DNA of 64,000 nucleotides from Pontiellaceae bacterium B1224 (lineage in GTDB: Bacteria; Verrucomicrobiota; Kiritimatiellia; Kiritimatiellales; Pontiellaceae): contig JAROBA010000030.1 of assembly GCA_029432815.1 (NCBI GenBank), forward strand, positions 1 through 64,000, given 5' to 3'. The notes below the pieces were generated by a model. It saw only the letters and a program-made list of their open reading frames with translations, had not been told where the DNA came from and made no database searches. Of the stretch, positions 1-64,000 are shown piece after piece. The position numbers and the translations under genes were made by a program. Position 1 is the stretch's first letter, and each line of letters opens with the position of its first letter.

Positions 1-54
1 CTCGCGACCTTCGGTCACTCGGCATAAAACCAGACCAAATTATATTTTATTTTT

Positions 55-174
55 TTAGGTCACTGGTTTGATGATGGGGGGAGGCTCATATGCCTCATTT
101 TTTCGGCTCGGAGTTCCTCCACCTTTAATAGAAACAATCTCCCCCAGCTTCACCATTTTCCAACCCGGCTTCAT
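55..174 (-). pseudogene. hsdS: truncated type I restriction specificity subunit (HsdS fragment)
   Basis: A 39-codon reading frame starts with MKPGWKMVKLGEI and continues VSIKGGGTPSRKNEAY, the usual opening of the first target-recognition domain of HsdS. It has a textbook GGAGG seven bases before its ATG, so it was once a real start. After about 30 residues the match ends, an unrelated PPPIIKPVT follows, and a stop closes the frame. Intact HsdS proteins are about 400 residues. The gene lies just downstream of hsdM on the same strand, separated by a REP-like element. Bases 1-54 contain nothing I can assign. Whether the rest of hsdS lies left of the window after a rearrangement cannot be seen. 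Confidence 0.7.
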
Positions 175-210
175 GAACACGCCTCCGGAGAATAAGTGCG
201 CGAAGCGCTT

Positions 211-291
211 TGGAGTGCGGCGGCTTGACGCCGCTTTAAAACAGCATCGCTCGGCAGTCCATTTAAAAGCTCCGTCAAGCCGGAGCACTCC
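211..291. repeat. REP-like inverted repeat, copy 1 (GGAGTGCGGCGG family)
   Basis: The left arm reads TTGGAGTGCGGCGGCTTGAC and the right arm CGTCAAGCCGGAGCACTCCA, which are imperfect reverse complements around a loop of about 45 bases. Related copies sit at 34041-34112 and 63158-63217. This copy fills the spacer between hsdM and the hsdS fragment. Confidence 0.7.
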
Positions 292-307
292 ATATGGTTT
301 TGCGCGC

Positions 308-1771
308 TCACTTCAACATCCCCTTCAATTCCTGAATCCCGGCGGTGATGCCGGTTTCGAGTTCGGCAATGCGGTCGAGCAGCACGGCGGGCGGATCGTA
401 GGTGACTTCTTCGTAGACGATCTCCTTATAGCGGTTGATGGAGAGGTCGTAGTCGTTTTCGGCAATCTCGGCTTTCGGCACGAGAAACGATTTTTCGGTG
501 CGGGCGCGGTCGACCTCCTTCGTCAGCTCGCTATAGCGAGCCACAATATCGGGAATATCGTTGGCGTCGACCGGCTGGCGTTTGTCGTCGAGGCTGAGTC
601 CGTCGGCCTGCATATCGTAGAACCAGACGTTCTCAGTGCCGCCGATGCCGGTTTTTTCGAAAATGATGACGGCGGTGCTGACGCCGGCGTAGGGTTTGAA
701 CACGCCGGAGGGCATGGAAATGATGCCTTTGAGGTTGTGATTTTCCACCAGCTCTTTGCGCAGTTGTTTATGCGCGTTGCTGCTGCCGAAGAGCACGCCG
801 TCGGGCACGATGGCGGCGCAGCGTCCGCCCTTTTTGAGCATACCGAGCATGAGGGCGACAAACAGCAGTTCGGTCTTTTTGGTTTTGGTGATCTTGAGCA
901 GGTCGGCGGAGACGGTGTCGTAGTCGAGCGATCCTTTAAACGGCGGATTGGCGAGAATGAGGGAATAGGCATCGCGCTCGGGATTCTGGTCGGAAAGCGA
1001 ATCGCGGTATTCAATATTGGGATGCTCGACGCCGTGCAGCATCATGTTCATGGCGCCGATGCGCAGCATGGTGGAGTCCATCTCGAAGCCGTGAAACATG
1101 GTGTTGTTGTAGTGCGCCCGTTTCACCGGATCGGCAAACAGGTCGTCGTGGTGCTTTTGCAGATATTCGCCCGCCGCCACCAGAAAGCCGGAGGTGCCGG
1201 CAGCGGGGTCGACGATCGTGTCGTCCGGCGACGGCTTCATCAGCTCGACCATCATTTGAATGATATGGCGCGGGGTGCGGAACTGGCCGTTGGTGCCGGA
1301 GGTGGCGACTTTGGAAAGCAGATATTCGTAAAGATCGCCCTTTTGATCGGTCCCCTTTTTGAGCTGAAGCGCATCAATGGCGGTGACGATTTTTTCGAGC
1401 ATGGCGGGTGTGGGAATCTGGAAGAGCGCGTCGGCCATGTATCTGGAAAAGGCGGAGTTTTTGTCGTCGTGCATGTTTTTAATAAAATCAAAGACGCCGT
1501 CCATCCGGGTGAAGAGCTGGAACATGGTTTCGGCGGGCAGTTGTTTGAAGTGGCTCCAGCGCAGTTCCTGCTGTTCCGGCCCGAAGATGGATTCGGCTTC
1601 AATGCCGAGCAGCTGCGCGTTGGCTTCGAGATCGTTCTGCCGGTCGTCGAGCCCTTTAATGAACAGCAAATAGGTAAACTGCTCAATCACGGTGAGCGGA
1701 TTGGTGACCCCGCCCGTCCAGAATATTTCCCAAACCCGATCCACCTTGTTTTTAATTTCGCCTGTAATCAT
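308..1771 (-). CDS. hsdM: type I restriction-modification DNA methyltransferase subunit HsdM
   Basis: This 487-residue N6-adenine methyltransferase subunit is predicted to methylate the target adenine of a type I restriction system together with HsdS. It has an N-terminal helical HsdM domain (residues about 1-130). The class I methylase core follows, with the AdoMet motif DPAAGTSGFL near residue 190 and the catalytic NPPF near residue 275. Length and motif order are normal. I chose the ATG giving MITGEIKNKVDRVW because AGGGA lies about seven bases upstream; a start seven codons earlier lacks this. The partner hsdS downstream is broken and no hsdR is in view, so the enzyme may be an orphan here. 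Family assignment is firm; activity is inferred. Confidence 0.95.
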   Translation of the reverse strand: MITGEIKNKVDRVWEIFWTGGVTNPLTVIEQFTYLLFIKGLDDRQNDLEANAQLLGIEAESIFGPEQQELRWSHFKQLPAETMFQLFTRMDGVFDFIKNMHDDKNSAFSRYMADALFQIPTPAMLEKIVTAIDALQLKKGTDQKGDLYEYLLSKVATSGTNGQFRTPRHIIQMMVELMKPSPDDTIVDPAAGTSGFLVAAGEYLQKHHDDLFADPVKRAHYNNTMFHGFEMDSTMLRIGAMNMMLHGVEHPNIEYRDSLSDQNPERDAYSLILANPPFKGSLDYDTVSADLLKITKTKKTELLFVALMLGMLKKGGRCAAIVPDGVLFGSSNAHKQLRKELVENHNLKGIISMPSGVFKPYAGVSTAVIIFEKTGIGGTENVWFYDMQADGLSLDDKRQPVDANDIPDIVARYSELTKEVDRARTEKSFLVPKAEIAENDYDLSINRYKEIVYEEVTYDPPAVLLDRIAELETGITAGIQELKGMLK

Positions 1772-1863
1772 AAAATATCCCTTAAACATCAAATCCGACC
1801 GCCCCGAAACAGGGCCGAAGATAAACGGTTTAAAAGATAGATTCAGGCAAGCTTTTCAGCAAG

Positions 1864-1878
1864 TTCCAACCCTTGGAA
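1864..1878. repeat. 15-bp palindrome TTCCARNNNYTGGAA
   Basis: TTCCAACCCTTGGAA, an exact member of the family, lies in the spacer between hsdM and the Mpv17-like gene. Confidence 0.85.
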
Positions 1879-1905
1879 AGATCCGTTTTCACTCTTCAGG
1901 TACTT

Positions 1906-2577
1906 TTAAGCAACGGATTGTTTGGCGTTCAGGGCGGTGAGCAGGAGCGACCAGAAGCAGAGCACAATGTTGAACAGCGGAAACTGCAATGCCGTCGGCA
2001 GGCAATAGACAATCGCCATCGTCGGCATCCAGACCGCCCAGAGTGCAATCAGAACCGACGGAATTTCAACCGTGAAGAAATCACGGGATAAAGCGGCGCG
2101 TGTTTTGGTTAGGGAAAATTGATGGCGCTTCCATAGCATCGAAATAGCCGAGAGCGGGCCGGAATAGAACGGGCTGAAAACAAACTGATCGAAACAGACT
2201 TTTTTAATTACCGTGGCCGCATCCGGTTGATCACCAAACATGACGGCTTGTCCTTTATAAAACAGATCAACAGAGAGTCCCAACAGTCCCCAGAAGCCGA
2301 GCATGAAAAGCAAATTTTTCAGTACCATTCCCTGTGGAATCTCGCGCCGAACGAGTTGAAAGAGAAAAGGAATGAAGCCCCCGAAAAAGGCGGTAACGAT
2401 GATGGGGAACCAAACGCCCATGCGTTGTTGGAGGGTCGGGATGCTCTGGAGGACATCACGGAATGGCGGGCAAAAGTAGTAGAGAAGCACCAGCGTCAGA
2501 GCCAGTCCCTGCAGCACCAGGCCCGGCCCGAAATTTTTCCGAGCAGCCGCCCATCCGTTTTGAATCACAATGTGCAT
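1906..2577 (-). CDS. Mpv17/PMP22-like integral membrane protein
   Basis: This 223-residue protein has four or five hydrophobic segments. The pattern DQFVFSPFYSGP in the middle and VWMPTMAIVYCLPTALQFPLFN near the end resembles the Mpv17/PMP22 family, whose members are small channel-like membrane proteins of eukaryotes with scattered bacterial relatives. Function in bacteria is unknown. The ATG at MHIVIQNGWAAARKNF was chosen over a TTG ten codons upstream, which would run into the tRNA terminator. The ribosome site is weak. It stands alone, downstream of the tRNA-Val genes and their terminator. The family call comes from pattern recognition and is moderate. Confidence 0.6.
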   Translation of the reverse strand: MHIVIQNGWAAARKNFGPGLVLQGLALTLVLLYYFCPPFRDVLQSIPTLQQRMGVWFPIIVTAFFGGFIPFLFQLVRREIPQGMVLKNLLFMLGFWGLLGLSVDLFYKGQAVMFGDQPDAATVIKKVCFDQFVFSPFYSGPLSAISMLWKRHQFSLTKTRAALSRDFFTVEIPSVLIALWAVWMPTMAIVYCLPTALQFPLFNIVLCFWSLLLTALNAKQSVA

Positions 2578-2605
2578 ATTTTTCTGAAGAACCGTCTTTG
2601 GGTAC

Positions 2606-2634
2606 AAAAAAAGCTGAAACCGAAGTTTCAGCTT
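2606..2634 (-). terminator. rho-independent terminator of the tRNA-Val transcript
   Basis: On the minus strand GCTGAAAC-TTCG-GTTTCAGC forms a perfect eight-pair stem with a stable TTCG tetraloop, followed by seven T. It begins a few bases after the 3' CCA of the distal tRNA-Val. Confidence 0.85.
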
Positions 2635-2639
2635 AAAGA

Positions 2640-2716
2640 TGGTGGGCGTTGACGGGCTCGAACCGCCGACCCTCTCGGTGTAAACGAGATGCTCTAGCCA
2701 ACTGAGCTAAACGCCC
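2640..2716 (-). tRNA. tRNA-Val (anticodon UAC), distal copy
   Basis: Read on the minus strand, acceptor GGGCGTT pairs with AACGCCC and the CCA end is encoded. The D-stem is GCTC/GAGC. The anticodon stem TCTCG/CGAGA encloses TTTACAC with anticodon TAC, and the T-arm is GGCGG-TTCGAGC-CCGTC. All cloverleaf parts are present. It is identical to the copy at 2739-2815. Confidence 0.97.
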
Positions 2717-2738
2717 TTAGGGGTTTCCTTGAAAAAAA

Positions 2739-2815
2739 TGGTGGGCGTTGACGGGCTCGAACCGCCGACCCTCTCGGTGTAAACGAGATGCTCTAGCCAA
2801 CTGAGCTAAACGCCC
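2739..2815 (-). tRNA. tRNA-Val (anticodon UAC), proximal copy
   Basis: Sequence identical to the downstream copy, including the encoded CCA, with 22 bases between the two. The pair looks like a recent tandem duplication sharing one promoter (2836-2863) and one terminator (2606-2634). Confidence 0.97.
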
Positions 2816-2835
2816 TTTTGTTCAAAGGAGCGCAC

Positions 2836-2863
2836 ATCCTACTTATTCCGCTTTTTGAGTCAA
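2836..2863 (-). promoter_or_regulatory. promoter of the tRNA-Val pair
   Basis: On the minus strand, TTGACT and TAGGAT are separated by 16 bases, with the predicted start about 15 bases before the first tRNA. Spacing and position fit a sigma-70 stable-RNA promoter. Confidence 0.7.
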
Positions 2864-2890
2864 GCGGTGAAGATGAAAAAGTTTTGAATT

Positions 2891-3982
2891 CTAACCAAGT
2901 ACATCCTTTAGAGCATCCAGCATGATTTGGTTTTGCTCTGGGGTTCCGATAGTTATGCGAATATGGTCGGGTAATCCGTACGGGTCCATCGGACGGACAA
3001 TTACCTTCCTTTTTTGCAATTCAAGGAACACGTCGCGGCCGTTTCCGGTTTTGATGAGAATAAAATTGGCTCCTGACGGAACCGTTTCAATTCCAAGCTT
3101 TGGAAGTTCGCGTTCAAAAAATTCCAATCCCTGGAAAACCATTTCGCGGGTGTTCTCCAAATGTTCGGCATCGTCGAGCGCGGCCATAGCGGCGGCCTGC
3201 GCCATCAGATTGACGTTAAAGGGCTGACGAACTTTATTCAGCAGGTTGATCAGCTCGGGATGTGCGACGGCATAGCCGATACGCAGTCCGGCGAGGCCGT
3301 AGGCTTTGGAAAAGGTGCGGAGCACGATGATGTTCTTTTTGCCGGAGCGGATGTGTTTGAGCACGTCGGGTTTCATGGCATCGGGCATGACTTCGAAATA
3401 GGCTTCGTCGAAAACCGCCACTACATGATCCGGCAGCTTTTCGATGAAGGCGTCGATGGCTTCCGGAGACACCATAGTGCCGGTGGGGTTGTTGGGATTG
3501 CAGATGCAGACCAGCCGCGTGTCTTCGGTGATGGCGGCGAGCATGGCATCGAGGTCGTGCACGTGTTCGGGCATTGGAACGCGGATGGTTTCGCCCTGAT
3601 ACATGGCATTAGCCAGAAAATAGACGGCGAAGGCTTCGGCGCCCATGATGAGGTTTTTCCCCTGCCCCATAAATACATGGCAGAGGAAAACAATCAGTTC
3701 GTTGCTGCCGCAACCGAAAAGAAGATTTTCCGGTTCGACATCCAGTTTTTCGGCCAGCTTATGTTTCAGGTAAAAGGCGCCACCGTCGGGATAACGGTGC
3801 ATTTCGGTCAGGACGTTCTGCATGGCCTGCATGGCCAGTGGCGATGGACCGAGCTCATTTTCGTTGGATGCCACTTTTACGATTTCGGCAATATCATCAA
3901 AGCCCAGTTCGCGGGCCACTTCTTCAATGGGTTTGCCTGGCTCGTATACTCGTAAATCAGAAATCCATTCCTTAGGGTTCAT
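2891..3982 (-). CDS. hisC: histidinol-phosphate aminotransferase-like PLP enzyme
   Basis: This 363-residue fold-type I, class I/II aminotransferase would exchange the amino group between histidinol phosphate and 2-oxoglutarate. Visible marks are NPNNPTG for the cofactor pocket and the PLP lysine in RTFSKAYGLAGLRIGY, with a C-terminal IRITIGTPEQN region typical of HisC. The ATG giving MNPKEWISDLRVYEPG has GGAG six bases upstream and was preferred over an ATG 22 codons earlier. No other his genes are nearby. HisC homologues often act on aromatic amino acids too, which matters because an aryl-pyruvate oxidoreductase island lies 4 kb away; that link is only an inference. Two TTCCARNNNYTGGAA sites lie in its 3' third. 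Confidence 0.88.
   Translation of the reverse strand: MNPKEWISDLRVYEPGKPIEEVARELGFDDIAEIVKVASNENELGPSPLAMQAMQNVLTEMHRYPDGGAFYLKHKLAEKLDVEPENLLFGCGSNELIVFLCHVFMGQGKNLIMGAEAFAVYFLANAMYQGETIRVPMPEHVHDLDAMLAAITEDTRLVCICNPNNPTGTMVSPEAIDAFIEKLPDHVVAVFDEAYFEVMPDAMKPDVLKHIRSGKKNIIVLRTFSKAYGLAGLRIGYAVAHPELINLLNKVRQPFNVNLMAQAAAMAALDDAEHLENTREMVFQGLEFFERELPKLGIETVPSGANFILIKTGNGRDVFLELQKRKVIVRPMDPYGLPDHIRITIGTPEQNQIMLDALKDVLG
3091..3105. repeat. 15-bp palindrome TTCCARNNNYTGGAA
   Basis: TTCCAAGCTTTGGAA inside hisC, translated in gene orientation as LPKLGI. Confidence 0.85.
3122..3136. repeat. 15-bp palindrome TTCCARNNNYTGGAA
   Basis: TTCCAATCCCTGGAA inside hisC, only 16 bases from the previous site, translated in gene orientation as FQGLE. 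Confidence 0.85.
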
Positions 3983-4113
3983 GCTGTCTCCTGCGTTGAA
4001 AATTGAATGGGTCATCTTATCAATCCGGTACTGCGGATCAATGCCCAACGCAGAGAATTCGTTTGCACAAAACCCCTGATAATCCGATCCGGATTTAAGT
4101 GAGAGAAAGTTCC

Positions 4114-4125
4114 TTTCCCGGGAAA
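4114..4125. promoter_or_regulatory. perfect 12-bp palindrome, candidate operator
   Basis: TTTCCCGGGAAA is a perfect palindrome seven bases before the -35 element proposed for the symporter operon and in the divergent spacer with hisC. The position suits a dimeric regulator, but none has been identified. Confidence 0.4.
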
Positions 4126-4132
4126 ATACATA

Positions 4133-4162
4133 TTGTCTATCGGTGTTTTTATCAGCTATCTT
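4133..4162 (+). promoter_or_regulatory. putative promoter of the symporter operon
   Basis: TTGTCT and TATCTT are 18 bases apart, about 40 bases before the first start codon. The match to sigma-70 consensus is fair only. Confidence 0.35.
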
Positions 4163-4200
4163 ATTTTTTACGTCGAATACTGAGAATACAGGGGGGTGTT

Positions 4201-4377
4201 ATGTTGGGCATTGAGGATCCGTGGGTCGTTCTGGCCTATGTTCTGTGCATTATAAGTGCACTGCTATGTCTCGTTTGGGGCGCCATCAAATGGAATGTTG
4301 ATGACACCGTCGATGAGCCTGAAGACGAAATACGTCATTGGGCTGAAGAGGAAGATCGAGTCGAAGAAGAGCTCTAG
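4201..4377 (+). CDS. symporter small accessory protein
   Basis: This 58-residue protein opens MLGIEDPWVVLAYVLCIISA, has one membrane span (about residues 8-28), then WNVDD and a strongly acidic tail ending VEEEL. This EDPWV-plus-single-helix arrangement is the small accessory protein found immediately upstream of sodium:solute symporters in several phyla. The symporter starts eight bases after its stop, so the two are surely cotranslated. It probably assembles with or stabilises the transporter; the mechanism is unknown. The ATG was chosen for the preceding GGGGGGTG ribosome site; a longer frame upstream has no such site and would precede the predicted promoter. Confidence 0.85.
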   Translation: MLGIEDPWVVLAYVLCIISALLCLVWGAIKWNVDDTVDEPEDEIRHWAEEEDRVEEEL

Positions 4378-4385
4378 GGGGAACC

Positions 4386-6029
4386 ATGTCTATCTGGATG
4401 ATCATCATCGTTGTCGCATACTTATGCGTAATCGCCTACCTCGGTTTCCGGGGCTTTAAATCCACCAAGTCCGCAACTGACTATATGCTGGGCGGCCGGA
4501 AGGTTCATCCCTATGTCATGGCGATGTCGTATGGAGCAACCTTTATCAGCACCTCGGCAATCGTTGGCTTCGGCGGAGCCGCCGGCGTGTTCGGGATGGG
4601 GCTGCTCTGGCTGACCTTCATGAATATTTTTATCGGGATCTTTATCGCCTTTTGGGTTTTCGGGGGACGAACCCGACGCATGGGACTGCGACTGGATGCG
4701 CATACCTTTCCCGAATTGCTTGGCCGTCGTTTTCAGTCCCGATTTATTCAGGGTGCGGCGGCGGTGATCATTTTTATGTTTATTCCGCTCTACGCTTCAG
4801 CGGTGTTGACGGGAGCGGTGAAATATATCTCTTCCCAACTCAGCATCGACTACAACGTTGCTCTGCTTCTGTTTTCGGTGATTATTGCAATCTATGTGAT
4901 CGCAGGCGGAATTAAAGGCGTCATGTATACCGATGCGCTTCAAGGAACCATCATGCTTTTCGGCATGCTTGCCCTGCTTATCCTGACCTATATAAAAATG
5001 GGCGGTGTTTCCGCCGCGCACCAAAGCCTCACCGATATGGCTTCCATGGTTCCGGCCAAACTACAGGCTGGAGGCCACCAGGGCTGGACCTCGATGCCGA
5101 AGTTTGGGTCGCCGCTTTCATGGACGCTGGTCAGCACCATCATTATGGGTGTGGGCATTGGTGTATTGGCGCAACCGCAGCTTGCCGTACGTTACATGAC
5201 CGTTAAAAGCGGGAAAGAACTCAACCGTGCCATTCCGATCGGCGGCATATTCATTATGATGATGACAGGCGTCGCCTTCATTGTGGGATCGCTTTCCAAT
5301 GTTCATTTTCAGCAGACGCTTGGAAAGGTTTCCATTGTGGCCGCCAAGGGCGATGTGGAAGCCATCATCCCGATGTATCTCCAGAGTGCGATGCCGGAAT
5401 GGTTCAGCATTCTGTTTATGCTGACGCTGATTTCCGCTGCGATGAGCACGCTCAGCAGCCAGTTTCATGTGATGGGCACGTCTCTCGGTCGTGACCTGGT
5501 TGAGGAATCAATGCATAAGAAAAAGGGAGGCAGTGGAATGCTGGCCACTCGACTGGGAGTACTTGGGGGCATCCTGATCTCCGTTTATCTCAGCTACATT
5601 ATGGAACTGAAGTTCGGTAAAACCGGCACCGCCATTGTGGCGCGCGGGACAGCTATTTTCTTCGGTCTTTGTGCCTGTGCTTTTCTTCCAATGTATGTGG
5701 GAGCACTCTGGAATCGGGGCATCACTAAAGTCGGCGCTATTGCGGGAATGTTAAGCGGCGCCCTCTCCAGTATGTTCTGGATCTTTTTTGTGGAACAGAA
5801 AGCCTCAACCGCACTCCTGCTCTGCAATAAACTTTTTGGAACACGTTCGCTGGGCATTTCCATGGTCGATGGAAAAGAAGTTTTTGCAGCATCCGGTCCC
5901 ATTGTCTGGGCCTATGTTGACCCGCTGATCGTTGGGTTACCGATTGCGATCATCGTTACGGTTTCAGTCTCGCTGTTTACGAAAAAAATGGCGAATGAGC
6001 ATCTTGATATCTGCATGGGAACTAAATAA
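4386..6029 (+). CDS. sodium:solute symporter (SSS family)
   Basis: This 547-residue inner-membrane transporter has about 13 predicted spans. The N-terminal YMLGGRKVHPYVMAMSYGATFISTSAIVGFGG segment corresponds to the first sodium-site helices of the SSS (PutP/acetate permease) family. Substrate cannot be read from sequence; monocarboxylates, amino acids or sugars are all possible. It sits between the small accessory protein and an outer-membrane barrel protein on the same strand, with spacers of 8 and 17 bases. The three likely form an uptake operon that moves one substrate across both membranes. Confidence 0.92.
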   Translation: MSIWMIIIVVAYLCVIAYLGFRGFKSTKSATDYMLGGRKVHPYVMAMSYGATFISTSAIVGFGGAAGVFGMGLLWLTFMNIFIGIFIAFWVFGGRTRRMGLRLDAHTFPELLGRRFQSRFIQGAAAVIIFMFIPLYASAVLTGAVKYISSQLSIDYNVALLLFSVIIAIYVIAGGIKGVMYTDALQGTIMLFGMLALLILTYIKMGGVSAAHQSLTDMASMVPAKLQAGGHQGWTSMPKFGSPLSWTLVSTIIMGVGIGVLAQPQLAVRYMTVKSGKELNRAIPIGGIFIMMMTGVAFIVGSLSNVHFQQTLGKVSIVAAKGDVEAIIPMYLQSAMPEWFSILFMLTLISAAMSTLSSQFHVMGTSLGRDLVEESMHKKKGGSGMLATRLGVLGGILISVYLSYIMELKFGKTGTAIVARGTAIFFGLCACAFLPMYVGALWNRGITKVGAIAGMLSGALSSMFWIFFVEQKASTALLLCNKLFGTRSLGISMVDGKEVFAASGPIVWAYVDPLIVGLPIAIIVTVSVSLFTKKMANEHLDICMGTK

Positions 6030-6046
6030 CAAATGAAGGAAGAACT

Positions 6047-7243
6047 ATGAAGATTAAGCAAACGACTGCCCTCATTCTGGCAACCTCCATGGCTGCCTCG
6101 TTCGCTTCAGCCGAAAGCGTTATGCAACCGTTTAATGAAAAAGGCTATGGCACCTTTTCCGGTCGCCTGCAGTCGGTCAGCATGTATCGTGACTACGACA
6201 ACGGTGCCAACGCTTATTCAACCACACTGGGGTTTCTTCTGAAATATACGTCCCCGGATTGGTCCGGTTGGTCTCTCGCTGCGGCCTATAACGGCGCGGG
6301 CGTGCTCGATTCCATGGATTACGGTGAAGTTACGAATCCCGGAGACTATCTTGTCTCGAACGGCCGCATCAACGTGCTCAACGAAGCGTATGTGAACTAC
6401 AACTTTTCAGATGCATCCAGCGCCACCGTTGGACGGCGGATCAACAACGCCGAAGTTTTCCGCGCGGATGATATTCGCCAAAAGTCGCGCTCCATCGCGG
6501 CGCTGCAGGCTCAGTTCAACGACGTTAAAAACTGGCAGTTCGCAGGAGGTCATGCGATTGAACAAAGCGGCATTTTGGATACGGGTGAGCGCTGGGAATT
6601 CAGGGACTATGGCAAGGTATTTGGAAAGAGCTACGACACGGATGGCGTCACCTGGGGCGAAACCACCTACACCGGAATTGAAGAACTCAATATTGCCTTC
6701 TTTGATGCAGTGGCGTGGGACGTTGCCAATCTGTTCGGGATTCGTGCCGGATATACGCTCTCGGAAAAAACTGAGATTCTCGGCTACTACCGCAATGAGT
6801 TTGATATTGGTCGCGCCGCGACATACCACGCCAATGCCGTCGGCCTTTCGCTGGTGCAGAAGGTTGGAACGGTGCGTCTGGAAGGCGGTTATTTTGGCGT
6901 GTATGGAGATGGACTTCAATTCAACCCTTTCACCACCGGCTTCAATCATGCGCTGGGCACGTCTCTCATGTTTTATACTGACACGTTTGCTGGCGGCGCG
7001 AACTCGCTCTATTTGAAAGCCACCACAAAACTGGACAGCTCAAACACCATCCTCTATACCCTGCTGCAATACACCAAACAGAATGATCAGGTGGTCTTAA
7101 AGCATGCGGGCGAGCTGGACCTGATTGCCAAACAACCCATTGGCGAAAATCTGACCGTCTGCGGGAAAGTCGGGCTGGGCTATCAGGATGGACCCGACAC
7201 CTTCGCCAGCGATCTTCGCCTGTTCCTGACGTATGCCTTCTAA
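6047..7243 (+). CDS. outer-membrane beta-barrel porin-like protein
   Basis: This 398-residue protein has a clear signal peptide (MKIKQTTALILATSMAASFASA, cleaved before ES). Its body is rich in alternating aromatic and polar strands such as RIDA-like YVNYNF, TEILGYYRNEF and VRLEGGYFGVYGDG, and it ends in LFLTYAF with a terminal phenylalanine, the outer-membrane barrel sorting signal. Size and pattern suggest an OprD-like or related porin. As the last gene of the symporter operon it probably admits the same substrate to the periplasm. A strong bidirectional terminator follows. The exact barrel family was not resolved. Confidence 0.8.
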   Translation: MKIKQTTALILATSMAASFASAESVMQPFNEKGYGTFSGRLQSVSMYRDYDNGANAYSTTLGFLLKYTSPDWSGWSLAAAYNGAGVLDSMDYGEVTNPGDYLVSNGRINVLNEAYVNYNFSDASSATVGRRINNAEVFRADDIRQKSRSIAALQAQFNDVKNWQFAGGHAIEQSGILDTGERWEFRDYGKVFGKSYDTDGVTWGETTYTGIEELNIAFFDAVAWDVANLFGIRAGYTLSEKTEILGYYRNEFDIGRAATYHANAVGLSLVQKVGTVRLEGGYFGVYGDGLQFNPFTTGFNHALGTSLMFYTDTFAGGANSLYLKATTKLDSSNTILYTLLQYTKQNDQVVLKHAGELDLIAKQPIGENLTVCGKVGLGYQDGPDTFASDLRLFLTYAF

Positions 7244-7264
7244 ACGCAGATCGGCGGAAAATGG

Positions 7265-7297
7265 AAAAAGCGCACTCCTTGCGGAGCGCGCTTTTTG
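7265..7297. terminator. bidirectional rho-independent terminator
   Basis: AAAAAGCGC-ACTCC-TTGC-GGAG-CGCGCTTTTT forms a GC-rich stem with A and T runs on the two sides. It sits between the convergent porin and thioesterase genes and can serve both strands. Confidence 0.8.
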
Positions 7298-7300
7298 CAT

Positions 7301-7315
7301 TTCCAGACCTTGGAA
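7301..7315. repeat. 15-bp palindrome TTCCARNNNYTGGAA
   Basis: TTCCAGACCTTGGAA, intergenic, directly after the terminator and two bases before another copy. Confidence 0.85.
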
Positions 7316-7317
7316 AC

Positions 7318-7332
7318 TTCCAGAGGTTGGAA
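7318..7332. repeat. 15-bp palindrome TTCCARNNNYTGGAA
   Basis: TTCCAGAGGTTGGAA, the second of a tandem pair. It ends one base before the stop codon region of the thioesterase gene. Confidence 0.85.
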
Positions 7333-7333
7333 C

Positions 7334-7750
7334 TTAATCGCTGTCGGGCAACGGCGTGCTGGTTTTGTACACCGTCGCGTTGTACACCGCAATTTGATCA
7401 CCGGCCTGATTGGTCACTTTAATTCGGTAGTGCGCCAGCTTGCGGCTGGCGGAAACTTCCTTGGCCTTCGCGGTCAGGGTGTCGCCCAAGGGCGTGGCGT
7501 GGAAAACCTGAATATTGCCATTGGTCAGCAACGCCACATTTCCATACGAGTTCGATGCCGCCGCCAACGCAATATCGGCCAGCGCAAAGATGGATGCGCC
7601 ATGGGTTACGCCGGCCGCATTCAAATGGCACTTTTCAATCTTCAGTTCGGCGTAGGCCCGCCCTTCACTCACTTCAGTTAATTTGACGCCGAGATGATTT
7701 CCAAGATTATCGTTCTTTCGAATCAGCTCTTTAATTTTATCCGCACTCAT
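7334..7750 (-). CDS. PaaI-like hotdog-fold thioesterase
   Basis: This 138-residue single hotdog domain has the family signature HLNAAGVTHGASIFALADIALAAASN, including the G-x-x-H-G-x-x-x-x-L-x-D active-site helix. It would hydrolyse acyl- or arylacetyl-CoA in the cytoplasm. PaaI proteins release CoA from phenylacetyl-CoA and ring-hydroxylated relatives, which fits the neighbouring IorAB and PaaK genes. It lies downstream of iorB on the same strand after a 92-base spacer holding an inverted repeat, so cotranscription is likely but not certain. Confidence 0.85.
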   Translation of the reverse strand: MSADKIKELIRKNDNLGNHLGVKLTEVSEGRAYAELKIEKCHLNAAGVTHGASIFALADIALAAASNSYGNVALLTNGNIQVFHATPLGDTLTAKAKEVSASRKLAHYRIKVTNQAGDQIAVYNATVYKTSTPLPDSD

Positions 7751-7777
7751 ATAAATCTCCGGTTTCCATTTCAGTCA

Positions 7778-7815
7778 AAGGTCGAAAGTCAAGCAGACCT
7801 TTGACGTTCGACCTT
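7778..7815. repeat. intergenic inverted repeat
   Basis: AAGGTCGAAAGTCAA and TTGACGTTCGACCTT pair with one mismatch around an eight-base loop, between iorB and the PaaI-like gene. There is no T run, so it is a hairpin or dispersed phrase rather than a clear terminator. Confidence 0.6.
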
Positions 7816-7842
7816 CAAACTTTCTGACAAGAACTCCGGTTC

Positions 7843-8313
7843 TTATTCACCGCGTCCGAGCATAAACGCGGCTTCGTTCACCTCGTGCAGTCGTTCGGGC
7901 AATTGAGCGCGGACGGCATCCATCCACTGCTCCACCGGGAATTCCATATGTTTGCTCAGCGCGCCCAGCAGGGCCACATTCAGCGTCCGCTTGTTGGTCA
8001 GTTGGTCCACATCGAAATCGGACGGTTTCACAAGAATGCCGCCCTCTTTCAGAAAGTGCTGATTTGCTTCAACCTGATCCTCGCCCATCACAATCAGAAA
8101 ATCGGCCTGTCCGGCCGAAATCATGGGGCTGAGCACTTTATCGCCAAAACGCAGGTCGGAGGTGATGGAGCCGCCGCGCTGGCTCATGCCGTGTACTTCC
8201 GCTTTTTTAACATCGTTGCCCATATCAAACACAACGCGCCCGAGAATGTCGGTACAGGTTAAAATCCCCTGCCCGCCGAGTCCGGCAAATTTTACATTAA
8301 CTACTTCACTCAT
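7843..8313 (-). CDS. iorB: indolepyruvate:ferredoxin oxidoreductase beta subunit
   Basis: This 156-residue gamma-domain subunit of the 2-oxoacid oxidoreductase superfamily opens VNVKFAGLGGQGILTCTDILG and contains EVHGMSQRGGSITSDLRFG, both diagnostic of IorB-type chains. With IorA it interconverts aryl-pyruvates and arylacetyl-CoA using ferredoxin. Typical IorB chains are about 190-200 residues, so this one is on the short side but contains the core. It follows iorA by 59 bases and has a normal start (MSEVVNVKF). Confidence 0.92.
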   Translation of the reverse strand: MSEVVNVKFAGLGGQGILTCTDILGRVVFDMGNDVKKAEVHGMSQRGGSITSDLRFGDKVLSPMISAGQADFLIVMGEDQVEANQHFLKEGGILVKPSDFDVDQLTNKRTLNVALLGALSKHMEFPVEQWMDAVRAQLPERLHEVNEAAFMLGRGE

Positions 8314-8372
8314 TTATCCCTTCCTTAGAAATTCAAAATTCCCTGTTCAATATTCGATATTTTGAGCTTCGC

Positions 8373-9968
8373 TCAACGGACTTTTTCACCGCGGTTGATT
8401 TTTGCATCGCGCACAACGGCCAGAATGCAGGGGCGACGCGCAATGATTACGGTTAGGTCGTTGGACGCCATGGCATCGCGGACGGCCTGCTCGAAGGCTT
8501 CCATTTCGCGGGACGGATCGAGGATGACGACCTTATCAACACCCATGGCTTCGCAGGTTGCTTCGAGGGAAACCGTTTTGCCGGATGGGTTATGATCCAG
8601 CGTTTTGCCGGTGCCCGGATGTTCCTGCAGACCGGTCATGGCGGTGGTTCCATTGTCGAGAATCACAATCACGTGACCGTATTTCGGCCGGTTACAAATC
8701 ATATCGGCAACACCGGTCAGACCGCTATGCATAAAGGTTCCGTCACCGATCACACTAACCACTTTGCGCGCCTGCTCTTCCGGCAGCACGTGGCGCATCC
8801 CCAAGCCGATTCCAATGGAACCGCCCATGCAAATACAGGTGTCCATGGTTTCGAACGGCGGCAGCACACTCAAGGTGTAGCAACCAATGTCGCCGGTGAT
8901 GGTGCATCCAATATTTTTCAGCAACTGGAAGCTGGCGCGATGCGGACAGCCGTCGCAGAGCTGCGGCGGTTTACCGCGCGGCGGCGCGGCTTCTTCGGAA
9001 TCGTCGCCATCGATGATGCGTTTTACGCGAACTACATCGAGCTCGCCATAGCGATAGCGCTCCAAACGCGGGCGAACCTTGCCACCAGCGGCCTGCACTT
9101 CGGTTTGAATGAAGGGATCGGACTCTTCGATGATGATGCATTCTTCCACGGAATCGATGAATTCGAGAATGGCTTTCATCGGCAGCGGATAGACCATGCC
9201 CAGCTTCATCACTTTCGCATCCGGCGCGGCTTCCTGCGCATGCAGCGCGGAAACGCCGTTGGCAATGATGCCGAGTTTGCTGCTGTTTCCAATGATTGGA
9301 TTCGGCCCTTCGGCATTGTTCCATGCTTCAATTTCAGCCAGCTTGGCGCGCATTTTTTTGTGCGCCGGGCGCGCGTAAGCCGGAATCATTACACGGCCCT
9401 TGATGTCGCGCTCATAATGGGCCGCCGGGACCTCTTTTGAATCGGAAGGCACCACGATGGTTTTGGAATGGCAAACCCGCGTGCTGAGTCGCAGAATGAC
9501 GGGCTGGTTCCAACGTTCGGAAATTTCGAACGCCAGCTTGGTCATGTCGTAGGCTTCCTGCGAGTCGGCCGGTTCGAGCAACGGAACGCCCGCCGCGCGA
9601 GCATAGTTGCGCGAGTCCTGTTCGTTCTGGGAAGAGGCCATGCCCGGATCGTCGGCAACGGCCAGCACCATTCCGCCCGTGACGCCGGTATAGGCCACGG
9701 TAAAGAGCGGGTCGGCGGCCACATTCAGACCAACGTGTTTCATGGTGACGATGGTGCGGGTTCCTGCAAAGGCCACGCCGATTCCGACTTCGAGGGCGAC
9801 TTTTTCATTTGGTGCCCACTGCGCTTTACAGTCTGCGAGCTTGGCATAGTTTTCGAGAATTTCGGTGGATGGAGTCCCGGGATATCCAACACCCAGCGCA
9901 CAGCCGGCGTGTTTGGTTCCCAGAGCCACGGCTTCGTTGCCGCTCATCAGTTTTCGTTCACTGCTCAT
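8373..9968 (-). CDS. iorA: indolepyruvate:ferredoxin oxidoreductase alpha subunit lacking the ferredoxin domain
   Basis: This 531-residue thiamine-diphosphate enzyme chain has an N-terminal pyrimidine-binding domain (LMSGNEAVALGTKHAGCALGVGYPGTPSTE), a middle transketolase-C-like domain and a C-terminal ThDP-binding domain (DIGCYTLSVLPPFETMDTCICMGGSIGIGLG; GDGTFMHSGLTG). Family members usually end with a two-cluster 4Fe-4S ferredoxin domain of about 60 residues. This protein stops at RRPCILAVVRDAKINRGEKVR, without that domain. A separate one-cluster ferredoxin is encoded 650 bases upstream on the other strand. The start has GGAGAG upstream and overlaps the preceding thioesterase by 11 bases. 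Confidence 0.92.
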   Translation of the reverse strand: MSSERKLMSGNEAVALGTKHAGCALGVGYPGTPSTEILENYAKLADCKAQWAPNEKVALEVGIGVAFAGTRTIVTMKHVGLNVAADPLFTVAYTGVTGGMVLAVADDPGMASSQNEQDSRNYARAAGVPLLEPADSQEAYDMTKLAFEISERWNQPVILRLSTRVCHSKTIVVPSDSKEVPAAHYERDIKGRVMIPAYARPAHKKMRAKLAEIEAWNNAEGPNPIIGNSSKLGIIANGVSALHAQEAAPDAKVMKLGMVYPLPMKAILEFIDSVEECIIIEESDPFIQTEVQAAGGKVRPRLERYRYGELDVVRVKRIIDGDDSEEAAPPRGKPPQLCDGCPHRASFQLLKNIGCTITGDIGCYTLSVLPPFETMDTCICMGGSIGIGLGMRHVLPEEQARKVVSVIGDGTFMHSGLTGVADMICNRPKYGHVIVILDNGTTAMTGLQEHPGTGKTLDHNPSGKTVSLEATCEAMGVDKVVILDPSREMEAFEQAVRDAMASNDLTVIIARRPCILAVVRDAKINRGEKVR

Positions 9969-10371
9969 GTTTCTCTCCGTTTAATAAATCGTTAACCCAA
10001 TCCGGAATACGGATGGGCGTTCCTTCGGGATTGGTCAGCGCATGAATGGTAAATCCTTCAGCGACGGGTTTCCCGGTTTCGGCCAAGGTGATGACCGTAT
10101 TAAATTTCAGCCGTGCCCGCCCTGCCAGCTCGCACGTAGTTTCCAGCTGCAGCAGATCGTCATAGCCGGCGCGCCCTTTAAACCTTAAATTCGCTTCAAT
10201 AATCGGAGCCATCACCCCTTCGGCTTCCCATTCGGCATAGGGCTTTCCGGCGGCGCGGGTCAGCTCGGAGCGCCCCACTTCCATCCACTCCAGCAGGCGG
10301 GAATTATAGAACGTCCCCATGCGGTCCGATTCGCTATAGCGCACTCTAAGTTCGTAAGTATGACTGGACAT
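9958..10371 (-). CDS. YbgC/4HBT-type acyl-CoA thioesterase
   Basis: This 137-residue hotdog protein has the 4-hydroxybenzoyl-CoA thioesterase signature YELRVRYSESDRMGTFYNSRLLEWMEVGRSE, in which the aspartate of SESDRMG is the usual catalytic residue. It would hydrolyse aryl- or short acyl-CoA in the cytoplasm. It is the first gene of the operon, and its end overlaps the iorA start, so translation is coupled. Together with the PaaI-like gene the island has two thioesterases of different subfamilies. GGGG eight bases before the ATG supports the start. Confidence 0.88.
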   Translation of the reverse strand: MSSHTYELRVRYSESDRMGTFYNSRLLEWMEVGRSELTRAAGKPYAEWEAEGVMAPIIEANLRFKGRAGYDDLLQLETTCELAGRARLKFNTVITLAETGKPVAEGFTIHALTNPEGTPIRIPDWVNDLLNGEKHEQ

Positions 10372-10532
10372 AATTTCCCCAAAGAAAATAAACGTACTTT
10401 TTAACCGTATTTTGAAGGGTTATCAACGAAAAGGGCGAAGGATCTTCGTATGCCCGACCTGGTCTAATCGATGATCAGCTTATGATTGGTTAATCTGGTT
10501 TTTCAAACCTCTAAATGCAATACGCCTATTGA

Positions 10533-10562
10533 TTGACCTTTTTCTTTTGAATATTCTATCTT
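10533..10562 (+). promoter_or_regulatory. putative promoter of the ferredoxin gene
   Basis: TTGACC and TATCTT are 18 bases apart, 52 bases before the ferredoxin start. The same TATCTT with 18-base spacing is proposed for the symporter operon. Confidence 0.4.
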
Positions 10563-10614
10563 CAGATCTGTATTCGAAAATAGATCAAGAAATTAAAAAG
10601 AGCAGGGAGTCGTC

Positions 10615-10803
10615 ATGAAATTTACTGTTGATCCGAATCGGTGTGTTGGCTGTGAGGCCTGTAACGGAATTGCCCCTGAGGTTTTTGAGTTTCCCGATGG
10701 CGTATCGCAGGTAAAAATGGATCCGGTGCCTGAAAATCTACAGGAAAGTGCATTGGCTGCAGAAGAAAACTGCCCTGTTTCAGCCATATCGCATCAGGTC
10801 TAG
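10615..10803 (+). CDS. single-cluster 4Fe-4S ferredoxin
   Basis: This 62-residue cytoplasmic electron carrier has cysteines in CVGCEAC near the N-terminus and ENCPVSAI near the C-terminus, giving the four ligands of one 4Fe-4S cluster. It resembles Thermotoga- and Desulfovibrio-type ferredoxins in length and in the acidic middle. AGGGAG precedes the ATG. It is divergent from the thioesterase-iorA-iorB operon and upstream of paaK, so it is a natural electron acceptor or donor for IorAB, particularly since IorA lacks its own ferredoxin domain. That partnership is inferred from context. Confidence 0.9.
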   Translation: MKFTVDPNRCVGCEACNGIAPEVFEFPDGVSQVKMDPVPENLQESALAAEENCPVSAISHQV

Positions 10804-10970
10804 GGAGAGCCCTTCAGTTAGCTGATTTCAAATGAATCCGGATGGTCGGGGCTTTTTGATATTTAATTTAAATACGTATGGAATTGCGGTATTTAAGGGA
10901 GCAAACTTGCTTTAATTTCCAATATTCAGTAGACGTTTTAGATTCATATAACTTTACTGAAAGGCATACC

Positions 10971-12305
10971 ATGCACGCACAATGGAACGACCGGGAAAGC
11001 CTGGTTCACCCGTCCTCTGCTCCGGACTACATACGCGAAGAACAGCTTCGCTCCCTTCAGCTTCAGCGCCTCCGCGCCATCACCAGACACGCCTATGAAA
11101 ACCAGGCACTCTTCCGGGAACGGATGGATGAAACGGGAGTCAGTCCTGATGATATTCAAACGCTGGAAGATATCCGAAAGCTGCCATTCACTCAGAAAAC
11201 AGATCTGCGCGATACGTATCCCTACGGCCTCTTCGCTGTTCCGATGAACGAAGTGGTTCGTTTGCATGCTTCGTCCGGCACGACGGGCAAGCCCATTGTT
11301 GTGGCCTACACCAACGAAGATATTGAGGTGTGGAAAGAGGTCATGGTTCGCTCGTTTGCGTGTGCCGGACTCCATAGCGGCGACATTATTCAAAATGCCT
11401 ATGGTTACGGCCTCTTCACGGGCGGCCTCGGTGCGCATTATGGCGCTGAAGCCCTCGGCGCTACCGTTATCCCCATTTCCGGTGGCAATTCGGAACGCCA
11501 GATCATGGTGATGCGCGATTTCGGTACCACCGCGATTTGTGCCACCCCGAGCTATTTTCTACATCTGATTGAGTATGCTGAAAAAATGGGTATCAAGTGG
11601 GAAGACCTCCCGTTACGTGCCGGCATTTTCGGGGCTGAACCCTGGACCGATGAGATGCGAAAATATATCGAGGAAAAAACCGGGATCAAAGCCCTCGATA
11701 TCTATGGCTTGTCTGAAATCATTGGCCCGGGCGTCGGAATGGCCTGTGAACAACAGGAAGGCCTGCATATCTTTGAAGATCATTTCATGATCGAGATTGT
11801 TGATCCGGTTACCGATGAAGCGATGCCCGATGGCGAAGAAGGTGAGCTGATCATTACAACGCTAAGTAAAAAAGCAATGCCCGTGATGCGCTACCGCACT
11901 CATGATATTACCAGTATTATTGCCGAGAAATGCGGCTGCGGGCGCACGATCCGTCGGATCAATCGCATTGCCCGGCGGTCTGATGACATGTTCATTATCC
12001 GCGGCGTAAACGTTTTCCCATCACAGGTCGAAGCCGCATTGCTGAAGGTGGAAGAAACGTTGCCGCATTATCAGATTGTTTTGACGCGTGACGGTGGTAT
12101 GGATCAGATGGAAGTGCAGGTCGAAGTTACGGCCAACGTCTTTACGGATACGGTTCGAGGTGTGGAAGCCGTTCATAAACAGCTGTCCGACGCCATTGCT
12201 CACATTCTCGGCATTCGCGTGAAACTAAAACTGGTTGAACCAAACACAATCGAACGATCCATGGGGAAAGCGAAACGCGTGATCGACAATAGGCAAAATG
12301 ATTAA
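10971..12305 (+). CDS. paaK: phenylacetate-CoA ligase family protein (first copy)
   Basis: This 444-residue adenylate-forming ligase would activate an aryl acid to its CoA thioester with ATP. The P-loop HASSGTTGKPIVVAYT, the YGLSEIIGPGVG acid-binding segment, the YRTHDIT hinge and the C-terminal RSDDMFIIRGVNVFPSQVE are all classical PaaK features. The ATG at MHAQWNDRESL has AAGG ten bases upstream and matches family length; a longer upstream frame is not supported. It is followed by a double-ACT gene and a second PaaK. The two ligases are clearly paralogous but diverged, which suggests different aryl acids. Confidence 0.92.
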   Translation: MHAQWNDRESLVHPSSAPDYIREEQLRSLQLQRLRAITRHAYENQALFRERMDETGVSPDDIQTLEDIRKLPFTQKTDLRDTYPYGLFAVPMNEVVRLHASSGTTGKPIVVAYTNEDIEVWKEVMVRSFACAGLHSGDIIQNAYGYGLFTGGLGAHYGAEALGATVIPISGGNSERQIMVMRDFGTTAICATPSYFLHLIEYAEKMGIKWEDLPLRAGIFGAEPWTDEMRKYIEEKTGIKALDIYGLSEIIGPGVGMACEQQEGLHIFEDHFMIEIVDPVTDEAMPDGEEGELIITTLSKKAMPVMRYRTHDITSIIAEKCGCGRTIRRINRIARRSDDMFIIRGVNVFPSQVEAALLKVEETLPHYQIVLTRDGGMDQMEVQVEVTANVFTDTVRGVEAVHKQLSDAIAHILGIRVKLKLVEPNTIERSMGKAKRVIDNRQND

Positions 12306-12348
12306 GAGCCAAATAATTTCGTTGGATTGAAAATCTAAAATTGAATTC

Positions 12349-12375
12349 GTGTTCATTTGCGTTTATTCGCGGTTT
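12349..12375. repeat. dispersed intergenic phrase
   Basis: The stretch reads as repeated units (GTGTTCATTTGCG then TTTATTCGCGGTTT) just upstream of the ACT gene. It resembles a phrase at 22541-22565 upstream of mutS. Confidence 0.4.
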
Positions 12376-12393
12376 TAAACAAGGAGCAACAAC

Positions 12394-12834
12394 GTGAAAC
12401 TAAAACAGTTATCCGTATTCTTAGAAAACAAACCCGGCCGGTTGCGCGAGCTCTGTGCCCTGCTGGCCGATAACAACATTAACATGATTACCATTTCGCT
12501 GGCCGATACGGAACAGTTCGGCATTCTCCGTTTAATCGTCAGCGACTGTGAGGCAGCAAAAAACATCCTTGAAGAAAAAGGATTTGTGGCAAAAATTACT
12601 GAGGTTATCGCGGTTGAGGTGAATGATGAGCCCGGCGGACTTCGCGACGTGCTGCAGGTGGAAGAAGCGGCGGGAATCAGCGTCGAATATATGTATGCCT
12701 TCACGATTAAGAGCGGGGAAAATGCCGTACTGCTTTTCCGCTTTGACGATATGGATAAGGCAGTAGATGCTCTGCAGAGCACGGGCTTTAAAGTACTCGA
12801 CAGCGTTGCACTATTCCAGCGCACGGATGGCTAG
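12394..12834 (+). CDS. tandem ACT domain protein
   Basis: This 146-residue protein is made of two ACT domains. The first is about residues 1-68 (KQLSVFLENKPGRLRELCALLADNNINM) and the second about 70-142 (VIAVEVNDEPGGLRDVLQVEEAAGISVEYMYAF). ACT domains bind amino acids and regulate metabolic enzymes. Standalone double-ACT proteins often sit beside PaaK genes. Its stop codon is directly followed by the ATG of the second ligase (TAGATG), so the two are tightly coupled. It probably senses an aromatic amino acid and modulates the ligase or IorAB; this is inferred. Confidence 0.88.
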   Translation: MKLKQLSVFLENKPGRLRELCALLADNNINMITISLADTEQFGILRLIVSDCEAAKNILEEKGFVAKITEVIAVEVNDEPGGLRDVLQVEEAAGISVEYMYAFTIKSGENAVLLFRFDDMDKAVDALQSTGFKVLDSVALFQRTDG

Positions 12835-14151
12835 ATGAGTAAATTTGTTGTTGAAAACCGAATCCGGGACAAGGAGGAATCCCTATCCCGGGCCGAGCTT
12901 GAATCGCTTCAGACTTCCAGACTTCGGAAAACCATTGAGCAGGTTCAGCAGATCCCGTTTTATCAGAAGAGGTTTGCCGAAGCCGGAATTGCTCCGGGAA
13001 AAATACAGACGCTGGACGATCTGCAACGATTGCCCTTTACCACCAAAGCCGATCTTCGCGGAGAATATCCACTGGGTATGCTCGCAGTAGACAAAAAAGA
13101 CGTGGCGCGCTACCACGGGTCTTCGGGTACCACCGGCCAACCGACTATGGTGGCTTACACGCAGAATGATCTAAACATGTGGTCGAATCTATGTGCCCGA
13201 TTCCTGACCGGCGGAGGATTACGTCCCGAACACAGTGTGCAGATTGCATTTGGCTACGGTCTCTTTACCGGGGGGTTCGGTCTGCACTATGGCGTGGAGC
13301 GCGTCGGTGCATCCGTGATTCCGGCCGCTGCAGGCAATACACCGAAACAGATTATGCTAATGATGGACATGCAGGTCGATGCCCTCGTTTGTACACCGAG
13401 TTATGCACTGAATATTTCTGAATTTATTATTCAGAATGATATCCCCCGCAATGCGCTGAACCTCAAATATGCCCACTTTGGAGGCGAGCCGTGGACCGAA
13501 GACATGCGCACGCGCATTGAAGATGAAATGGGCATTCTCTGCTTTAACAATTACGGTCTCAGCGAAGTCATCGGCCCGGGTGTGAGCGGTGAATGTGCCG
13601 CGCGAGATGGAATGCATATTGCGGAAGATGCTTTCATCGTGGAGTGTATCAATCCGGATACCCTGGAACCGGTGGATCCCGGCGAAGAAGGTGAACTGGT
13701 CTTTACCTCGCTTAGCAAAGAAGCTATGCCGATCATCCGCTATCGCACCCGCGACATCGCCGCACTGAACCCTGAACCCTGCATCTGTGGCCGCACCCAT
13801 GTCCGGATGAGCCGGGTGACCGGCCGCAGCGATGATATGCTGATTATCAAGGGCGTAAATGTTTATCCGTCTCAGATAGAGCAGGCTCTGCTACGTGTTA
13901 AAGGAACAGCACCCCACTATCAGATCGAAGTCGACCGTCCGGACCGGAAAGATGTTGTTTCCGTGAAAGTGGAAATGACGGAAGAGTCGTTCAGCTCCAG
14001 CATGAAAGATATGCAGGAGCTGAAAGACCGGATTGACCGCGCCATTCAGACCATCACAGGACTGCGCATGAATATTGAGCTGGTATCGCCCAATACGCTG
14101 GAGCGCTTTGTCGGCAAAGCCCAGCGTGTGGTTGATCACCGGTGCGGCTGA
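12835..14151 (+). CDS. paaK: phenylacetate-CoA ligase family protein (second copy)
   Basis: This 438-residue aryl-CoA ligase has the P-loop YHGSSGTTGQPTMVAYT, NNYGLSEVIGPGVSGEC, YRTRDIAALNPEPC and SDDMLIIKGVNVYPSQIE. It is full length, with the N-terminus MSKFVVENRIRDKEESLSRAELESLQ. Its start immediately abuts the stop of the double-ACT gene without its own ribosome site, so translational coupling is expected. It differs from the first copy throughout the acid-binding region, suggesting a different substrate. A hairpin separates it from the convergent nifS. Confidence 0.92.
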   Translation: MSKFVVENRIRDKEESLSRAELESLQTSRLRKTIEQVQQIPFYQKRFAEAGIAPGKIQTLDDLQRLPFTTKADLRGEYPLGMLAVDKKDVARYHGSSGTTGQPTMVAYTQNDLNMWSNLCARFLTGGGLRPEHSVQIAFGYGLFTGGFGLHYGVERVGASVIPAAAGNTPKQIMLMMDMQVDALVCTPSYALNISEFIIQNDIPRNALNLKYAHFGGEPWTEDMRTRIEDEMGILCFNNYGLSEVIGPGVSGECAARDGMHIAEDAFIVECINPDTLEPVDPGEEGELVFTSLSKEAMPIIRYRTRDIAALNPEPCICGRTHVRMSRVTGRSDDMLIIKGVNVYPSQIEQALLRVKGTAPHYQIEVDRPDRKDVVSVKVEMTEESFSSSMKDMQELKDRIDRAIQTITGLRMNIELVSPNTLERFVGKAQRVVDHRCG

Positions 14152-14179
14152 CGCCGCTTGAATGTCGAAGACTGAATAT

Positions 14180-14235
14180 GGAACAGCAGAATGATGAAGG
14201 AATATAACCTTCGGCATTCGTTATTCTGCGGTTCC
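14180..14235. terminator. hairpin between convergent paaK and nifS
   Basis: GGAACAGCAGAAT pairs with ATTCTGCGGTTCC (one mismatch) and the inner GAAGG with CCTTC, making a long stem between convergent genes. A run of T is lacking, so termination is plausible but not shown. Confidence 0.5.
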
Positions 14236-15402
14236 TTAATCGTTCGCGAAGGGTGAGAGCTCGCGAAGGCGTTTGATGATGACCGGTAGTTTTTCCAGAA
14301 CGTCATCGATATCTTCTTCGGTATTATAGCGACTCAGGCTGAATCGAATTGAGCCGTGCAACATGGACCGCGGAACATCCATGGCGCGCAGCACATGCGA
14401 CGGCTCCAACGAACCGGAGGCACAAGCCGAGCCCGTCGAGGCGCAGATGCCGACATCGTCGAGCATCAATATGATGGCTTCGCCTTCCACATATTCGAAA
14501 CTGATGTTGGTAGTATTCGGCAGACGGCTTTCCAGATCGCCATTGATGCGTGCCCCCTTGCAGGTGGCCAGAACTCCGGCTTCCAACCGATCGCGCAGGT
14601 TTCGTTCATGCTGTGCATCTTTTTCCATCCGTTCCATGGCCAACTCGCAGGCTTTTCCCAAACCGACGATGTAGGGAACGTTCTCCGTACCCGCGCGCCG
14701 ACCGCGTTCCTGATGGCCGCCCATAATGTGCGGGGTGATTTTGGTTCCACGGCGGGCATAGAGAGCCCCGATTCCTTTCGGTGCATGCAGCTTGTGGCCG
14801 GAAATGGAGAGCAGGTCAACCGGGATATTTCTTACAGATATTGGAAGTTTACCGGCAATCTGAACGGCGTCAGTGTGGAAAATACCCCCGCCTTCTTTCA
14901 CGATTGTTCCAATCTCTGGAATCGGAAAAATGACGCCGGTCTCATTGTTGGCCCACATGACAGAAGCAACCGTCTTTTTCCCGGACATGGATTTTTCCCG
15001 GAGTTTCTCCAGATCCAGGTTTCCTTTTTCGTCAACTTCGAGCGTCGAAAGGCGAAATCCTTTATCTTCGAGATAGTGGCACGGGCCAAGTACGGCCGCA
15101 TGTTCAACCCGGGTGGTAATCAGGTGCGGATGGCCGCCTATTGCATCCACCGCCCCGCGAATCGCCATGTTGTCGGATTCCGAACCGCAACTGGTGAAAA
15201 TGATTTCATTAGGATGCTCGGCACCAATCAGCGCCGCCACTTTTTCGCGGGCGGCATCAATCGAACGTTTAACGCTGCCGCCAAAGTTATGCATCGAAGA
15301 CGGGTTGCCCCAATGCTCGGTGAAGTATGGGAGAATGGCTTCGGTCACTTCGGGAGCAACAGCGGTGGTGGCATTGTTATCAACGTAAACTGAACTTTTC
15401 AT
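14236..15402 (-). CDS. nifS: cysteine desulfurase (NifS/IscS)
   Basis: This 388-residue PLP enzyme removes sulfur from cysteine as a persulfide for Fe-S cluster assembly. It opens VYVDNNATTAVAPEV, carries the PLP lysine in SISGHKLHAPKGIG, and has the catalytic cysteine in CASTGSACASGSLEPSHVL, which is the NifS/IscS short-loop type. The ATG was chosen over a TTG two codons earlier because GAGG lies nine bases upstream. It is the last gene of nadA-nifU-nifS and takes up the sulfur-donor role for NifU. An exact TTCCARNNNYTGGAA site lies inside, and a degenerate one covers its ribosome-binding site. Confidence 0.95.
   Translation of the reverse strand: MKSSVYVDNNATTAVAPEVTEAILPYFTEHWGNPSSMHNFGGSVKRSIDAAREKVAALIGAEHPNEIIFTSCGSESDNMAIRGAVDAIGGHPHLITTRVEHAAVLGPCHYLEDKGFRLSTLEVDEKGNLDLEKLREKSMSGKKTVASVMWANNETGVIFPIPEIGTIVKEGGGIFHTDAVQIAGKLPISVRNIPVDLLSISGHKLHAPKGIGALYARRGTKITPHIMGGHQERGRRAGTENVPYIVGLGKACELAMERMEKDAQHERNLRDRLEAGVLATCKGARINGDLESRLPNTTNISFEYVEGEAIILMLDDVGICASTGSACASGSLEPSHVLRAMDVPRSMLHGSIRFSLSRYNTEEDIDDVLEKLPVIIKRLRELSPFAND
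14907..14921. repeat. 15-bp palindrome TTCCARNNNYTGGAA
   Basis: TTCCAATCTCTGGAA inside nifS, translated as IPEIGT. Confidence 0.85.
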
Positions 15403-15424
15403 TTCCAATCCTCGGAATTTTTTC

Positions 15425-15484
15425 AGGCAAAATGATTTATAGGCAGAATGATTTCAGACACCTGAATAAAAAATTATTCTGCCT
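15425..15484. repeat. intergenic repeat with AGGCAGAATGATTT units
   Basis: AGGCAAAATGATTT and AGGCAGAATGATTT stand side by side, and AAATTATTCTGCCT follows as an inverted copy, between nifU and nifS. A related GCAGAATGATGAAGG occurs in the hairpin at 14180-14235. Confidence 0.6.
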
Positions 15485-15489
15485 AAATT

Positions 15490-16317
15490 CTACACGGATT
15501 CTACAACGATATCGTCGGAGATGGCTTCGCGGAGCTGGGTTTCAACCACGTCTTTCAGGGTGACGGACGAAACCGGACAACTAACGCAGGCACCGACAAA
15601 CTTAACCAATACCCGGTCGCCATCGACATCGTGCAGTTCCAGATCGCCTCCGTCGCGACGCAGAATCGGACGGACCTGGCGATCGATGGTTTCTTCGATC
15701 AGTTTGATTTTCTGAAGCTGAGTGAGCTTTGGCACTTCTTCTTTTTTCTGCTCTTCGCCAATGACCCGATTGATGATTTCTTCGATTTCGGGAATACACT
15801 GGCCGCAACCGCCGCCGGCTTTGCAGGCATTGGTGACCTCTTCGGCAGAGGTCAGGTTCTGCTCGCGTGCCACTTTTTCAATTTCTTTATCGGTGGCCCC
15901 GAAACAATGGCAGATGACTTCGCCGTCGATCTTCCGGTCGAGGGTCTTGCCGGTACGGTAGTTATAGATGGCCGCTTCAAGCGCTTCGCGCCCCATCACC
16001 GAGCAATGCACTTTCTGTTTGGGGAGATCGCCCAGATAGTCGATAATTTCCTTGTTGGTGATCTCTTCGGCTTCTTCGACCGTTTTGCCGATCAGCATGA
16101 CCGTGAGGGCAGAGGAAGAAGCAATGGCACTGGCACAACCGAAGGTTTGAAACTTGGCTTCGGAAATCTTTTTTTCGTCGTCCAGCTTAAAGGTTAAACG
16201 AAGCGCATCGCCGCAAGCCAATGAACCGGCGAGACCGTCTCCATCGGGATTTTCAACCGCTCCGACATTACGCGGGTTCTTAAAATGATCGTTTACCTTA
16301 TCTGTATATTCCCACAT
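15490..16317 (-). CDS. nifU: Fe-S cluster scaffold NifU (three-domain)
   Basis: This 275-residue scaffold has the full NifU architecture. An IscU-like domain (about 1-125) has cysteines in SLACGD, FGCASA and HCSVMG. A BFD-like 2Fe-2S domain (about 130-185) carries VICHCFG and GGGCGQC. A Nfu domain (about 205-275) has GACVSCPVSS. It builds clusters from sulfur supplied by NifS and passes them on. No nitrogenase genes are present, so it serves general or NadA maturation. It follows nadA by 26 bases and precedes nifS. Confidence 0.95.
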   Translation of the reverse strand: MWEYTDKVNDHFKNPRNVGAVENPDGDGLAGSLACGDALRLTFKLDDEKKISEAKFQTFGCASAIASSSALTVMLIGKTVEEAEEITNKEIIDYLGDLPKQKVHCSVMGREALEAAIYNYRTGKTLDRKIDGEVICHCFGATDKEIEKVAREQNLTSAEEVTNACKAGGGCGQCIPEIEEIINRVIGEEQKKEEVPKLTQLQKIKLIEETIDRQVRPILRRDGGDLELHDVDGDRVLVKFVGACVSCPVSSVTLKDVVETQLREAISDDIVVESV

Positions 16318-16343
16318 TTCGGATTATTCCTTTGGTCATTCTA

Positions 16344-17249
16344 TCAGCTCAGTTCAAGCATCGCCTCGATCGAGCGGCGGGCTTTGTTGGCGGTTTCCTC
16401 GGGGACGATAATGCGATGCTGCATGTCCTCAAGCGCCCAAAGCACCTTTTCCAAATCGATCTTTTTCATGTTCGGGCACATGGCCCGATCACTGACGGAA
16501 TAGAACTTCTTCTCCGGGTTTTCATTCCGGAGTCGATAAAGCAGCCCCATTTCAGTGGCCACGATAAATTCCATTTCGTCCGATTCTTTGGCGTGCGTAC
16601 ACATTTGACCGGTGGATAGCAGGTAGTCGGCCAAGTCGCGGATCGGCAGCGGGCATTCCGGGTGCGCCATGACTTTTGCGTTCGGGTGATCCTGAAGCTC
16701 CCGTTTGATATCCACATCGCGGATTCGGGAGTGCGTCGGGCAGTAGCCGTCCCAGATAATCATCTCCCGTCCGAGCTCTTCCTGGATGTAATGACCGAGG
16801 TGCGTATCGGGCACAAAGATGATTTCTTTATCGGCCGGTACTGAAGAAACCACCTTCATGGCATTCGATGAGGTGACACACAGATCGCACTCGGCTTTGA
16901 CGGCGGCCGATGTGTTCACATAGGCAATGACAACCGCACCGGGATGTTCCGCCTTTCTGGCCTGAAGTGCTTCGGCAGTAATCATATCCGCCATCGGGCA
17001 TCCGGCGAACTGGTCGGGCAGCAGGATCGTTTTTTCCGGGCTGAGGATTGCCGCGGTTTCGGCCATAAAATGGACCCCGCAGAAGACAATCACCTCTTCA
17101 TCCAGCTCGGCCGCTTTACGACTGAGTTCCAGAGAATCGCCGGTAAAGTCGGCAATGGCCTGCACCTCGTCGGGCTGGTAGTTGTGGGCAATGATGATGG
17201 CACCGCGTTCGCGCTTCAGTTCCTGAATTCGTTCTTCAATAGATTGCAT
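16344..17249 (-). CDS. nadA: quinolinate synthase
   Basis: This 301-residue 4Fe-4S enzyme condenses iminoaspartate with dihydroxyacetone phosphate to quinolinate in de novo NAD synthesis. It begins with the conserved IIAHNYQPDEVQAIADFTGDSLELSR. The cluster cysteines are visible in CDLCVTSSNAMK, HPECPLPI and DRAMCPNMKK. Being first in an operon with nifU and nifS makes sense because its oxygen-sensitive cluster must be supplied. nadB and nadC are not in the window. Confidence 0.96.
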   Translation of the reverse strand: MQSIEERIQELKRERGAIIIAHNYQPDEVQAIADFTGDSLELSRKAAELDEEVIVFCGVHFMAETAAILSPEKTILLPDQFAGCPMADMITAEALQARKAEHPGAVVIAYVNTSAAVKAECDLCVTSSNAMKVVSSVPADKEIIFVPDTHLGHYIQEELGREMIIWDGYCPTHSRIRDVDIKRELQDHPNAKVMAHPECPLPIRDLADYLLSTGQMCTHAKESDEMEFIVATEMGLLYRLRNENPEKKFYSVSDRAMCPNMKKIDLEKVLWALEDMQHRIIVPEETANKARRSIEAMLELS

Positions 17250-17272
17250 AGTTTTTCCTCGAAAAGCGGCGT

Positions 17273-17301
17273 ATATAAAACGAAGACGGTCCTAAAAACA
17301 A
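17273..17301 (-). promoter_or_regulatory. putative promoter of nadA-nifU-nifS
   Basis: On the minus strand TTGTTT and TTATAT are separated by 17 bases, about 25 bases before the nadA start. Confidence 0.4.
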
Positions 17302-17412
17302 AACAAAAAGGAGTTCAGTTCAGTTCAGTCCGCTACGAGGAAAGCGACAATGATGTTACGAATGAGGTGGGTCCGGCAATTTTCGTCGAAATTTTGAAAA
17401 CGCAGGAAAGCC

Positions 17413-17532
17413 CTACTCTTTCATCTTCTTCGGCTTGCAGACCTTGTCTTTCTTTTTGACCACGGCACCGCATTTTTTGCATTCAAACTTGCCGTCTTTA
17501 TTCTTCTGCGGATTATCTTTTTTGCAGCCCAT
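17413..17532 (-). CDS. 39-residue lysine-rich CxxC mini-protein
   Basis: The frame begins MGCKKDNPQKNKDGKFEC and continues with KKCGAVVKKKDKVCKPKKMKE. It has four cysteines, two of them in a CKKC motif, and about 40 percent lysine, giving the look of a small zinc ribbon or nucleic-acid-binding peptide. It lies on the minus strand ten bases upstream of a palindrome and just after pfk. Codon use looks genuine and the frame is compact. I do not recognise a named family. Confidence 0.6.
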   Translation of the reverse strand: MGCKKDNPQKNKDGKFECKKCGAVVKKKDKVCKPKKMKE

Positions 17533-17541
17533 ATCAATACC

Positions 17542-17556
17542 TTCCAATCATTGGAA
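17542..17556. repeat. 15-bp palindrome TTCCARNNNYTGGAA
   Basis: TTCCAATCATTGGAA, intergenic between the mini-protein and pfk. It includes the end of the pfk reading frame (its stop codon region). Confidence 0.85.
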
Positions 17557-18645
17557 ACTGAGTTTATCGCCCAGACAGGTGTCCACGAGCGTTGCGGTTT
17601 TGAGCCACCGGTGGTCCATTGGGACCAATTTTGTTCGGCCGGCCACCTCGGCCAACGGTATGGCCTCACATACATCGCCTCGAAGCCCGACCATAACGTT
17701 ATATACGCCATCGGCCAGCAGCTCACCGGCTTTAGTCCCCATGCGGGTGCAAAGCAAACGGTCTGTAGCTGTCGGAGTCCCCCCGCGCTGAACATGCCCC
17801 AGCGAAGTGAACCGAACCTCAATACCTGCCGCCTGTTGAATTTCACGAGCCAGGCGGCTGGCGATGGGTTCTTCAATTAAAGAAGCCTCTTCCTTTTTCT
17901 TGGAAGCATTCTTTTTTCCGGTATTGCGGTCCTTGGGGCGCGAGCCTTCGGCGACCGCGATAATGGAAAAGCGTTTGTTATGATGGCGCCGCGCGAGTAG
18001 ATGCTCGACCATATAATCCAGATCATACGGGATTTCCGGAAGCAGAATCACGTCTGCTCCGCCGGCAATTCCGGCTCCCAATGCGAGCCAGCCGGCCTTG
18101 TGGCCCATAATTTCGCATACGATGGCGCGATGATGACTGCTCGCGGTGGTGTGCAATCGGTCTATGGCCTCTGTGGCAATGGCCATCGACGAATCAAAAC
18201 CGAAGGTGATATCCGTCCCGGCCACGTCATTATCGATCGTCTTGGGAAGCGTCAGTACATCGAGGCCGGCTTCATGCAGTCGCATGGCATTTTTCTGGGT
18301 TCCGTTTCCTCCAAGACACACCAGACAGTCAATAAGGTTTTTCTGTGCGTTGGCTACCGCAACATCGGTCATATCCATGACGGTACCGCCCATATCCATT
18401 TTATGGGGTTTATCGCGGCTCGATCCTAGAAAGGTTCCTCCATGCGTTAGAATTCCGCTGACGTCTTTGTCTTCAAGCGCCATGACACGGTTCTCCACCA
18501 ACCCCCGGAAACCATCCTGAATTCCAATTACCTTGGTGCCTTGTGAAAGTGCGGCCTTGGCCACACCCCGTATTGCCGCATTCAGGCCGGGGCAGTCGCC
18601 GCCGGACGTCAGAATTCCGATTGTTTTAGTTTTTGTTTCAGACAT
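17548..18645 (-). CDS. pfkA: 6-phosphofructokinase
   Basis: This 365-residue PfkA-family kinase phosphorylates fructose 6-phosphate in glycolysis. It shows TSGGDCPGLNAAIRG, VCLGGNGTQKNA, catalytic PKTIDNDVAGTDITFGFDSS and MGHKAGWLALGAGIAGGAD. Two positions predict the phosphoryl donor: the glycine in GGNGT (ATP-type) and the lysine in PKTIDND (shared with PPi-type). This pair is found in the ATP-dependent members of the actinobacterial-type subgroup. A lysine-rich insert (about residues 243-258) follows GSRPKDRN. The ATG at MSETKTKTIGILTSGG has AAAGGA upstream. Its last codons run into a TTCCARNNNYTGGAA site. Confidence 0.93.
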   Translation of the reverse strand: MSETKTKTIGILTSGGDCPGLNAAIRGVAKAALSQGTKVIGIQDGFRGLVENRVMALEDKDVSGILTHGGTFLGSSRDKPHKMDMGGTVMDMTDVAVANAQKNLIDCLVCLGGNGTQKNAMRLHEAGLDVLTLPKTIDNDVAGTDITFGFDSSMAIATEAIDRLHTTASSHHRAIVCEIMGHKAGWLALGAGIAGGADVILLPEIPYDLDYMVEHLLARRHHNKRFSIIAVAEGSRPKDRNTGKKNASKKKEEASLIEEPIASRLAREIQQAAGIEVRFTSLGHVQRGGTPTATDRLLCTRMGTKAGELLADGVYNVMVGLRGDVCEAIPLAEVAGRTKLVPMDHRWLKTATLVDTCLGDKLSFQ

Positions 18646-18729
18646 AGAAAATCCTTTCGTGGAAATCTGTATAGCACTGGATACGCAGGAATTCATCACA
18701 TAAAACAAGCCAAGTTGAAAACCGGAAAA

Positions 18730-20823
18730 TCAGTCGGCCGCACGGTGCGGCTCAAAACGTGTTCTTCGATTTTTCTCGGCTGCTGCGTAGGCGTCGCACG
18801 CCTGCTGGTACAGCACTTCCTGGCTTCGTATTTCATTAGCCCCGTGTTTCACGACCCGTTCGTACGTTCCATTGGGTTTCAGCAGCCATGAACTCCGATT
18901 GTCTTCTAAATGAATGTTCAGCATGGCGATCAAACGATCGCGACACTCAGCATCTTCCACCGGAATCATCAGTTCGAGGCGTTTATCGAGATTGCGCGGC
19001 ATCCAATCCGCACTGGCAATGAATACACGCGACTTCCCGCCATGATGAAAATGAATTATGCGGGCATGTTCCAGATAGCGATCAATAATACTGGTGACTT
19101 CTATGTTGGATCTGGGCTTCAGGCAACAGATGCCGCGAATATTCAAATGGATTTTCACTCCGGCTTCCGCTGCTTCGTACAGCTTTTCAGAAAGCTCCAC
19201 ATCCACCAACGAATTCACCTTAACGTTAACCAGAGCCTTCTTACCCTTTTTCGCCCGTTCAATTTCAAAGTCAATCAACTCCATCAGTTTGTCGCGCATA
19301 TTGATCGGGGCCATGCTGATGAGATTAAAGTCGCGCGGTTGCGCATAACCGCAGAGCGCATTGAAAAACCCGGAGGCATCGTTTCCAAGGTCTGGATTGC
19401 AGGTCATATAACTGATATCGCCATAGAGTTTTGCGGTGGATTCGTTGTAGTTCCCCGTGCCGAAATGGCAGTAGCGCGTAATGCCGGTCCGCTCGCGCCG
19501 AACCACCATGCAGATCTTGGCGTGCGTCTTATAGCCTTTCACGCCATAGATTACCTGAACACCGCACTGTTCCAGATCGCGCGCCCATCCGATATTGCGG
19601 GCTTCATCAAATCTCGCCTTCAGCTCCATCAAAACAGTGACATTGATTCCATTTTCTGCAGCCCGTTTCAGAGCGGAAATAATCGCGCTGTCGGAGCTGG
19701 TCCGGTAGAGCACCATTTTAATGGCCATCGTATCCGCGTCCGCCGCCGCCTCTTCAATGAAGCGGATAACCGGCCCGAACGTTTCGTAGGGGTGATAAAA
19801 CAGCAGATCTTTGCGGGCAATCTGGTCGAACATCAATTCATTAGGAACGACATCCGGCGAGGCCTGCGGCGGCCAGGCTTCCGTCTTTAATTCGTCGTAT
19901 CCTTCGATGAAGGCCAGCGACATGAAATCCTTCATGTTGAGCACGCCTTTAATCGGATAGACCGCCTGTTCATTTACCGGCAAACTGCTGCAGAGAAACT
20001 TTAGCAGGCCTTTCGAAATTCCGGCCTCGACTTCAAGACGAATACAGTCTCCCGTTTTCCGTTCCTCGAGCACATCCTCCATCCCTCGCATAAGGTCCGG
20101 TGCTTCATCTTCCTGCACGGCAAAATCGGCATTGCGGGTGATGCGAAACAGCGCGCATTCCTTAACGTCAAAACCGGGGAACCAGTCGGCGGCATATTTT
20201 CGAACCACTTCTTCCCGCAGGACATATTCATATCCACTGTCCGCCGGCAGTTGGATGATGCGGGAGCCGGCACGTTCCATCGACATGACGGCATAGCAGC
20301 TCTCCTGATCTTTGGCCGTTTTTTTATGAAGGCGAACGAGCACATTCAGGCCCAGATTCTGGAGGTTGGGTATTTTTTTTCCCGAGTGCAGTGCAATCGG
20401 GGTAATGACGGGATAGAGCTCCTCCCTGAACAAATCAAACAGTACGCTTTCCTGTTCTGCGGTCAGAGCATCAATTTGAGCATGCCGGATCTTACCCTGA
20501 TTCAGTGCCGGAGAGACCACATCATTAAAACAATCATGCAGCTCCTTTATCATATTATGCGAACGCGCATAAATATCGTTTAGCTGGGCCAGCGGTGTAA
20601 AGCCGGCAGGATCTTTCTTGCGCCGTCCGGCCTTGCGGGCCATGTAGAGCCCGCCGACCCGCACCATGAAAAACTCATCCAGATTCGATGCTGTGATTGC
20701 CAGAAATTTCAGCCGTTCCAACATCGGATTTTTCGGATCTTTGGCTTCTTCGAGCACACGCTGATTAAATTCCAGCCAGCTCAGTTCGCGATTAAAATAA
20801 TGGGGTGTGTTTTTTGCAGCCAT
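18730..20823 (-). CDS. ppk1: polyphosphate kinase 1
   Basis: This 697-residue PPK1 makes polyphosphate from ATP. It opens with YFNRELSWLEFNQRVLEEA. The phospholipase-D-like catalytic domains have the histidine motifs KTHAKICMVV and CHFGTGNYNESTAKLYGD, the latter containing the autophosphorylated histidine region. Length is normal. Its start is three bases after the stop of the exopolyphosphatase gene, so synthesis and breakdown enzymes are made from one message. Confidence 0.96.
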   Translation of the reverse strand: MAAKNTPHYFNRELSWLEFNQRVLEEAKDPKNPMLERLKFLAITASNLDEFFMVRVGGLYMARKAGRRKKDPAGFTPLAQLNDIYARSHNMIKELHDCFNDVVSPALNQGKIRHAQIDALTAEQESVLFDLFREELYPVITPIALHSGKKIPNLQNLGLNVLVRLHKKTAKDQESCYAVMSMERAGSRIIQLPADSGYEYVLREEVVRKYAADWFPGFDVKECALFRITRNADFAVQEDEAPDLMRGMEDVLEERKTGDCIRLEVEAGISKGLLKFLCSSLPVNEQAVYPIKGVLNMKDFMSLAFIEGYDELKTEAWPPQASPDVVPNELMFDQIARKDLLFYHPYETFGPVIRFIEEAAADADTMAIKMVLYRTSSDSAIISALKRAAENGINVTVLMELKARFDEARNIGWARDLEQCGVQVIYGVKGYKTHAKICMVVRRERTGITRYCHFGTGNYNESTAKLYGDISYMTCNPDLGNDASGFFNALCGYAQPRDFNLISMAPINMRDKLMELIDFEIERAKKGKKALVNVKVNSLVDVELSEKLYEAAEAGVKIHLNIRGICCLKPRSNIEVTSIIDRYLEHARIIHFHHGGKSRVFIASADWMPRNLDKRLELMIPVEDAECRDRLIAMLNIHLEDNRSSWLLKPNGTYERVVKHGANEIRSQEVLYQQACDAYAAAEKNRRTRFEPHRAAD

Positions 20824-20826
20824 TGA

Positions 20827-22407
20827 TTAGCCCTGCCTTCTTTTAGTCCGTAAAATCATGGTACGCCCGAAAACCTGTTCAAACATTTTGCCCTTGCCAA
20901 CCAGTGCACGTTTTTCTGCCGTGAAATCGCCGGGGCGGTCGACTTCAACCACGACGGTCTCTTCTTTAACCGACACCTTTACCTGCTTAATGGCCTGCGT
21001 ATGGGAACGGTCGAACGCATCGGCCGCCCGAAGGATTGCCGACAGCTTGTTTACAATCATCCGATCTTCGCGCAGCAGAGACTCGTAGTCTGGATGGGTC
21101 ACGCGCGGAACTGCCCCGCGGTGATAACGGGCCACGAGCGAGGCCAGTTTAATGTCCTGTTCCCCCAATCCGAAAATTTCGCTGTTATCCATAATATATT
21201 TACTGTGTTTATGGTGGCTGCTGCTGCCGATAAACATGCCGATATCATGCAACTGGGCTGCAACCGATAGTATGACTTCATAGCGGGAATCCAGACGATG
21301 CTCGTTTTCCAATGCCTGGAAAATTTTAAGGGAAAGATCGGTTACGCAGTCGGCGTGAGCCTGATCCAGATTATACCGACGCCCCACTTCCCGAACGGAA
21401 TGCATGATCTGTTCAACGAAATCTTCCGACCATGAGCCACCGCTGGCAGCTTCGGCAAGCAAACCATCCCGCAGGGACGCATTGCAGACATAGACGTTTT
21501 TCTGCTCAAAGGTTTTGGCAATCATGACGTAGGCAAGCAACGCAGGGCCCAGCGTCTGCGCCTCTTCGATCGGCATATGATATTTTCTCACCACCCGTTC
21601 GGTTTCCATGCCCAGAATACGGTCTGCCAGTTTCGACAACTCTGAAACTTTTATCTGGGCCACAGCCGATTCCGAGCGGTCGTCCAGAATCGATTGGGCG
21701 GCAAACCGTGCTTCGCCCCCCATCAGCAAGAGAGCAAGTTTTGATTTATCACGCTCAACTGCGTCGCGGCACTGCCGGACCCCTGCTTCAATTTCCATCC
21801 GCAGCACTTCTTGCTGGCGCGCTTTCGAGCCCACCTGTTCATCCATCGACTCACGAAGGCGGTGTGATCCCATTTTATAAATGTGCGCAAATGAAACGCG
21901 GGCATGGTCCAGCCCCAGTAATTCCGTGCTGCCCCCGCCCACTTCGGCAACCAGCAGGCGGCCCTTTCGAAGTACCTGATTTTCCTTCAGCACCGGCTGA
22001 ATTGCCAGAAAGGTCAGCCGATTGACTTCGGTGCCTTCGATGACTTCGATATTGATCCCCGTTGCCATGTAGACACGATCCACAAATTCATCCCGGTTCC
22101 GGGCTTCGCGCACTGCACTGGTGGCAACAGCGCGGACATCCTTTTCCGAATCTATACCGTATTCCTTCAAAACAGCCGAAAAATTACGGATCACTTTAAC
22201 TGAATCACTGATAATGCTGCGGGAGATGCGACCGCGTGTAAAGGTGTCGCTCCCGATCGCCACGCTCTGGCTCAACGTATCCAAGGTCTGGAAGGTTCCG
22301 TTTTCATAGACCTGCGCCACCACCATGCGAATGGAAGTGGAACCCAGATCAATCACCGCCTTGAGTTCAAAAACTGCATTCTGTTCTACCACATCGGGCT
22401 TAGCCAT
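20827..22407 (-). CDS. ppx: Ppx/GppA exopolyphosphatase with HD domain
   Basis: This 526-residue protein has an actin-like ASKHA phosphatase domain (AVIDLGSTSIRMVVAQV; VAEVGGGSTELL) followed by an HD-type C-terminal domain with LHDIGMFIGSSSHHKHSKYI. It removes terminal phosphates from polyphosphate or converts pppGpp to ppGpp; the two cannot be separated by sequence alone. The operon with ppk1 favours polyphosphate. The ATG at MAKPDVVEQNAVFEL has GGGAG upstream; an earlier ATG adds a hydrophobic stretch unlike the family. One TTCCARNNNYTGGAA site is inside. Confidence 0.93.
   Translation of the reverse strand: MAKPDVVEQNAVFELKAVIDLGSTSIRMVVAQVYENGTFQTLDTLSQSVAIGSDTFTRGRISRSIISDSVKVIRNFSAVLKEYGIDSEKDVRAVATSAVREARNRDEFVDRVYMATGINIEVIEGTEVNRLTFLAIQPVLKENQVLRKGRLLVAEVGGGSTELLGLDHARVSFAHIYKMGSHRLRESMDEQVGSKARQQEVLRMEIEAGVRQCRDAVERDKSKLALLLMGGEARFAAQSILDDRSESAVAQIKVSELSKLADRILGMETERVVRKYHMPIEEAQTLGPALLAYVMIAKTFEQKNVYVCNASLRDGLLAEAASGGSWSEDFVEQIMHSVREVGRRYNLDQAHADCVTDLSLKIFQALENEHRLDSRYEVILSVAAQLHDIGMFIGSSSHHKHSKYIMDNSEIFGLGEQDIKLASLVARYHRGAVPRVTHPDYESLLREDRMIVNKLSAILRAADAFDRSHTQAIKQVKVSVKEETVVVEVDRPGDFTAEKRALVGKGKMFEQVFGRTMILRTKRRQG
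21307..21321. repeat. 15-bp palindrome TTCCARNNNYTGGAA
   Basis: TTCCAATGCCTGGAA inside ppx, translated as FQALE. Confidence 0.85.
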
Positions 22408-22540
22408 GTTTTCTCCCGTTTGATGAAAAACTAAGGATAGGATAAGAATCTGAATTCCGAAACGCAATCTTCGTTAGTGTTTAGTTAGAGCCGGTGCTGC
22501 CACACTCCGGGTTTTACAAATCTATCGCGCAAGGTCTTCC

Positions 22541-22565
22541 GAGTATTCGGTGTATTCCGTGGTTG
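22541..22565. repeat. dispersed intergenic phrase upstream of mutS
   Basis: GAGTATTCGGTGTATTCCGTGGTTG consists of similar units and resembles the phrase at 12349-12375. A one-mismatch palindrome TTCCAAGGTCTGGAT follows at 22571-22585. Confidence 0.4.
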
Positions 22566-22616
22566 AAACCTTCCAAGGTCTGGATAAAATGGGTGCTTTG
22601 ATTTTCAGGGAGATGT

Positions 22617-25121
22617 ATGGCGGAGAAGAAAGAAACACCGATGATGGCGCAGTATCGTTCGATACGGCGCGAGCTTCCCGAAGATACGATTCTCTTTTTT
22701 CGTCTGGGCGATTTCTATGAAATGTTTTTCGACGATGCCAAGACCGCATCGGATATTCTGGGCATCACCCTGACCAAACGCCACAACACCCCGATGTGCG
22801 GGATTCCCTACCACGCGGCCGCCGGCTATCTGGAACGGCTGGTTAAAGCGGGCGTGAAAGTGGCCATTTGCGAGCAGATTGAGGATCCGGCCACAGCCAA
22901 AGGCTGCGTGAAACGCGCGGTGACCCGTATTGTGACTCCGGGCACGATCCTCGATGAAGTGCAGCTGGAAGGAAATCAGAACAACTTTCTGGCGGGACTT
23001 TACCGCGACAAAAAACGCTACGGCATGGCGATGCTGGACCTTTCGACCGGAGAGTTCTGGATTGAGGAGTCGGGGGATGTACTCAGTGTGCAGTCGAACC
23101 TGGCCCGCTACGCTCCGGCCGAATGCATTGTTGCGGAAGAACAGATTGGAGATCCCGAATTTTCCGAACTGACGATGGAAGCCACCAATACACTTTTGAC
23201 CGCCTGCGAGGACTGGACCTTTGAGACGGCTTCGGCCAACGACTATCTGCTGCGCCATTTTGATGTCCACTCATTGGAAGGTTTCGGATGTACGGCCATG
23301 ACGGCTGCTCTGGGAGCTGCCGGTGCCGTGCTCTACTATATGAAGACCGAACTGCGGCGGAATCTTTCCCATGTTCGCAACATCCGGGTAAAAAATCCGT
23401 CTGACTACATGTTGCTGGACGAAACCACGGCGACGAACCTGGAACTGGTGGCCCCGATTAATTCCAATCGACAGGCCTATAAAGCCACGTTGCTGAATGT
23501 GCTCGATTCCACGAATACGGCGATGGGCGGCCGCCTTTTAAGGGAGTGGCTACTGCGGCCTCTGAATGATCTCGACCAGATTAACGCCCGCCACGATGCG
23601 GTTGCGCTGATGGTGAATAACCAGACCTATTTGCGGTCGCTTCGCGATGTGCTCGGTGACATTAAAGATGTGGAACGGCTGATTTCCCGTATCGGTTCAA
23701 CGAGCGGGAATCCGCGCGATGTGCGGGGCATGGGCGTCTCGTTGCAGCAGATGCCGATGATCAAGGCACTCCTGAGCGGCAAAGGCACGATGCTTGAAAC
23801 GCTGGGTGAAAAAATTACATCGCTCCCGGAGCTGGTGGCCCTTATCGATACGGCGATTGTCGACGAGCCGCCGATCAATCTAAAAGACGGCGGTGTGATT
23901 CGTGCACATTATCACGATGAACTGGACGAGCTCCGCGATGCCGCGGCATTGGGGCGCAAATGGCTGGCCGAGTTTCAGGCATCGGAAATGGAACGTACGG
24001 GAATCAAAACCCTCAAGGTTCGGCACAACAAGGTGTTCGGATATTATATTGAAGTGAGCAAAGCCAACGTTTCGCTGGTGCCGGAAGATTATATCCGTAA
24101 GCAGACGCTGGTGAATGCGGAGCGATATATTACGCCGGAGCTGAAAGAATACGAAAATAAGATTCTCGGCGCGCAGGAACGCTCAGTGGTGCTGGAACAG
24201 GAAATCTTTACCGAGGTGCGCCGGCAGGTGGTTGAGCATTTGGAGACCATTCAAAACAACGCGCTGGCCATTGGGCAGGTGGATGTGCTGGCGGCTTTTG
24301 CGGAACGAGCCCTTTCCAATAATTATACCCGCCCGGCGATGAGCGATGATGGTCGACTGGACATTCACGACGGCCGCCATGCGGTGGTGGAACAGATGCC
24401 GGATGCCGAGCGGTTTGTGCCCAACGACACGCGGCTGGATCGGGAAACCCATCAGCTGATTATCATTACTGGCCCTAATATGGCGGGTAAATCCACCTAC
24501 ATTCGACAGGTTGCCCTCATCACAATCATGGCGCATATGGGCTGTTTTGTTCCGGCGGCCAAAGCGGAAATCGGGATTGTTGACCGGGTGTTCACCCGCG
24601 TCGGGGCCAGCGATGATCTGGCACGCGGGCGTTCCACCTTTATGGTGGAGATGCAGGAAACCGCCAACATTCTGAACAATGCCACACCGAAAAGTTTGAT
24701 TGTGCTGGACGAAATCGGGCGTGGCACCAGCACGTTCGACGGCATCAGCATTGCGTGGTCGGTGGCGGAGTTTCTCTGCAAAAATAAAAAAATGCAGGCA
24801 AAGACGCTGTTCGCAACCCATTACCACGAATTGACGGATCTGGCATTGATGCTGCAGAATGTCCAGAATTTCAGTGTGCTGGTGAAAGAAAAGGGAGATT
24901 CTATCACCTTCCTGCGCAAGATTGTTCCCGGCGCAGCGGACAAGAGCTACGGAATTCAGGTGGCACGTCTGGCTGGTCTTCCCGATGAAGTCATCGAGCG
25001 GGCAAACGACATTCTTACCAATCTGGAAGAAGGCGAATTCGGCGACACGGGTCAGCCGAAGATTGCAAAGAAGCGGCCGCATAAACTGAAAGCAAATGTG
25101 TCGCAATTGGATTTGTTCTGA
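22617..25121 (+). CDS. mutS: DNA mismatch repair protein MutS
   Basis: This 834-residue mismatch-recognition ATPase binds mispaired or looped DNA and recruits MutL. The mismatch-binding N-terminus has [13 protein letters not shown], with the F-x-E wedge in DFYEMF. The connector, lever and clamp domains follow, then the ATPase with Walker [15 protein letters not shown], Walker [16 protein letters not shown] and [11 protein letters not shown]. The protein ends shortly after the helix-turn-helix region with [10 protein letters not shown]. Length is normal. GGGAG precedes the start. Confidence 0.97.
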
Positions 25122-25196
25122 TATTCAGCCAAATCCCCACTTGCAAAAGTGTGAAGGTTCGCTTTAGCCTGTTTTATGTTTAACTAGGGAGTTGTT

Positions 25197-27170
25197 ATGA
25201 GCAAGAAGTTATCGGGTGGATCAAATATCTACGTCATTCTCGGCCTCGTTTTTATTGCAATTGTTGGCTTCAGAACCATAAGCACTCCTGAGATATGGAC
25301 CCATTTGGCGCTGGGCCAAAATAACGCTCCCATCTCCTTTATTGAGGGTGAGGGTTTTGTGAACACAACCTGGCTGTATGACAAACTGGCATACATGTTT
25401 TGGAATATGGGTGGAGCATCGCTACTGATCATCCTGAATGTTATCGGACTGCTGGCCAGCTTCATTCTGCTGATACAGGTTTCTAAAAAATGGGGAGAAG
25501 GTTTGGCGCAAGGGTTTGCGTTGCTGATCGTCGGCCACATTATTTTCCAGACTGTGGATGTCGGCCCGCAAGTGGCGATGATGCTCTTTATCTCGCTATT
25601 CCTATTTGTCCTGAACACGCAGAAGACTCCGGCCGTTCTGTTCGGTGTACTGATTCCGTTGCAGATTATCTGGGCCAATATGCACAGCTCATTTTTGTAT
25701 GGACCGATTATCGTGGCACTCGCCGCCGTACAGGCCTCCCAGAACAGCAAAGGAATGAATACCCGAAAGAAAGGCCAGACACCCCAAACAGGACTCCTTG
25801 GCATTCTGGCCGTGGTTCTTTTCATTGCTACGCTGGCTAATCCGTATTTCCTAAAAATGCACGCTCAGGTTTTTGCCAGCATAAAATCACCTCTTCCGGT
25901 TTACTGGTCCTCACTCTTTATAGAATATTTCCAAATCCCTGCTTTGAAACCGCTCATTCTTTTTGTGATGGTTCTGGGAGCTGCCGGACTGATTACGCTG
26001 AAGAAAAAACTTCCGATCGTTTTAACGACTCTGGCCATCTATGGAGCATTCCTTGTTTGGACATCGCCTAAGACCGCCATGCTGTTTGCCGTGCTGGCCT
26101 TCCCGTTCATTGTGCTCAGCCTGACTTCGATCAGTGAATATCTACAAAATTCCGTTGAATCATTATTCGGAAACAATGCCAAATTACTCGCACCGGTCAC
26201 GGGCGGTGTTTTAGTGATTCTTCTGGTCGTATCGGTTATTCCAATTATTGGAAACTCAGCCTATGTGAAAACCGGCAGTGCGTCGGTGTTTGGGTTAGGT
26301 GCTCAGGAAAATCTCTACCCGAATGATCTGGAAGAGATTCTCAATCATCCTGCGTTCCCCGATAAAGCCATTAACCTTGCGGCCGACGGTGGTTATCTGG
26401 CGTTTAATTACGGACGGAAATGCTTTATCGATTATCGTTCCGGCACCTACGACGACGAGGTGCTGAAAGAGCTGAATGGATTGATGCTCGGAAATCAGGA
26501 TTCCTATGATGTGCTCACCGAAAAATATCGACCGGAAGCGTTCATTATCAACACCCTGACGCCGGCAGCAGCGCAGGGAATCACCACGCTGTTGCGCCGC
26601 CCAATCTGGAAACTCGCCTATTTTGACGGCACAACCGCCATTCTGCTTCAAAACAAAGAGCAGTTCATGGACATCCTCAATAATACTGACGTTCAGAAAG
26701 CCGGTCTGGTGAAACTGGAAAAAGCGCGGGCTGATTATGCAGAACTGGGCGGAAGCAGTCGCACAGGAAATCCGGCCGAGTTGATTGGGTCCGGCAAAAT
26801 CTACCTCGCTTTCAATCGACCTGTGGAAGCCAAGGCGATTTTTGCTCTGCTGGTTCAAGGGCATGCCACGATTCCCGGTGCGTGGATTGGGCTCGGCAGC
26901 AGTCAGCTGATGCTGAAAGAATACGATGATGCGGTGGCTTCGTTGAAGATTGCAACCCAGCAGGCCCCGAACAACAAGTATGCCTGGGATATGTATGCTG
27001 CGGCCTGTGGGTATGCCGGTCTGACAGACGAGCGGGATGAGGCGCTCGCCAAAGCCAATAAAATCGCCGAACGCAATCAGGCAAAAGCGGAGAAAAAAGA
27101 TCCGGTCGAAGAAGAAATTATTGTTCCGGTGAAAGAGCAGTCGCTACAGGACCTCAACATTCCCGAGTAG
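25197..27170 (+). CDS. multispanning membrane protein with C-terminal TPR
   Basis: This 657-residue protein has about ten membrane spans in residues 10-365, then a soluble domain (about 370-490) and TPR repeats (about 545-625, including AWIGLGSSQLMLKEYDDAVASLKIATQQAPNN), ending in an acidic tail. The arrangement resembles GT-C-type glycosyltransferases and O-antigen-ligase-like proteins with TPR tails, but I see no diagnostic catalytic motif. TRP-less conserved features such as an acidic DxD loop were not found. It stands alone between mutS and the GHL10 gene. AGGGAG supports the start. Function is unknown; cell-envelope glycan work is a guess. Confidence 0.7.
   Translation: MSKKLSGGSNIYVILGLVFIAIVGFRTISTPEIWTHLALGQNNAPISFIEGEGFVNTTWLYDKLAYMFWNMGGASLLIILNVIGLLASFILLIQVSKKWGEGLAQGFALLIVGHIIFQTVDVGPQVAMMLFISLFLFVLNTQKTPAVLFGVLIPLQIIWANMHSSFLYGPIIVALAAVQASQNSKGMNTRKKGQTPQTGLLGILAVVLFIATLANPYFLKMHAQVFASIKSPLPVYWSSLFIEYFQIPALKPLILFVMVLGAAGLITLKKKLPIVLTTLAIYGAFLVWTSPKTAMLFAVLAFPFIVLSLTSISEYLQNSVESLFGNNAKLLAPVTGGVLVILLVVSVIPIIGNSAYVKTGSASVFGLGAQENLYPNDLEEILNHPAFPDKAINLAADGGYLAFNYGRKCFIDYRSGTYDDEVLKELNGLMLGNQDSYDVLTEKYRPEAFIINTLTPAAAQGITTLLRRPIWKLAYFDGTTAILLQNKEQFMDILNNTDVQKAGLVKLEKARADYAELGGSSRTGNPAELIGSGKIYLAFNRPVEAKAIFALLVQGHATIPGAWIGLGSSQLMLKEYDDAVASLKIATQQAPNNKYAWDMYAAACGYAGLTDERDEALAKANKIAERNQAKAEKKDPVEEEIIVPVKEQSLQDLNIPE
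26239..26253. repeat. 15-bp palindrome TTCCARNNNYTGGAA
   Basis: TTCCAATTATTGGAA inside the membrane-TPR gene, translated as IPIIGN. Confidence 0.85.
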
Positions 27171-27173
27171 AAT

Positions 27174-27188
27174 TTCCAATCATTGGAA
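27174..27188. repeat. 15-bp palindrome TTCCARNNNYTGGAA
   Basis: TTCCAATCATTGGAA in the 24-base spacer between two convergent genes. Confidence 0.85.
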
Positions 27189-27194
27189 AAGATA

Positions 27195-28391
27195 TCAGGG
27201 CCGGATCTTCGGAAGAAGAATCCGGCCTTTTTCTGTGATCTGATGATCTTTCCCAAATAGGAATTCATAGGAAAACATCGCCAGGCCTCGACTATCGGAA
27301 TGGTTAACGGTGTCGATCTGCTGCAGAATTCGATCGATATCGTGTTTGAGATAGATGCCCACGACAACGGATGAGCGGAATTTCTTTTTCCCAGCCGCCT
27401 TCTGCATGTTCGTCAGATAACGGTCGAAAGATTTTGAGGCGTAGTTCATCTGAACCGCCCAGTCGACCATACCTTTGCGAAGCCACAGGCCGGAATCCTG
27501 ATAAGCGTGTGAACGGCCTTCAATCGGGTTGCCCATCACACTGGCAGAAAGCAGGCAGTTGTCAGGCTTTTCCATTTGCATGACATAGGAAATGTCCTGA
27601 ACAACCCGCGTAACAGAATCGCGCCGAAACTCCTCTATCTGACTTTTGGTCACATCCCATCCGTATTTGTGATAAAGTGCCGACTGCGAAGCGGAATCAT
27701 AGGAAAAATCGGCATGGCGATGCAGCTGCTCATTTGTTGCTTCCGGATAATGCTGCCCCGCTACCAGATGATAGTCGTGCGGGTAGCGGATATAATCGAG
27801 GTGAATCCCGGCAATGTCATAGGCACACAGCTCCTTGGCAATGCCGCGCAAATGCTCGCGGACTTCCGGCATCACGGGATTTACAAAGGAATACCATCCT
27901 GCAGTTGGAAGCATTTTATTTCCGAGCGAATCCACCATGAACCAATCAGGGTGTTCCAACCATAACTGATTGGCTTCCGCCGGCGGATCCTGAAGCCCTT
28001 TCCACCCGGGAAGCACATTCATATACGCATGAACTCTCAATCCATAGGGCCGGGCCGTTTCAATCGCCAGCGCCAACGGATCCCAACCGGGATCTTTTCC
28101 AAGGTTTGGAAGTTGATAATCGGAAAGCTCATACGCCCACGGCTCCAGCGCACTGTCGTAAAAAGCGGTGCCGTTACCGCGGATCTGAAAAAAGACATCC
28201 GTAAAGCCGGCGGCACCGACATTGTTCATAATGGATCGAACATCATCTGCGGTGGAATAATCAAAGCGCGTTACCCAAAGTGCCCGGATCGGCGGCAGCC
28301 GGGGAGCAGTAGGTTTTACCAAAACAAACAGAACAGCCACCAGAGCGGTGACTGCAATCAATACGGCAAATAGTATTCGAAATCGTTTCAT
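27195..28391 (-). CDS. GHL10-type glycosyl hydrolase-like protein
   Basis: This 398-residue protein begins with an uncleaved or cleaved signal sequence (MKRFRILFAVLIAVTALVAVLFVL). A TIM-barrel domain of the GHL10 (YngK-like, formerly DUF187) family follows: IRALWVTRFDYSTADDVRSIMNNVGAAGFTDVFFQIRGNG, then GIHLDYIRYP and a late VQMNYAS motif. Members are thought to act on glycans at the cell surface; the substrate is unknown. It is convergent with the membrane-TPR gene. One TTCCARNNNYTGGAA site is inside. Confidence 0.88.
   Translation of the reverse strand: MKRFRILFAVLIAVTALVAVLFVLVKPTAPRLPPIRALWVTRFDYSTADDVRSIMNNVGAAGFTDVFFQIRGNGTAFYDSALEPWAYELSDYQLPNLGKDPGWDPLALAIETARPYGLRVHAYMNVLPGWKGLQDPPAEANQLWLEHPDWFMVDSLGNKMLPTAGWYSFVNPVMPEVREHLRGIAKELCAYDIAGIHLDYIRYPHDYHLVAGQHYPEATNEQLHRHADFSYDSASQSALYHKYGWDVTKSQIEEFRRDSVTRVVQDISYVMQMEKPDNCLLSASVMGNPIEGRSHAYQDSGLWLRKGMVDWAVQMNYASKSFDRYLTNMQKAAGKKKFRSSVVVGIYLKHDIDRILQQIDTVNHSDSRGLAMFSYEFLFGKDHQITEKGRILLPKIRP
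28097..28111. repeat. 15-bp palindrome TTCCARNNNYTGGAA
   Basis: TTCCAAGGTTTGGAA inside the GHL10 gene, translated as LPNLGK. Confidence 0.85.
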
Positions 28392-28410
28392 GGGATTCAG
28401 GAAGTGCAGA

Positions 28411-28425
28411 TTCCAGACATTGGAA
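28411..28425. repeat. 15-bp palindrome TTCCARNNNYTGGAA
   Basis: TTCCAGACATTGGAA in the divergent spacer between GHL10 and pyrH, ending one base before the proposed pyrH -35 element. Confidence 0.85.
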
Positions 28426-28426
28426 A

Positions 28427-28455
28427 TTTACACTACCGTTCACATGTTCTAATCT
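28427..28455 (+). promoter_or_regulatory. putative pyrH-frr promoter
   Basis: TTTACA and TAATCT are separated by 17 bases, about 27 bases before the pyrH start. Confidence 0.45.
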
Positions 28456-28482
28456 TTTACTGCGATTACATGAAAGGAATTT

Positions 28483-29196
28483 ATGAAGTATAAACGTATC
28501 CTCTTGAAGATCAGCGGTGAAGCGCTTCAGAATAAAGAGAAAGCCCTGAACCACGATCCGGAAATTCTGTCCAAAGTGGCGGCTCAGTTCAAGCAGATGC
28601 TTGATCAGGGAGCTGAGATAGCTGTGGTAGTTGGTGGTGGTAACATTTTCCGGGGGCTGGCTGGCTCAGACACCGGAACAGATCGGACGACCGGTGACTA
28701 TATGGGCATGCTCGCCACCGTCATTAACTCGATGGCCATCCAAAATGCCTTGGAAAACGAAGGTATTGAAACCCGTGTGATGACGGCTATTACAATGCCG
28801 GCCATTGCCGAGCCCTTCATTCGGCGAAAAGCGGTACGCCACCTTGAAAAAGGGCGCGTGGTTATTTTCGGAGCCGGAACCGGCAATCCGTATTTCACCA
28901 CTGATAGCGCCGCAGCGCTGCGCGCATCGGAGATCAATGCCGATGTGCTGATGAAAGCCACGAAGGTGGACGGCATCTATACTGCGGACCCGGTGAAAGA
29001 TCCGACCGCAACACGCTTTGAAAGCATCAGTTATCAGGATGCCCTTTCGCGGCAGCTCAAGGTGATGGATGCCGCAGCCTTTTCGCTTTGTATGGAAAAC
29101 GACATCCCGATTGTCGTATTTGACTTTTTTAAAGAAAACGGAATGGTTGAAGTGTTCAACGGAAAAAACTCCGGCACACTGGTTACCCACGGATAA
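28483..29196 (+). CDS. pyrH: uridylate kinase
   Basis: This 237-residue hexameric UMP kinase of the amino-acid-kinase fold makes UDP from UMP. Marks include RILLKISGEAL, VVVGGGNIFRG and VVIFGAGTGNPYFTTDSAAALRA. AAAGGA precedes the start. It heads a pyrH-frr pair with 14 bases between the genes. The usual partners rpsB and tsf are 15 kb away in this genome. Confidence 0.97.
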   Translation: MKYKRILLKISGEALQNKEKALNHDPEILSKVAAQFKQMLDQGAEIAVVVGGGNIFRGLAGSDTGTDRTTGDYMGMLATVINSMAIQNALENEGIETRVMTAITMPAIAEPFIRRKAVRHLEKGRVVIFGAGTGNPYFTTDSAAALRASEINADVLMKATKVDGIYTADPVKDPTATRFESISYQDALSRQLKVMDAAAFSLCMENDIPIVVFDFFKENGMVEVFNGKNSGTLVTHG

Positions 29197-29210
29197 GACG
29201 AGGACGAACA

Positions 29211-29768
29211 ATGACTGACGAAGTACTATTAGAAACAATCGATAAAATGGATAAAACCGTTCAGTTCCTTCAGCAGGAGCTCACGGGACTACGCACCGGC
29301 AAAGCCAACCCGGCCTTGGTCGATACCATTACGGTCGATTATTACGGAACCCCCACCCGCCTGCGCGATATCGCCAATATTTCAACACCAGAGCCACGTT
29401 TGATTGTGGTCAATCCGTTTGATCCCTCTTCACTGGGGCTGATCGAGAAAGCAATCGTTGCCGCGAATATCGGCATTACGCCGATGAACGACGGCCGCCT
29501 GATCCGAGTTCCGATTCCCGAGCTGTCTGAAGAGCGCCGTAAAGACATGGTTAAAATGGCCGGGCGCACCACCGAAGAGCAGCGGGTTTCCGTACGTAAC
29601 ATCCGCCGCGATGCAAATGACCAGATCAAAGGGCTGCAGAAAAACGGCGACATCACGGAAGACGATCGCGACAGCGCACTGGATGAAATCCAGAAATCGA
29701 CCGATGAGCACATCAAAAAAATGGATGACATGCTCGCTGCAAAAGAAAAAGATATTATGGAAGTTTAG
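29211..29768 (+). CDS. frr: ribosome recycling factor
   Basis: This 185-residue factor splits post-termination ribosomes together with EF-G. It has the signature LRTGKANPALVDTITVDYYGTPTRL and a C-terminal helical bundle with VRNIRRDANDQIKGL. Length is exactly that of the family. It lies directly after pyrH. Confidence 0.97.
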   Translation: MTDEVLLETIDKMDKTVQFLQQELTGLRTGKANPALVDTITVDYYGTPTRLRDIANISTPEPRLIVVNPFDPSSLGLIEKAIVAANIGITPMNDGRLIRVPIPELSEERRKDMVKMAGRTTEEQRVSVRNIRRDANDQIKGLQKNGDITEDDRDSALDEIQKSTDEHIKKMDDMLAAKEKDIMEV

Positions 29769-29769
29769 A

Positions 29770-29864
29770 GATTTTCGATTGCGGATTTTCGGTTTCCGGA
29801 TCTGCGACAGCTTTACACTAAAGACCAATGCCGGACGAGTTCCGCAAATCGGCAATCGAAAATC
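29770..29864. repeat. intergenic inverted repeat between frr and coaC
   Basis: GATTTTCGATTGC at 29770-29782 and GCAATCGAAAATC at 29852-29864 are perfect 13-base reverse complements separated by 69 bases. There is no T tract. It covers most of the leader before coaC. Confidence 0.65.
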
Positions 29865-29899
29865 GAAATTTAAAAATTACAAGGAGCGTAGCGACTCAC

Positions 29900-30454
29900 A
29901 TGAAACCGAAAGTGTTGGTCGGAATTACAGGCGGCGTTGCTGCCTACAAAGCAGCTGACATTGTCAGCCAGCTCGTCAAAGCCAATTGCGATGTACGGGT
30001 CATTATGACTGAATCGGCTACAAAATTTGTGGCCCCGTTGACCTTTGCCGCCCTTACGCAGCAAAAAGTGCTCGCCTCTATTTTTCCGGACACCAGTTCC
30101 GGCGGAATGGATGTAATTTATCCGCATCTCTATCCGGCCTCGGAAGCCGATGCTTTTATTGTGGTTCCGGCCACGGCCGACATTATTGGAAAAATGGCCC
30201 ATGGATTTGGTGACGACATTGTTTCCTGCAGTGCCCTCTCGTTGAAAAATGACTGCAAACGCATCTTCTGCCCGGCCATGAACTTTCAGATGTGGGAAAA
30301 CCATATCGTACAGGATAATGTGCGAAAACTGCTTCACCACGGGTGGCATCAGGTCGGGCCGGAAAAAGGACGCCTGGCCTGTGGAACATCCGGGTACGGA
30401 CGCCTGAGCTCCCCGACTGTCATCTGCCAGATTGTGCTCAACTCTGTTTTTTAA
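29900..30454 (+). CDS. coaC: phosphopantothenoylcysteine decarboxylase
   Basis: This 184-residue flavoprotein decarboxylates phosphopantothenoylcysteine in CoA synthesis. It opens KVLVGITGGVAAYKAADIVSQL and contains VVPATADIIGKMAHG, CPAMNFQMWEN and a cysteine flap with RLACGTSGYGRLS. In many bacteria CoaC is the first half of a CoaBC fusion. Here it stops and overlaps by one base with a separate coaB (TAATG). AAGGAG lies about 13 bases before the chosen ATG. Confidence 0.93.
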   Translation: MKPKVLVGITGGVAAYKAADIVSQLVKANCDVRVIMTESATKFVAPLTFAALTQQKVLASIFPDTSSGGMDVIYPHLYPASEADAFIVVPATADIIGKMAHGFGDDIVSCSALSLKNDCKRIFCPAMNFQMWENHIVQDNVRKLLHHGWHQVGPEKGRLACGTSGYGRLSSPTVICQIVLNSVF

Positions 30455-31092
30455 TGAGCCGTCGCATTCTCATTCTTTCGGGGCCCACGCACGAATATAT
30501 CGATCCCGTTCGTTTCATTGGAAATATCAGCAGCGGATTAATGGGCAAGGCCATCGCAGAAGAAGCCATCCGCCTGCAGTATGAAGTACAGTTTGTGACC
30601 GGTCCGGTTGCAGCGCCCCATCTTCCAGACCTTGGAAATGCGGGATCGATTCATCCCGTGATCAGCGCCGCAGAAATGCTGCAGGCAGCCGCCGGTTTGT
30701 TCCAATCCGCGGACGTCATCATTTTTGCTGCAGCGGTGGCGGATTATACGCCGGTGGAAAAAAAGACGGAGAAGATGGCCAAGTCGAGCGATGATCTTAT
30801 TCTGAAACTCAAAGCAACGGCCGATATTGCAAAAACGCTCTGCGCTGATAAAACGCCGGATCAGATCGCTATTGGTTTTGCGCTGCAAACTTCGGAAGGC
30901 GAAGCAAATGCCCGACGTAAGTTGGAGAGCAAAAAACTGGATGGGATTGTGCTCAACACTCCGGCAACACTGGGCGCCCAAACCGGTACCTTCAGTTTCC
31001 TGGCGTTGGAAAAAGGTCAGTTCGAACACTGGGGCTGCATTGGGAAATCAGCGTGCGCATCGCGAATTTTCCAGGCATTGGAACTGCTGTAA
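30454..31092 (+). CDS. coaB: phosphopantothenate-cysteine ligase
   Basis: This 212-residue enzyme joins cysteine to phosphopantothenate using a nucleotide. It begins ILILSGPTHEYIDPVRFIGNISSG, the CoaB signature, followed by FAAAVADYTPVEKK and a lysine pair (EKMAK) in the place of the KIKK strand. The start overlaps the stop of coaC by one base, so the activities are made as separate, translation-coupled chains. Two TTCCARNNNYTGGAA sites lie inside. Confidence 0.92.
   Translation: MSRRILILSGPTHEYIDPVRFIGNISSGLMGKAIAEEAIRLQYEVQFVTGPVAAPHLPDLGNAGSIHPVISAAEMLQAAAGLFQSADVIIFAAAVADYTPVEKKTEKMAKSSDDLILKLKATADIAKTLCADKTPDQIAIGFALQTSEGEANARRKLESKKLDGIVLNTPATLGAQTGTFSFLALEKGQFEHWGCIGKSACASRIFQALELL
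30623..30637. repeat. 15-bp palindrome TTCCARNNNYTGGAA
   Basis: TTCCAGACCTTGGAA inside coaB, translated as LPDLGN. Confidence 0.85.
31069..31083. repeat. 15-bp palindrome TTCCARNNNYTGGAA
   Basis: TTCCAGGCATTGGAA at the very end of coaB, translated as FQALE three codons before the stop. Confidence 0.85.
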
Positions 31093-31107
31093 ATAGACCG
31101 AATCGCC

Positions 31108-31956
31108 TTAGCCAAATAGTTTGCGGCGGGTGGCTTTCAGATTATCCAGCACTTCATCCGGCACGCGAAGTTTTCCGAAACCCGTTCCAAGATTCAGATC
31201 CGGCGTGTTCTTTCCGTGGTAATCCGTTCCTCCGGTGCAGACGAGTCCCATTTCATAGGCCCAGCCTTTAAAACGGTTTATGTTTTCCGGATGGTGCTCC
31301 GCGTAGTGCGCTTCAATACCGCCAAGCCCGATTGCTGCCAGTCCTTTCACCAGCCCTTTAAGTTGATCCATCGGCAGATACAGGGTGGCCGGATGAGCCA
31401 GCACAGAAACCCCGCCAGCCTGATGAATCAGTTCAATACATTCACGCGCGGAATATCGGTATCGTTCCGCATAGGCCGGCCGTCCCTTGGCAAGCAGGAG
31501 GTCAAAGGCCGATTTCTTATTCTTAACCAGTTTTTTGTCCACCAGTGCGCCGGCAAAATGCGGGCGACCAATCACATCGGCCCCGGCTTGCTCCACCACA
31601 TCACTCCACATCAGGCGATAGCCCAGCTTGTTGAGCTTTTTAAGGATTTCCTGATTTCGTTCGTCGCGCCCTTCCCGGACCGTATCGACTTTTTTCAATA
31701 AAGCCTCAGACGTATGATCGATGTAATAGCCGAGAATATGCATCGTGCCACGTTCGCACTCTGCACTCAGCTCAATGCCGGGAACCGCTTCCACGGTGGA
31801 GTCAACCGCCGCATCAAGCAGCGGAATAACGCCTCCAACGGTATCATGGTCGGTTAACGCCAGCGCCTTGAGCCCGCGCTCTTCGGCCATTTGTACCAGT
31901 TCGGCAGGTGTATTGGTGCCGTCTGAATAAATTGAATGTGTATGTAGATCAATCAT
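31108..31956 (-). CDS. PHP-domain phosphoesterase (TrpH/YciV-like)
   Basis: This 282-residue metal-dependent phosphoesterase opens IDLHTHSIYSDGTNTPAELVQMAEERGLKALALTDHDTV, the PHP metal-site signature. The later VIGRPHFAGALV, SVLAHPATL and TGGTDYHGK segments supply further ligands. E. coli RNase AM (YciV/TrpH) removes phosphates from 3',5'-nucleoside bisphosphates and short RNA ends; the same role is likely. It is a single gene convergent with coaB. Confidence 0.9.
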   Translation of the reverse strand: MIDLHTHSIYSDGTNTPAELVQMAEERGLKALALTDHDTVGGVIPLLDAAVDSTVEAVPGIELSAECERGTMHILGYYIDHTSEALLKKVDTVREGRDERNQEILKKLNKLGYRLMWSDVVEQAGADVIGRPHFAGALVDKKLVKNKKSAFDLLLAKGRPAYAERYRYSARECIELIHQAGGVSVLAHPATLYLPMDQLKGLVKGLAAIGLGGIEAHYAEHHPENINRFKGWAYEMGLVCTGGTDYHGKNTPDLNLGTGFGKLRVPDEVLDNLKATRRKLFG

Positions 31957-32165
31957 CGAAAATCCTAAATAAAAATCGCTTCCACTATACGGACGGAACC
32001 CGAAATCGCCAAACGAGTATTAGTTAAATCGCCTCGCAGGCAAAATGAACCCTGTTTATGATGGAGTATAACTCTCATTTCGTTCGGTTTGGGTTGCGCA
32101 GATTATGCTGGATTCGTAAAGTGCCCCCGTTTTAGTAACCAATATAAACTCGAGGAGAAAAAATC

Positions 32166-33059
32166 ATGACCCCAGCAGCCACCAAAATTGAGCTTCCAGG
32201 CATTGAAAAATTTAAATCAGGGAAGGTTCGTGAAGTCTATGACCTTGGCGATCAGTATCTCTTTGTGGCCTCAGACCGCATTTCTGCGTTTGATGTGGTG
32301 ATGCCCGACGGGATTCCGGATAAAGGGCGCGTTTTGAATATGATCTCCAAATTCTGGTTCGACCGCACGGGCGACGTAGTTAAAAACCACATGATCTCCA
32401 CTGATGTTAACGACTTTCCGCCGGAACTGCAGAAACACAAAGAGTTGCTGAAAGGGCGCTCCATGCTGGTGAAAAAAGCGGAACTCCTGCCGGTCGAATG
32501 TATCGTCCGCGGCTATCTGATCGGCTCCGGTTGGAAGGAATATCAGAAATCCGGCACCATCGGCGGCATGCCGCTACGCGCGGGCTACGAAATGGCCGGC
32601 AAGCTCGATGAGCCGATCTTTACCCCGTCCACCAAAGCCGATGAAGGCCATGATGAAAATATTTCCTTTGAGCAGATGAAGGAAATTGTCGGCGAAGAAC
32701 TCGGCAACAAGCTGAAAGATATCAGCCTGAACCTCTATAAAACAGCCGCAGACTACGCGCTCACCAAAGGCATCATTATTGCCGACACTAAGTTTGAATT
32801 CGGCATGATTGACGGTGAGCTGATTTTGATCGATGAAGTCCTGACGCCCGACAGCTCCCGCTTCTGGCCGGCCGACACCTATAAGCCGGGCTCCTCCCCC
32901 TTCTCGTTCGACAAGCAGTTTGTGCGCGACTATCTGGAAACGCTGGACTGGGATAAGACCTATCCCGGCCCCGTCATCCCGGAAGAAGTGCTCATGCAAA
33001 GCCGTGCCAAATATCTGGAAGCATTCAAACTGCTGACCGGCGAAGAGCTCGAAGTATAA
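32166..33059 (+). CDS. purC: SAICAR synthase
   Basis: This 297-residue enzyme joins CAIR and aspartate in purine synthesis. It has KFKSGKVREVYDLGDQYLFVASDRISAFDVVMPDGIPDKG and IVRGYLIGSGWKEYQKSG, and the TPDSSRFWPADTYKPG signature. It belongs to the longer yeast-like type rather than the about 240-residue bacterial type. CGAGGAG precedes the start. The 209-base leader upstream shows no riboswitch that I recognise. Confidence 0.95.
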   Translation: MTPAATKIELPGIEKFKSGKVREVYDLGDQYLFVASDRISAFDVVMPDGIPDKGRVLNMISKFWFDRTGDVVKNHMISTDVNDFPPELQKHKELLKGRSMLVKKAELLPVECIVRGYLIGSGWKEYQKSGTIGGMPLRAGYEMAGKLDEPIFTPSTKADEGHDENISFEQMKEIVGEELGNKLKDISLNLYKTAADYALTKGIIIADTKFEFGMIDGELILIDEVLTPDSSRFWPADTYKPGSSPFSFDKQFVRDYLETLDWDKTYPGPVIPEEVLMQSRAKYLEAFKLLTGEELEV

Positions 33060-33064
33060 ATTTT

Positions 33065-33126
33065 ATCCACAGATTACTCGGATTTCATAGATTTTCTAAT
33101 CCGGGTAATCGGTGCAATCTGTGGAT
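33065..33126. repeat. intergenic inverted repeat upstream of the Xer gene
   Basis: ATCCACAGATT and AATCTGTGGAT are perfect 11-base reverse complements at the two ends of a 62-base segment made of similar ATCnG-GTnATC units. It reaches to six bases before the recombinase start. Confidence 0.6.
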
Positions 33127-33131
33127 CACTT

Positions 33132-34019
33132 ATGAATGCTCTTCTGGAAAGTTTTCTGGATTACATCTCGCTGGAACGCGGGCTGAGCATCAATACGCGG
33201 AAAGCGTATGCGGATGATCTCAGCCAATTCCTGAGTTTTCTGGATCAGAAAGGCGTTACCTCTTTAAACCAGGTCAGCCGTAAACAGGTGCTTGATCATC
33301 TGATGGCGATGAAAGGTAAAGGGATGTCGACCAATTCGATTTCCCGCCATCTGGTTTCTATCAAAGTTTTTTTCCGTTATCTCCAGCAGGAAGGTTTGCT
33401 GGATAAAAACATAACGGACACGATGGATTCTCCCAAACTCTGGAAAATTCTGCCGGACACCCTCTCGGAAAAAGAAGTCGATCTATTGCTGAAGGCGCCC
33501 AATATGCGAAAACCGCTGGGTGTGCGCGATCGGGCCATTCTGGAAATGTTCTATGCTTCCGGACTGCGTGTGTCGGAACTGGCCGGGCTCCAGCTCTCGG
33601 ACCTGCATATCGACGACGGCTACATTCGTGTGATCGGCAAGGGCCGAAAAGAACGCGTCATTCCAGTGGGCAAAGAGTCTACCGACATTCTCGAACGCTA
33701 TCTCGAGGAGGTTCGTCCCCTGCTCTGCGAAAACCCGCATCTTCAAAACGTATTCGTTTCAAAACGCGAAACCGCGCTCTGCCGTCAGCGACTCTGGCAG
33801 ATTATAAAGAAATATACAAAAGATGCGGGGATCATGAAAAACGTGACGCCGCACACGCTCCGTCATTCGTTTGCGAGCCACCTGCTGGAAAATGGAGCGC
33901 CGCTTCGCGTCATCCAGGAAATGCTGGGCCATGCAGACATTGCCACCACCCAGATCTATACCCACGTCAATCCCGAGCGCCTGAAGTCGATCCACCAGGC
34001 ATTCCATCCGCGGGCGTAG
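33132..34019 (+). CDS. xerD: tyrosine recombinase XerC/XerD-type
   Basis: This 295-residue site-specific recombinase probably resolves chromosome dimers at dif. The N-terminal SAM-like domain (about 1-90) precedes the catalytic domain. Catalytic residues are visible: R in SGLRVSEL, K in GKGRKERVIP, H-x-x-R in HTLRHSFASHL, H in GHADI and Y in TQIYTHV. Length is standard for Xer, and no phage or integron genes accompany it, so a housekeeping role is favoured. XerC and XerD cannot be separated with certainty. There is no ribosome site; the start follows a dispersed repeat directly. Confidence 0.9.
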   Translation: MNALLESFLDYISLERGLSINTRKAYADDLSQFLSFLDQKGVTSLNQVSRKQVLDHLMAMKGKGMSTNSISRHLVSIKVFFRYLQQEGLLDKNITDTMDSPKLWKILPDTLSEKEVDLLLKAPNMRKPLGVRDRAILEMFYASGLRVSELAGLQLSDLHIDDGYIRVIGKGRKERVIPVGKESTDILERYLEEVRPLLCENPHLQNVFVSKRETALCRQRLWQIIKKYTKDAGIMKNVTPHTLRHSFASHLLENGAPLRVIQEMLGHADIATTQIYTHVNPERLKSIHQAFHPRA

Positions 34020-34040
34020 ATTCAATTCTGGAGTCAAAGT

Positions 34041-34112
34041 TTTGGAATGCGGTGGAAACGACGAAGGAGGCGACGCCGCTCTTACCGCCGAACAACCCCA
34101 CCGCACTCCAAA
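34041..34112. repeat. REP-like inverted repeat, copy 2 (GGAGTGCGGCGG family)
   Basis: The ends TTTGGAATGCGGTGG and CCACCGCACTCCAAA are reverse complements with one mismatch, and the middle is GC-rich. It lies in the spacer between the recombinase and gspF. Confidence 0.75.
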
Positions 34113-34207
34113 TTATTTTTCCAAGCTTCCATTCCTGCGGCAAATCACTATTCTTTTTTGATTACATTGAAATATATTTCAGGCATTCCCGTTTAACATA
34201 GGTTCCA

Positions 34208-35452
34208 ATGGCACATTTTAAATACATAGGTCGGTCCAAAAAAGGCGAGCGAGTGGAAGGCGTGGTTGAATCGAATGATCGCGCCGGGGCCGTTCGTGTC
34301 ATCGAATCCATGGGCCATATTCCGGTTTCCGTTTCAGAAACAACCAAAACGGTAAAACAGGAGGCCGACGGCGGCAAACGATTTAAGTTTGAACTGGGCT
34401 TTAAACGCAAAGCGAAAATGAAGGTCCAGGACCTATTGCTCTTTTCCCGGGAACTTTCCGACCTGGTTGCCTCAGGCATGACCATTGGACGGGCCTTGCA
34501 CACGTTGGCGGCCCGGAAAGATGAATCAGCGGTCGGGCAGATTGTAACGATTCTGCGCGATGAAATTGTGCAGGGAACGTCGCTTTCCGATGCACTCGAA
34601 CTTTTCCCGACGACCTTTTCTTCGCTCTACGTAAATCTGGTCCGTGCCGGAGAAGCGTCCGGTAACCTTCCGGGTGCGCTCGAAAATATCTGCATTCACT
34701 ACGAACGCGTACATGAGGCCAAAGGAAAAGTGGTTGCCGCACTGGTCTATCCGATGATTGTACTGATTGTCGGCGGTCTGGCCGTGATTTTCCTGATGGC
34801 CGTGATCGTCCCTAAATTTGCCGTCACTTTCGATGAGATGGGTGCCGAGCTTCCGGGGCCCACGCTGGCATTGATGGCGATCAGTAATTTCGTGACGAGG
34901 TATGGAATCATTGTCGCCGCCGTTATTTTTGCGGGAGTGATTGGATTTAAAAAATGGGTTTCCCATGGTCAGGGCCAGAAAATATGGCATCGGACACAGT
35001 TGCGGATCCCCATTTTGGGAGACATTATTACAGCCAATGCCTATGCCCATTTTTCGAGAACCTTCGGCACGTTGCTGCGTAATGGGGTCTCGGTTCTTCC
35101 AGCCCTTGGAATTGTACAGAAGACCATCGATAACGTGGTTATTTCGAGCGAAATCGGTAAAGCCCGCGAGCGGGTAACCGATGGAGCAAGTATTTCCAAG
35201 CCGCTGGCGCAGGGAAAAATCTTCCCGCGTCTGCTGATCGATATGCTGGCGGTGGGCGAAGAGACCGGCGATATGGCCGGCTGCCTTACGCACATTACCC
35301 GGCGCTATGATGCGGAACTGGACCGCATGGTACGAACGTGCACGACCGTGCTTGAGCCGTTGCTGCTCGTATTTGTGGCACTGATTGTGGGCGCAATTGC
35401 AGTCAGTCTGCTCTTGCCCGTACTGACACTCACTGACAATCTTCATATATAA
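34208..35452 (+). CDS. gspF: type II secretion / type IV pilus inner-membrane platform protein GspF
   Basis: This 414-residue platform protein has the duplicated GspF/PilC fold: two cytoplasmic helical domains (FSRELSDLVASGMTIGRAL near residue 75 and FSRTFGTLLRNGVSVLPAL near 280), each followed by membrane helices. It anchors pseudopilin assembly. It is followed by gspG and gspH, but the ATPase GspE and secretin GspD are absent here, so they must be elsewhere. Ribosome site AGG is weak. One TTCCARNNNYTGGAA site is inside. Confidence 0.93.
   Translation: MAHFKYIGRSKKGERVEGVVESNDRAGAVRVIESMGHIPVSVSETTKTVKQEADGGKRFKFELGFKRKAKMKVQDLLLFSRELSDLVASGMTIGRALHTLAARKDESAVGQIVTILRDEIVQGTSLSDALELFPTTFSSLYVNLVRAGEASGNLPGALENICIHYERVHEAKGKVVAALVYPMIVLIVGGLAVIFLMAVIVPKFAVTFDEMGAELPGPTLALMAISNFVTRYGIIVAAVIFAGVIGFKKWVSHGQGQKIWHRTQLRIPILGDIITANAYAHFSRTFGTLLRNGVSVLPALGIVQKTIDNVVISSEIGKARERVTDGASISKPLAQGKIFPRLLIDMLAVGEETGDMAGCLTHITRRYDAELDRMVRTCTTVLEPLLLVFVALIVGAIAVSLLLPVLTLTDNLHI
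35097..35111. repeat. 15-bp palindrome TTCCARNNNYTGGAA
   Basis: TTCCAGCCCTTGGAA inside gspF, translated as LPALGI. Confidence 0.85.
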
Positions 35453-35473
35453 TCAACGCAAGGAGAGATTCCC

Positions 35474-35875
35474 ATGAATACCAAGAAACAAGAAAAACTA
35501 ATGAGTCGCCGCCGCTCAGGTTTCACCCTGATTGAAATTCTGCTTGTTGTCGTGATTATCGGCATTCTGGCCGGTATCGGTATCCCGGCGCTGAGCGGGA
35601 AATCGGAAAAAGCAAAATTTGCTCAGGCGCAAGGTAATATTAACATGCTTTCCATGGGCATCCGGGAATACGAAATCATGAACGGCGATTATCCTACGAG
35701 TCTTGAAGGGCTGCTGGACGAATCCAAAGGCGGTCCATTTCTTGAAAAGAAATCAATTCCGAGTGATCCTTGGGGAGCCCCCTACACCTATGCCGCTCCG
35801 GGGTCTCATAACACTCACACCTTCGATCTTTCCTGCACGTCTCCCAAGGGCACCGTTATCAATAATTGGGACTAA
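35474..35875 (+). CDS. gspG: major pseudopilin GspG
   Basis: This 133-residue major pseudopilin has the prepilin cleavage site RRRSG/FTLIEILLVVVIIGILAGIG, then AQAQGNINMLSMGIREYEIMNGDYPTSLEGL and DPWGAPYTYAAPG with the calcium-loop region typical of GspG. AAGGAGAG precedes the start. It is next to gspF and gspH. The short leader is normal for class III signal peptides. Confidence 0.95.
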   Translation: MNTKKQEKLMSRRRSGFTLIEILLVVVIIGILAGIGIPALSGKSEKAKFAQAQGNINMLSMGIREYEIMNGDYPTSLEGLLDESKGGPFLEKKSIPSDPWGAPYTYAAPGSHNTHTFDLSCTSPKGTVINNWD

Positions 35876-35882
35876 ATACTTC

Positions 35883-35897
35883 TTCCAATGATTGGAA
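35883..35897. repeat. 15-bp palindrome TTCCARNNNYTGGAA (contains gspH start codon)
   Basis: TTCCAATGATTGGAA lies between gspG and gspH. Bases 6-8 of the element are the ATG of gspH. Confidence 0.85.
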
Positions 35898-36490
35898 CCC
35901 CGTCAAATCAAAGCGGCCCGTCGAAACAAAAACGGCGGGCCGGCTTTACATTAATCGAAGTCATTCTGGTGGCGGTTGTCATCACGATCATTACCGGCAT
36001 TGCATTTCCGTACTTTGCCGGATCGTATAAAGGAAATAAACTGCGCCTCTCCGCCCGCACCATCAGCCGAATGGCCCGCTATGCCCGCAGCATGTCGATT
36101 ATGCGCGAAAAACCGCTGACGCTGGTACTGAATCATGAAACGATGGAGGTGTTTCTCGGAGAATATGAACAACAATCGGACACCGCCGATGGAGAGCTTG
36201 ATCAGAGTGTGCTAAAACGACTGGGTTATGTAGATGAAGGAGGATCTTCTGACACGGGTGGCATCGAAAAAGAAATCCATAAATTTCTTCCGGACGGCCT
36301 TTCCGTAAAGCTTTTCGATAAAGACCGCACCGAAGAGGATGTTTTGCATGAAAATCTCTATATGATACGCTTCTATCCTAATGGACAGTGCGACTGGTTT
36401 GAAATGGAACTTGAGGATAACCGTGGTGTAAGCATTCATTTGGAAAATGATCCGATTTCGGGTAAAATCAAATCTGAATTCATGCAATAG
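35888..36490 (+). CDS. gspH: minor pseudopilin GspH-like
   Basis: This 200-residue prepilin-like protein has RRAG/FTLIEVILVAVVITIITGIAFPYF followed by a soluble domain rich in strands, as in GspH. Its only possible start is the ATG inside the palindrome at 35883-35897. The gspG stop lies in the same frame five codons upstream and no other start codon exists between them or before the pilin signal. No Shine-Dalgarno is visible, so translation is probably coupled to gspG termination. The acidic insert ESTDTAD-like region (about 95-125) is unusual. Confidence 0.85.
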   Translation: MIGTPSNQSGPSKQKRRAGFTLIEVILVAVVITIITGIAFPYFAGSYKGNKLRLSARTISRMARYARSMSIMREKPLTLVLNHETMEVFLGEYEQQSDTADGELDQSVLKRLGYVDEGGSSDTGGIEKEIHKFLPDGLSVKLFDKDRTEEDVLHENLYMIRFYPNGQCDWFEMELEDNRGVSIHLENDPISGKIKSEFMQ

Positions 36491-36558
36491 AGACGGATGG
36501 GTCCCGTTTGATAAACTGCTGAGCAAACGTCACGCATTACAGACATACTTATTAAACT

Positions 36559-37149
36559 ATGGATATTTCGGACATTGAATGCATTAACGCCTATTTGTGC
36601 GGAGATTCCAATGCGCTTGAACCGCTGGTGGAAAAGTATAAGCGTCCGCTTTACTCCTTTATTCTGAAAATGACCGAGGGCCGTGAAGACACCGATGAAA
36701 TTTTTCAGGAAACCTGGTTCCGGGCCCTGAAAAATATTCACAAGTTTCGTCACAAAAACTTTTTAAACTGGCTGTTTCGAATTGCCCATAATCTGGTGAT
36801 TGACCGGGCCCGCCGGAATAAGAAAAACATTTCCATGCAAAGTGCGGTTGGTGGTGATGACGGAACCTCAACACTGGAAGAGCATCTCCCGGCTCCGGGC
36901 ATTTCTCCTGCCGAGGAATCCGGTGGAACCATGCTTGGACAACAGATCGAAGAGGCGGTAGAAACTCTTTCTCCGGAGCAGAAAGAAGTTTTCCTGTTAA
37001 GGATGTACGCAAATGCATCATTTAAGGAAATTGCGAAAATTCAGAAGTGCTCAATCAATACTTGTTTAGCTCGCATGCAATATGCGCTGGGTAATCTGCG
37101 TTCTATATTGAAGGAAGAGTACGATGAGTTGCAGGAGGCCATGTCATGA
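36559..37149 (+). CDS. ECF-type RNA polymerase sigma factor
   Basis: This 196-residue sigma-70-family factor has region 2 (EPLVEKYKRPLYSFILKMTEGREDTDEIFQETWFRALKNIHKFRHKNFLNWLFRIAHNLVIDRARR) and region 4 (VETLSPEQKEVFLLRMYANASFKEIAKIQKCSINTCLARMQYALGNLRSIL), without regions 1 and 3, so it is an ECF factor. Its end overlaps the next gene, an anti-sigma factor, by four bases. The target genes are unknown; the preceding pseudopilin genes are a possibility. Confidence 0.92.
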   Translation: MDISDIECINAYLCGDSNALEPLVEKYKRPLYSFILKMTEGREDTDEIFQETWFRALKNIHKFRHKNFLNWLFRIAHNLVIDRARRNKKNISMQSAVGGDDGTSTLEEHLPAPGISPAEESGGTMLGQQIEEAVETLSPEQKEVFLLRMYANASFKEIAKIQKCSINTCLARMQYALGNLRSILKEEYDELQEAMS

Positions 37150-37613
37150 AATGTAAAAATGCTGAAAAATGGATACTTTTACAGGATTCCGGTGAACTGC
37201 CGGCCAAACACGCAAATGCGCTGGCAGCGCATCTACATGACTGTAAAGCATGTCAGCTGTTTCAATTTTCCCTCATTGAGAGCCAGCACACCTTCCAAAC
37301 TCTGGAAGAACCTTCGGCTACTTCTCTTCAGAATGTACTGCGTGAAGCCCGGCTGAATGCCCCGGTAAAAAAGCACATTTCCCTCTGGGGACTCAAGCCG
37401 GCGATTGCGACGGCGGCATCATTGGTCATTGCTCTCGGCGTTTTCTTCAGCACCTTCGGTTCGGATAAGGTTGGAATGGAGCTGGTTTTCACGGAAACAC
37501 AGTTGCTTGATTCGAGCGATCAGATATCGAGTGTCATGTACAGCGGGCTCTCCGATGACGATCTAGCATTCAACTTCCTCATGACCTACGAGGACTCCTA
37601 CGCGTCACTTTAG
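37146..37613 (+). CDS. zinc-finger anti-sigma factor
   Basis: This 155-residue membrane protein has an N-terminal zinc anti-sigma domain: MKCKNAEKWILL, then AAHLHDCKACQLFQF with the H-x3-C-x2-C signature. A single membrane span follows at about residues 84-105 (PAIATAASLVIALGVFFSTF), then an outer acidic tail. It would hold the ECF factor at the membrane until a signal arrives. The ATGA overlap with the sigma gene secures balanced synthesis. The TAG stop lies opposite the end of the convergent TPR pseudogene. A TTCCARNNNYTGGAA site is inside. Confidence 0.85.
   Translation: MKCKNAEKWILLQDSGELPAKHANALAAHLHDCKACQLFQFSLIESQHTFQTLEEPSATSLQNVLREARLNAPVKKHISLWGLKPAIATAASLVIALGVFFSTFGSDKVGMELVFTETQLLDSSDQISSVMYSGLSDDDLAFNFLMTYEDSYASL
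37293..37307. repeat. 15-bp palindrome TTCCARNNNYTGGAA
   Basis: TTCCAAACTCTGGAA inside the anti-sigma gene, translated as FQTLE. Confidence 0.85.
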
Positions 37614-38904
37614 CGGGATATGGAACGGTATCGTTTTCTTTCCTCGATGCTAAGTGGCTTGGTGAGTGGTTTACAGCCAATGGCTTCGAGAATTCGGCGG
37701 AACATAAGACAAGCCCAGACATAGGGAGTGCACCAGATCCACGGTAAAAAAGGTTCGGTTACGCTCAATATACCTACCAGTCCCAAAACAAGTACTATAA
37801 TCAAACCGAACCAGATTGCCGGCCTCTCCGGGTTCTTTTTCAGACAGTTCAAGGGTATGAAATATAGAAGTGCTCCGAGCGCTGAAATACTCCATTCTGC
37901 ATTTTCGGCAAAAGCTCCGTACCACGCCATCCCCACAGTAATGAGGGCATGTATCACCGCGAAGGTCGATAACATTTTTTCACGGGGGGGCACGCTCCAG
38001 CGACCAAAAGAATGAAATATCATCACAAAGTTCGGCAAATCCTCTTTGCTGCTGTTTAGAAAAGCAAAAATCAATTGAGGAATAATGGCCCACTGAGCGA
38101 ATATACGTGGCCCTCCTGCTATCAAGAGCAGTATGAGGCTGGTCAGAAATAAATAGAATTGCAGCTGAATCAAACGTTCAATTTTCTCCAACGGTCTTGT
38201 AGTCAGCCAAGTTGAATACGATGAAAGGTTGTAAAAAAGCGAACTGTTCTTCATCAATGCTTCCCGTAAACCTTTAAGAGCCACCCGTTCTTTCGGATTA
38301 ATTTGCAAAGAAAGTTTAAAAGATTCAAGCGAGCGCTTGTTCTCCTTCTCTCGAAGTAGCACCCAGCCATGAACAGCATGCGATCGGGATAGATCCGGAT
38401 TGAGCCGAAGAGATTCATCTATACATTTCCTTGCATCATTTACACGATGCATATGTACGAGTATCAACGCCTTCAATGCATAGCCGGTTGCATTTTCCGC
38501 ATTAATCAGTAAAGCCTGGTCAACCGATTCCAATGCGAGACTGTATCATTGAAGGTTCAACTCGCACATAGATTTAAGATTAAATATATCTCCGCTCTCT
38601 GTGTTTAACCTCACAGCCTCATTTGCGGCGGATAATGCATCTTCATCTCTTTCCATCCAAAGCATGCACATCGCTTTGTTTTCAAAATGAAAAGATGCAT
38701 CGGGTTCGAGCGAAATCGCTGTTTCTACAGACCTTTCAGACTCTTCAAAAGCACCCCAGCGGCAAGAGCGCGGCCAAGCAGCGAGAGTGCACAGGCATTC
38801 GCGGGGTTATTGGTGAGGATTTTTCTTAAATAGAGCTCTGCTTCATTGAACTTACCAAGTTCAAATAATATTGCGATTCGGCCATAGTCTAAATGATCTG
38901 ACAT
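37610..38904 (-). pseudogene. decayed TPR-membrane protein, paralogue of the upstream gene
   Basis: Read from ATG at 38904 the protein starts MSDHLDYGRIAILFELGKFNEAELY, a TPR repeat. At about 38751-38765, in the stretch around GCCGCTGGGGTGC, the frame is lost. The continuation WGAFEESERSVETAISLEPD lies in the next frame, so one base appears missing. A second defect is an in-frame TGA at 38546-38548 (LNLQ-stop-YSLALES). After it the frame runs open for about 300 residues through more TPRs (YALKALILVHMHRVNDARK) and five membrane spans. Its architecture matches the gene at 38923-40164. It is on the minus strand, last in the yyaL-AAA-TPR row, and overlaps the end of the convergent anti-sigma gene by four bases. 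Confidence 0.75.
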
Positions 38905-38922
38905 CGTATTTTATCAAACCCT

Positions 38923-40164
38923 TTAAGCCCTATTAGATATAAAAACCTGTACCCAGCTATAGAGAAAACAACCCAAAAGATAGATCGTCAGAAATTCTAC
39001 ATTTGATTCCTTTCTAAATGATGAGACCAAAGAGTAAATCCCGCAAAAACCGATAGCCGCAACAAATAACCCGACTTTAATACGTTGAGGCCCGGGAGGG
39101 TTTCCAAAAAGACCGGCCAACGGAATCATAAACAGCAATCCACCCAAAGCCCCGCCAATCAGGTTAGGTATGTTCAGCGCTATTCCACCAACTGCCATTG
39201 CTGCACAGGCAAGCAAAAGCCCGCCCACCCAATTTGATGCAATCTTTTCATCAGCATCCAATGCGTGTTTTCCAATCGGGTGGACCCTGAGAAAAAGATT
39301 GCACAACGGGGACGCAGTCCATGTAAGGAATACAAAACACACATATATGCCAAGCAGGCCATATACGACCGGTTGGGCTGCCGGGATATTATGCCCAGCA
39401 GAACGAAGAATCCGACTGCCGAAATAAAGTCCCAGAATGATCCCCCATCTCGCCTTGGGAGGCATTGATTGCAACCGGAAGAAAAAGTTAAGAATCCATC
39501 GGTACACCGGAAGCTTCGCTTTCAGGGCCTGTACAATACCGGCTTTCGCCGATTCGTTCCCTGGATCCAGCCTTAAAGCTTCAGTAAAAGATTCCAAAGC
39601 GAGTTTGACCTGATTGTCTCTAAGCTTTGCCCAACCCATCTGGGTATGTGCTGAAGCATTATCCGGATTAATCTTCAACGAGGATTCAACGGTCTCAGCG
39701 GCCTCCGATGCCCGGTTCATTTGATTCAGAATATTTGCCCGTAATGAGAGATAATCATCATCTTCGGGATTAATCTGTAATGCTTTAGATATGGACTCCA
39801 ACGCATCAATGTGAGCATGTTTATTGAGTTCCACTGCTGCCTTAAGATAGTGGAGATGATCATCTTCCGGCTCGAGTTCAATAGCACTGCGGAGCGCGGT
39901 CATGGCCGAATCGTTATCGCCTTTAACCATGTATACCTGGGCAAGAATCATCAGGTTAAACGCATCGTGCGGATCAATACTGATTGCATCCTTTGAAGCC
40001 TGCAGTGCCGCAACGAGTTTATTCTGATCCATTAACGCCCGGGCAAGAAAAGCGAGAGCCCGGTCATCATCGGGATTCTGAGCGAGCCAGTTCCTCAGCT
40101 CCTTTTCCGCATCAGAAGGCCGCTCGCGGGCCATCAATAAGTTAGCTTTTTCCAGCACACTCAT
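38923..40164 (-). CDS. TPR-repeat protein with C-terminal membrane domain
   Basis: This 413-residue protein has six or so tandem TPR units (about residues 1-215; for example ALAFLARALMDQNKLVAALQASKDAISIDP and AETVESSLKINPDNASAHTQMGWAKLRDNQ). Five or so membrane helices follow (about 225-410). It has no signal peptide, so the repeats face the cytoplasm. Its ATG overlaps the stop of the AAA ATPase by four bases, so the two are coupled and probably act as a complex, with the TPRs as docking surface. Function is unknown. A decayed paralogue follows directly downstream. Confidence 0.85.
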   Translation of the reverse strand: MSVLEKANLLMARERPSDAEKELRNWLAQNPDDDRALAFLARALMDQNKLVAALQASKDAISIDPHDAFNLMILAQVYMVKGDNDSAMTALRSAIELEPEDDHLHYLKAAVELNKHAHIDALESISKALQINPEDDDYLSLRANILNQMNRASEAAETVESSLKINPDNASAHTQMGWAKLRDNQVKLALESFTEALRLDPGNESAKAGIVQALKAKLPVYRWILNFFFRLQSMPPKARWGIILGLYFGSRILRSAGHNIPAAQPVVYGLLGIYVCFVFLTWTASPLCNLFLRVHPIGKHALDADEKIASNWVGGLLLACAAMAVGGIALNIPNLIGGALGGLLFMIPLAGLFGNPPGPQRIKVGLFVAAIGFCGIYSLVSSFRKESNVEFLTIYLLGCFLYSWVQVFISNRA

Positions 40165-40982
40165 TTGATTTTGAGATAGTTGACGATATCATCATATGCG
40201 CCAGCCTGATTTGCATAGACCGCATGATTTTTGGCTGTTGCAAACCACTCTTTAGTACTGGGTTTCAGCTTCTTGGCTGCCTTAATAAAATCCTTCTCAG
40301 TGATATTCTCAACTCGTCCTTTTTTGAGCGACAGTTCCAGTTTACTTTCAATGGCCTGCTGGATGACTGCATCAAGATCAGCTCCTGAAAAATCAGGGCA
40401 CCGCTTGGCAACAGCAGCTAAATTGACAGAATCTACCGGCTTATCCCGAAGCTTGAGATCGATAATTTCTTCTCTGGCAACTAAGTCCGGCGGCGGCACA
40501 AACAATACCCTGTCAAACCGGCCGGGACGACGGAATGCGGTATCTACGTGCCAGGGAGTATTTGTTGCAGCAAGTATGAGCACGCCCTCGTTATCGCCGT
40601 TGGTTCCATCCATTTCTGCAAGAAACTGGTTAATAAGGTGGCGTCCTCCACTCTGGCGCATATCAGAACGACTGGCTCCCAGCGCATCCACTTCATCAAA
40701 GAACAGAATCGCGGGAGCATTGCGTCGGGCCATCTCAAACAGTTCGTGCAGATTCCGCTCACTGCTGCCAATCCACATATCCAGAATGTCATGAATTCCA
40801 ACAGAGATGAATGCAACGCCGGCTTCTCCGGCCGCCGCTTTGGCCAGATATGTTTTCCCGCATCCAGGCGGTCCATACATCAGAATTCCGCCGCCGGCTT
40901 TTTTACCATATGCTTTATAAATCTCAGGGTTCCGGATCGGCTCGATAATCTTCAATCGGATCTCATTTTTCAGATCTTCCAT
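40161..40982 (-). CDS. AAA-family ATPase (proteasome/Vps4-like module)
   Basis: This 273-residue single AAA domain has Walker A GPPGCGKT (residues 37-44), Walker B ILFFDEVDAL (about 92-101), sensor AATNTPW and the arginine-finger stretch FRRPGRFDRVLF, then a helical lid. Family members have [12 protein letters not shown] before the first helices. That sequence is encoded in frame immediately upstream (through 41038), but no ATG, GTG or TTG precedes it before a stop. Only the ATG at 40982, after DVGG, is canonical. It is minus strand, 20 bases after yyaL, and overlaps the TPR gene by four bases. Likely an unfoldase or remodeller tethered by the TPR-membrane protein. Confidence 0.88.
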   Translation of the reverse strand: MEDLKNEIRLKIIEPIRNPEIYKAYGKKAGGGILMYGPPGCGKTYLAKAAAGEAGVAFISVGIHDILDMWIGSSERNLHELFEMARRNAPAILFFDEVDALGASRSDMRQSGGRHLINQFLAEMDGTNGDNEGVLILAATNTPWHVDTAFRRPGRFDRVLFVPPPDLVAREEIIDLKLRDKPVDSVNLAAVAKRCPDFSGADLDAVIQQAIESKLELSLKKGRVENITEKDFIKAAKKLKPSTKEWFATAKNHAVYANQAGAYDDIVNYLKIK

Positions 40983-41002
40983 CCCGCCAACGTCATCAAA
41001 CG

Positions 41003-43129
41003 TTATTCGAGGTTTTTCAATTTCAAGTGAGCTTTCAGTTCTTCAAGCGTATTGATTGGTTTTTCACAGGCAAAGTTCCGGCAGATATACACCGTCGGTT
41101 TTCCATCCACCTGTTTCTGTTCCTTTGTAAACGGGGCCAGTTTTTCTAATGATTCTGCATTTGCGGTATCTTTGAGCAAAATCACCTTGCCGGGTTTATA
41201 AACCGATTGAATGTATTGCAGCATCGCTACTGTTTCAGGATCGGACTTTTCTCCGACCACGACAAGCTCTACCGTTTCGCCCACAGCAAATTGAAGACCG
41301 ATCAACGCCTGGGAAAAATTGGAGGGCGAGCGGTTGATCATTCCGCTGAAGGCTTTGCCCGTCTCAACCGCCTGTTCTTCCAGATCCGACCGACCGGTAA
41401 GGCGTGCCAATCTCAGCAGATTGTACAATTGAATCGAATTACCGGAGGGAATGGCTCCGTCATACAATTCTTTCGGACGCACAATCAGCTCTTCAGCATC
41501 ATCCGCTGTCATGAAATAGCCCCCTTTGCCTTCATCAAAGAACGACAGATTCAGGATATCATTATACTTCAGCGCCGTTTCCAGATATTGGAAATCCAGG
41601 GTGCTTTCATAGAGCTCCAACAGGCCGAAGGTAATGAAAGCATAATCTTCCAATTGCCCGGGTACGGCTTTATGTCCATCCCGCCACCGGTGCCACAGGG
41701 TTCCGTCGGGTTGCTGCATTTCGGTTTCCACAAATCGGTTGGCCCGTATGGCAGCCTCGGTATATTTTTCATTATTGAAGGCACACCCTGCCTTGGCAAA
41801 AGCCGCCATCATTAATCCATTCCAATCGGCCAGCACCTTTGTATCTTTCAGCGGATGAATTCGCTTATCACGAACTTCAAACAGTTGCTTTCGTGGTGCA
41901 GATATTCGGTCCGCATCGGAAACAGAGAGCAATTCCGCGAGATGCGGAATATTTTTCCCATTCATCTGCCCGGTTGATTCATCCCTGAAATTTCCAGACT
42001 CGGACATGTTCCAGACATTGGAAACAAATTCAGCTTCGTCACCGAGAATGGCAGTCAGTTCTTTGGTATCCCAAATATAGAAAAGACCTTCTTCACCTTC
42101 CGAGTCGGCATCTTCAGCTGAATAGAAGCCACCTTTGTCTGTTGTCATATCGCGCAGTACATATTCCAGAATCTCTTCCGTCACCTGCTTGTAAAGCGGC
42201 TTTCCGGTTAACTCATAAGCTTCGGTGTAGGCAATCGCCAGCAGGGCCTGGTCGTATAGCATTTTTTCAAAGTGCGGCAGTAACCAATCGTTGTCGGTGG
42301 AATAGCGATGAAAGCCGAAACCGACCTGATCGAAGATTCCTCCCATACGCATTTCCTCCAGCGTATGCTCGACGGCCTTGATTCCCTCGGCTTCACCCTG
42401 ACGCAGCAGGAAAACCAGCCGGTGCGGTGTTGGAAATTTAGGTTGCTGCCCGAACCCGCCTTTGCGAGGATCATATTGTTCCATTAATTCCGAATAACCC
42501 TCCGCCAGCAGGTTCGGGCTCAGTTCAGCACCGGAACCGGTGGCATTCTGTTTGGCCAAGACATCGGTAATCTGATTCGAGGATTCGTTAATTTTATCGC
42601 GCTGATCTTTCCAGGCTTTGGAAACTCGGGGTATTAACTGGCGCATTCCAATCCGCCCGTAACGCTGGTCCGGCGGGGTATACGTGGCCGCATGGAACGG
42701 CTTTTTGTCGGGCGTCATAATAATCGTAAGCGGCCAGCCGCCCTGCCCGGTCATCATTTGAGCAACGGTCATGTAGATGTTGTCAATATCCGGCCGCTCC
42801 TCGCGATCGACCTTTATGCAGATAAACGCTTCATTCATCAGACGGGCAATTTCTTCATTCTCAAACGACTCGTGTTCCATCACATGACACCAGTGACACG
42901 TCGCGTAGCCGATCGAGAGAAAGATGGGCTTATCCTGTTGTTGTGCCGCGTCAAACGCCTCGTCGCCCCACGGATACCAATCCACCGGATTGTGGGCATG
43001 CTGCAAAAGATACGGGCTTTTTTCTTCTGCCAGGCGGTTTGTGAAAGAGTGCATTTTGGATTCCTTTAGGTTTTCTGCGTGGGTGTTAAACGAAATAAAC
43101 AGGCTGAGACCTATGAATAAGTTCCTCAT
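41003..43129 (-). CDS. thioredoxin-domain protein of the YyaL/SSP411 (DUF255) family
   Basis: This 708-residue protein has an N-terminal thioredoxin-like domain ([43 protein letters not shown] with a CHWCH active site) and a C-terminal six-hairpin glycosidase-like domain ([18 protein letters not shown]). Its biochemical role is unknown. The longest frame begins [18 protein letters not shown], which looks like a signal peptide. An ATG at 43054 (MHSFTNRL) has a better ribosome site, AAAGGA eight bases upstream, and matches cytoplasmic family members. Either start is possible. It precedes the AAA gene by 20 bases. Three TTCCARNNNYTGGAA sites are inside. Confidence 0.88.
41579..41593. repeat. 15-bp palindrome TTCCARNNNYTGGAA
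   Basis: TTCCAGATATTGGAA inside the YyaL-family gene, translated as FQYLE. Confidence 0.85.
42009..42023. repeat. 15-bp palindrome TTCCARNNNYTGGAA
   Basis: TTCCAGACATTGGAA inside the YyaL-family gene, translated in the third frame as VSNVWN. Confidence 0.85.
42609..42623. repeat. 15-bp palindrome TTCCARNNNYTGGAA
   Basis: TTCCAGGCTTTGGAA inside the YyaL-family gene, translated in the third frame as VSKAWK. Confidence 0.85.
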
Positions 43130-43224
43130 GGCCCACGAATATAGTACCGTTAAGGTTTTATAACGAGCGGTGTTTATGGATATTTTAAAAAAGACTGAAG
43201 TTGAATAATTAGTTGTAAATCCGC

Positions 43225-43253
43225 TTGCGTAACCTGTGCTGTATCCGTATATT
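43225..43253 (+). promoter_or_regulatory. putative rpsB-tsf promoter
   Basis: TTGCGT and TATATT are 17 bases apart, with the start site expected near 43260, about 100 bases before rpsB. Confidence 0.55.
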
Positions 43254-43259
43254 CCGCCG

Positions 43260-43362
43260 CTTAATTAACCGGAAGTCCCGGTTAGAAGCGAAGGCCGCCT
43301 GCTACCTCGGGTGTGTCAAAGCGGATTGTTTATAAATAGAGTAAACTATAAGGAGAGGTAAA
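43260..43362 (+). promoter_or_regulatory. structured rpsB leader
   Basis: The roughly 100-base leader can form AACCGG-AAGT-CCGGTT and a longer CCGCC...GCGG pairing before the AAGGAGAGG ribosome site. Leaders of rpsB are often bound by S2 for feedback control; the match to a known S2 leader was not tested. Confidence 0.35.
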
Positions 43363-44439
43363 ATGGCTGATACATTCACCAAGACTATCGCTATTGCCGA
43401 CCTGCTTGACGCAGGCCTGCATTTTGGTCACCAGACCAAACGTTGGAACCCGAAAATGAAGCGTTATATTCACGGCGCTAAAAACGGGATCTACATCATT
43501 GATCTGAATAAAACCCTTTCGCAGCTTGAGCTCGCGAAAACCTTCATGAACGACGTCGTGCTACGCGGCGAAAAAATTCTCTTTGTCGGCACCAAGAAAC
43601 AGGCGCGTGAAATCTTTAAAACCACAGCAGAAGACACCAACCAGCCTTACGTAATTCATCGCTGGCTCGGCGGCATGCTGACGAACAACAAAACGATTCG
43701 TTCTTCTGTTGCCCGTATGCGTGAGCTTCAGAAAATGGTTGCCGATGGAACCATGGACAAAAAGCCTAAAAAAGAAGTTTCTGTTCTGCGGCGTGAGCAG
43801 ACCAAGCTGGAACGCAACCTGGCTGGTATTGCCAACATGGAAAAGAAACCAGGTGCCCTGTTTGTGGTTGACCTGAAACGTGAGCACCTTGCACTGGCAG
43901 AAGCCCGGCGCTTGAATATTCCGATTGTCGCACTGGTTGACACCAACGCTGATCCGGACCTCGTTGATTACCCAATTCCAGGCAACGACGATTCTCTTCG
44001 TTCGGTTGGCCTGATTGCTGAAGTTCTTGGCGAAACCATCAAAGCAGCAGATGCGGAATACACAGCAAAAGCTAAAGCAGAACGCGAGAAGCGTGAAGCA
44101 GCTGAAGCCGTAGAGCGCGAAAAGGCCAAAGCAGCCCGCGAAGAGCGCCAGAAGAAAGAAGCCGAAGATAAGAAAAAGCGCGAAGAAGTGTTGAAGAAAA
44201 TTAAAGAGCAGAAGAAAAAAGCTGATGAAGCAAAGAAAGCTGAAAAAGCTGCTGCCAAAGCCGAAGAAAAAAAGGCTGAAGAGGTAAAAGCTGAGGAAGC
44301 TCCGGCTGCTGAAGAACCGAAAGCTGAAGAAGCTGCTCCGGTTGTTGAAGAAGCAAAAGAAAAAGTTGCTCCAGTTGTCGAAGAGGCTGCTGAGGAAGCT
44401 CCGGCTACTGAAGAAACTGAAGCCAAAAAAGAAGACTAA
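43363..44439 (+). CDS. rpsB: ribosomal protein S2 with long C-terminal tail
   Basis: This 358-residue small-subunit protein has a normal S2 core of about 235 residues (LLDAGLHFGHQTKRWNPKMKRYIHGAKNGIYIIDL; HRWLGGMLTNNKTI; PIVALVDTNADPDLVDYPIPGNDD). An extra 115 or so residues follow, nearly all K, E, A and R: first a predicted coiled coil, then E/A/P/V repeats such as KAEEAAPVVEEAKEKVAPVVEEA. Typical S2 is 230-260 residues. AAGGAG precedes the start. It is followed by tsf after 18 bases, the usual rpsB-tsf operon. Confidence 0.97.
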   Translation: MADTFTKTIAIADLLDAGLHFGHQTKRWNPKMKRYIHGAKNGIYIIDLNKTLSQLELAKTFMNDVVLRGEKILFVGTKKQAREIFKTTAEDTNQPYVIHRWLGGMLTNNKTIRSSVARMRELQKMVADGTMDKKPKKEVSVLRREQTKLERNLAGIANMEKKPGALFVVDLKREHLALAEARRLNIPIVALVDTNADPDLVDYPIPGNDDSLRSVGLIAEVLGETIKAADAEYTAKAKAEREKREAAEAVEREKAKAAREERQKKEAEDKKKREEVLKKIKEQKKKADEAKKAEKAAAKAEEKKAEEVKAEEAPAAEEPKAEEAAPVVEEAKEKVAPVVEEAAEEAPATEETEAKKED

Positions 44440-44457
44440 TTTCAGGAGATTTATAAA

Positions 44458-45318
44458 ATGGCAATTACAACAAGCATGATCAAAGAACTGCGCGACGCTA
44501 CCGGCCTTGGTATTGCAGATTGCAAAAACGCACTGAACGACAGCAACGGCGACTTCGACGCAGCCATCAAAACCCTTCGTGAAAAAGGGGCTGCTGTTGC
44601 AGCCAAGCGTGCTTCCAAGGAAGCTAAAGAAGGTGTGATTACTGCAATCGTTACGGACGACGCTCAGAGTGCCGCTATGATTGAAGTAAACTGCGAAACC
44701 GACTTTGTTACCCGCAATGAAGGATTCCAGGCATTCGTTGAAGAACTGCGTGGTGAAGCGCTGAACTTCGAGACCGATGCTATGGCTTCCGGCGTTGCTG
44801 ACAAGGTTGAAGAAAAGATCGGTTCGATCGGTGAAAAAATTCAGTTGCGTCGCAATGTGAAATGGTCTGTCGAAGGAACGGGTTCCATCACGTCCTACAT
44901 CCACATGGGCGGCAAAGTCGGTGTTCTGCTGGAACTCGGCTGCGAAAACGCAGACACCCTTGCAAATCCTGTTTTTCAGGAACTTGCCAAGGATCTCACC
45001 CTGCACGTTGCAGCGGCTGCTCCGGAATATCTGAATCGCGAAGAAGTTCCTGCTGATAAGCTTGAAGAGGAACAGGGCATCATGCGTACGCAGATGAAAA
45101 CGGAAGATGAAGAACGCGGAAAATCCCGTCCGGATGAAATGATCGAAAAAATCCTGATTGGCAAAACCAACAAGTTCTACTCACAGATCTGCTTCCTGGA
45201 ACAGGGCTTCGTTAAAGAAGACAAAGTTTCCATCACGGACCTGATTGCCGGTAAAGCAAAAGAACTGGGCGATACCATCACGGTTAAGCGCTACGTTCGC
45301 TATCAGCTCGGTGCATAA
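44458..45318 (+). CDS. tsf: translation elongation factor Ts
   Basis: This 286-residue factor exchanges GDP for GTP on EF-Tu. It has the N-terminal MIKELRDATGLGIADCKNALND and the core TDFVTRNEGFQAFVEEL. Length is normal. AGGAG lies upstream. It is second in the rpsB operon and is followed by two hairpins, the second a strong terminator. Confidence 0.97.
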   Translation: MAITTSMIKELRDATGLGIADCKNALNDSNGDFDAAIKTLREKGAAVAAKRASKEAKEGVITAIVTDDAQSAAMIEVNCETDFVTRNEGFQAFVEELRGEALNFETDAMASGVADKVEEKIGSIGEKIQLRRNVKWSVEGTGSITSYIHMGGKVGVLLELGCENADTLANPVFQELAKDLTLHVAAAAPEYLNREEVPADKLEEEQGIMRTQMKTEDEERGKSRPDEMIEKILIGKTNKFYSQICFLEQGFVKEDKVSITDLIAGKAKELGDTITVKRYVRYQLGA

Positions 45319-45361
45319 AAGTTTAAAATGCCCGTCATATTGACGGGCTCAGTAATTTGAT

Positions 45362-45396
45362 AAAGCTCTGACGAATTTCGTCAGAGCTTTATTTTT
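45362..45396 (+). terminator. rpsB-tsf terminator
   Basis: AAAGCTCTGACGA and TCGTCAGAGCTTT form a perfect stem followed by ATTTTT. A smaller GCCCGTCA-TAT-TGACGGGC hairpin at 45330-45348 lies ahead of it. Confidence 0.85.
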
Positions 45397-45500
45397 AGTC
45401 CATATAACGTTGAAGCAATGCTCTCGTCACGTTCCGTAGGTAAAAGAAAAGGACGATGGGGGCAGCGCTTTTGCACTCCGGTCCGCTGGGACATAAACCT

Positions 45501-45530
45501 AAAAAAGCGCCCCGCGAGCGGGACGCTTTT
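45501..45530 (-). terminator. pckG terminator
   Basis: On the minus strand AAAAGCGTCCCG-CTCG-CGGGGCGCTTTTTT forms a GC-rich stem with a T run, shortly after the pckG stop. Confidence 0.8.
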
Positions 45531-45537
45531 ATCATTA

Positions 45538-45552
45538 TTCCAATATTTGGAA
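45538..45552. repeat. 15-bp palindrome TTCCARNNNYTGGAA
   Basis: TTCCAATATTTGGAA, intergenic, between the pckG stop and its terminator. Confidence 0.85.
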
Positions 45553-45555
45553 CAA

Positions 45556-47355
45556 TTAGGCTTTAAGACGAGCTTCGAGCTTTTTGAGCTGTTCATTCAT
45601 CTTGGCCGGGAGTTTGTCGCCAAACTTCGCGAGGTAAGCTTTAGCGTCTTCCACGGTATTCAAGAAGGCTTCGTTATCTACCTTCATCAGTTTTTCCCAA
45701 TCTTCTGCTGGAATGTCCAGACCGTCGAGAGTCAGATCGCCATCAATAGGCATCAGACCGATTGGAGTTTCGCGGGCTTCCACTTTGCCTTCAACGCGGT
45801 CGCACATCCATTTCAGAACGCGGGAGTTGTCGCCGAAGCCAGGCCATAGGAACTTTTTGCCGTCTTTCTGGAACCAGTTCACGTAGAAAACACGCGGAGC
45901 TTTGTCGCCGAGCTTTTCGCCCATATCGAACCAATGCTGCATGTAATCGCCAGCATGATATCCAATGAACGGAGTCATCGCGAAGGGGTCGAAGCGCAGG
46001 GAAACGTTTCCGAGGTCGAGTGCCGCAGCAGTCGGCTCAGAGGATGCGGTTGCTCCCATGTATACGCCCTGTTCGAAGTCAAATGCTTCGTGTACCAGCG
46101 GCATTACCGAAGTACGCTTACCTCCGAATACAAAGATATCGATCGGAACACCAGCCGGATCTTCCCAATCAGGGCAAACAACCGGGCAGTTGGCTGCGGC
46201 AGCTGTGAAGCGGCTGTTCGGATGAGCACCCTTTTCGCCATCAGCCTGTTTCCATGGATTGTTTTTCCAATCGGTTCCACCGCCGCCTGGGCAATCATAT
46301 CCCATGTCTTCCCACCAAACGTCGTTATCTTCAGTGACGACGACATTAGTGAAGATGGTGTCTTTCGAGCAGGCAGCCAGAGCCATCGGGTTGGAAGCTT
46401 CGGATGTACCCGGCGCAACACCAAAGAATCCGGCTTCCGGGTTGATGGCGTAGAGACGTCCATCTTCACCCGGCTTCATCCAAGCAATGTCATCGCCGAT
46501 GGTTTCAACTTTCCAGCCAGGAACAGTGGACTGCAACATGGCCAGGTTGGTTTTACCGCAGGCTGACGGGAATGCCGCCGCGATGTGGAACTGTTTGCCT
46601 TCCGGATTGGTGAAACGCAGGATGAGCATGTGTTCAGCCATCCAGCCTTCACGGCCGGCCATGGCAGATGCAATACGCAGTGCCAGACATTTTTTACCAA
46701 GCAGCGCGTTTCCTCCATAACCGGAACCGAAGGACCAGATCAGGTTTTCTTCCGGGAAATGAGCAATGTATTTCTTTTCGATCGGAGCACAGGGCCAGCG
46801 AACGTCTTTCTGACCTTCTTCCAGCGGAGCGCCTACAGAGTGCAGACAAGGAATGAAGAAATCTTCTTTTTCAATCAGACGCAGTACTTCAGGAGTGACA
46901 CGAGTCATGATGTGCATGTTGGTTACAACGTATGCCGAGTCCGTGATTTCGATGGCATTCTTAGCGATTGTAGAACCAACCGGGCCCATGGAGAACGGGA
47001 TAATGTACATGGTGCGGCCTTTCATGCAGCCTTTGTACAGTCCACGCATGGTTTCTTTCAGCTCTTCCGGATCGATCCAGTTGTTGGTCGGTCCAGCATC
47101 CTCTTCCTTGACGGAAGCAATATACGTACGATTTTCAACACGAGCCACATCGGACGGATCGGAGTTGAATGCATAGCTGTTCGGGCGCTTTTCTTCGTTC
47201 AGCTTAATTGCCGCACCGCTTTCGACCATTTCAGCCATCAGGCGGTCATATTCTTCTTTGGAACCATCACACCAGACGATTTGGTCAGGCGTGGTCATTT
47301 CTGCAATTTCAGCTACCCAGTCGAGTAGTTTCTGGTTTGTTGTGGGAGCACTCAT
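45556..47355 (-). CDS. pckG: phosphoenolpyruvate carboxykinase (GTP)
   Basis: This 599-residue GTP-dependent enzyme interconverts oxaloacetate and PEP, a key step of gluconeogenesis or of anaplerotic CO2 fixation. It shows the P-loop AAFPSACGKTNLAML, the reactive-cysteine region within it, GDDIAWMKPGEDGRLYAINPEAGFFGVAPGTS, and FGGKRTSVMPLVHEAFDFEQGVYMGA. Length is normal. The ATG at MSAPTTNQKLLDWV has GGAGG ten bases upstream; a much longer frame upstream overlaps the promoter. It stands alone with its own promoter and terminator. Confidence 0.97.
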   Translation of the reverse strand: MSAPTTNQKLLDWVAEIAEMTTPDQIVWCDGSKEEYDRLMAEMVESGAAIKLNEEKRPNSYAFNSDPSDVARVENRTYIASVKEEDAGPTNNWIDPEELKETMRGLYKGCMKGRTMYIIPFSMGPVGSTIAKNAIEITDSAYVVTNMHIMTRVTPEVLRLIEKEDFFIPCLHSVGAPLEEGQKDVRWPCAPIEKKYIAHFPEENLIWSFGSGYGGNALLGKKCLALRIASAMAGREGWMAEHMLILRFTNPEGKQFHIAAAFPSACGKTNLAMLQSTVPGWKVETIGDDIAWMKPGEDGRLYAINPEAGFFGVAPGTSEASNPMALAACSKDTIFTNVVVTEDNDVWWEDMGYDCPGGGGTDWKNNPWKQADGEKGAHPNSRFTAAAANCPVVCPDWEDPAGVPIDIFVFGGKRTSVMPLVHEAFDFEQGVYMGATASSEPTAAALDLGNVSLRFDPFAMTPFIGYHAGDYMQHWFDMGEKLGDKAPRVFYVNWFQKDGKKFLWPGFGDNSRVLKWMCDRVEGKVEARETPIGLMPIDGDLTLDGLDIPAEDWEKLMKVDNEAFLNTVEDAKAYLAKFGDKLPAKMNEQLKKLEARLKA

Positions 47356-47394
47356 TATGCTTAAACCTCCATTTAGTTTATAGACCCAATTATA

Positions 47395-47409
47395 CGAAAT
47401 TTCGCGAAA
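47395..47409. promoter_or_regulatory. overlapping palindromes in the pckG promoter region, candidate operator
   Basis: CGAAATTTCG (47395-47404) and TTTCGCGAAA (47400-47409) are two perfect ten-base palindromes sharing five bases. They sit between the proposed -10 element and a downstream TATAAT on the minus strand. Confidence 0.35.
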
Positions 47410-47436
47410 GCATAGAGATTCGGTAAAATATGTCAA
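47409..47436 (-). promoter_or_regulatory. putative pckG promoter
   Basis: On the minus strand a consensus TTGACA and TATGCT are 16 bases apart. A second TATAAT at 47389-47394 lacks a good -35 partner. Confidence 0.6.
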
Positions 47437-47593
47437 ACTTTGCAGGCTAGAAAATAGGTTAGAATTCAATACGTAAATTGCGTACTAACCGGAGCGGGTT
47501 CTCAGTGATTTTCTGTTTCCAATCATTTGGATGGAAACAATTTAAATATCCGGCTTGTCTTCCTCTGCAATAACGTCTTTTTATCATCTCTAT

Positions 47594-47986
47594 ATGAGAC
47601 ATTTGAAAGCAAGAGAATGGGAATTGCGGCTTAAGAACGTTTTCGATGAAATCGATGTGCGACTTGAAGATGAGTATGGAGAACGATTTAAGCTTCATCC
47701 TTCGAGACCGGTCGAAGGTCGCACTTCGAATCCTGAAATGGATGGGCTGTTTAATGTCGGAGCATCCTATTCAGCTGGATTTGGTTCAAAACTCGGTCCG
47801 GGATACGTAGTTGATATTCGTATCTCAACGCTGCAACGTATTTCAAATGAACTAAGGGAGGAACTGCGGGACAAAGTTCAAACCTGGCTGATTGAAAAGC
47901 TTCCAGTTGCATTTCCGGAGAATAAGCTACAAGTGGATAAAGAGCACCAGCATCTCCGTATTCACGGGGATCTCAGCCTTGATTAA
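47594..47986 (+). CDS. hypothetical protein (130 residues)
   Basis: This soluble protein begins MRHLKAREWELRLKNVFDEIDVRLEDEYGERF. Charged helices flank a central glycine-rich stretch, MDGLFNVGASYSAGFGSKLGPGYVVDIRISTL, and a C-terminal helix-strand part rich in charged residues follows. I do not recognise a family. It has no membrane span or signal. There is no good ribosome site, and a TTG 13 codons earlier is the alternative start. Its stop overlaps the end of the convergent kinase gene by four bases. Composition matches its neighbours, so it is probably real. Confidence 0.65.
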   Translation: MRHLKAREWELRLKNVFDEIDVRLEDEYGERFKLHPSRPVEGRTSNPEMDGLFNVGASYSAGFGSKLGPGYVVDIRISTLQRISNELREELRDKVQTWLIEKLPVAFPENKLQVDKEHQHLRIHGDLSLD

Positions 47987-49320
47987 TATGTATGGATACT
48001 TCCGCCGATAAATTCCCTGAAGAGCGAATCATCGGGTATACATTCGTGATCCATGAAGTCATGAAGCGGCTCAAGGAACTGCATGACACGCTGGGCACGT
48101 AAATACGCATCCTGCCGCTTAAAATCAGTCCTGTAGCATTCGATTGCTTTGGGAAAATGATGGAACAGTTTATTTTTCAAAACGGGGAATTCATACGGCA
48201 TCGCGCTGTTAACGACAAAATCAACATTTCCAATGAATGGAATAATATACTGCAGCTCACTTTTCCGGACATAGTGCCAATGAGTCAGTGTTTCGAGAAC
48301 GGAATGATTCCGGCTCCAGCTATCGCGGATCATTCGACGCATCAGCCGGTGATCAGCCCATCTCATAAATTCATCCTGTTTGTTTCGAAGCTGCCCCAGG
48401 GTCTCTATGTATAAACGAAACTTTTGTGAATCCGGGACACTGCGGGTCATATCGGAATACAGTCCGTGCAAGCAGTCCATCAGCAGGATTTCATCGTCCG
48501 CCAACGTCATCTCGTGTACGTTAAGAGTCCGTTTTCCTGTATGAAAATCATAATGCGGCATCATTACGGTTCGACCGGCCAGCAACTGCTCAAGATGTTT
48601 ATTAATCAACGCGATATCCAGCGCCTGTGGCGTTTCGTAGTCGTAGTCCCCAAACTCATCTTTAGGATGCATTTCAAGGTCGTAAAAATAGTTATCCACA
48701 TGAAAGGTCCTTAGTTTTTTTCCATGTCTGGAAAGCTGGTCTTCCATTTTAATCGTGGTGGTTGTTTTTCCTGACGAAGAAGGTCCGGCCACAATAATCA
48801 GCCTCACACCCTCCCCGTGATCAAGCACCCTTTTTCCGGCGGCCCGGCACTCATTGACATACCGATTTTCGCAGGCATGAACTAAATCGGGATACATCCC
48901 CTCTTCAATGATTGAGTTGATTCCTTCTATGGATTCACAATCATGTTCCATATTCCAGCGAAGTACTTCATAAATCAGCTTATAAGGAATGTTGTCAGTG
49001 GCTTCTACGGCTCCTCGTTTGGTCTCGCGAACTTCACTCCGTTTCTGGCGGTAGATGATGTAGGCCCGGGCAACTTTAATATGCCCGTTTTCCATCAGGA
49101 CCGATTCAACGATATCCTGGAGATCCTCAACGGTCGGAATCTGTGCGGCATAACTTTCAAGCGTTCGCTTTTCAACCAGTACAGCAAGGCGCTCAGCTTC
49201 ATCAAAGCCAAAGCCGCCGCTGGATGCCGCGGCGGCTTTAAAAATAGCATTTGCAATACGGGGCCGGTCATACATAACCAACTGCCCGTCTCGCTTAATG
49301 ATGGTCTTCAGGGCACCCAT
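47983..49320 (-). CDS. ATP-cone domain fused to uridine-kinase-like nucleoside kinase
   Basis: This 445-residue protein has an N-terminal ATP-cone (about 1-95: TIIKRDGQLVMYDRPRIANAIFKAA; DIVESVLMENGHIKVARAYIIYRQKR). A P-loop kinase of the uridine kinase/phosphoribulokinase type follows (about 170-380: IIVAGPSSSGKTTTTIKMEDQL; VDNYFYDLEMHPKDEFGDYDYETPQALD; LPHYDFHTGKR-like MMPHYDFHTGKRTL). Related bacterial nucleoside kinases carry a TGS domain in place of the ATP-cone. ATP-cones sense ATP/dATP, as in ribonucleotide reductase, so the kinase may be allosterically controlled. It follows rpoD by three bases and is probably cotranscribed with it. Confidence 0.85.
   Translation of the reverse strand: MGALKTIIKRDGQLVMYDRPRIANAIFKAAAASSGGFGFDEAERLAVLVEKRTLESYAAQIPTVEDLQDIVESVLMENGHIKVARAYIIYRQKRSEVRETKRGAVEATDNIPYKLIYEVLRWNMEHDCESIEGINSIIEEGMYPDLVHACENRYVNECRAAGKRVLDHGEGVRLIIVAGPSSSGKTTTTIKMEDQLSRHGKKLRTFHVDNYFYDLEMHPKDEFGDYDYETPQALDIALINKHLEQLLAGRTVMMPHYDFHTGKRTLNVHEMTLADDEILLMDCLHGLYSDMTRSVPDSQKFRLYIETLGQLRNKQDEFMRWADHRLMRRMIRDSWSRNHSVLETLTHWHYVRKSELQYIIPFIGNVDFVVNSAMPYEFPVLKNKLFHHFPKAIECYRTDFKRQDAYLRAQRVMQFLEPLHDFMDHECIPDDSLFREFIGGSIHTY
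48228..48242. repeat. variant of the 15-bp palindrome (position 10 is A)
   Basis: TTCCAATGAATGGAA has both outer five-base arms but A rather than C/T at position 10. Inside the ATP-cone kinase, translated as IPFIGN. Confidence 0.6.
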
Positions 49321-49323
49321 GGC

Positions 49324-51264
49324 TTATTCGCCGTCAAGGAAACCCTCTAGTTTGCGGATACGGGTCGGGTGTCGCATTTTACGTAGCGCTTTCGCTTCAA
49401 TCTGACGAATACGTTCACGAGTCACGTTAAACTTTCGGCCCACTTCTTCCAATGTTCGGGGATAACCGTCAACGAGCCCAAAGCGTAATGTCAGCACTTC
49501 CTGTTCACGATCCGTCAGTGTTTCCAGCACATCACCGATTTTTTCCTTCAGGAGACTGAAGGCTGTCATTTCGTCCGGTTTTTCAGCCGACTTATCCTCA
49601 ATGAAATCACCAAAGTGTGTGTCATCGCTGTCGCCAATCGGGCTCTGCAGCGAAATCGGTTGCTGGGCAATTTTCAGTATGGCGCGAACACGTTCCACCG
49701 GCAGCTCCATTTCATCGGCCAGCTCTTCCGGCGTTGCTTCACGACCAAACTCCTGAAGCAACTGCTTCTGAATACGCATCAGTTTGTTGATCGTCTCGAT
49801 CATGTGCACCGGAATACGAATCGTACGAGCCTGGTCGGCAATCGAGCGGGTAATAGCCTGCCGAATCCACCACGTGGCATAGGTTGAAAATTTATAACCT
49901 CGACGATACTCAAACTTTTCAACTGCTTTCATCAGACCCATATTTCCTTCCTGAATCAGGTCCAGAAAAGAAAGGCCTCGGTTGGTGTATTTCTTGGCAA
50001 TACTGATTACAAGACGCAGGTTGGCTTCAATCATTTCGGTCTTGGCCTTTAGGCCTTTACGAAGCCAAACCTTCAGCTCTGCATAATGCTTAGCGAACTC
50101 TTTCTGCTCCATCTGCAAGTAGCATTCAAGTTCTTTAATCTCCTTCCGAATTGCGCGAAGGTCTGTAGTTGCGCTTTTGGCACGACTTTTTTTCAATCGG
50201 TCCACTTCCTCAAGCAGATGCATCATTTTATGATGGTATTTATCCACCTCAGGAACCACATCTTCGATTGCTTTCTGCTTAAAATGAAGCTGAACAAAAT
50301 ATTCAGAAAGGCGATCCTGAGCCTTATCAAACAACTTTATCGCTTTCTTGTATTCTGAGCTGTCTTTCTTAGCTTTAGAATATTCAAGATAATATTTCAG
50401 CTTCAGTTCACGATTGCGGTCGATCCCTTTCAGAACTTTAGGGAGATCGTTGAAATAATCTTCGCGACATTCCACGTGTTTGTCAGAAATGATACGGTCA
50501 AAGCGTTCTTTACCCATCTCCAGGCGTTCGATTACACCGAGATAGGCATCCGTTGCACACCCGAGTCGATTAAACATCTTGGTGGTGTGAATTTCAGCTT
50601 CTTCGATTCGCATGGAAATTTCCACTTCCTGCTCGCGAGTCAGTAACGGCACCTGCCCCATTTGCTTTAGATACATGCGGACTGGATCGTCCAGCACATC
50701 GGAACGGGCACTTTGCTTGTCAGCTTGCTCTTTCTCAAGGCGGGCCTGATATTCCTCCACATCATCCTGTTTGATGATGTCGATTTCCATACTTTGGAGA
50801 AGCCCGACGATTTTATCGATATCTTCAATAACTACCAGATCTTCAGGAAAGGCTTCGTTAATATCTTCAAAGGTCAGGAATCCATGATCGGAGGCCAACG
50901 CCATCAGCTCTTTAATTCGGTCGTTGCGCTCTTCTCGGTCCATCAGAGAAACACCGCCGGCAGTGGCCTCGTCCACGGCGGCAACAGTTGCCGCCACTTT
51001 TGCTTCATGCTTCCTATCTTCCGCAGACATGGAAGACTCGACCTTCTTAACAGCTTTTTTAGCGACCGCTTTCTTTTTAGAAGCTTTTTTCTTGGCAGGT
51101 GCTTTTTTAGCAACCGCCTTTTTGGCCGGAGTTATTTTGGTACCCGGAGCAGCAGCTTTTTTACCGACCTTAATCGTTGCCGTTTCGTCCGCAGTTGCTT
51201 TCGTAGCAGCCGCTTTGGTTGTTTTGGATTTTTTTGCAGAAGTTTTCTTTTTGGAAACAGCCAT
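49324..51264 (-). CDS. rpoD: primary RNA polymerase sigma factor RpoD with lysine/alanine-rich N-terminal tail
   Basis: This 646-residue housekeeping sigma factor has region 1.1/1.2 (about 110-220), a nonconserved insert, and regions 2 to 4: region 2 with [57 protein letters not shown], and region 4 with [44 protein letters not shown]. Residues 1-75 are an unusual tail of K, A, T and S with [11 protein letters not shown] repeats like the C-terminal domain of histone H1. AAGGA lies before the start. It is followed at once by the ATP-cone kinase. Confidence 0.96.
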
Positions 51265-51322
51265 GATCGTCCTTATTTATAAAAGCACACAATTCACCTA
51301 TTATAGCGAAGAAAGCCGTTAA

Positions 51323-51350
51323 TTAATAGCAACATCTTGTCCTTCGTCAA
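51323..51350 (-). promoter_or_regulatory. putative rpoD promoter
   Basis: On the minus strand TTGACG and TATTAA are 16 bases apart. A perfect TATAAT lies further downstream at 51300-51305 and may belong to a second promoter. Confidence 0.5.
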
Positions 51351-51432
51351 TGCTTACCTGCAAAAATATTTCTATGGCTTTAGATCTCGAATTTCGCTTG
51401 AAGAAAATGCGTTCAGCAAACACTATTTTGAA

Positions 51433-53592
51433 ATGAATTTTATCTTCCGATCTTATCCGTCGCATCCCTGGTTTGCAGAATGGACCTTCGAGGCCCGCAA
51501 CTGCAGCTCTAGTTTTCGGGAAAATAATGCGAACCGCTTTTTCCAATCTCAGGAAACTGTTGGACGAATTATTCCAAACACGGCGGATCCGGATTGGGCT
51601 CTTCAGATTCCTGTTCCACAAAACGGCCGCACGAATATGCTGTTTAACGGGTTCTGCTCCTATTTTGAAACAAAGAAGAAAAAGCTGGGCGCGGAAGTAA
51701 TCATCCCGGAAGCGGGCGTACTATGGGGGCGTTTCGAAGACATTCCATCTCCGGTACTTGCCACAGATCTGCCCGTCCGTGAAGATGCCGATTTCCAATG
51801 GTTGGAAACGGATGCCGGAGGTGTATTTCTTCTGGTTAGGGACCAGCATTTCTGCCTGACGACCAAAGCCCTCCTGTTGTCTGATGCACAGAAAATTGCT
51901 GACTCCTACCTTGAACAGGATCTGGAAGTCAAATTAATTGAAGAGCTGGACATACGCAGTGGGGCTCAGAATCTCTTCGAGGAAATGTCTCATCATGATG
52001 CCCTGGCAGTGATTTCCGCAGAATCAATGATGAAAGCACTCCGCCCACCGGAAGGCTCCATTCCTCTGGCTTGGTGTCAGGCATCCTCCTCCGATTCAGC
52101 TCAAATGGACATCAATGAGATTCACCCGTTGGCTCTTGCCTGGAAGCTGATGGATATTGAAACTGCCGAAGAACTGCTACTCTGTGCTCTGAAAGTTCAA
52201 ACCAATGCGGGCGCAATTCCGGTTCATTATGCTCCCTATACCACTCATTCAGTCATGGAAGCACCAAAGCCCATGCTGGCAAAAACAACCGAGAGAGTAT
52301 GGGACGTTCGGAAAAATGAAGAATTTCTATCTGCAGTATTTCCATTGCTCAGAAGGCATATCCAATGGCTTTTAAATCATTTCGACCCCAAACGGCGCGG
52401 CATCCATTGCTGGATTCTCGGGGATGAAGCCCTGGTGCCGCAGGACTATCAATCCGACCTCGCAACGGTCGATCTTTCAGCACTGCTGATCACAGAAATC
52501 GATGCACTGAACCGTCTCGGCAGCCATCTCCCCTCCTCCGCTTCAAATGAAATCTGTTTTGAAAAGGAACGAGGCATTCTTGAACAAAATCTATTGGATC
52601 AGTTCTGGAACAGCGAAGAAAATGCATTCGTTAATTCATACCTGAAAGACAAGCCGAAGATACTGCGGGGGTTCAGCTCTTTCACTCCGTTAATCTGGAA
52701 GGCGTTGCCTCACACCAACAAAATTAACATTCTTGAAAAGGTTCATGAGTCGGGAAAACTTCCCGGAGGATTGAGTGTGCTGAGCTGGAGAAAATCAGCC
52801 ATGGACGATCACTCGTTTCCGCTGTTGCAACAGTTACTGGTTCTACAGGCGTTGCAAATTTCCGACCCTCACGGTCAATTGCTGAACGACTTTTCCCGCA
52901 TAACATTACAGGGATTTGTTGAATGGCATACGCTGGCGCTTGAAGAAGAAAAGCGCCTGCCAATCAATACCGTCACGGCAGCCTACATTATGTGTGTTCA
53001 GGCAATCAGGCAATATCGCTATCGTGCACAGGGCACCGAGTCCGGTTTTTTCTTTAAGCTGATGCGAAAAATAAAACTGGATCGATTCGAGCTGGCCGTT
53101 TTGGGGGCAACCATTTTTACGGTCATCAGTGTTCATCTGATTTATAGAGTTATAAAAGCCCCGCCTGCATTTTCAATGCTCGAAGCGCAGATGAACAGTG
53201 CTTACGCAAGCCGCAATGTGGAGGGCACTCTACAAAGCTGTATGGCCATTATTAACTATTACCCGGACAATGCCGAGGTGGCGATGCAACTGGCCGCAAA
53301 TATTTCCATGCTGCGCGGTAACTTTTCCCAAGCCAGCGATCTCTACGAACGCGTTCGCAAACAATATCCGGACAGTCCCGGACCAATGATCGCCCTCGGC
53401 CTGGCCTATCAGCTGCAGGGCCGTTTTGAAGAAGCGGAAAATAACTATTATGAGTTCTGTTATATTTTTGACGAAATCTTTCCATCAATCGTGAGTGAAG
53501 TAAACCACTTCCGCCTGCTGATGCAGGAGGGATTCGAAGCTCCTCCAAAGTGGCAGGAAATGTATAGATATCAGTTGATGCATGAACTATAG
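51433..53592 (+). CDS. six-hairpin glycosidase-like protein with membrane span and TPR
   Basis: This 719-residue protein has three parts. The N-terminal two-thirds (about 1-540) looks like an alpha/alpha six-hairpin glycosidase: WFAEWTFEARNCSSSFRENNANRFFQSQETVGRIIPN, HPLALAWKLMDIETAEELLL and HIQWLLNHFDPKRRGIHCWI, as in MGH1/GH63-like enzymes. One membrane span follows at about 575-598 (FELAVLGATIFTVISVHLIY), then two TPR units (ASRNVEGTLQSCMAIINYYPDNAEVAMQ; ASDLYERVRKQYPDSP). No start codon has a good ribosome site; a TTG at 51337 is an alternative start. It faces the rpoD promoter. The catalytic activity is inferred from fold resemblance only. Confidence 0.55.
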   Translation: MNFIFRSYPSHPWFAEWTFEARNCSSSFRENNANRFFQSQETVGRIIPNTADPDWALQIPVPQNGRTNMLFNGFCSYFETKKKKLGAEVIIPEAGVLWGRFEDIPSPVLATDLPVREDADFQWLETDAGGVFLLVRDQHFCLTTKALLLSDAQKIADSYLEQDLEVKLIEELDIRSGAQNLFEEMSHHDALAVISAESMMKALRPPEGSIPLAWCQASSSDSAQMDINEIHPLALAWKLMDIETAEELLLCALKVQTNAGAIPVHYAPYTTHSVMEAPKPMLAKTTERVWDVRKNEEFLSAVFPLLRRHIQWLLNHFDPKRRGIHCWILGDEALVPQDYQSDLATVDLSALLITEIDALNRLGSHLPSSASNEICFEKERGILEQNLLDQFWNSEENAFVNSYLKDKPKILRGFSSFTPLIWKALPHTNKINILEKVHESGKLPGGLSVLSWRKSAMDDHSFPLLQQLLVLQALQISDPHGQLLNDFSRITLQGFVEWHTLALEEEKRLPINTVTAAYIMCVQAIRQYRYRAQGTESGFFFKLMRKIKLDRFELAVLGATIFTVISVHLIYRVIKAPPAFSMLEAQMNSAYASRNVEGTLQSCMAIINYYPDNAEVAMQLAANISMLRGNFSQASDLYERVRKQYPDSPGPMIALGLAYQLQGRFEEAENNYYEFCYIFDEIFPSIVSEVNHFRLLMQEGFEAPPKWQEMYRYQLMHEL
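51793..51807. repeat. 15-bp palindrome TTCCARNNNYTGGAA
   Basis: TTCCAATGGTTGGAA inside the six-hairpin/TPR gene, translated as FQWLE. Confidence 0.85.
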
Positions 53593-53625
53593 TTTTTCGC
53601 ATTATTCATTTTCAGAAAGGTCATC

Positions 53626-54006
53626 ATGAAATTCAGTTCAATCATACTTCTTGTTTCCACCGCATTCATCTTGAGCGGCTGCGGAGACGAAGCATCGCAA
53701 TCAGCCGAAAAAAAAGCGGACCCGACGTTTATGTTCTGGTGTTTTCGTAAAGAGATTGTTTCTGCCGACTACCATATTCCCGACATGAAAACCGAAGCGG
53801 CAGCATCCTATATTCAGAGCCGTCTTAAATCTGTACCGGGCTACACCGACAGCTCCTACAATCTCGCCTCCCGGTCCATGACGGTGAGTTATAAAAGCAG
53901 CACCGTCCGTAAAATGAACTTCGAAGAGGCCATTGCCCAATCCGGCTTTGCGGTCAACCATCGACCGGCCTACCCAAATGCAAAAATTCCTGCAGGAGTA
54001 AAATAA
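53626..54006 (+). CDS. lipoprotein with HMA-like domain lacking the metal cysteines
   Basis: This 126-residue protein has a lipoprotein signal peptide with lipobox ILSGC (cysteine at residue 20) and an acidic spacer. The remainder resembles a heavy-metal-associated ferredoxin-like domain (IVSADYHIPDMKTEAAASYIQSRLKSVPGYTDSSYNLASRSMTVSYKSS, ending FEEAIAQSGFAVN). The usual C-x-x-C metal site is replaced (HIPDMKT), so copper or zinc binding is unlikely. Its stop codon is followed directly by the pepA start, so it is cotranslated with the aminopeptidase. Function unknown. Confidence 0.75.
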   Translation: MKFSSIILLVSTAFILSGCGDEASQSAEKKADPTFMFWCFRKEIVSADYHIPDMKTEAAASYIQSRLKSVPGYTDSSYNLASRSMTVSYKSSTVRKMNFEEAIAQSGFAVNHRPAYPNAKIPAGVK

Positions 54007-55464
54007 ATGAAGATTACTGTTTCCACCAAAGCACTTACTGAACAGAAAAAAGATGCGCTTATCCTGTTTTTCCAGGGATTGGAAGACACGCTGCCCGCCG
54101 GGAATTCCGTGCTGAAAAAACAAATCAATGACCTGATCAAAAAATCAGCATTTAAAGGCGAAGCCGGTCAGGTCTCTATTTTTCCAATGTCTGGAACGCA
54201 GATCATTGTTGCCGGCCTTGGTGCTGCTAAATTTTTTTACAATGGTTTGCTGGAGCAGGCGGCTGCGAGTGCCGTCAAAGCAGGAAAGGCCGCAGGTTTT
54301 AAATCCTTTGCAATGGCATCGGAACTTAAATTAAAAGAGCTCTCCTCTTCGGAATATCAACTGCTTGCCGGGCGCGGTGCTACATGGGGTACTTATGAAT
54401 TTTCTACCTTCAAATCGGATGCAAAAAAGGCACCCGCATGCTCACTGACGTTCTGTGGTAAAATAAATGACCGCAGTGCCATTAACGCGGCTCAGGCTCA
54501 AGGCGCTTCTCTCCTGAGCACGGCCGACCTGGCCAACCTGCCCGGCAATGAAGCTCCGCCGGTCAAGATTGCTGCCTGGGCAAAAAAGATGGCTAAAGAA
54601 ACCGGCCTGACCTGTCAGATTATGGCCAAAGCCGAACTGGAGAAAAAAGGTTGTGGCGGAATTCTAGCGGTTGCTCAGGGCAGCGCGCAGGATGCTCGGA
54701 TGATTATCCTGAAACATGGAGGAACCGATCCAAAAGCCAAGCCGATTGTGCTGGTTGGAAAAACGGTCACTTTTGACTCCGGCGGAATTTCGCTCAAGCC
54801 CGGCAAAGGTATGGGCTGGATGAAATACGACAAGTGCGGCGGCATGGCTGTACTGACAGCCATGCAAATGATTGCCCGCATGAACGTTGAAGTTCCAGTC
54901 ATTGGAATTCTCGGGGCCGCTGAAAATATGCCCGGTTCAAATGCAATCCGACCGGGCGATATTATCAAAGCCTACAACGGGAAAACCGTTGAGGTGCTCA
55001 ATACCGATGCCGAAGGACGATTGGTACTGATGGATGCGCTGGGGCTTGCGGCCGACTACAAACCGCAGGCGATCGTTGATTTGGCCACACTCACCGGTGC
55101 CTGCATTGTCGCACTCGGCAGCTCGGCAGCGGCCGTTCTGGGCAATAACACACAGCTCGTTAATGAGCTGATCGATTCTGGTATTAATGCCGGCGAACGC
55201 CTGTGGGAACTCCCGCTGTTTAAAGATTATACCGATGACATGAAGTCCGACTTTGCCGATCTCTCCAACCTCTCCAAATCGGGCGGTGCTGGAACAGCAA
55301 CGGCTGCGGCTTTCCTCCAGGAATTCGTTCCGGAAGATATTCCCTGGGCGCATCTGGATATTGCCGGAACCGCCTGGCTGGAATCTGCAAAACCGTACCA
55401 GGCTCCCGGGGCCACCCTGTTCGGAGCCCGTCTGCTGGCACAGTGGATTGCTTCGCAGAGCTAA
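54007..55464 (+). CDS. pepA: leucyl aminopeptidase (M17 family)
   Basis: This 485-residue dizinc aminopeptidase removes N-terminal residues from peptides. The catalytic domain is marked by VGKTVTFDSGGISLKPG, MKYDKCGGMAV and the signature NTDAEGRLVLMDAL. The N-terminal domain is less conserved, as usual. It immediately follows the lipoprotein gene (TAAATG). Three TTCCARNNNYTGGAA sites lie inside. Confidence 0.95.
   Translation: MKITVSTKALTEQKKDALILFFQGLEDTLPAGNSVLKKQINDLIKKSAFKGEAGQVSIFPMSGTQIIVAGLGAAKFFYNGLLEQAAASAVKAGKAAGFKSFAMASELKLKELSSSEYQLLAGRGATWGTYEFSTFKSDAKKAPACSLTFCGKINDRSAINAAQAQGASLLSTADLANLPGNEAPPVKIAAWAKKMAKETGLTCQIMAKAELEKKGCGGILAVAQGSAQDARMIILKHGGTDPKAKPIVLVGKTVTFDSGGISLKPGKGMGWMKYDKCGGMAVLTAMQMIARMNVEVPVIGILGAAENMPGSNAIRPGDIIKAYNGKTVEVLNTDAEGRLVLMDALGLAADYKPQAIVDLATLTGACIVALGSSAAAVLGNNTQLVNELIDSGINAGERLWELPLFKDYTDDMKSDFADLSNLSKSGGAGTATAAAFLQEFVPEDIPWAHLDIAGTAWLESAKPYQAPGATLFGARLLAQWIASQS
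54070..54084. repeat. 15-bp palindrome TTCCARNNNYTGGAA
   Basis: TTCCAGGGATTGGAA inside pepA, translated as FQGLE. Confidence 0.85.
54182..54196. repeat. 15-bp palindrome TTCCARNNNYTGGAA
   Basis: TTCCAATGTCTGGAA inside pepA, translated as FPMSGT. Confidence 0.85.
54893..54907. repeat. 15-bp palindrome TTCCARNNNYTGGAA
   Basis: TTCCAGTCATTGGAA inside pepA, translated as VPVIGI. Confidence 0.85.
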
Positions 55465-55467
55465 ACC

Positions 55468-56001
55468 ATGGAATTTGACTGGCAGGCGCTGGGCACGTTC
55501 GGGATATACTCGGTCGCCGCCCTGCTCTGCTTCGTTGGTTTCATTCTTTCCTGCCTGTCGCTGTCCGGCACCTGGGTTGTACTGGCCGCAACCGGGCTGG
55601 TTGCCTGGTCAAAATGGCCGGAATTTCCAGGCCTTGGAACATTGGTCATCTTTCTTCTGCTTTGTATAGCTGTTGAGGTCATTGAAGCCTTGGCCGGTGC
55701 CTGGGGCGTTCAGAAACGGGGTGGATCAAAAGCCGCAGGCTGGGCCGCATTACTGGGCGGTTTCATCGGTATGTTTCTGGGAACCTTCATTCCGGTTCCA
55801 ATCATTGGAACTCTCTTGGGTATGCTGCTCGGAAGTTTCGGATTGGCCTTTCTGGTTGAACATGCCCGGATGAAAAAAGCGGAACATGCTCTCCACGTTG
55901 CGACCGGCGCCGTGATTGCCCGTCTTGCAGTCATCTTTCTTAAAGTAGGCGTAACCATCATTATGTCGTTTGCTCTGGCCATCGGGCTGGCGGTAACATG
56001 A
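55468..56001 (+). CDS. DUF456 family membrane protein
   Basis: This 177-residue integral membrane protein has five or six spans and glycine-zipper stretches GGFIGMFLGTF and GTLLGMLLGSFGLAF, characteristic of DUF456. The function is unknown. It follows pepA by three bases and overlaps the next gene by four bases (ATGA), so it belongs to the lipoprotein-pepA-DUF456-glycosyltransferase operon. Two TTCCARNNNYTGGAA sites are inside. Confidence 0.85.
   Translation: MEFDWQALGTFGIYSVAALLCFVGFILSCLSLSGTWVVLAATGLVAWSKWPEFPGLGTLVIFLLLCIAVEVIEALAGAWGVQKRGGSKAAGWAALLGGFIGMFLGTFIPVPIIGTLLGMLLGSFGLAFLVEHARMKKAEHALHVATGAVIARLAVIFLKVGVTIIMSFALAIGLAVT
55625..55639. repeat. 15-bp palindrome TTCCARNNNYTGGAA
   Basis: TTCCAGGCCTTGGAA inside the DUF456 gene, translated as FPGLGT. 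Confidence 0.85.
55796..55810. repeat. 15-bp palindrome TTCCARNNNYTGGAA
   Basis: TTCCAATCATTGGAA inside the DUF456 gene, translated as VPIIGT. Confidence 0.85.
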
Positions 56002-57083
56002 GTACCATCGCCTATTACATCACGGCGCATGGATACGGGCACGGCACACGCTCCTGCGATATTTTAAATGCGATTCGCAAAGCGGACGCTGATGTTTCAA
56101 TCATCGTAAAATCTGATCTGCCCATCACTTTTTTGGAAAGCCGGTTGCCGAAAAATATTGAGATCCGGCCCGGAGCTTTTGATCTGGGACTGATTCAGAA
56201 AGACTCCATTCAGGTTGATCTCAAAGCATCGCTCGAAGCCATTGAAAAACTATATGAGCGGGAAGAGGATTTGATAGCGCAGGAGTGCCGATTTCTCGCA
56301 GACGAAAACGTTGGCGTTGTTGTGGCGGACATTCCGGCCATCCCACTTGAGGCGGCGCAACGCTGCGGCATCCCGAATATTGCCTGCAGCAACTTCGGTT
56401 GGAACTGGATCTATTCCGAATTTGTGGAACAGGAACCGCGCTGGCAGTTTTTTGTGGATAAGTTTCAGGCCGTCTACGAAAAAACCGATCTCTTGCTTCG
56501 CCAGCCCTTTGCTGAACTGATGAGCGCATTTCCCTGTCAAATTGATCTGCCGTTACTTGCCAAGCCCGGTAATTGCCGCCGGGCAGAAATCGCAGCCGCC
56601 ACCGGAGCCGATTCAGCAAAAAATTGGGTACTGCTTTCGTTCACCACCTTGAATCTGGATTTCCAGGCATTGGAAAACCTCAAACAGCTTCAGGATCGAT
56701 ATGAGCTTTATACCGTGGAGCCGCTGGCCTGGCCGGGCACCGGTATTCATTCTGTCCCACGCAGCCTATTCCCGTTTGCCGATGTATTGGCGTCGTCCGA
56801 TCTGGTCGTAACCAAACCGGGGTTCGGCATCGTTTCCGAATGCATCGCCAATAATAAGCCGATCATCTACTCCGACCGGAAAAACTTCCTGGAATATCCG
56901 GTGCTCGTAAAGTCGATCGAGCAGTATTGCCGCCACGCTTTTATTCCGAATCAGGAACTCTATTCCGGCGATCTGCTTCGCGCGCTCACAGAAGCCGAGC
57001 AGTCCGCACCACCAAAAGAAGAAATGCCGCGCGGTGGAGCAGAACAAGCGGCGCAGATAATCCTAAACCAGCTTCTCGGCTAA
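55998..57083 (+). CDS. MurG-like glycosyltransferase superfamily protein
   Basis: This 361-residue GT-B-fold protein opens IAYYITAHGYGHGTRSCDILNAI, like the N-terminal lobe of MurG and plant arabinokinase relatives. The C-terminal lobe has VVTKPGFGIVSECIANNKPIIYSDRKNFLEYPVL, the nucleotide-sugar binding segment. It may transfer or salvage a sugar at the inner membrane; donor and acceptor are unknown. It overlaps the DUF456 gene. One TTCCARNNNYTGGAA site is inside. Confidence 0.8.
   Translation: MSTIAYYITAHGYGHGTRSCDILNAIRKADADVSIIVKSDLPITFLESRLPKNIEIRPGAFDLGLIQKDSIQVDLKASLEAIEKLYEREEDLIAQECRFLADENVGVVVADIPAIPLEAAQRCGIPNIACSNFGWNWIYSEFVEQEPRWQFFVDKFQAVYEKTDLLLRQPFAELMSAFPCQIDLPLLAKPGNCRRAEIAAATGADSAKNWVLLSFTTLNLDFQALENLKQLQDRYELYTVEPLAWPGTGIHSVPRSLFPFADVLASSDLVVTKPGFGIVSECIANNKPIIYSDRKNFLEYPVLVKSIEQYCRHAFIPNQELYSGDLLRALTEAEQSAPPKEEMPRGGAEQAAQIILNQLLG
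56661..56675. repeat. 15-bp palindrome TTCCARNNNYTGGAA
   Basis: TTCCAGGCATTGGAA inside the glycosyltransferase-like gene, translated as FQALE. Confidence 0.85.
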
Positions 57084-57128
57084 ACGGTAGCGACCTCCAC
57101 CGCTCATCAATATAAAATTTTGTTTCAG

Positions 57129-57156
57129 TTGCTAACGGGGGCATACATGCTAGTCT
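57129..57156 (+). promoter_or_regulatory. putative promoter of the SHOCT gene
   Basis: TTGCTA and TAGTCT are 16 bases apart, leaving a leader of about 140 bases. The leader shows no recognised element. Confidence 0.3.
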
Positions 57157-57299
57157 CCGCGGCAATTAACAAACCAAACGAACTTAAATAACGAAGTTGC
57201 TTCCCCCTTGCTCTCTAAAGTACACCCGGAGGGTTATATTAGTTCATATTAACGTATTAGTATCGTCTACAGGCAGGCAACACCAACAAGGAATCTTTC

Positions 57300-58061
57300 A
57301 TGCAAACACTTACTTCCACAGGCCAGAATCTGGTAGCAAATATTTCACAGCGTTATGGCCTCAGCCAGGATGCTGTTATTCACATGCTGATTGCCGTCAA
57401 TAACGGGGGCGGCAGCATGGCGCAGTTCAGCAGTCCGGAGCTTGGCGGCTCCGGGCAATGGATGCGCGGCGGCATGACTATGGTAGGCGACATGTTCAAC
57501 AACGGACTGCGCAACACGGTCGACAATCTCTGTTGCGAGCTAGCGGATATATTAGCCTCAAACCAGGTGTTCCCAGTCATCCCGGCAGGTACCCCCGGCA
57601 GTGCGCAATGGTGGCCGGGCGATCTAGGTACTCCCTTTTCCAGCGGCGGGCAAAATAACATCCGCTACGCCGTGTTTCCGAACCGTCTGGCAGTGGAGCT
57701 GAATGGCAATGTCTCAGTTTATGACACACTGGATCATCAGATTGGCGGCGTAAGCCAGCAGCAAGGCGGCGACACGTCATTAACATTCAGCAGTCAGTAC
57801 GGCACAATCTCGGTCAACAGTTTGCCTATAGTGTCCGGACCGGGTATCAGCCAACCTGCTCCGACGAACTTTGCGAACCCACCAGTCCAAGAGATGGCCC
57901 AGGAACCCGTGCAAGAACCGGTTGTACCAACCCAGGAGCTGCCATCAGCGACAGGCGATGTGTTTGAGCTGATCGAAAAACTGGCTCGCTTGCGCGATGC
58001 GGGTGCAATCACTTCGGAGGACTTTGAAGCGAAGAAGACTGAGCTGTTGAGCCGAATCTAA
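57300..58061 (+). CDS. SHOCT-domain protein
   Basis: This 253-residue soluble protein has an N-terminal conserved region (GQNLVANISQRYGLSQDAVIHMLIAVNNGGGSMAQFSSPELGGSGQWMRGGMTMVGDMFNN), a variable middle, a P/E/Q linker with VQEPVQEPVV, and a C-terminal SHOCT motif (DVFELIEKLARLRDAGAITSEDFEAKKTELLSRI). SHOCT segments mediate oligomerisation or membrane association. The N-terminal region is one I associate mainly with proteobacterial proteins, so transfer is possible. It is a single gene with a long leader. Confidence 0.85.
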   Translation: MQTLTSTGQNLVANISQRYGLSQDAVIHMLIAVNNGGGSMAQFSSPELGGSGQWMRGGMTMVGDMFNNGLRNTVDNLCCELADILASNQVFPVIPAGTPGSAQWWPGDLGTPFSSGGQNNIRYAVFPNRLAVELNGNVSVYDTLDHQIGGVSQQQGGDTSLTFSSQYGTISVNSLPIVSGPGISQPAPTNFANPPVQEMAQEPVQEPVVPTQELPSATGDVFELIEKLARLRDAGAITSEDFEAKKTELLSRI

Positions 58062-58073
58062 AATCTACCAAAA

Positions 58074-58535
58074 TTACCATGTACTGAATGGCTGTCTGGA
58101 AAGGTAGGAATTAAAATAACGCTCATCGCCCGAAACTTCCTCACCGGCCCAGTCAGGCAATTCAAACAGCTGCGTTTCTGACTCCAGTTCCACTTCCGCC
58201 ATAACTAAGCCCGAATTGGGTCCTTCAAAAACATCGAGCTCCCACGTCATGCCTGCATGTTCGATATAGTGGCGAGTCTTCTCAACATAGTGATCGCAAA
58301 GCATGAGCATGTACAGCGCATCGGACTTATCGATTTCGTATTCAAACTCCATCCGTGAAATGTTGTCTGTGGCCCCTTTCACCGTCAGATATCCGGTCTC
58401 ACCCAGTGTGCGAACCCGCACCGTCCGCTTCCGGTCGGAAATCATATATCCCTGCCGACATTCAAGCGCCTTCATCACTTCGGTCTTCCATGAATCACCC
58501 GTCACCAAATATTTTCTTTCAATTTCAATGCCCAT
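58074..58535 (-). CDS. CYTH-domain triphosphatase
   Basis: This 153-residue triphosphate tunnel metalloenzyme has the EIERKYLV signature, the RVRTLGETGYLTVKG strand and the later MEFEYEI and AEVELESE acidic strands lining the tunnel. Bacterial CYTH proteins hydrolyse inorganic triphosphate or other triphosphates; adenylate cyclase activity is rarer. It follows the class IV aminotransferase by eight bases. Confidence 0.9.
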   Translation of the reverse strand: MGIEIERKYLVTGDSWKTEVMKALECRQGYMISDRKRTVRVRTLGETGYLTVKGATDNISRMEFEYEIDKSDALYMLMLCDHYVEKTRHYIEHAGMTWELDVFEGPNSGLVMAEVELESETQLFELPDWAGEEVSGDERYFNSYLSRQPFSTW

Positions 58536-58543
58536 ACTTCTCC

Positions 58544-59518
58544 TCAGAACACCTTGGTGAGTCGCGTGCTCTCAGGCACCATTTCTTCCTTCAGCATTTC
58601 GAACAAACGCTGAGCAATTGGGCCGGGCTTTCCGTCGCCAACGGGTTTTCCATCGAACACCGTGACCGGAGTGATATTCGGCGTAGTTCCGTATATATGA
58701 ACTTCAGCAGCTGAGCGTACCGCCCCCAGATTAACGGCCCGAAATTCTGCGTTGGAAATCACACGTTCAGCCTTCAGCTGCAAAGCAAATTCCATCGCCC
58801 GCTTGGCGGTTGTGCCGGCCAGCACCCGCTCCGGCGGCGGCATAAATAATTCTTTGCCGCGCGTCACGATACCAATATTTTCCGTGGCCCCTTCACCAAG
58901 AAACCGATTTTCATCCAGTGAAACCGTAAAATCCACCCCAAGGTCAATCGCTTCTTTTTTCATCAGGACATTCGGCAGATAATTACAGGTTTTCACCTGT
59001 GCAAAAATTCCAGGTTTAATCGGAACTTTGCTGAGTGCAACACTGACCCCTTCAGGAAGTTGATCAATACTGGTTTGCTTCAATTCATAAACAACAATAT
59101 AGAGTTCAGGTTTCAGGCAATCATATGGATTGATGCCCATGGTCCCCTGCCCGCGCGACAGCAACAGACGAACCAACGCATTGGGCTGGTCCCCCGCTCG
59201 AACCGTCTGCACAATGATATTCCCCATCTCCTCCAACGTCACCGGAGGTTCAATTCCCAGCACATCGCAGGACTTCTTCAAACGCATCAGATGATCATCA
59301 AGATTATAGATGCTGCCATTCAAACATTTGAACGATTCAAAAACGCCATCGCCACGGTGAACCATATGATCATCCACCGGCACGGCCATTACCGACTGGT
59401 CTGTAACAATGCAGTCCGTGACCGAGGAATACATCGCATACAGTTTTTTATCCAGCGCGGGGAGTCGATCCATCCATTCCTGTCTGGCTACCACTTTCTT
59501 TTTTGAGGGTACTGACAT
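58544..59518 (-). CDS. class IV aminotransferase (BCAT/D-amino acid type)
   Basis: This 324-residue fold-type IV PLP enzyme has VHRGDGVFESFKCLNG, LVRLLLSRGQGTMGI, the PLP lysine in VKTCNYLPNVLMKKEA, and GEGATENIGIVTRG. These fit branched-chain or D-amino acid aminotransferases and aminodeoxychorismate lyases, which cannot be told apart with confidence here. The ATG giving MSVPSKKKVVARQEW has AGGAG upstream and was chosen over an ATG 25 codons earlier. It forms an operon with the CYTH gene. Confidence 0.88.
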   Translation of the reverse strand: MSVPSKKKVVARQEWMDRLPALDKKLYAMYSSVTDCIVTDQSVMAVPVDDHMVHRGDGVFESFKCLNGSIYNLDDHLMRLKKSCDVLGIEPPVTLEEMGNIIVQTVRAGDQPNALVRLLLSRGQGTMGINPYDCLKPELYIVVYELKQTSIDQLPEGVSVALSKVPIKPGIFAQVKTCNYLPNVLMKKEAIDLGVDFTVSLDENRFLGEGATENIGIVTRGKELFMPPPERVLAGTTAKRAMEFALQLKAERVISNAEFRAVNLGAVRSAAEVHIYGTTPNITPVTVFDGKPVGDGKPGPIAQRLFEMLKEEMVPESTRLTKVF

Positions 59519-59636
59519 GTTGCTCCTTAAAATTAACTGGGGATGATTATTGCTTATATCCTGATTAATTGGAATTAATTTCATCGTAAGCAAATTGGAC
59601 TATTGTGCTAAATATTAAAAACAAGGGATTATTGTT

Positions 59637-60596
59637 ATGCATGACATTATTAAAAAACGCGTACTCGTTACCGGTGGGGCTGGATTTCTTGGTTCATATC
59701 TCTGCGAACGTTTGCTGAACGAAGGGTGCGATGTTATCTGCATGGACAATTTTTTCACTGGCCGAAAAGCCAATATTTCTCATCTCATGGGAAATCCTTA
59801 TTTCGAGCTGATGCGGCACGATGTCACCTTCCCCTTCTATGTTGAAGTCGACGAAATCTACAACCTCGCCTGTCCAGCCTCACCTGTTCATTATCAGTTC
59901 GACCCGGTGCAAACCACCAAAACCAGTGTACACGGGGCCATCAACGTTTTGGGTTTGGCCAAACGGATAAAAGCCAAAGTATTTCAGGCGTCCACCTCGG
60001 AAGTCTATGGAGATCCCTCCGTTCATCCGCAGCCGGAATCCTATTGGGGCAATGTGAATCCCATCGGTATCCGCTCGTGCTACGACGAAGGTAAGCGGTG
60101 TGCTGAAACGCTGTTTTTTGATTATTGGCGACAGCATCAGACCCGAATCAAAGTGGTGCGCATCTTCAATACCTATGGGCCGCGTATGCACCCGCACGAC
60201 GGCCGCGTGGTATCCAATTTCATCATGCAGGCGCTACGGGGCGAAGACATCACCATTTATGGCGATGGCAAACAAACCCGTTCTTTCTGCTATGTTTCCG
60301 ATCTGATTGAAGGTTGGATTCGCCTAATGGCAAGCGGTGATGACATAACCGGCCCGATCAACATCGGAAACCCCGGCGAATTCACGATGATTGAGCTGGC
60401 GGAAAATGTGATTGAGCTGACGAATTCATCTTCCAAGCTGGTTTACGAAGATCTTCCGGCCGATGACCCGAAGCAACGTAAGCCGGACATTACACTCGCA
60501 AAGGAAAAGCTCGGATGGGAACCCAAAGTTCAACTGAGAGAAGGCCTGGCCAAAACCATCGAGTATTTCGATAACCTGCTTAAGCAGGGAGAATGA
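59637..60596 (+). CDS. uxs: UDP-glucuronate decarboxylase (UDP-xylose synthase)
   Basis: This 319-residue extended short-chain dehydrogenase makes UDP-xylose from UDP-glucuronate. It has the NAD motif [14 protein letters not shown], the active-site tyrosine and lysine in [13 protein letters not shown], and [10 protein letters not shown], all typical of Uxs. The protein is slightly short but complete. It is convergent with the DprE2/DprE1-like pair, so several sugar-modifying enzymes cluster here. Confidence 0.92.
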
Positions 60597-60600
60597 AGCG

Positions 60601-60642
60601 TGAAACGTGAGTCGTGATTCCCTGTTCACGCCTCACGTTTCA
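60601..60642. repeat. intergenic inverted repeat between uxs and the DprE2-like gene
   Basis: TGAAACGTGAG and CTCACGTTTCA are perfect reverse complements, with CGTGA/TCACG pairing further inside. No T run follows. It may act as a terminator between convergent genes or belong to a dispersed family. Confidence 0.6.
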
Positions 60643-60654
60643 ACCGTCACAACA

Positions 60655-61386
60655 TCACATCTTCATCTTCTTAAAAATGAACTCCGGAATGTGTTTAATG
60701 ATCAGCATGATGTATCGCCACATCCAAAGGGTGTAAACCACATTGCGCTTTTTTTCCAACCCTTGGAAAACGGCGTCGGCAATCTGCTCCGGCGAGGCAG
60801 TCAGTGCGGCGGGCAATTCCAGATTCTCGGTCATTTTGGTGCGTGCAAATCCGGGTTTCACCGTCATCACATGAACGCCCTTTTTTGCCAACCGATTCCG
60901 GAGTCCGGCCAGAAAAACCGTTAAACCAGCTTTGGCACTTCCATAAATATAGTTGCTCTGACGCCCCCGATCCCCCGCCACGGAACTGATGGCTGCAATG
61001 GCTCCGCTGCCCCGGTTTTCAAAATCATCCGCAACCACACTGAGCATGGTGGCCATTCCCGTAAAATTGATATCGATCGTTCTGCGGATGTCTTCGTCGT
61101 TCGAGCGCACTTCAATTTGATCGCTCATGTAGCCGAAGGCGGCAATCACGACATCGGGTTTGGTTGGCAATGAATCATAGAGCTTCCGATGAATGGAAAA
61201 GTCGGTGGCATCAAATTCCAAGGTCTGGACTTCGGCCCCGGATCTTACCGCTAAATCACTGGCGATTGGTTCAAGTAGCTCCTTCTCTAAAGCCGCCAAC
61301 GTTAGGCTCCACCCAGCCGCCGCATATTTCTTAGCAATGGCCTGAGCCATATCGGACGTTGCTCCGAGTATTAATACATTCTTCAT
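60655..61386 (-). CDS. short-chain dehydrogenase, DprE2-like
   Basis: This 243-residue SDR has the NAD(P) motif LGATSDMAQAIAKKYAAAGW and the catalytic YIYGSAKAGL (Y-x-x-x-K), with a hydrophobic C-terminus ending IPEFIFKKMKM. It resembles the reductase DprE2, which completes epimerisation of decaprenylphosphoryl-ribose to arabinose. It overlaps the DprE1-like oxidase by four bases. The substrate in this organism is unknown. A TTCCARNNNYTGGAA site is inside. Confidence 0.85.
   Translation of the reverse strand: MKNVLILGATSDMAQAIAKKYAAAGWSLTLAALEKELLEPIASDLAVRSGAEVQTLEFDATDFSIHRKLYDSLPTKPDVVIAAFGYMSDQIEVRSNDEDIRRTIDINFTGMATMLSVVADDFENRGSGAIAAISSVAGDRGRQSNYIYGSAKAGLTVFLAGLRNRLAKKGVHVMTVKPGFARTKMTENLELPAALTASPEQIADAVFQGLEKKRNVVYTLWMWRYIMLIIKHIPEFIFKKMKM
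60754..60768. repeat. 15-bp palindrome TTCCARNNNYTGGAA
   Basis: TTCCAACCCTTGGAA inside the DprE2-like gene, translated as FQGLE. Confidence 0.85.
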
Positions 61387-62720
61387 GATGTTATTCCGAT
61401 GCGTTTGGACTGGAGGGATGAAAATTTAGTTTCGCCTTCGTTCAGCATGGCAATCGCCTGCCTGAAGTCATCAGCATTAGGATAGGTGCGTTCAAACATA
61501 GCGGCATCCATCCGGGAATCCTTGGCCAGATAAAGACGTCCGCCGTAGTCCGCCACCATGGCATCAAGTTCTTTAAACAGGGCCATGGCTTTTACAGAGA
61601 TTGGAAAATCAAGGGCCAGCGTATATCCAGCTATTGGAAACGACATAAAACTATCCTGTTCCCCGAAGAGTTTCAGCACGGCGAGAAACGAGCCGAGCCC
61701 GCTTTCCGTGATGCGCTTCAGGATTTTACGCATGCCTTCCCGTCCGGCCTCTTTCGGAATCACAAACTGATACTGAGTAAAGCCGCGCTTGCCGTAAATG
61801 CGGTTCCAGTCATTGATCGCATCCAGCGGATAAAAGAAACTGTTGTAGTCAACGATGTGCTTATGCGTACCGGGTCGGGTCTTATTGTAGTACGCAAAAT
61901 TAAAGGCCTTCATACTGAGCGGATTCAGTACGAAATTTGGAAAATTTATGGGGATACCCAACTGAAGTCCATTCTTAGGAATTAACGGTGAATCTTTATG
62001 GGCCTGCTCCACCAGGTCCGATGCAGTGGCATGTTCGCCGCGCATAAGAATACTCCGCCCCATTGCGTCGCCCTTTGCCAGACAATCGATCCAGGCCACC
62101 GAATAGGTCCAATCATTGGAAGCCTCGAAACCGTCCATGATTTCATCAAGATTTTCCGCCCGAACACTTTCTTCTCGGATATAGGCGGTTTCAATTTTCT
62201 TCAGTCGGAAGGTCGCATTCAGGATAATACCGCTTAAGCCCATGCCTCCAACTGTAACCTGAAAGAACTCCGCATGTTCTGAAGGCGAACAGGTGATCAC
62301 GGTTCCATCATTTCGCATCACATCCATGGAACGTATATGCTGACCGAACGAACCATCGACGTGATGATTCTTACCGTGCACATCGGCGGCAATCGCCCCG
62401 CCGATCGTAATCAGCTTCGTACCGGGCGTCACCGGCAGAAACCAGCCCTTCGGAACAAACACCTCCAGAATCTCAGAAAGCAGAACACCTGCCTGACAGC
62501 AGAGCTCGCCGGTCGACGGATTAAACGACAGAAATTTGTTAAAACGCCGAGTCAGCAGAATTTTATTTTGCAGCGATGCATCGCCATAGGAACGCCCATT
62601 GCCGAAAGCAATCACATCGCCCGGTTGCTCCAGTTTTTGCTGTAATTGCGCCGTTGTGTCGAAGCCCGACACATCCGCCTCAATTACCGGATAATTTCCC
62701 CAATCAGCTATCTTTCGCAT
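61383..62720 (-). CDS. FAD-linked oxidase, DprE1-like
   Basis: This 445-residue VAO-type flavoprotein has the FAD motif VIAFGNGRSYGDASLQNK and the PGTKLITIGGAIAADVHGKNHHVDGSFGQHI segment that covers the adenine site. Its C-terminal half has Y-rich substrate-domain motifs (YSVAWIDCLAKG; TQYQFVIP). It matches DprE1-type oxidases, which convert polyprenyl-phosphoribose to the 2-keto intermediate. The ATG at MRKIADWGNYPV has GAGG upstream; a longer frame is not supported. It is cotranslated with the DprE2-like gene. Confidence 0.87.
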   Translation of the reverse strand: MRKIADWGNYPVIEADVSGFDTTAQLQQKLEQPGDVIAFGNGRSYGDASLQNKILLTRRFNKFLSFNPSTGELCCQAGVLLSEILEVFVPKGWFLPVTPGTKLITIGGAIAADVHGKNHHVDGSFGQHIRSMDVMRNDGTVITCSPSEHAEFFQVTVGGMGLSGIILNATFRLKKIETAYIREESVRAENLDEIMDGFEASNDWTYSVAWIDCLAKGDAMGRSILMRGEHATASDLVEQAHKDSPLIPKNGLQLGIPINFPNFVLNPLSMKAFNFAYYNKTRPGTHKHIVDYNSFFYPLDAINDWNRIYGKRGFTQYQFVIPKEAGREGMRKILKRITESGLGSFLAVLKLFGEQDSFMSFPIAGYTLALDFPISVKAMALFKELDAMVADYGGRLYLAKDSRMDAAMFERTYPNADDFRQAIAMLNEGETKFSSLQSKRIGITS

Positions 62721-62774
62721 GCAAACCTCATTCGCGACTTGTTCAATTGTGCTCCACCATATACATATTCTCTC

Positions 62775-63152
62775 ATGAAGACAGTAGAAATTATATGCCG
62801 GAATTGCGGTGCCGATACGTTGTTGCAACGAGAAGCAATTTATGACGGCTTTACCAAATCCGGGGAACGGCTACTTTGTTCTGCTTGTGGTTTTGAATAT
62901 GAATCAGAAGATGCGGTTCCTTTCAAAAAGAAAAAAGCCGATCCGGTCATTTTCACAGAAGCCGACCGGTCGGCAGCTGTTGACGTTTTTGATGAAGCCG
63001 AAAGCCGTAACCTTTGCCGCTATTGCGCAAACTATCTCATTAATCCATTCACCCAGTTCTGTTCCATTCACAAGAAAGAAGTCCAGGCCACCGACACCTG
63101 CCCGCAGTTTAAAACAGCGACCCCGAAAGACGAGAGCGACTGCCCGATTTAA
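62775..63152 (+). CDS. zinc-ribbon protein
   Basis: This 125-residue protein has an N-terminal zinc ribbon (CRNCGAD ... CSACGF) and a second cysteine cluster near the end (CRYCANYLINPFTQFCSIHKKEVQATDTCPQF), joined by a charged linker. Both clusters probably bind zinc; an Fe-S role for the second cannot be excluded. I do not know a family name. Its ATG lies 54 bases from the divergent DprE1-like gene. Confidence 0.75.
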   Translation: MKTVEIICRNCGADTLLQREAIYDGFTKSGERLLCSACGFEYESEDAVPFKKKKADPVIFTEADRSAAVDVFDEAESRNLCRYCANYLINPFTQFCSIHKKEVQATDTCPQFKTATPKDESDCPI

Positions 63153-63157
63153 AAAGC

Positions 63158-63217
63158 TTGGAGTGCAGTAATTTTCTGGAGTGCGTGCGGGAAGCGACTT
63201 GTCCGCCGCACTCCAGA
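63158..63217. repeat. REP-like inverted repeat, copy 3 (GGAGTGCGGCGG family)
   Basis: TCTGGAGTGCG and CGCACTCCAGA are perfect ends of the segment 63175-63217, with a further single TTGGAGTGCAG end just before at 63159-63169. It lies between the convergent zinc-ribbon and rmuC genes; a related half-element is inside the rmuC 3' end. Confidence 0.7.
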
Positions 63218-63229
63218 TTTTCCAGATTT

Positions 63230-64000
63230 CTATTCCTCTGAAAGCGGTGTCGCGCTTTGCTTGCCGCCGCACTCCGGACTGTTTAGCTCCACCTTTTCAA
63301 TCTTCGTGAAGCGGCTGGTGATTTTTTTCGCGGATACCTGCACGTCGCTGACATCCTTATTGGCCTGCCCGATATGGGTGGCGAGTTTATCCATCCGGAT
63401 TTGGAAGCGGTCAAAATCCTTTGAAAGGGCCACGAGGTGTTCCTGAATGATATGCACCTGCTTCCGCGTTGCGGCATCTTTCAACACCGCGCGCGAGGTC
63501 GTGAGCACGGCCATCATGGTGGTCGGCGAGGTCAGCCAGACGCGGGCCCGCTGCGCCTCTTCCACCAGGTCCGGATAATGCCCGTGGATTTCAGCGAAGA
63601 CGGCTTCGGCCGGAATAAACATTAAGGCACCGTCGGATGTCTCGCCGGGCATGATGTATTTGGAGGAAATATCCTTTATGTGTTTTTTAATATCCTGCCG
63701 AAACTGCTGCTCGGCCGCTTTTCGATCCGCATCGCCGAGATTAAAATCCACCATGCGCTGATAGCTTTCCAACGGAAATTTGGAGTCGATACAGATCGTG
63801 CCGGTCGGTTCCGGCAGAAAAAGCACGCAGTCGGCCCGCACTCCGTTTGCAAAGGTGTGCTGCAGCGAATAGCTGTCTTCCGGCATAATGTTCGAGATCA
63901 GGGCATTCAGCTGGACCTCGCCAAAGGCCCCGCGCGACCGCTTGTCGGAAAGCACTTCCTGCAGGGAAACCACATTGGACGAAAGCTGGGCAATATTTTC
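63230..64000 (-). CDS. rmuC: DNA recombination protein RmuC, partial (runs off the right edge)
   Basis: The last 256 residues or so of RmuC are present: RSRGAFGEVQLNALISNIMPEDSY, the DSKFPLESY and FIPAEAVFAEIHGHYPDLVEEAQRARVWLTSPTTMMAVL segments of the nuclease-like RmuC domain, then a C-terminal coiled coil. The frame is still open at base 64000. RmuC limits inversions at repeats. The final residues (PECGGKQSATPLSEE) are encoded by a piece of the GGAGTGCGGCGG repeat and look like an extension of the normal protein. Confidence 0.93.
   Translation of the reverse strand, partial: ENIAQLSSNVVSLQEVLSDKRSRGAFGEVQLNALISNIMPEDSYSLQHTFANGVRADCVLFLPEPTGTICIDSKFPLESYQRMVDFNLGDADRKAAEQQFRQDIKKHIKDISSKYIMPGETSDGALMFIPAEAVFAEIHGHYPDLVEEAQRARVWLTSPTTMMAVLTTSRAVLKDAATRKQVHIIQEHLVALSKDFDRFQIRMDKLATHIGQANKDVSDVQVSAKKITSRFTKIEKVELNSPECGGKQSATPLSEE

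Follow-up and report, generated by a model that had tools for sequence, protein, structure and literature searches.

The gene that follows rpoD in Pontiellaceae bacterium B1224 encodes an ATP-cone fused to a P-loop kinase, and the fusion is a variant of a known kinase family carrying a known sensor domain. The domain make-up, the gene order, the conservation of cone and catalytic residues, and the exchange of the N-terminal module relative to a sister family with a ThrRS-like N-terminus are all directly observed. The fusion is old and conserved, and its sequence suggests that it is probably an allosterically controlled small-molecule kinase, in which the cone would bind ATP and dATP and control the kinase. 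A search of the open-licence PMC literature turned up no description of the architecture, and the pairing of cone and kinase is apparently unstudied. Studies of ATP-cones are almost confined to NrdR and the ribonucleotide reductases (RNRs); a kinase that carries a conserved cone in two phyla would offer a clean case for asking whether dATP sensing is a portable module. Coordinates given without a contig handle are those of the window, the whole stretch of 64,000 nucleotides that was analysed.

Domain architecture of the fusion protein

Table 1. Features of the fusion gene, its product and the adjoining genes, in window coordinates.
Feature	Coordinates	Strand	Evidence
Convergent 143-aa gene bounding the site	47555..47986	+	tblastn in L198, L199, L200
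ATP-cone/kinase fusion gene	47983..49320	-	ORF, ATG start, 445 aa; both Pfam domains above cut-off
P-loop kinase domain and C-terminal tail, residues 171-445	47986..48810	-	PF00485; PRK/uridine kinase/pantothenate kinase superfamily fold
Arg-rich lid, residues 320-337	48310..48363	-	invariant residues in 76 sequences
G262, base-specificity position of uridine/cytidine kinases	48535..48537	-	aligned to Tyr/His of 3asy/3w8r
D209, probable catalytic base	48694..48696	-	Asp in all six aligned groups
Walker A, residues 179-187 (GPSSSGKTT)	48760..48786	-	sequence
Helical connector, residues 110-170, common to ThrRS-like kinases	48811..48993	-	profile alignment from residue 105
Flexible linker, residues 99-109	48994..49026	-	pLDDT <50 at 99-108; lowest conservation in the protein
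ATP-cone, residues 6-96	49033..49305	-	PF03477, E 9.3e-22; model superposes on the 5olk cone
Gap from rpoD stop to kinase ATG, 3 nt	49321..49323	-	sequence
rpoD, housekeeping sigma factor, upstream, same direction	49324..51264	-	all sigma-70 regions (Pfam), TIGR02393

The original prediction placed an ATP-cone in the first 95 residues, ahead of a kinase domain, and the domain search confirmed both with Pfam matches above cut-off. The cone reaches 77.8 bits where the cut-off is 25.8, and the PRK domain (PF00485, residues 175-372) reaches 66.6 bits where it is 22 (E 3.3e-18). Six places in five frames of the window's genome match the cone, the one in the fusion gene with the top score. The AlphaFold model of the fusion protein has a mean pLDDT of 87, and both the cone and the PRK domain are present in all 76 aligned relatives. 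These E-values, together with the conservation across the 76 relatives, rule out a chance or artefactual fusion. A phage or plasmid origin was likewise rejected: the viral contigs held no relative, and the plasmid records held no match covering 80% of the query.

Fold and nucleotide site of the ATP-cone

Structurally, the cone comes closest to the one in Leeuwenhoekiella blandensis NrdB (LbNrdB, 5olk), with a Z-score of 16.0 and 1.6 A over 96 residues at 41% identity; the runner-up cones reach Z 14. The two cones have the same fold, and the residues named for dATP binding and for the cone-cone interface are mostly kept, but the LbNrdB cone sits on an RNR subunit while the fusion cone sits on a kinase. 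In LbNrdB, each cone is reported to bind two dATP, D73 and R95 form an internal salt bridge, R102 contacts the gamma-phosphate, and M80, I92, I93, and K89 lie at the interface between cones (PMC5794259). The counterparts of D73, R95, and R102 in the fusion kinases are D69, R91, and R98, each conserved in 76 of 76 sequences. At the interface, the equivalent of I92 (I88) is kept in 75 of the 76, that of M80 (M76) is Met in 26 and Ile in 46, that of I93 (I89) is Ile in 41 and Leu in 19, and that of K89 (R85) is Arg in 61 and Lys in 11.

The invariant K9 is, by alignment, presumably equivalent to K53 of E. coli NrdR. In NrdR, F127 bars ATP from the outer site; the corresponding position is mostly Ala in the fusion kinases, as it also is in LbNrdB, so discrimination between ATP and dATP may be weaker in the fusion cone. 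K53 of E. coli NrdR contacts both nucleotides (PMC12176259).

Eleven cone positions are invariant in the 76 sequences (K9, R10, G12, A25, E65, Q68, D69, E72, Y90, R91, and R98). As far as sequence can tell, this conservation, which takes in the nucleotide-site residues K9, R10, D69, R91, and R98, indicates that the cone has been kept for nucleotide binding. The cone could instead be a leftover serving folding or dimerisation only, a reading with which the diverged cones of some Riflebacteria relatives agree; it is improbable in view of the eleven invariant positions, which include the counterparts of LbNrdB residues named for contact with dATP and for the geometry of the cone.

The kinase body and its substrate

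The kinase body alone is predicted with a mean pLDDT of 92. Its fold matches pantothenate kinase (PanK, Z 15.8), UCK2 (Z 15.0), and others comparably well (Z 14-16), and since these tie, the fold does not name the substrate. D209, which we take to be the catalytic base by analogy with uridine kinases, is invariant in the 76 sequences and the P-loop is nearly so; within the Arg-rich lid R320, R325, R328, R329, R332, D333, and R337 are also invariant. The last Gly of Walker A, G184, is replaced by Ser in 12 of the 76 fusion kinases. The carriers of this GPSSSSKTT variant are L068, L074, L079, L081-L084, L087, L088, L095, L096, and L106.

With the uridine-cytidine kinases (UCK2, TtCK, and Udk), the fusion shares the kinase fold (Z 13-15), the P-loop, the catalytic Asp, and the Arg lid, but the nucleoside pocket differs by Asp-to-Glu and His-to-Gly changes. 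Residue 229 is Glu in the fusion kinases and Asp in uridine kinases, while position 262 is Gly in 76 of 76 fusion kinases and His in three of three canonical Udk of the same order. In the Thermus kinase, one residue reportedly confines the enzyme to cytidine. The Thermus residue aligned with G262 is Tyr in the wild type and His in the mutant (3asy/3w8r). The uridine-kinase equivalog models were missed by a wide margin, with 79.5 bits against 220.3 for TIGR00235 and 85.8 against 180 for PRK05480. Thermotoga maritima TmUK, the only relative for which published assays were found, is assigned to the ThrRS-like set by its described architecture and not by sequence comparison; it made no UMP at full length or truncated and hydrolysed ATP when uridine was present (PMC10248530).

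The original prediction regarded the protein as a uridine-kinase-like nucleoside kinase, which as a statement of function is not upheld: given G262, the low uridine-kinase scores, and the absence of UMP formation by TmUK, "nucleoside kinase" is a label and not a finding. The reading of the protein as a normal uridine/cytidine kinase to which a cone has been added deserves little credence. Uridine kinase is the nearest family in both Pfam and NCBIfam, and a strong canonical Udk is missing in 33 of 40 relatives, including the window's genome; however, the protein falls well short of the family cut-offs, the residue at 262 is not the His of Udk, and a strong Udk is present in seven of the 40 relatives, of which G016, G027, and G028 have it alongside the fusion. 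The likeliest substrate is a nucleoside or a related metabolite, though not, in the classical manner, uridine or cytidine. A nucleoside of any kind is quite possible; a deoxynucleoside in particular is rather doubtful.

A more specific proposal is that of a deoxynucleoside salvage kinase, subject to feedback by dATP, that makes up for the lack of thymidine and deoxynucleoside kinases. No thymidine kinase (TK) was found in 40 relatives, nor any convincing dNK (five matches were weak), and among the 288 genomes sampled from the phylum a genuine TK occurs only outside the class, in 18 genomes (E <1e-38). Relatives that do not have the fusion, however, likewise have no TK, and four of the six Riflebacteria genomes with a genuine TK hold the fusion too, although one has just a fragment of it where a contig ends. 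We consider such a salvage role unlikely. Replacement of TK as such was set aside: the pattern holds in the window's own class and fails in Riflebacteria, where TK and fusion can occur together.

Archaeal 2-phosphoglycerate kinase likewise has a cone ahead of a P-loop kinase, but the resemblance of the fusion protein to it is limited to the cone region: the PRK04220 model gives 13.7 bits against a cut-off of 343, with a match confined to that region (E 0.03).

Relationship to the ThrRS-like kinases

The profile of the fusion kinases and one built from 23 ThrRS-like kinases align over 333 columns at 34% identity (E 1.5e-77), beginning at residue 105 and running to the C-terminus. The cone ends at residue 98 and homology starts at 105. 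The two are thus sister families with one helical connector and kinase body, in which the sensor module in front has been swapped: the fusion has an ATP-cone in place of the ThrRS-like N-terminal region, and Pfam finds no TGS match there. The kinase family was originally thought to carry a TGS domain more often than a cone. This holds in part: Pfam detects TGS in only three of the 23 ThrRS-like kinases and tRNA_SAD in one, but a ThrRS-like N-terminus is evident in the single representative searched with NCBIfam (thrS model, E 1.1e-12).

Most ThrRS-like members, the type to which TmUK belongs by architecture, also have Gly at the specificity position. Invariant residues proper to the fusions, in comparison, are H218, E306, R320, W321, H347, Y350, and S354, and the fusions form a separate branch of the kinase tree. 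In this tree, which was rooted with canonical Udk as outgroup and included 30 of the 76 fusions, the fusions and three relatives with a diverged cone lie on one side with moderate support (SH-aLRT 88), and the ThrRS-like kinases and a short paralogue lie on the other. The topology fits a fusion that arose once and was either present early in both phyla or transferred between them. A sensor swap on one kinase body makes the function of the ThrRS-like "nucleoside kinases" testable through simpler, cone-bearing cousins.

Two other kinase arrangements were noted. The window's genome also encodes a 308-aa relative of the kinase with no recognised N-terminal module (L037:2928-3854), and in G024 a PRK-family kinase is fused to a dihydrodipicolinate-synthase-like domain (L197:3588-5123).

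Distribution of the fusion

A survey of relatives, which covered the window's own phylum and Riflebacteria, established that the fusion is not an oddity of a single genome. It is present at full length in 52 of 97 sampled Kiritimatiellia genomes (the window's genome counted, and one copy with an internal stop), and all 52 full-length fusions among the 288 genomes sampled from the phylum fall inside this class. Within the class, 23 of 32 families have it and only two families are mixed. In the Riflebacteria phylum (Candidatus Rifleibacterium), 22 of 39 genomes have a full-length fusion; in a further three it is present in pieces that run into a contig end or lie on two contigs. Among the 40 genomes of a search for relatives, including the window's genome, 20 have a near-full-length match (one at 55% identity) and 20 have none. 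The scan of contigs from named genomes kept the best 80 of 421 relatives; the titles of these 80 refer to Kiritimatiellota, to other genomes labelled PVC, Verrucomicrobia, or Lentisphaerae, to unnamed bacteria, or to Riflebacteria, and those at 77-83% identity belong to Pontiella, Pontiellaceae, and Kiritimatiellales.

The rpoD neighbourhood

The kinase gene had been described as following rpoD by three bases, and the order TAA, GCC, ATG makes that gap exact. Of the 20 loci with the fusion among the 40 relatives, 18 have rpoD just upstream, either 3 to 172 nt away or with a slight overlap. Among the best 80 of 421 relatives, rpoD is directly upstream (gap of at most 275 nt) in 51 loci and 1.3 kb away in one more; none was found in the remaining 28, which include three non-Riflebacteria loci with less than 250 nt of upstream sequence. 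The seven Riflebacteria-clade loci among these 80 all have the fusion without an adjoining rpoD. In 13 of the same 80 loci dnaG is upstream of rpoD; in the window, a gene other than dnaG lies beyond rpoD.

Three genomes without the fusion (G024, G071, and G014) have rpoD followed by the same convergent 143-aa gene and pckG, so that they differ from the window chiefly by the kinase gene; this order was not seen at seven further rpoD loci without the fusion. In G024 and G071, a terminator-like hairpin with a T run follows rpoD, at the spot that the kinase ATG occupies in the window, and no terminator-like site lies between rpoD and the kinase gene in the window. This difference argues for co-transcription of the two genes. 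The 143-aa gene itself matches nothing in Pfam or NCBIfam at E up to 1. Elsewhere in the window, a CYTH-domain protein is encoded at 58074-58535.

The proximity to rpoD was initially read as a specific tie between the sigma factor and nucleotide supply, but it is better read as putative membership of a dnaG-rpoD operon. No RNR, nucleoside, or dNTP gene was recognised, on reading by eye, among the 25 commonest flanking clusters of the best 80 of 421 loci. An extra ATP-binding gene in this operon has a parallel in Staphylococcus, where the ATP-binding Serp1129 is encoded within the dnaG-sigA operon (PMC2824700). This parallel is compatible with a regulator, either an ATPase or a kinase with RNA or protein as its target, that would report the nucleotide state to the dnaG-rpoD operon. 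A role of this kind, autoregulation of translation, has been proposed for the ThrRS-like relatives, and the TmUK activity described above is that of an ATPase. The strict conservation of D209, of the Arg lid, and of most of the P-loop nevertheless suits phosphoryl transfer to a small molecule, and a regulator of this type seems unlikely to us.

Proposed control of the kinase by the cone

The preferred explanation remains a small-molecule kinase under allosteric control, for which we infer nucleotide binding, the sign of the effect, and co-transcription. A cone of the type that takes two nucleotides would have taken the place of the ThrRS-like N-terminal region on the same connector and kinase body. 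The kinase would be active while ATP occupies its cone. A rise in dATP would load two dATP into each cone, the loaded cones would associate by way of their last two helices, and the kinase would then be shifted by the connector into an inactive oligomer. If the gene is expressed with rpoD, and in several relatives with dnaG and rpoD, then kinase output would follow growth and replication.

A dATP switch in the fusion kinase is plausible. Several observations count against the control model: an enzyme that consumes ATP gains little by sensing it, the Walker A Gly is Ser in some members, the Riflebacteria loci do not adjoin rpoD, the common neighbours, as read by eye, include no recurrent RNR or salvage gene, and some Riflebacteria relatives have a diverged cone only. 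The broader proposal, that of a kinase outside ribonucleotide reduction which is switched by dATP and ATP and lies in a primase/sigma operon, thereby tying a salvage or signalling step to DNA precursors, is put forward as tentative and is on balance doubtful.

Three relatives from the Riflebacteria phylum (L175, L178, and L185) have a longer, diverged cone, with Pfam E-values of 4e-7 and 1e-9 in the two that were scanned. The KRDG motif is gone from the cones of L175 and L185, and the three are possible natural sensor-less controls.
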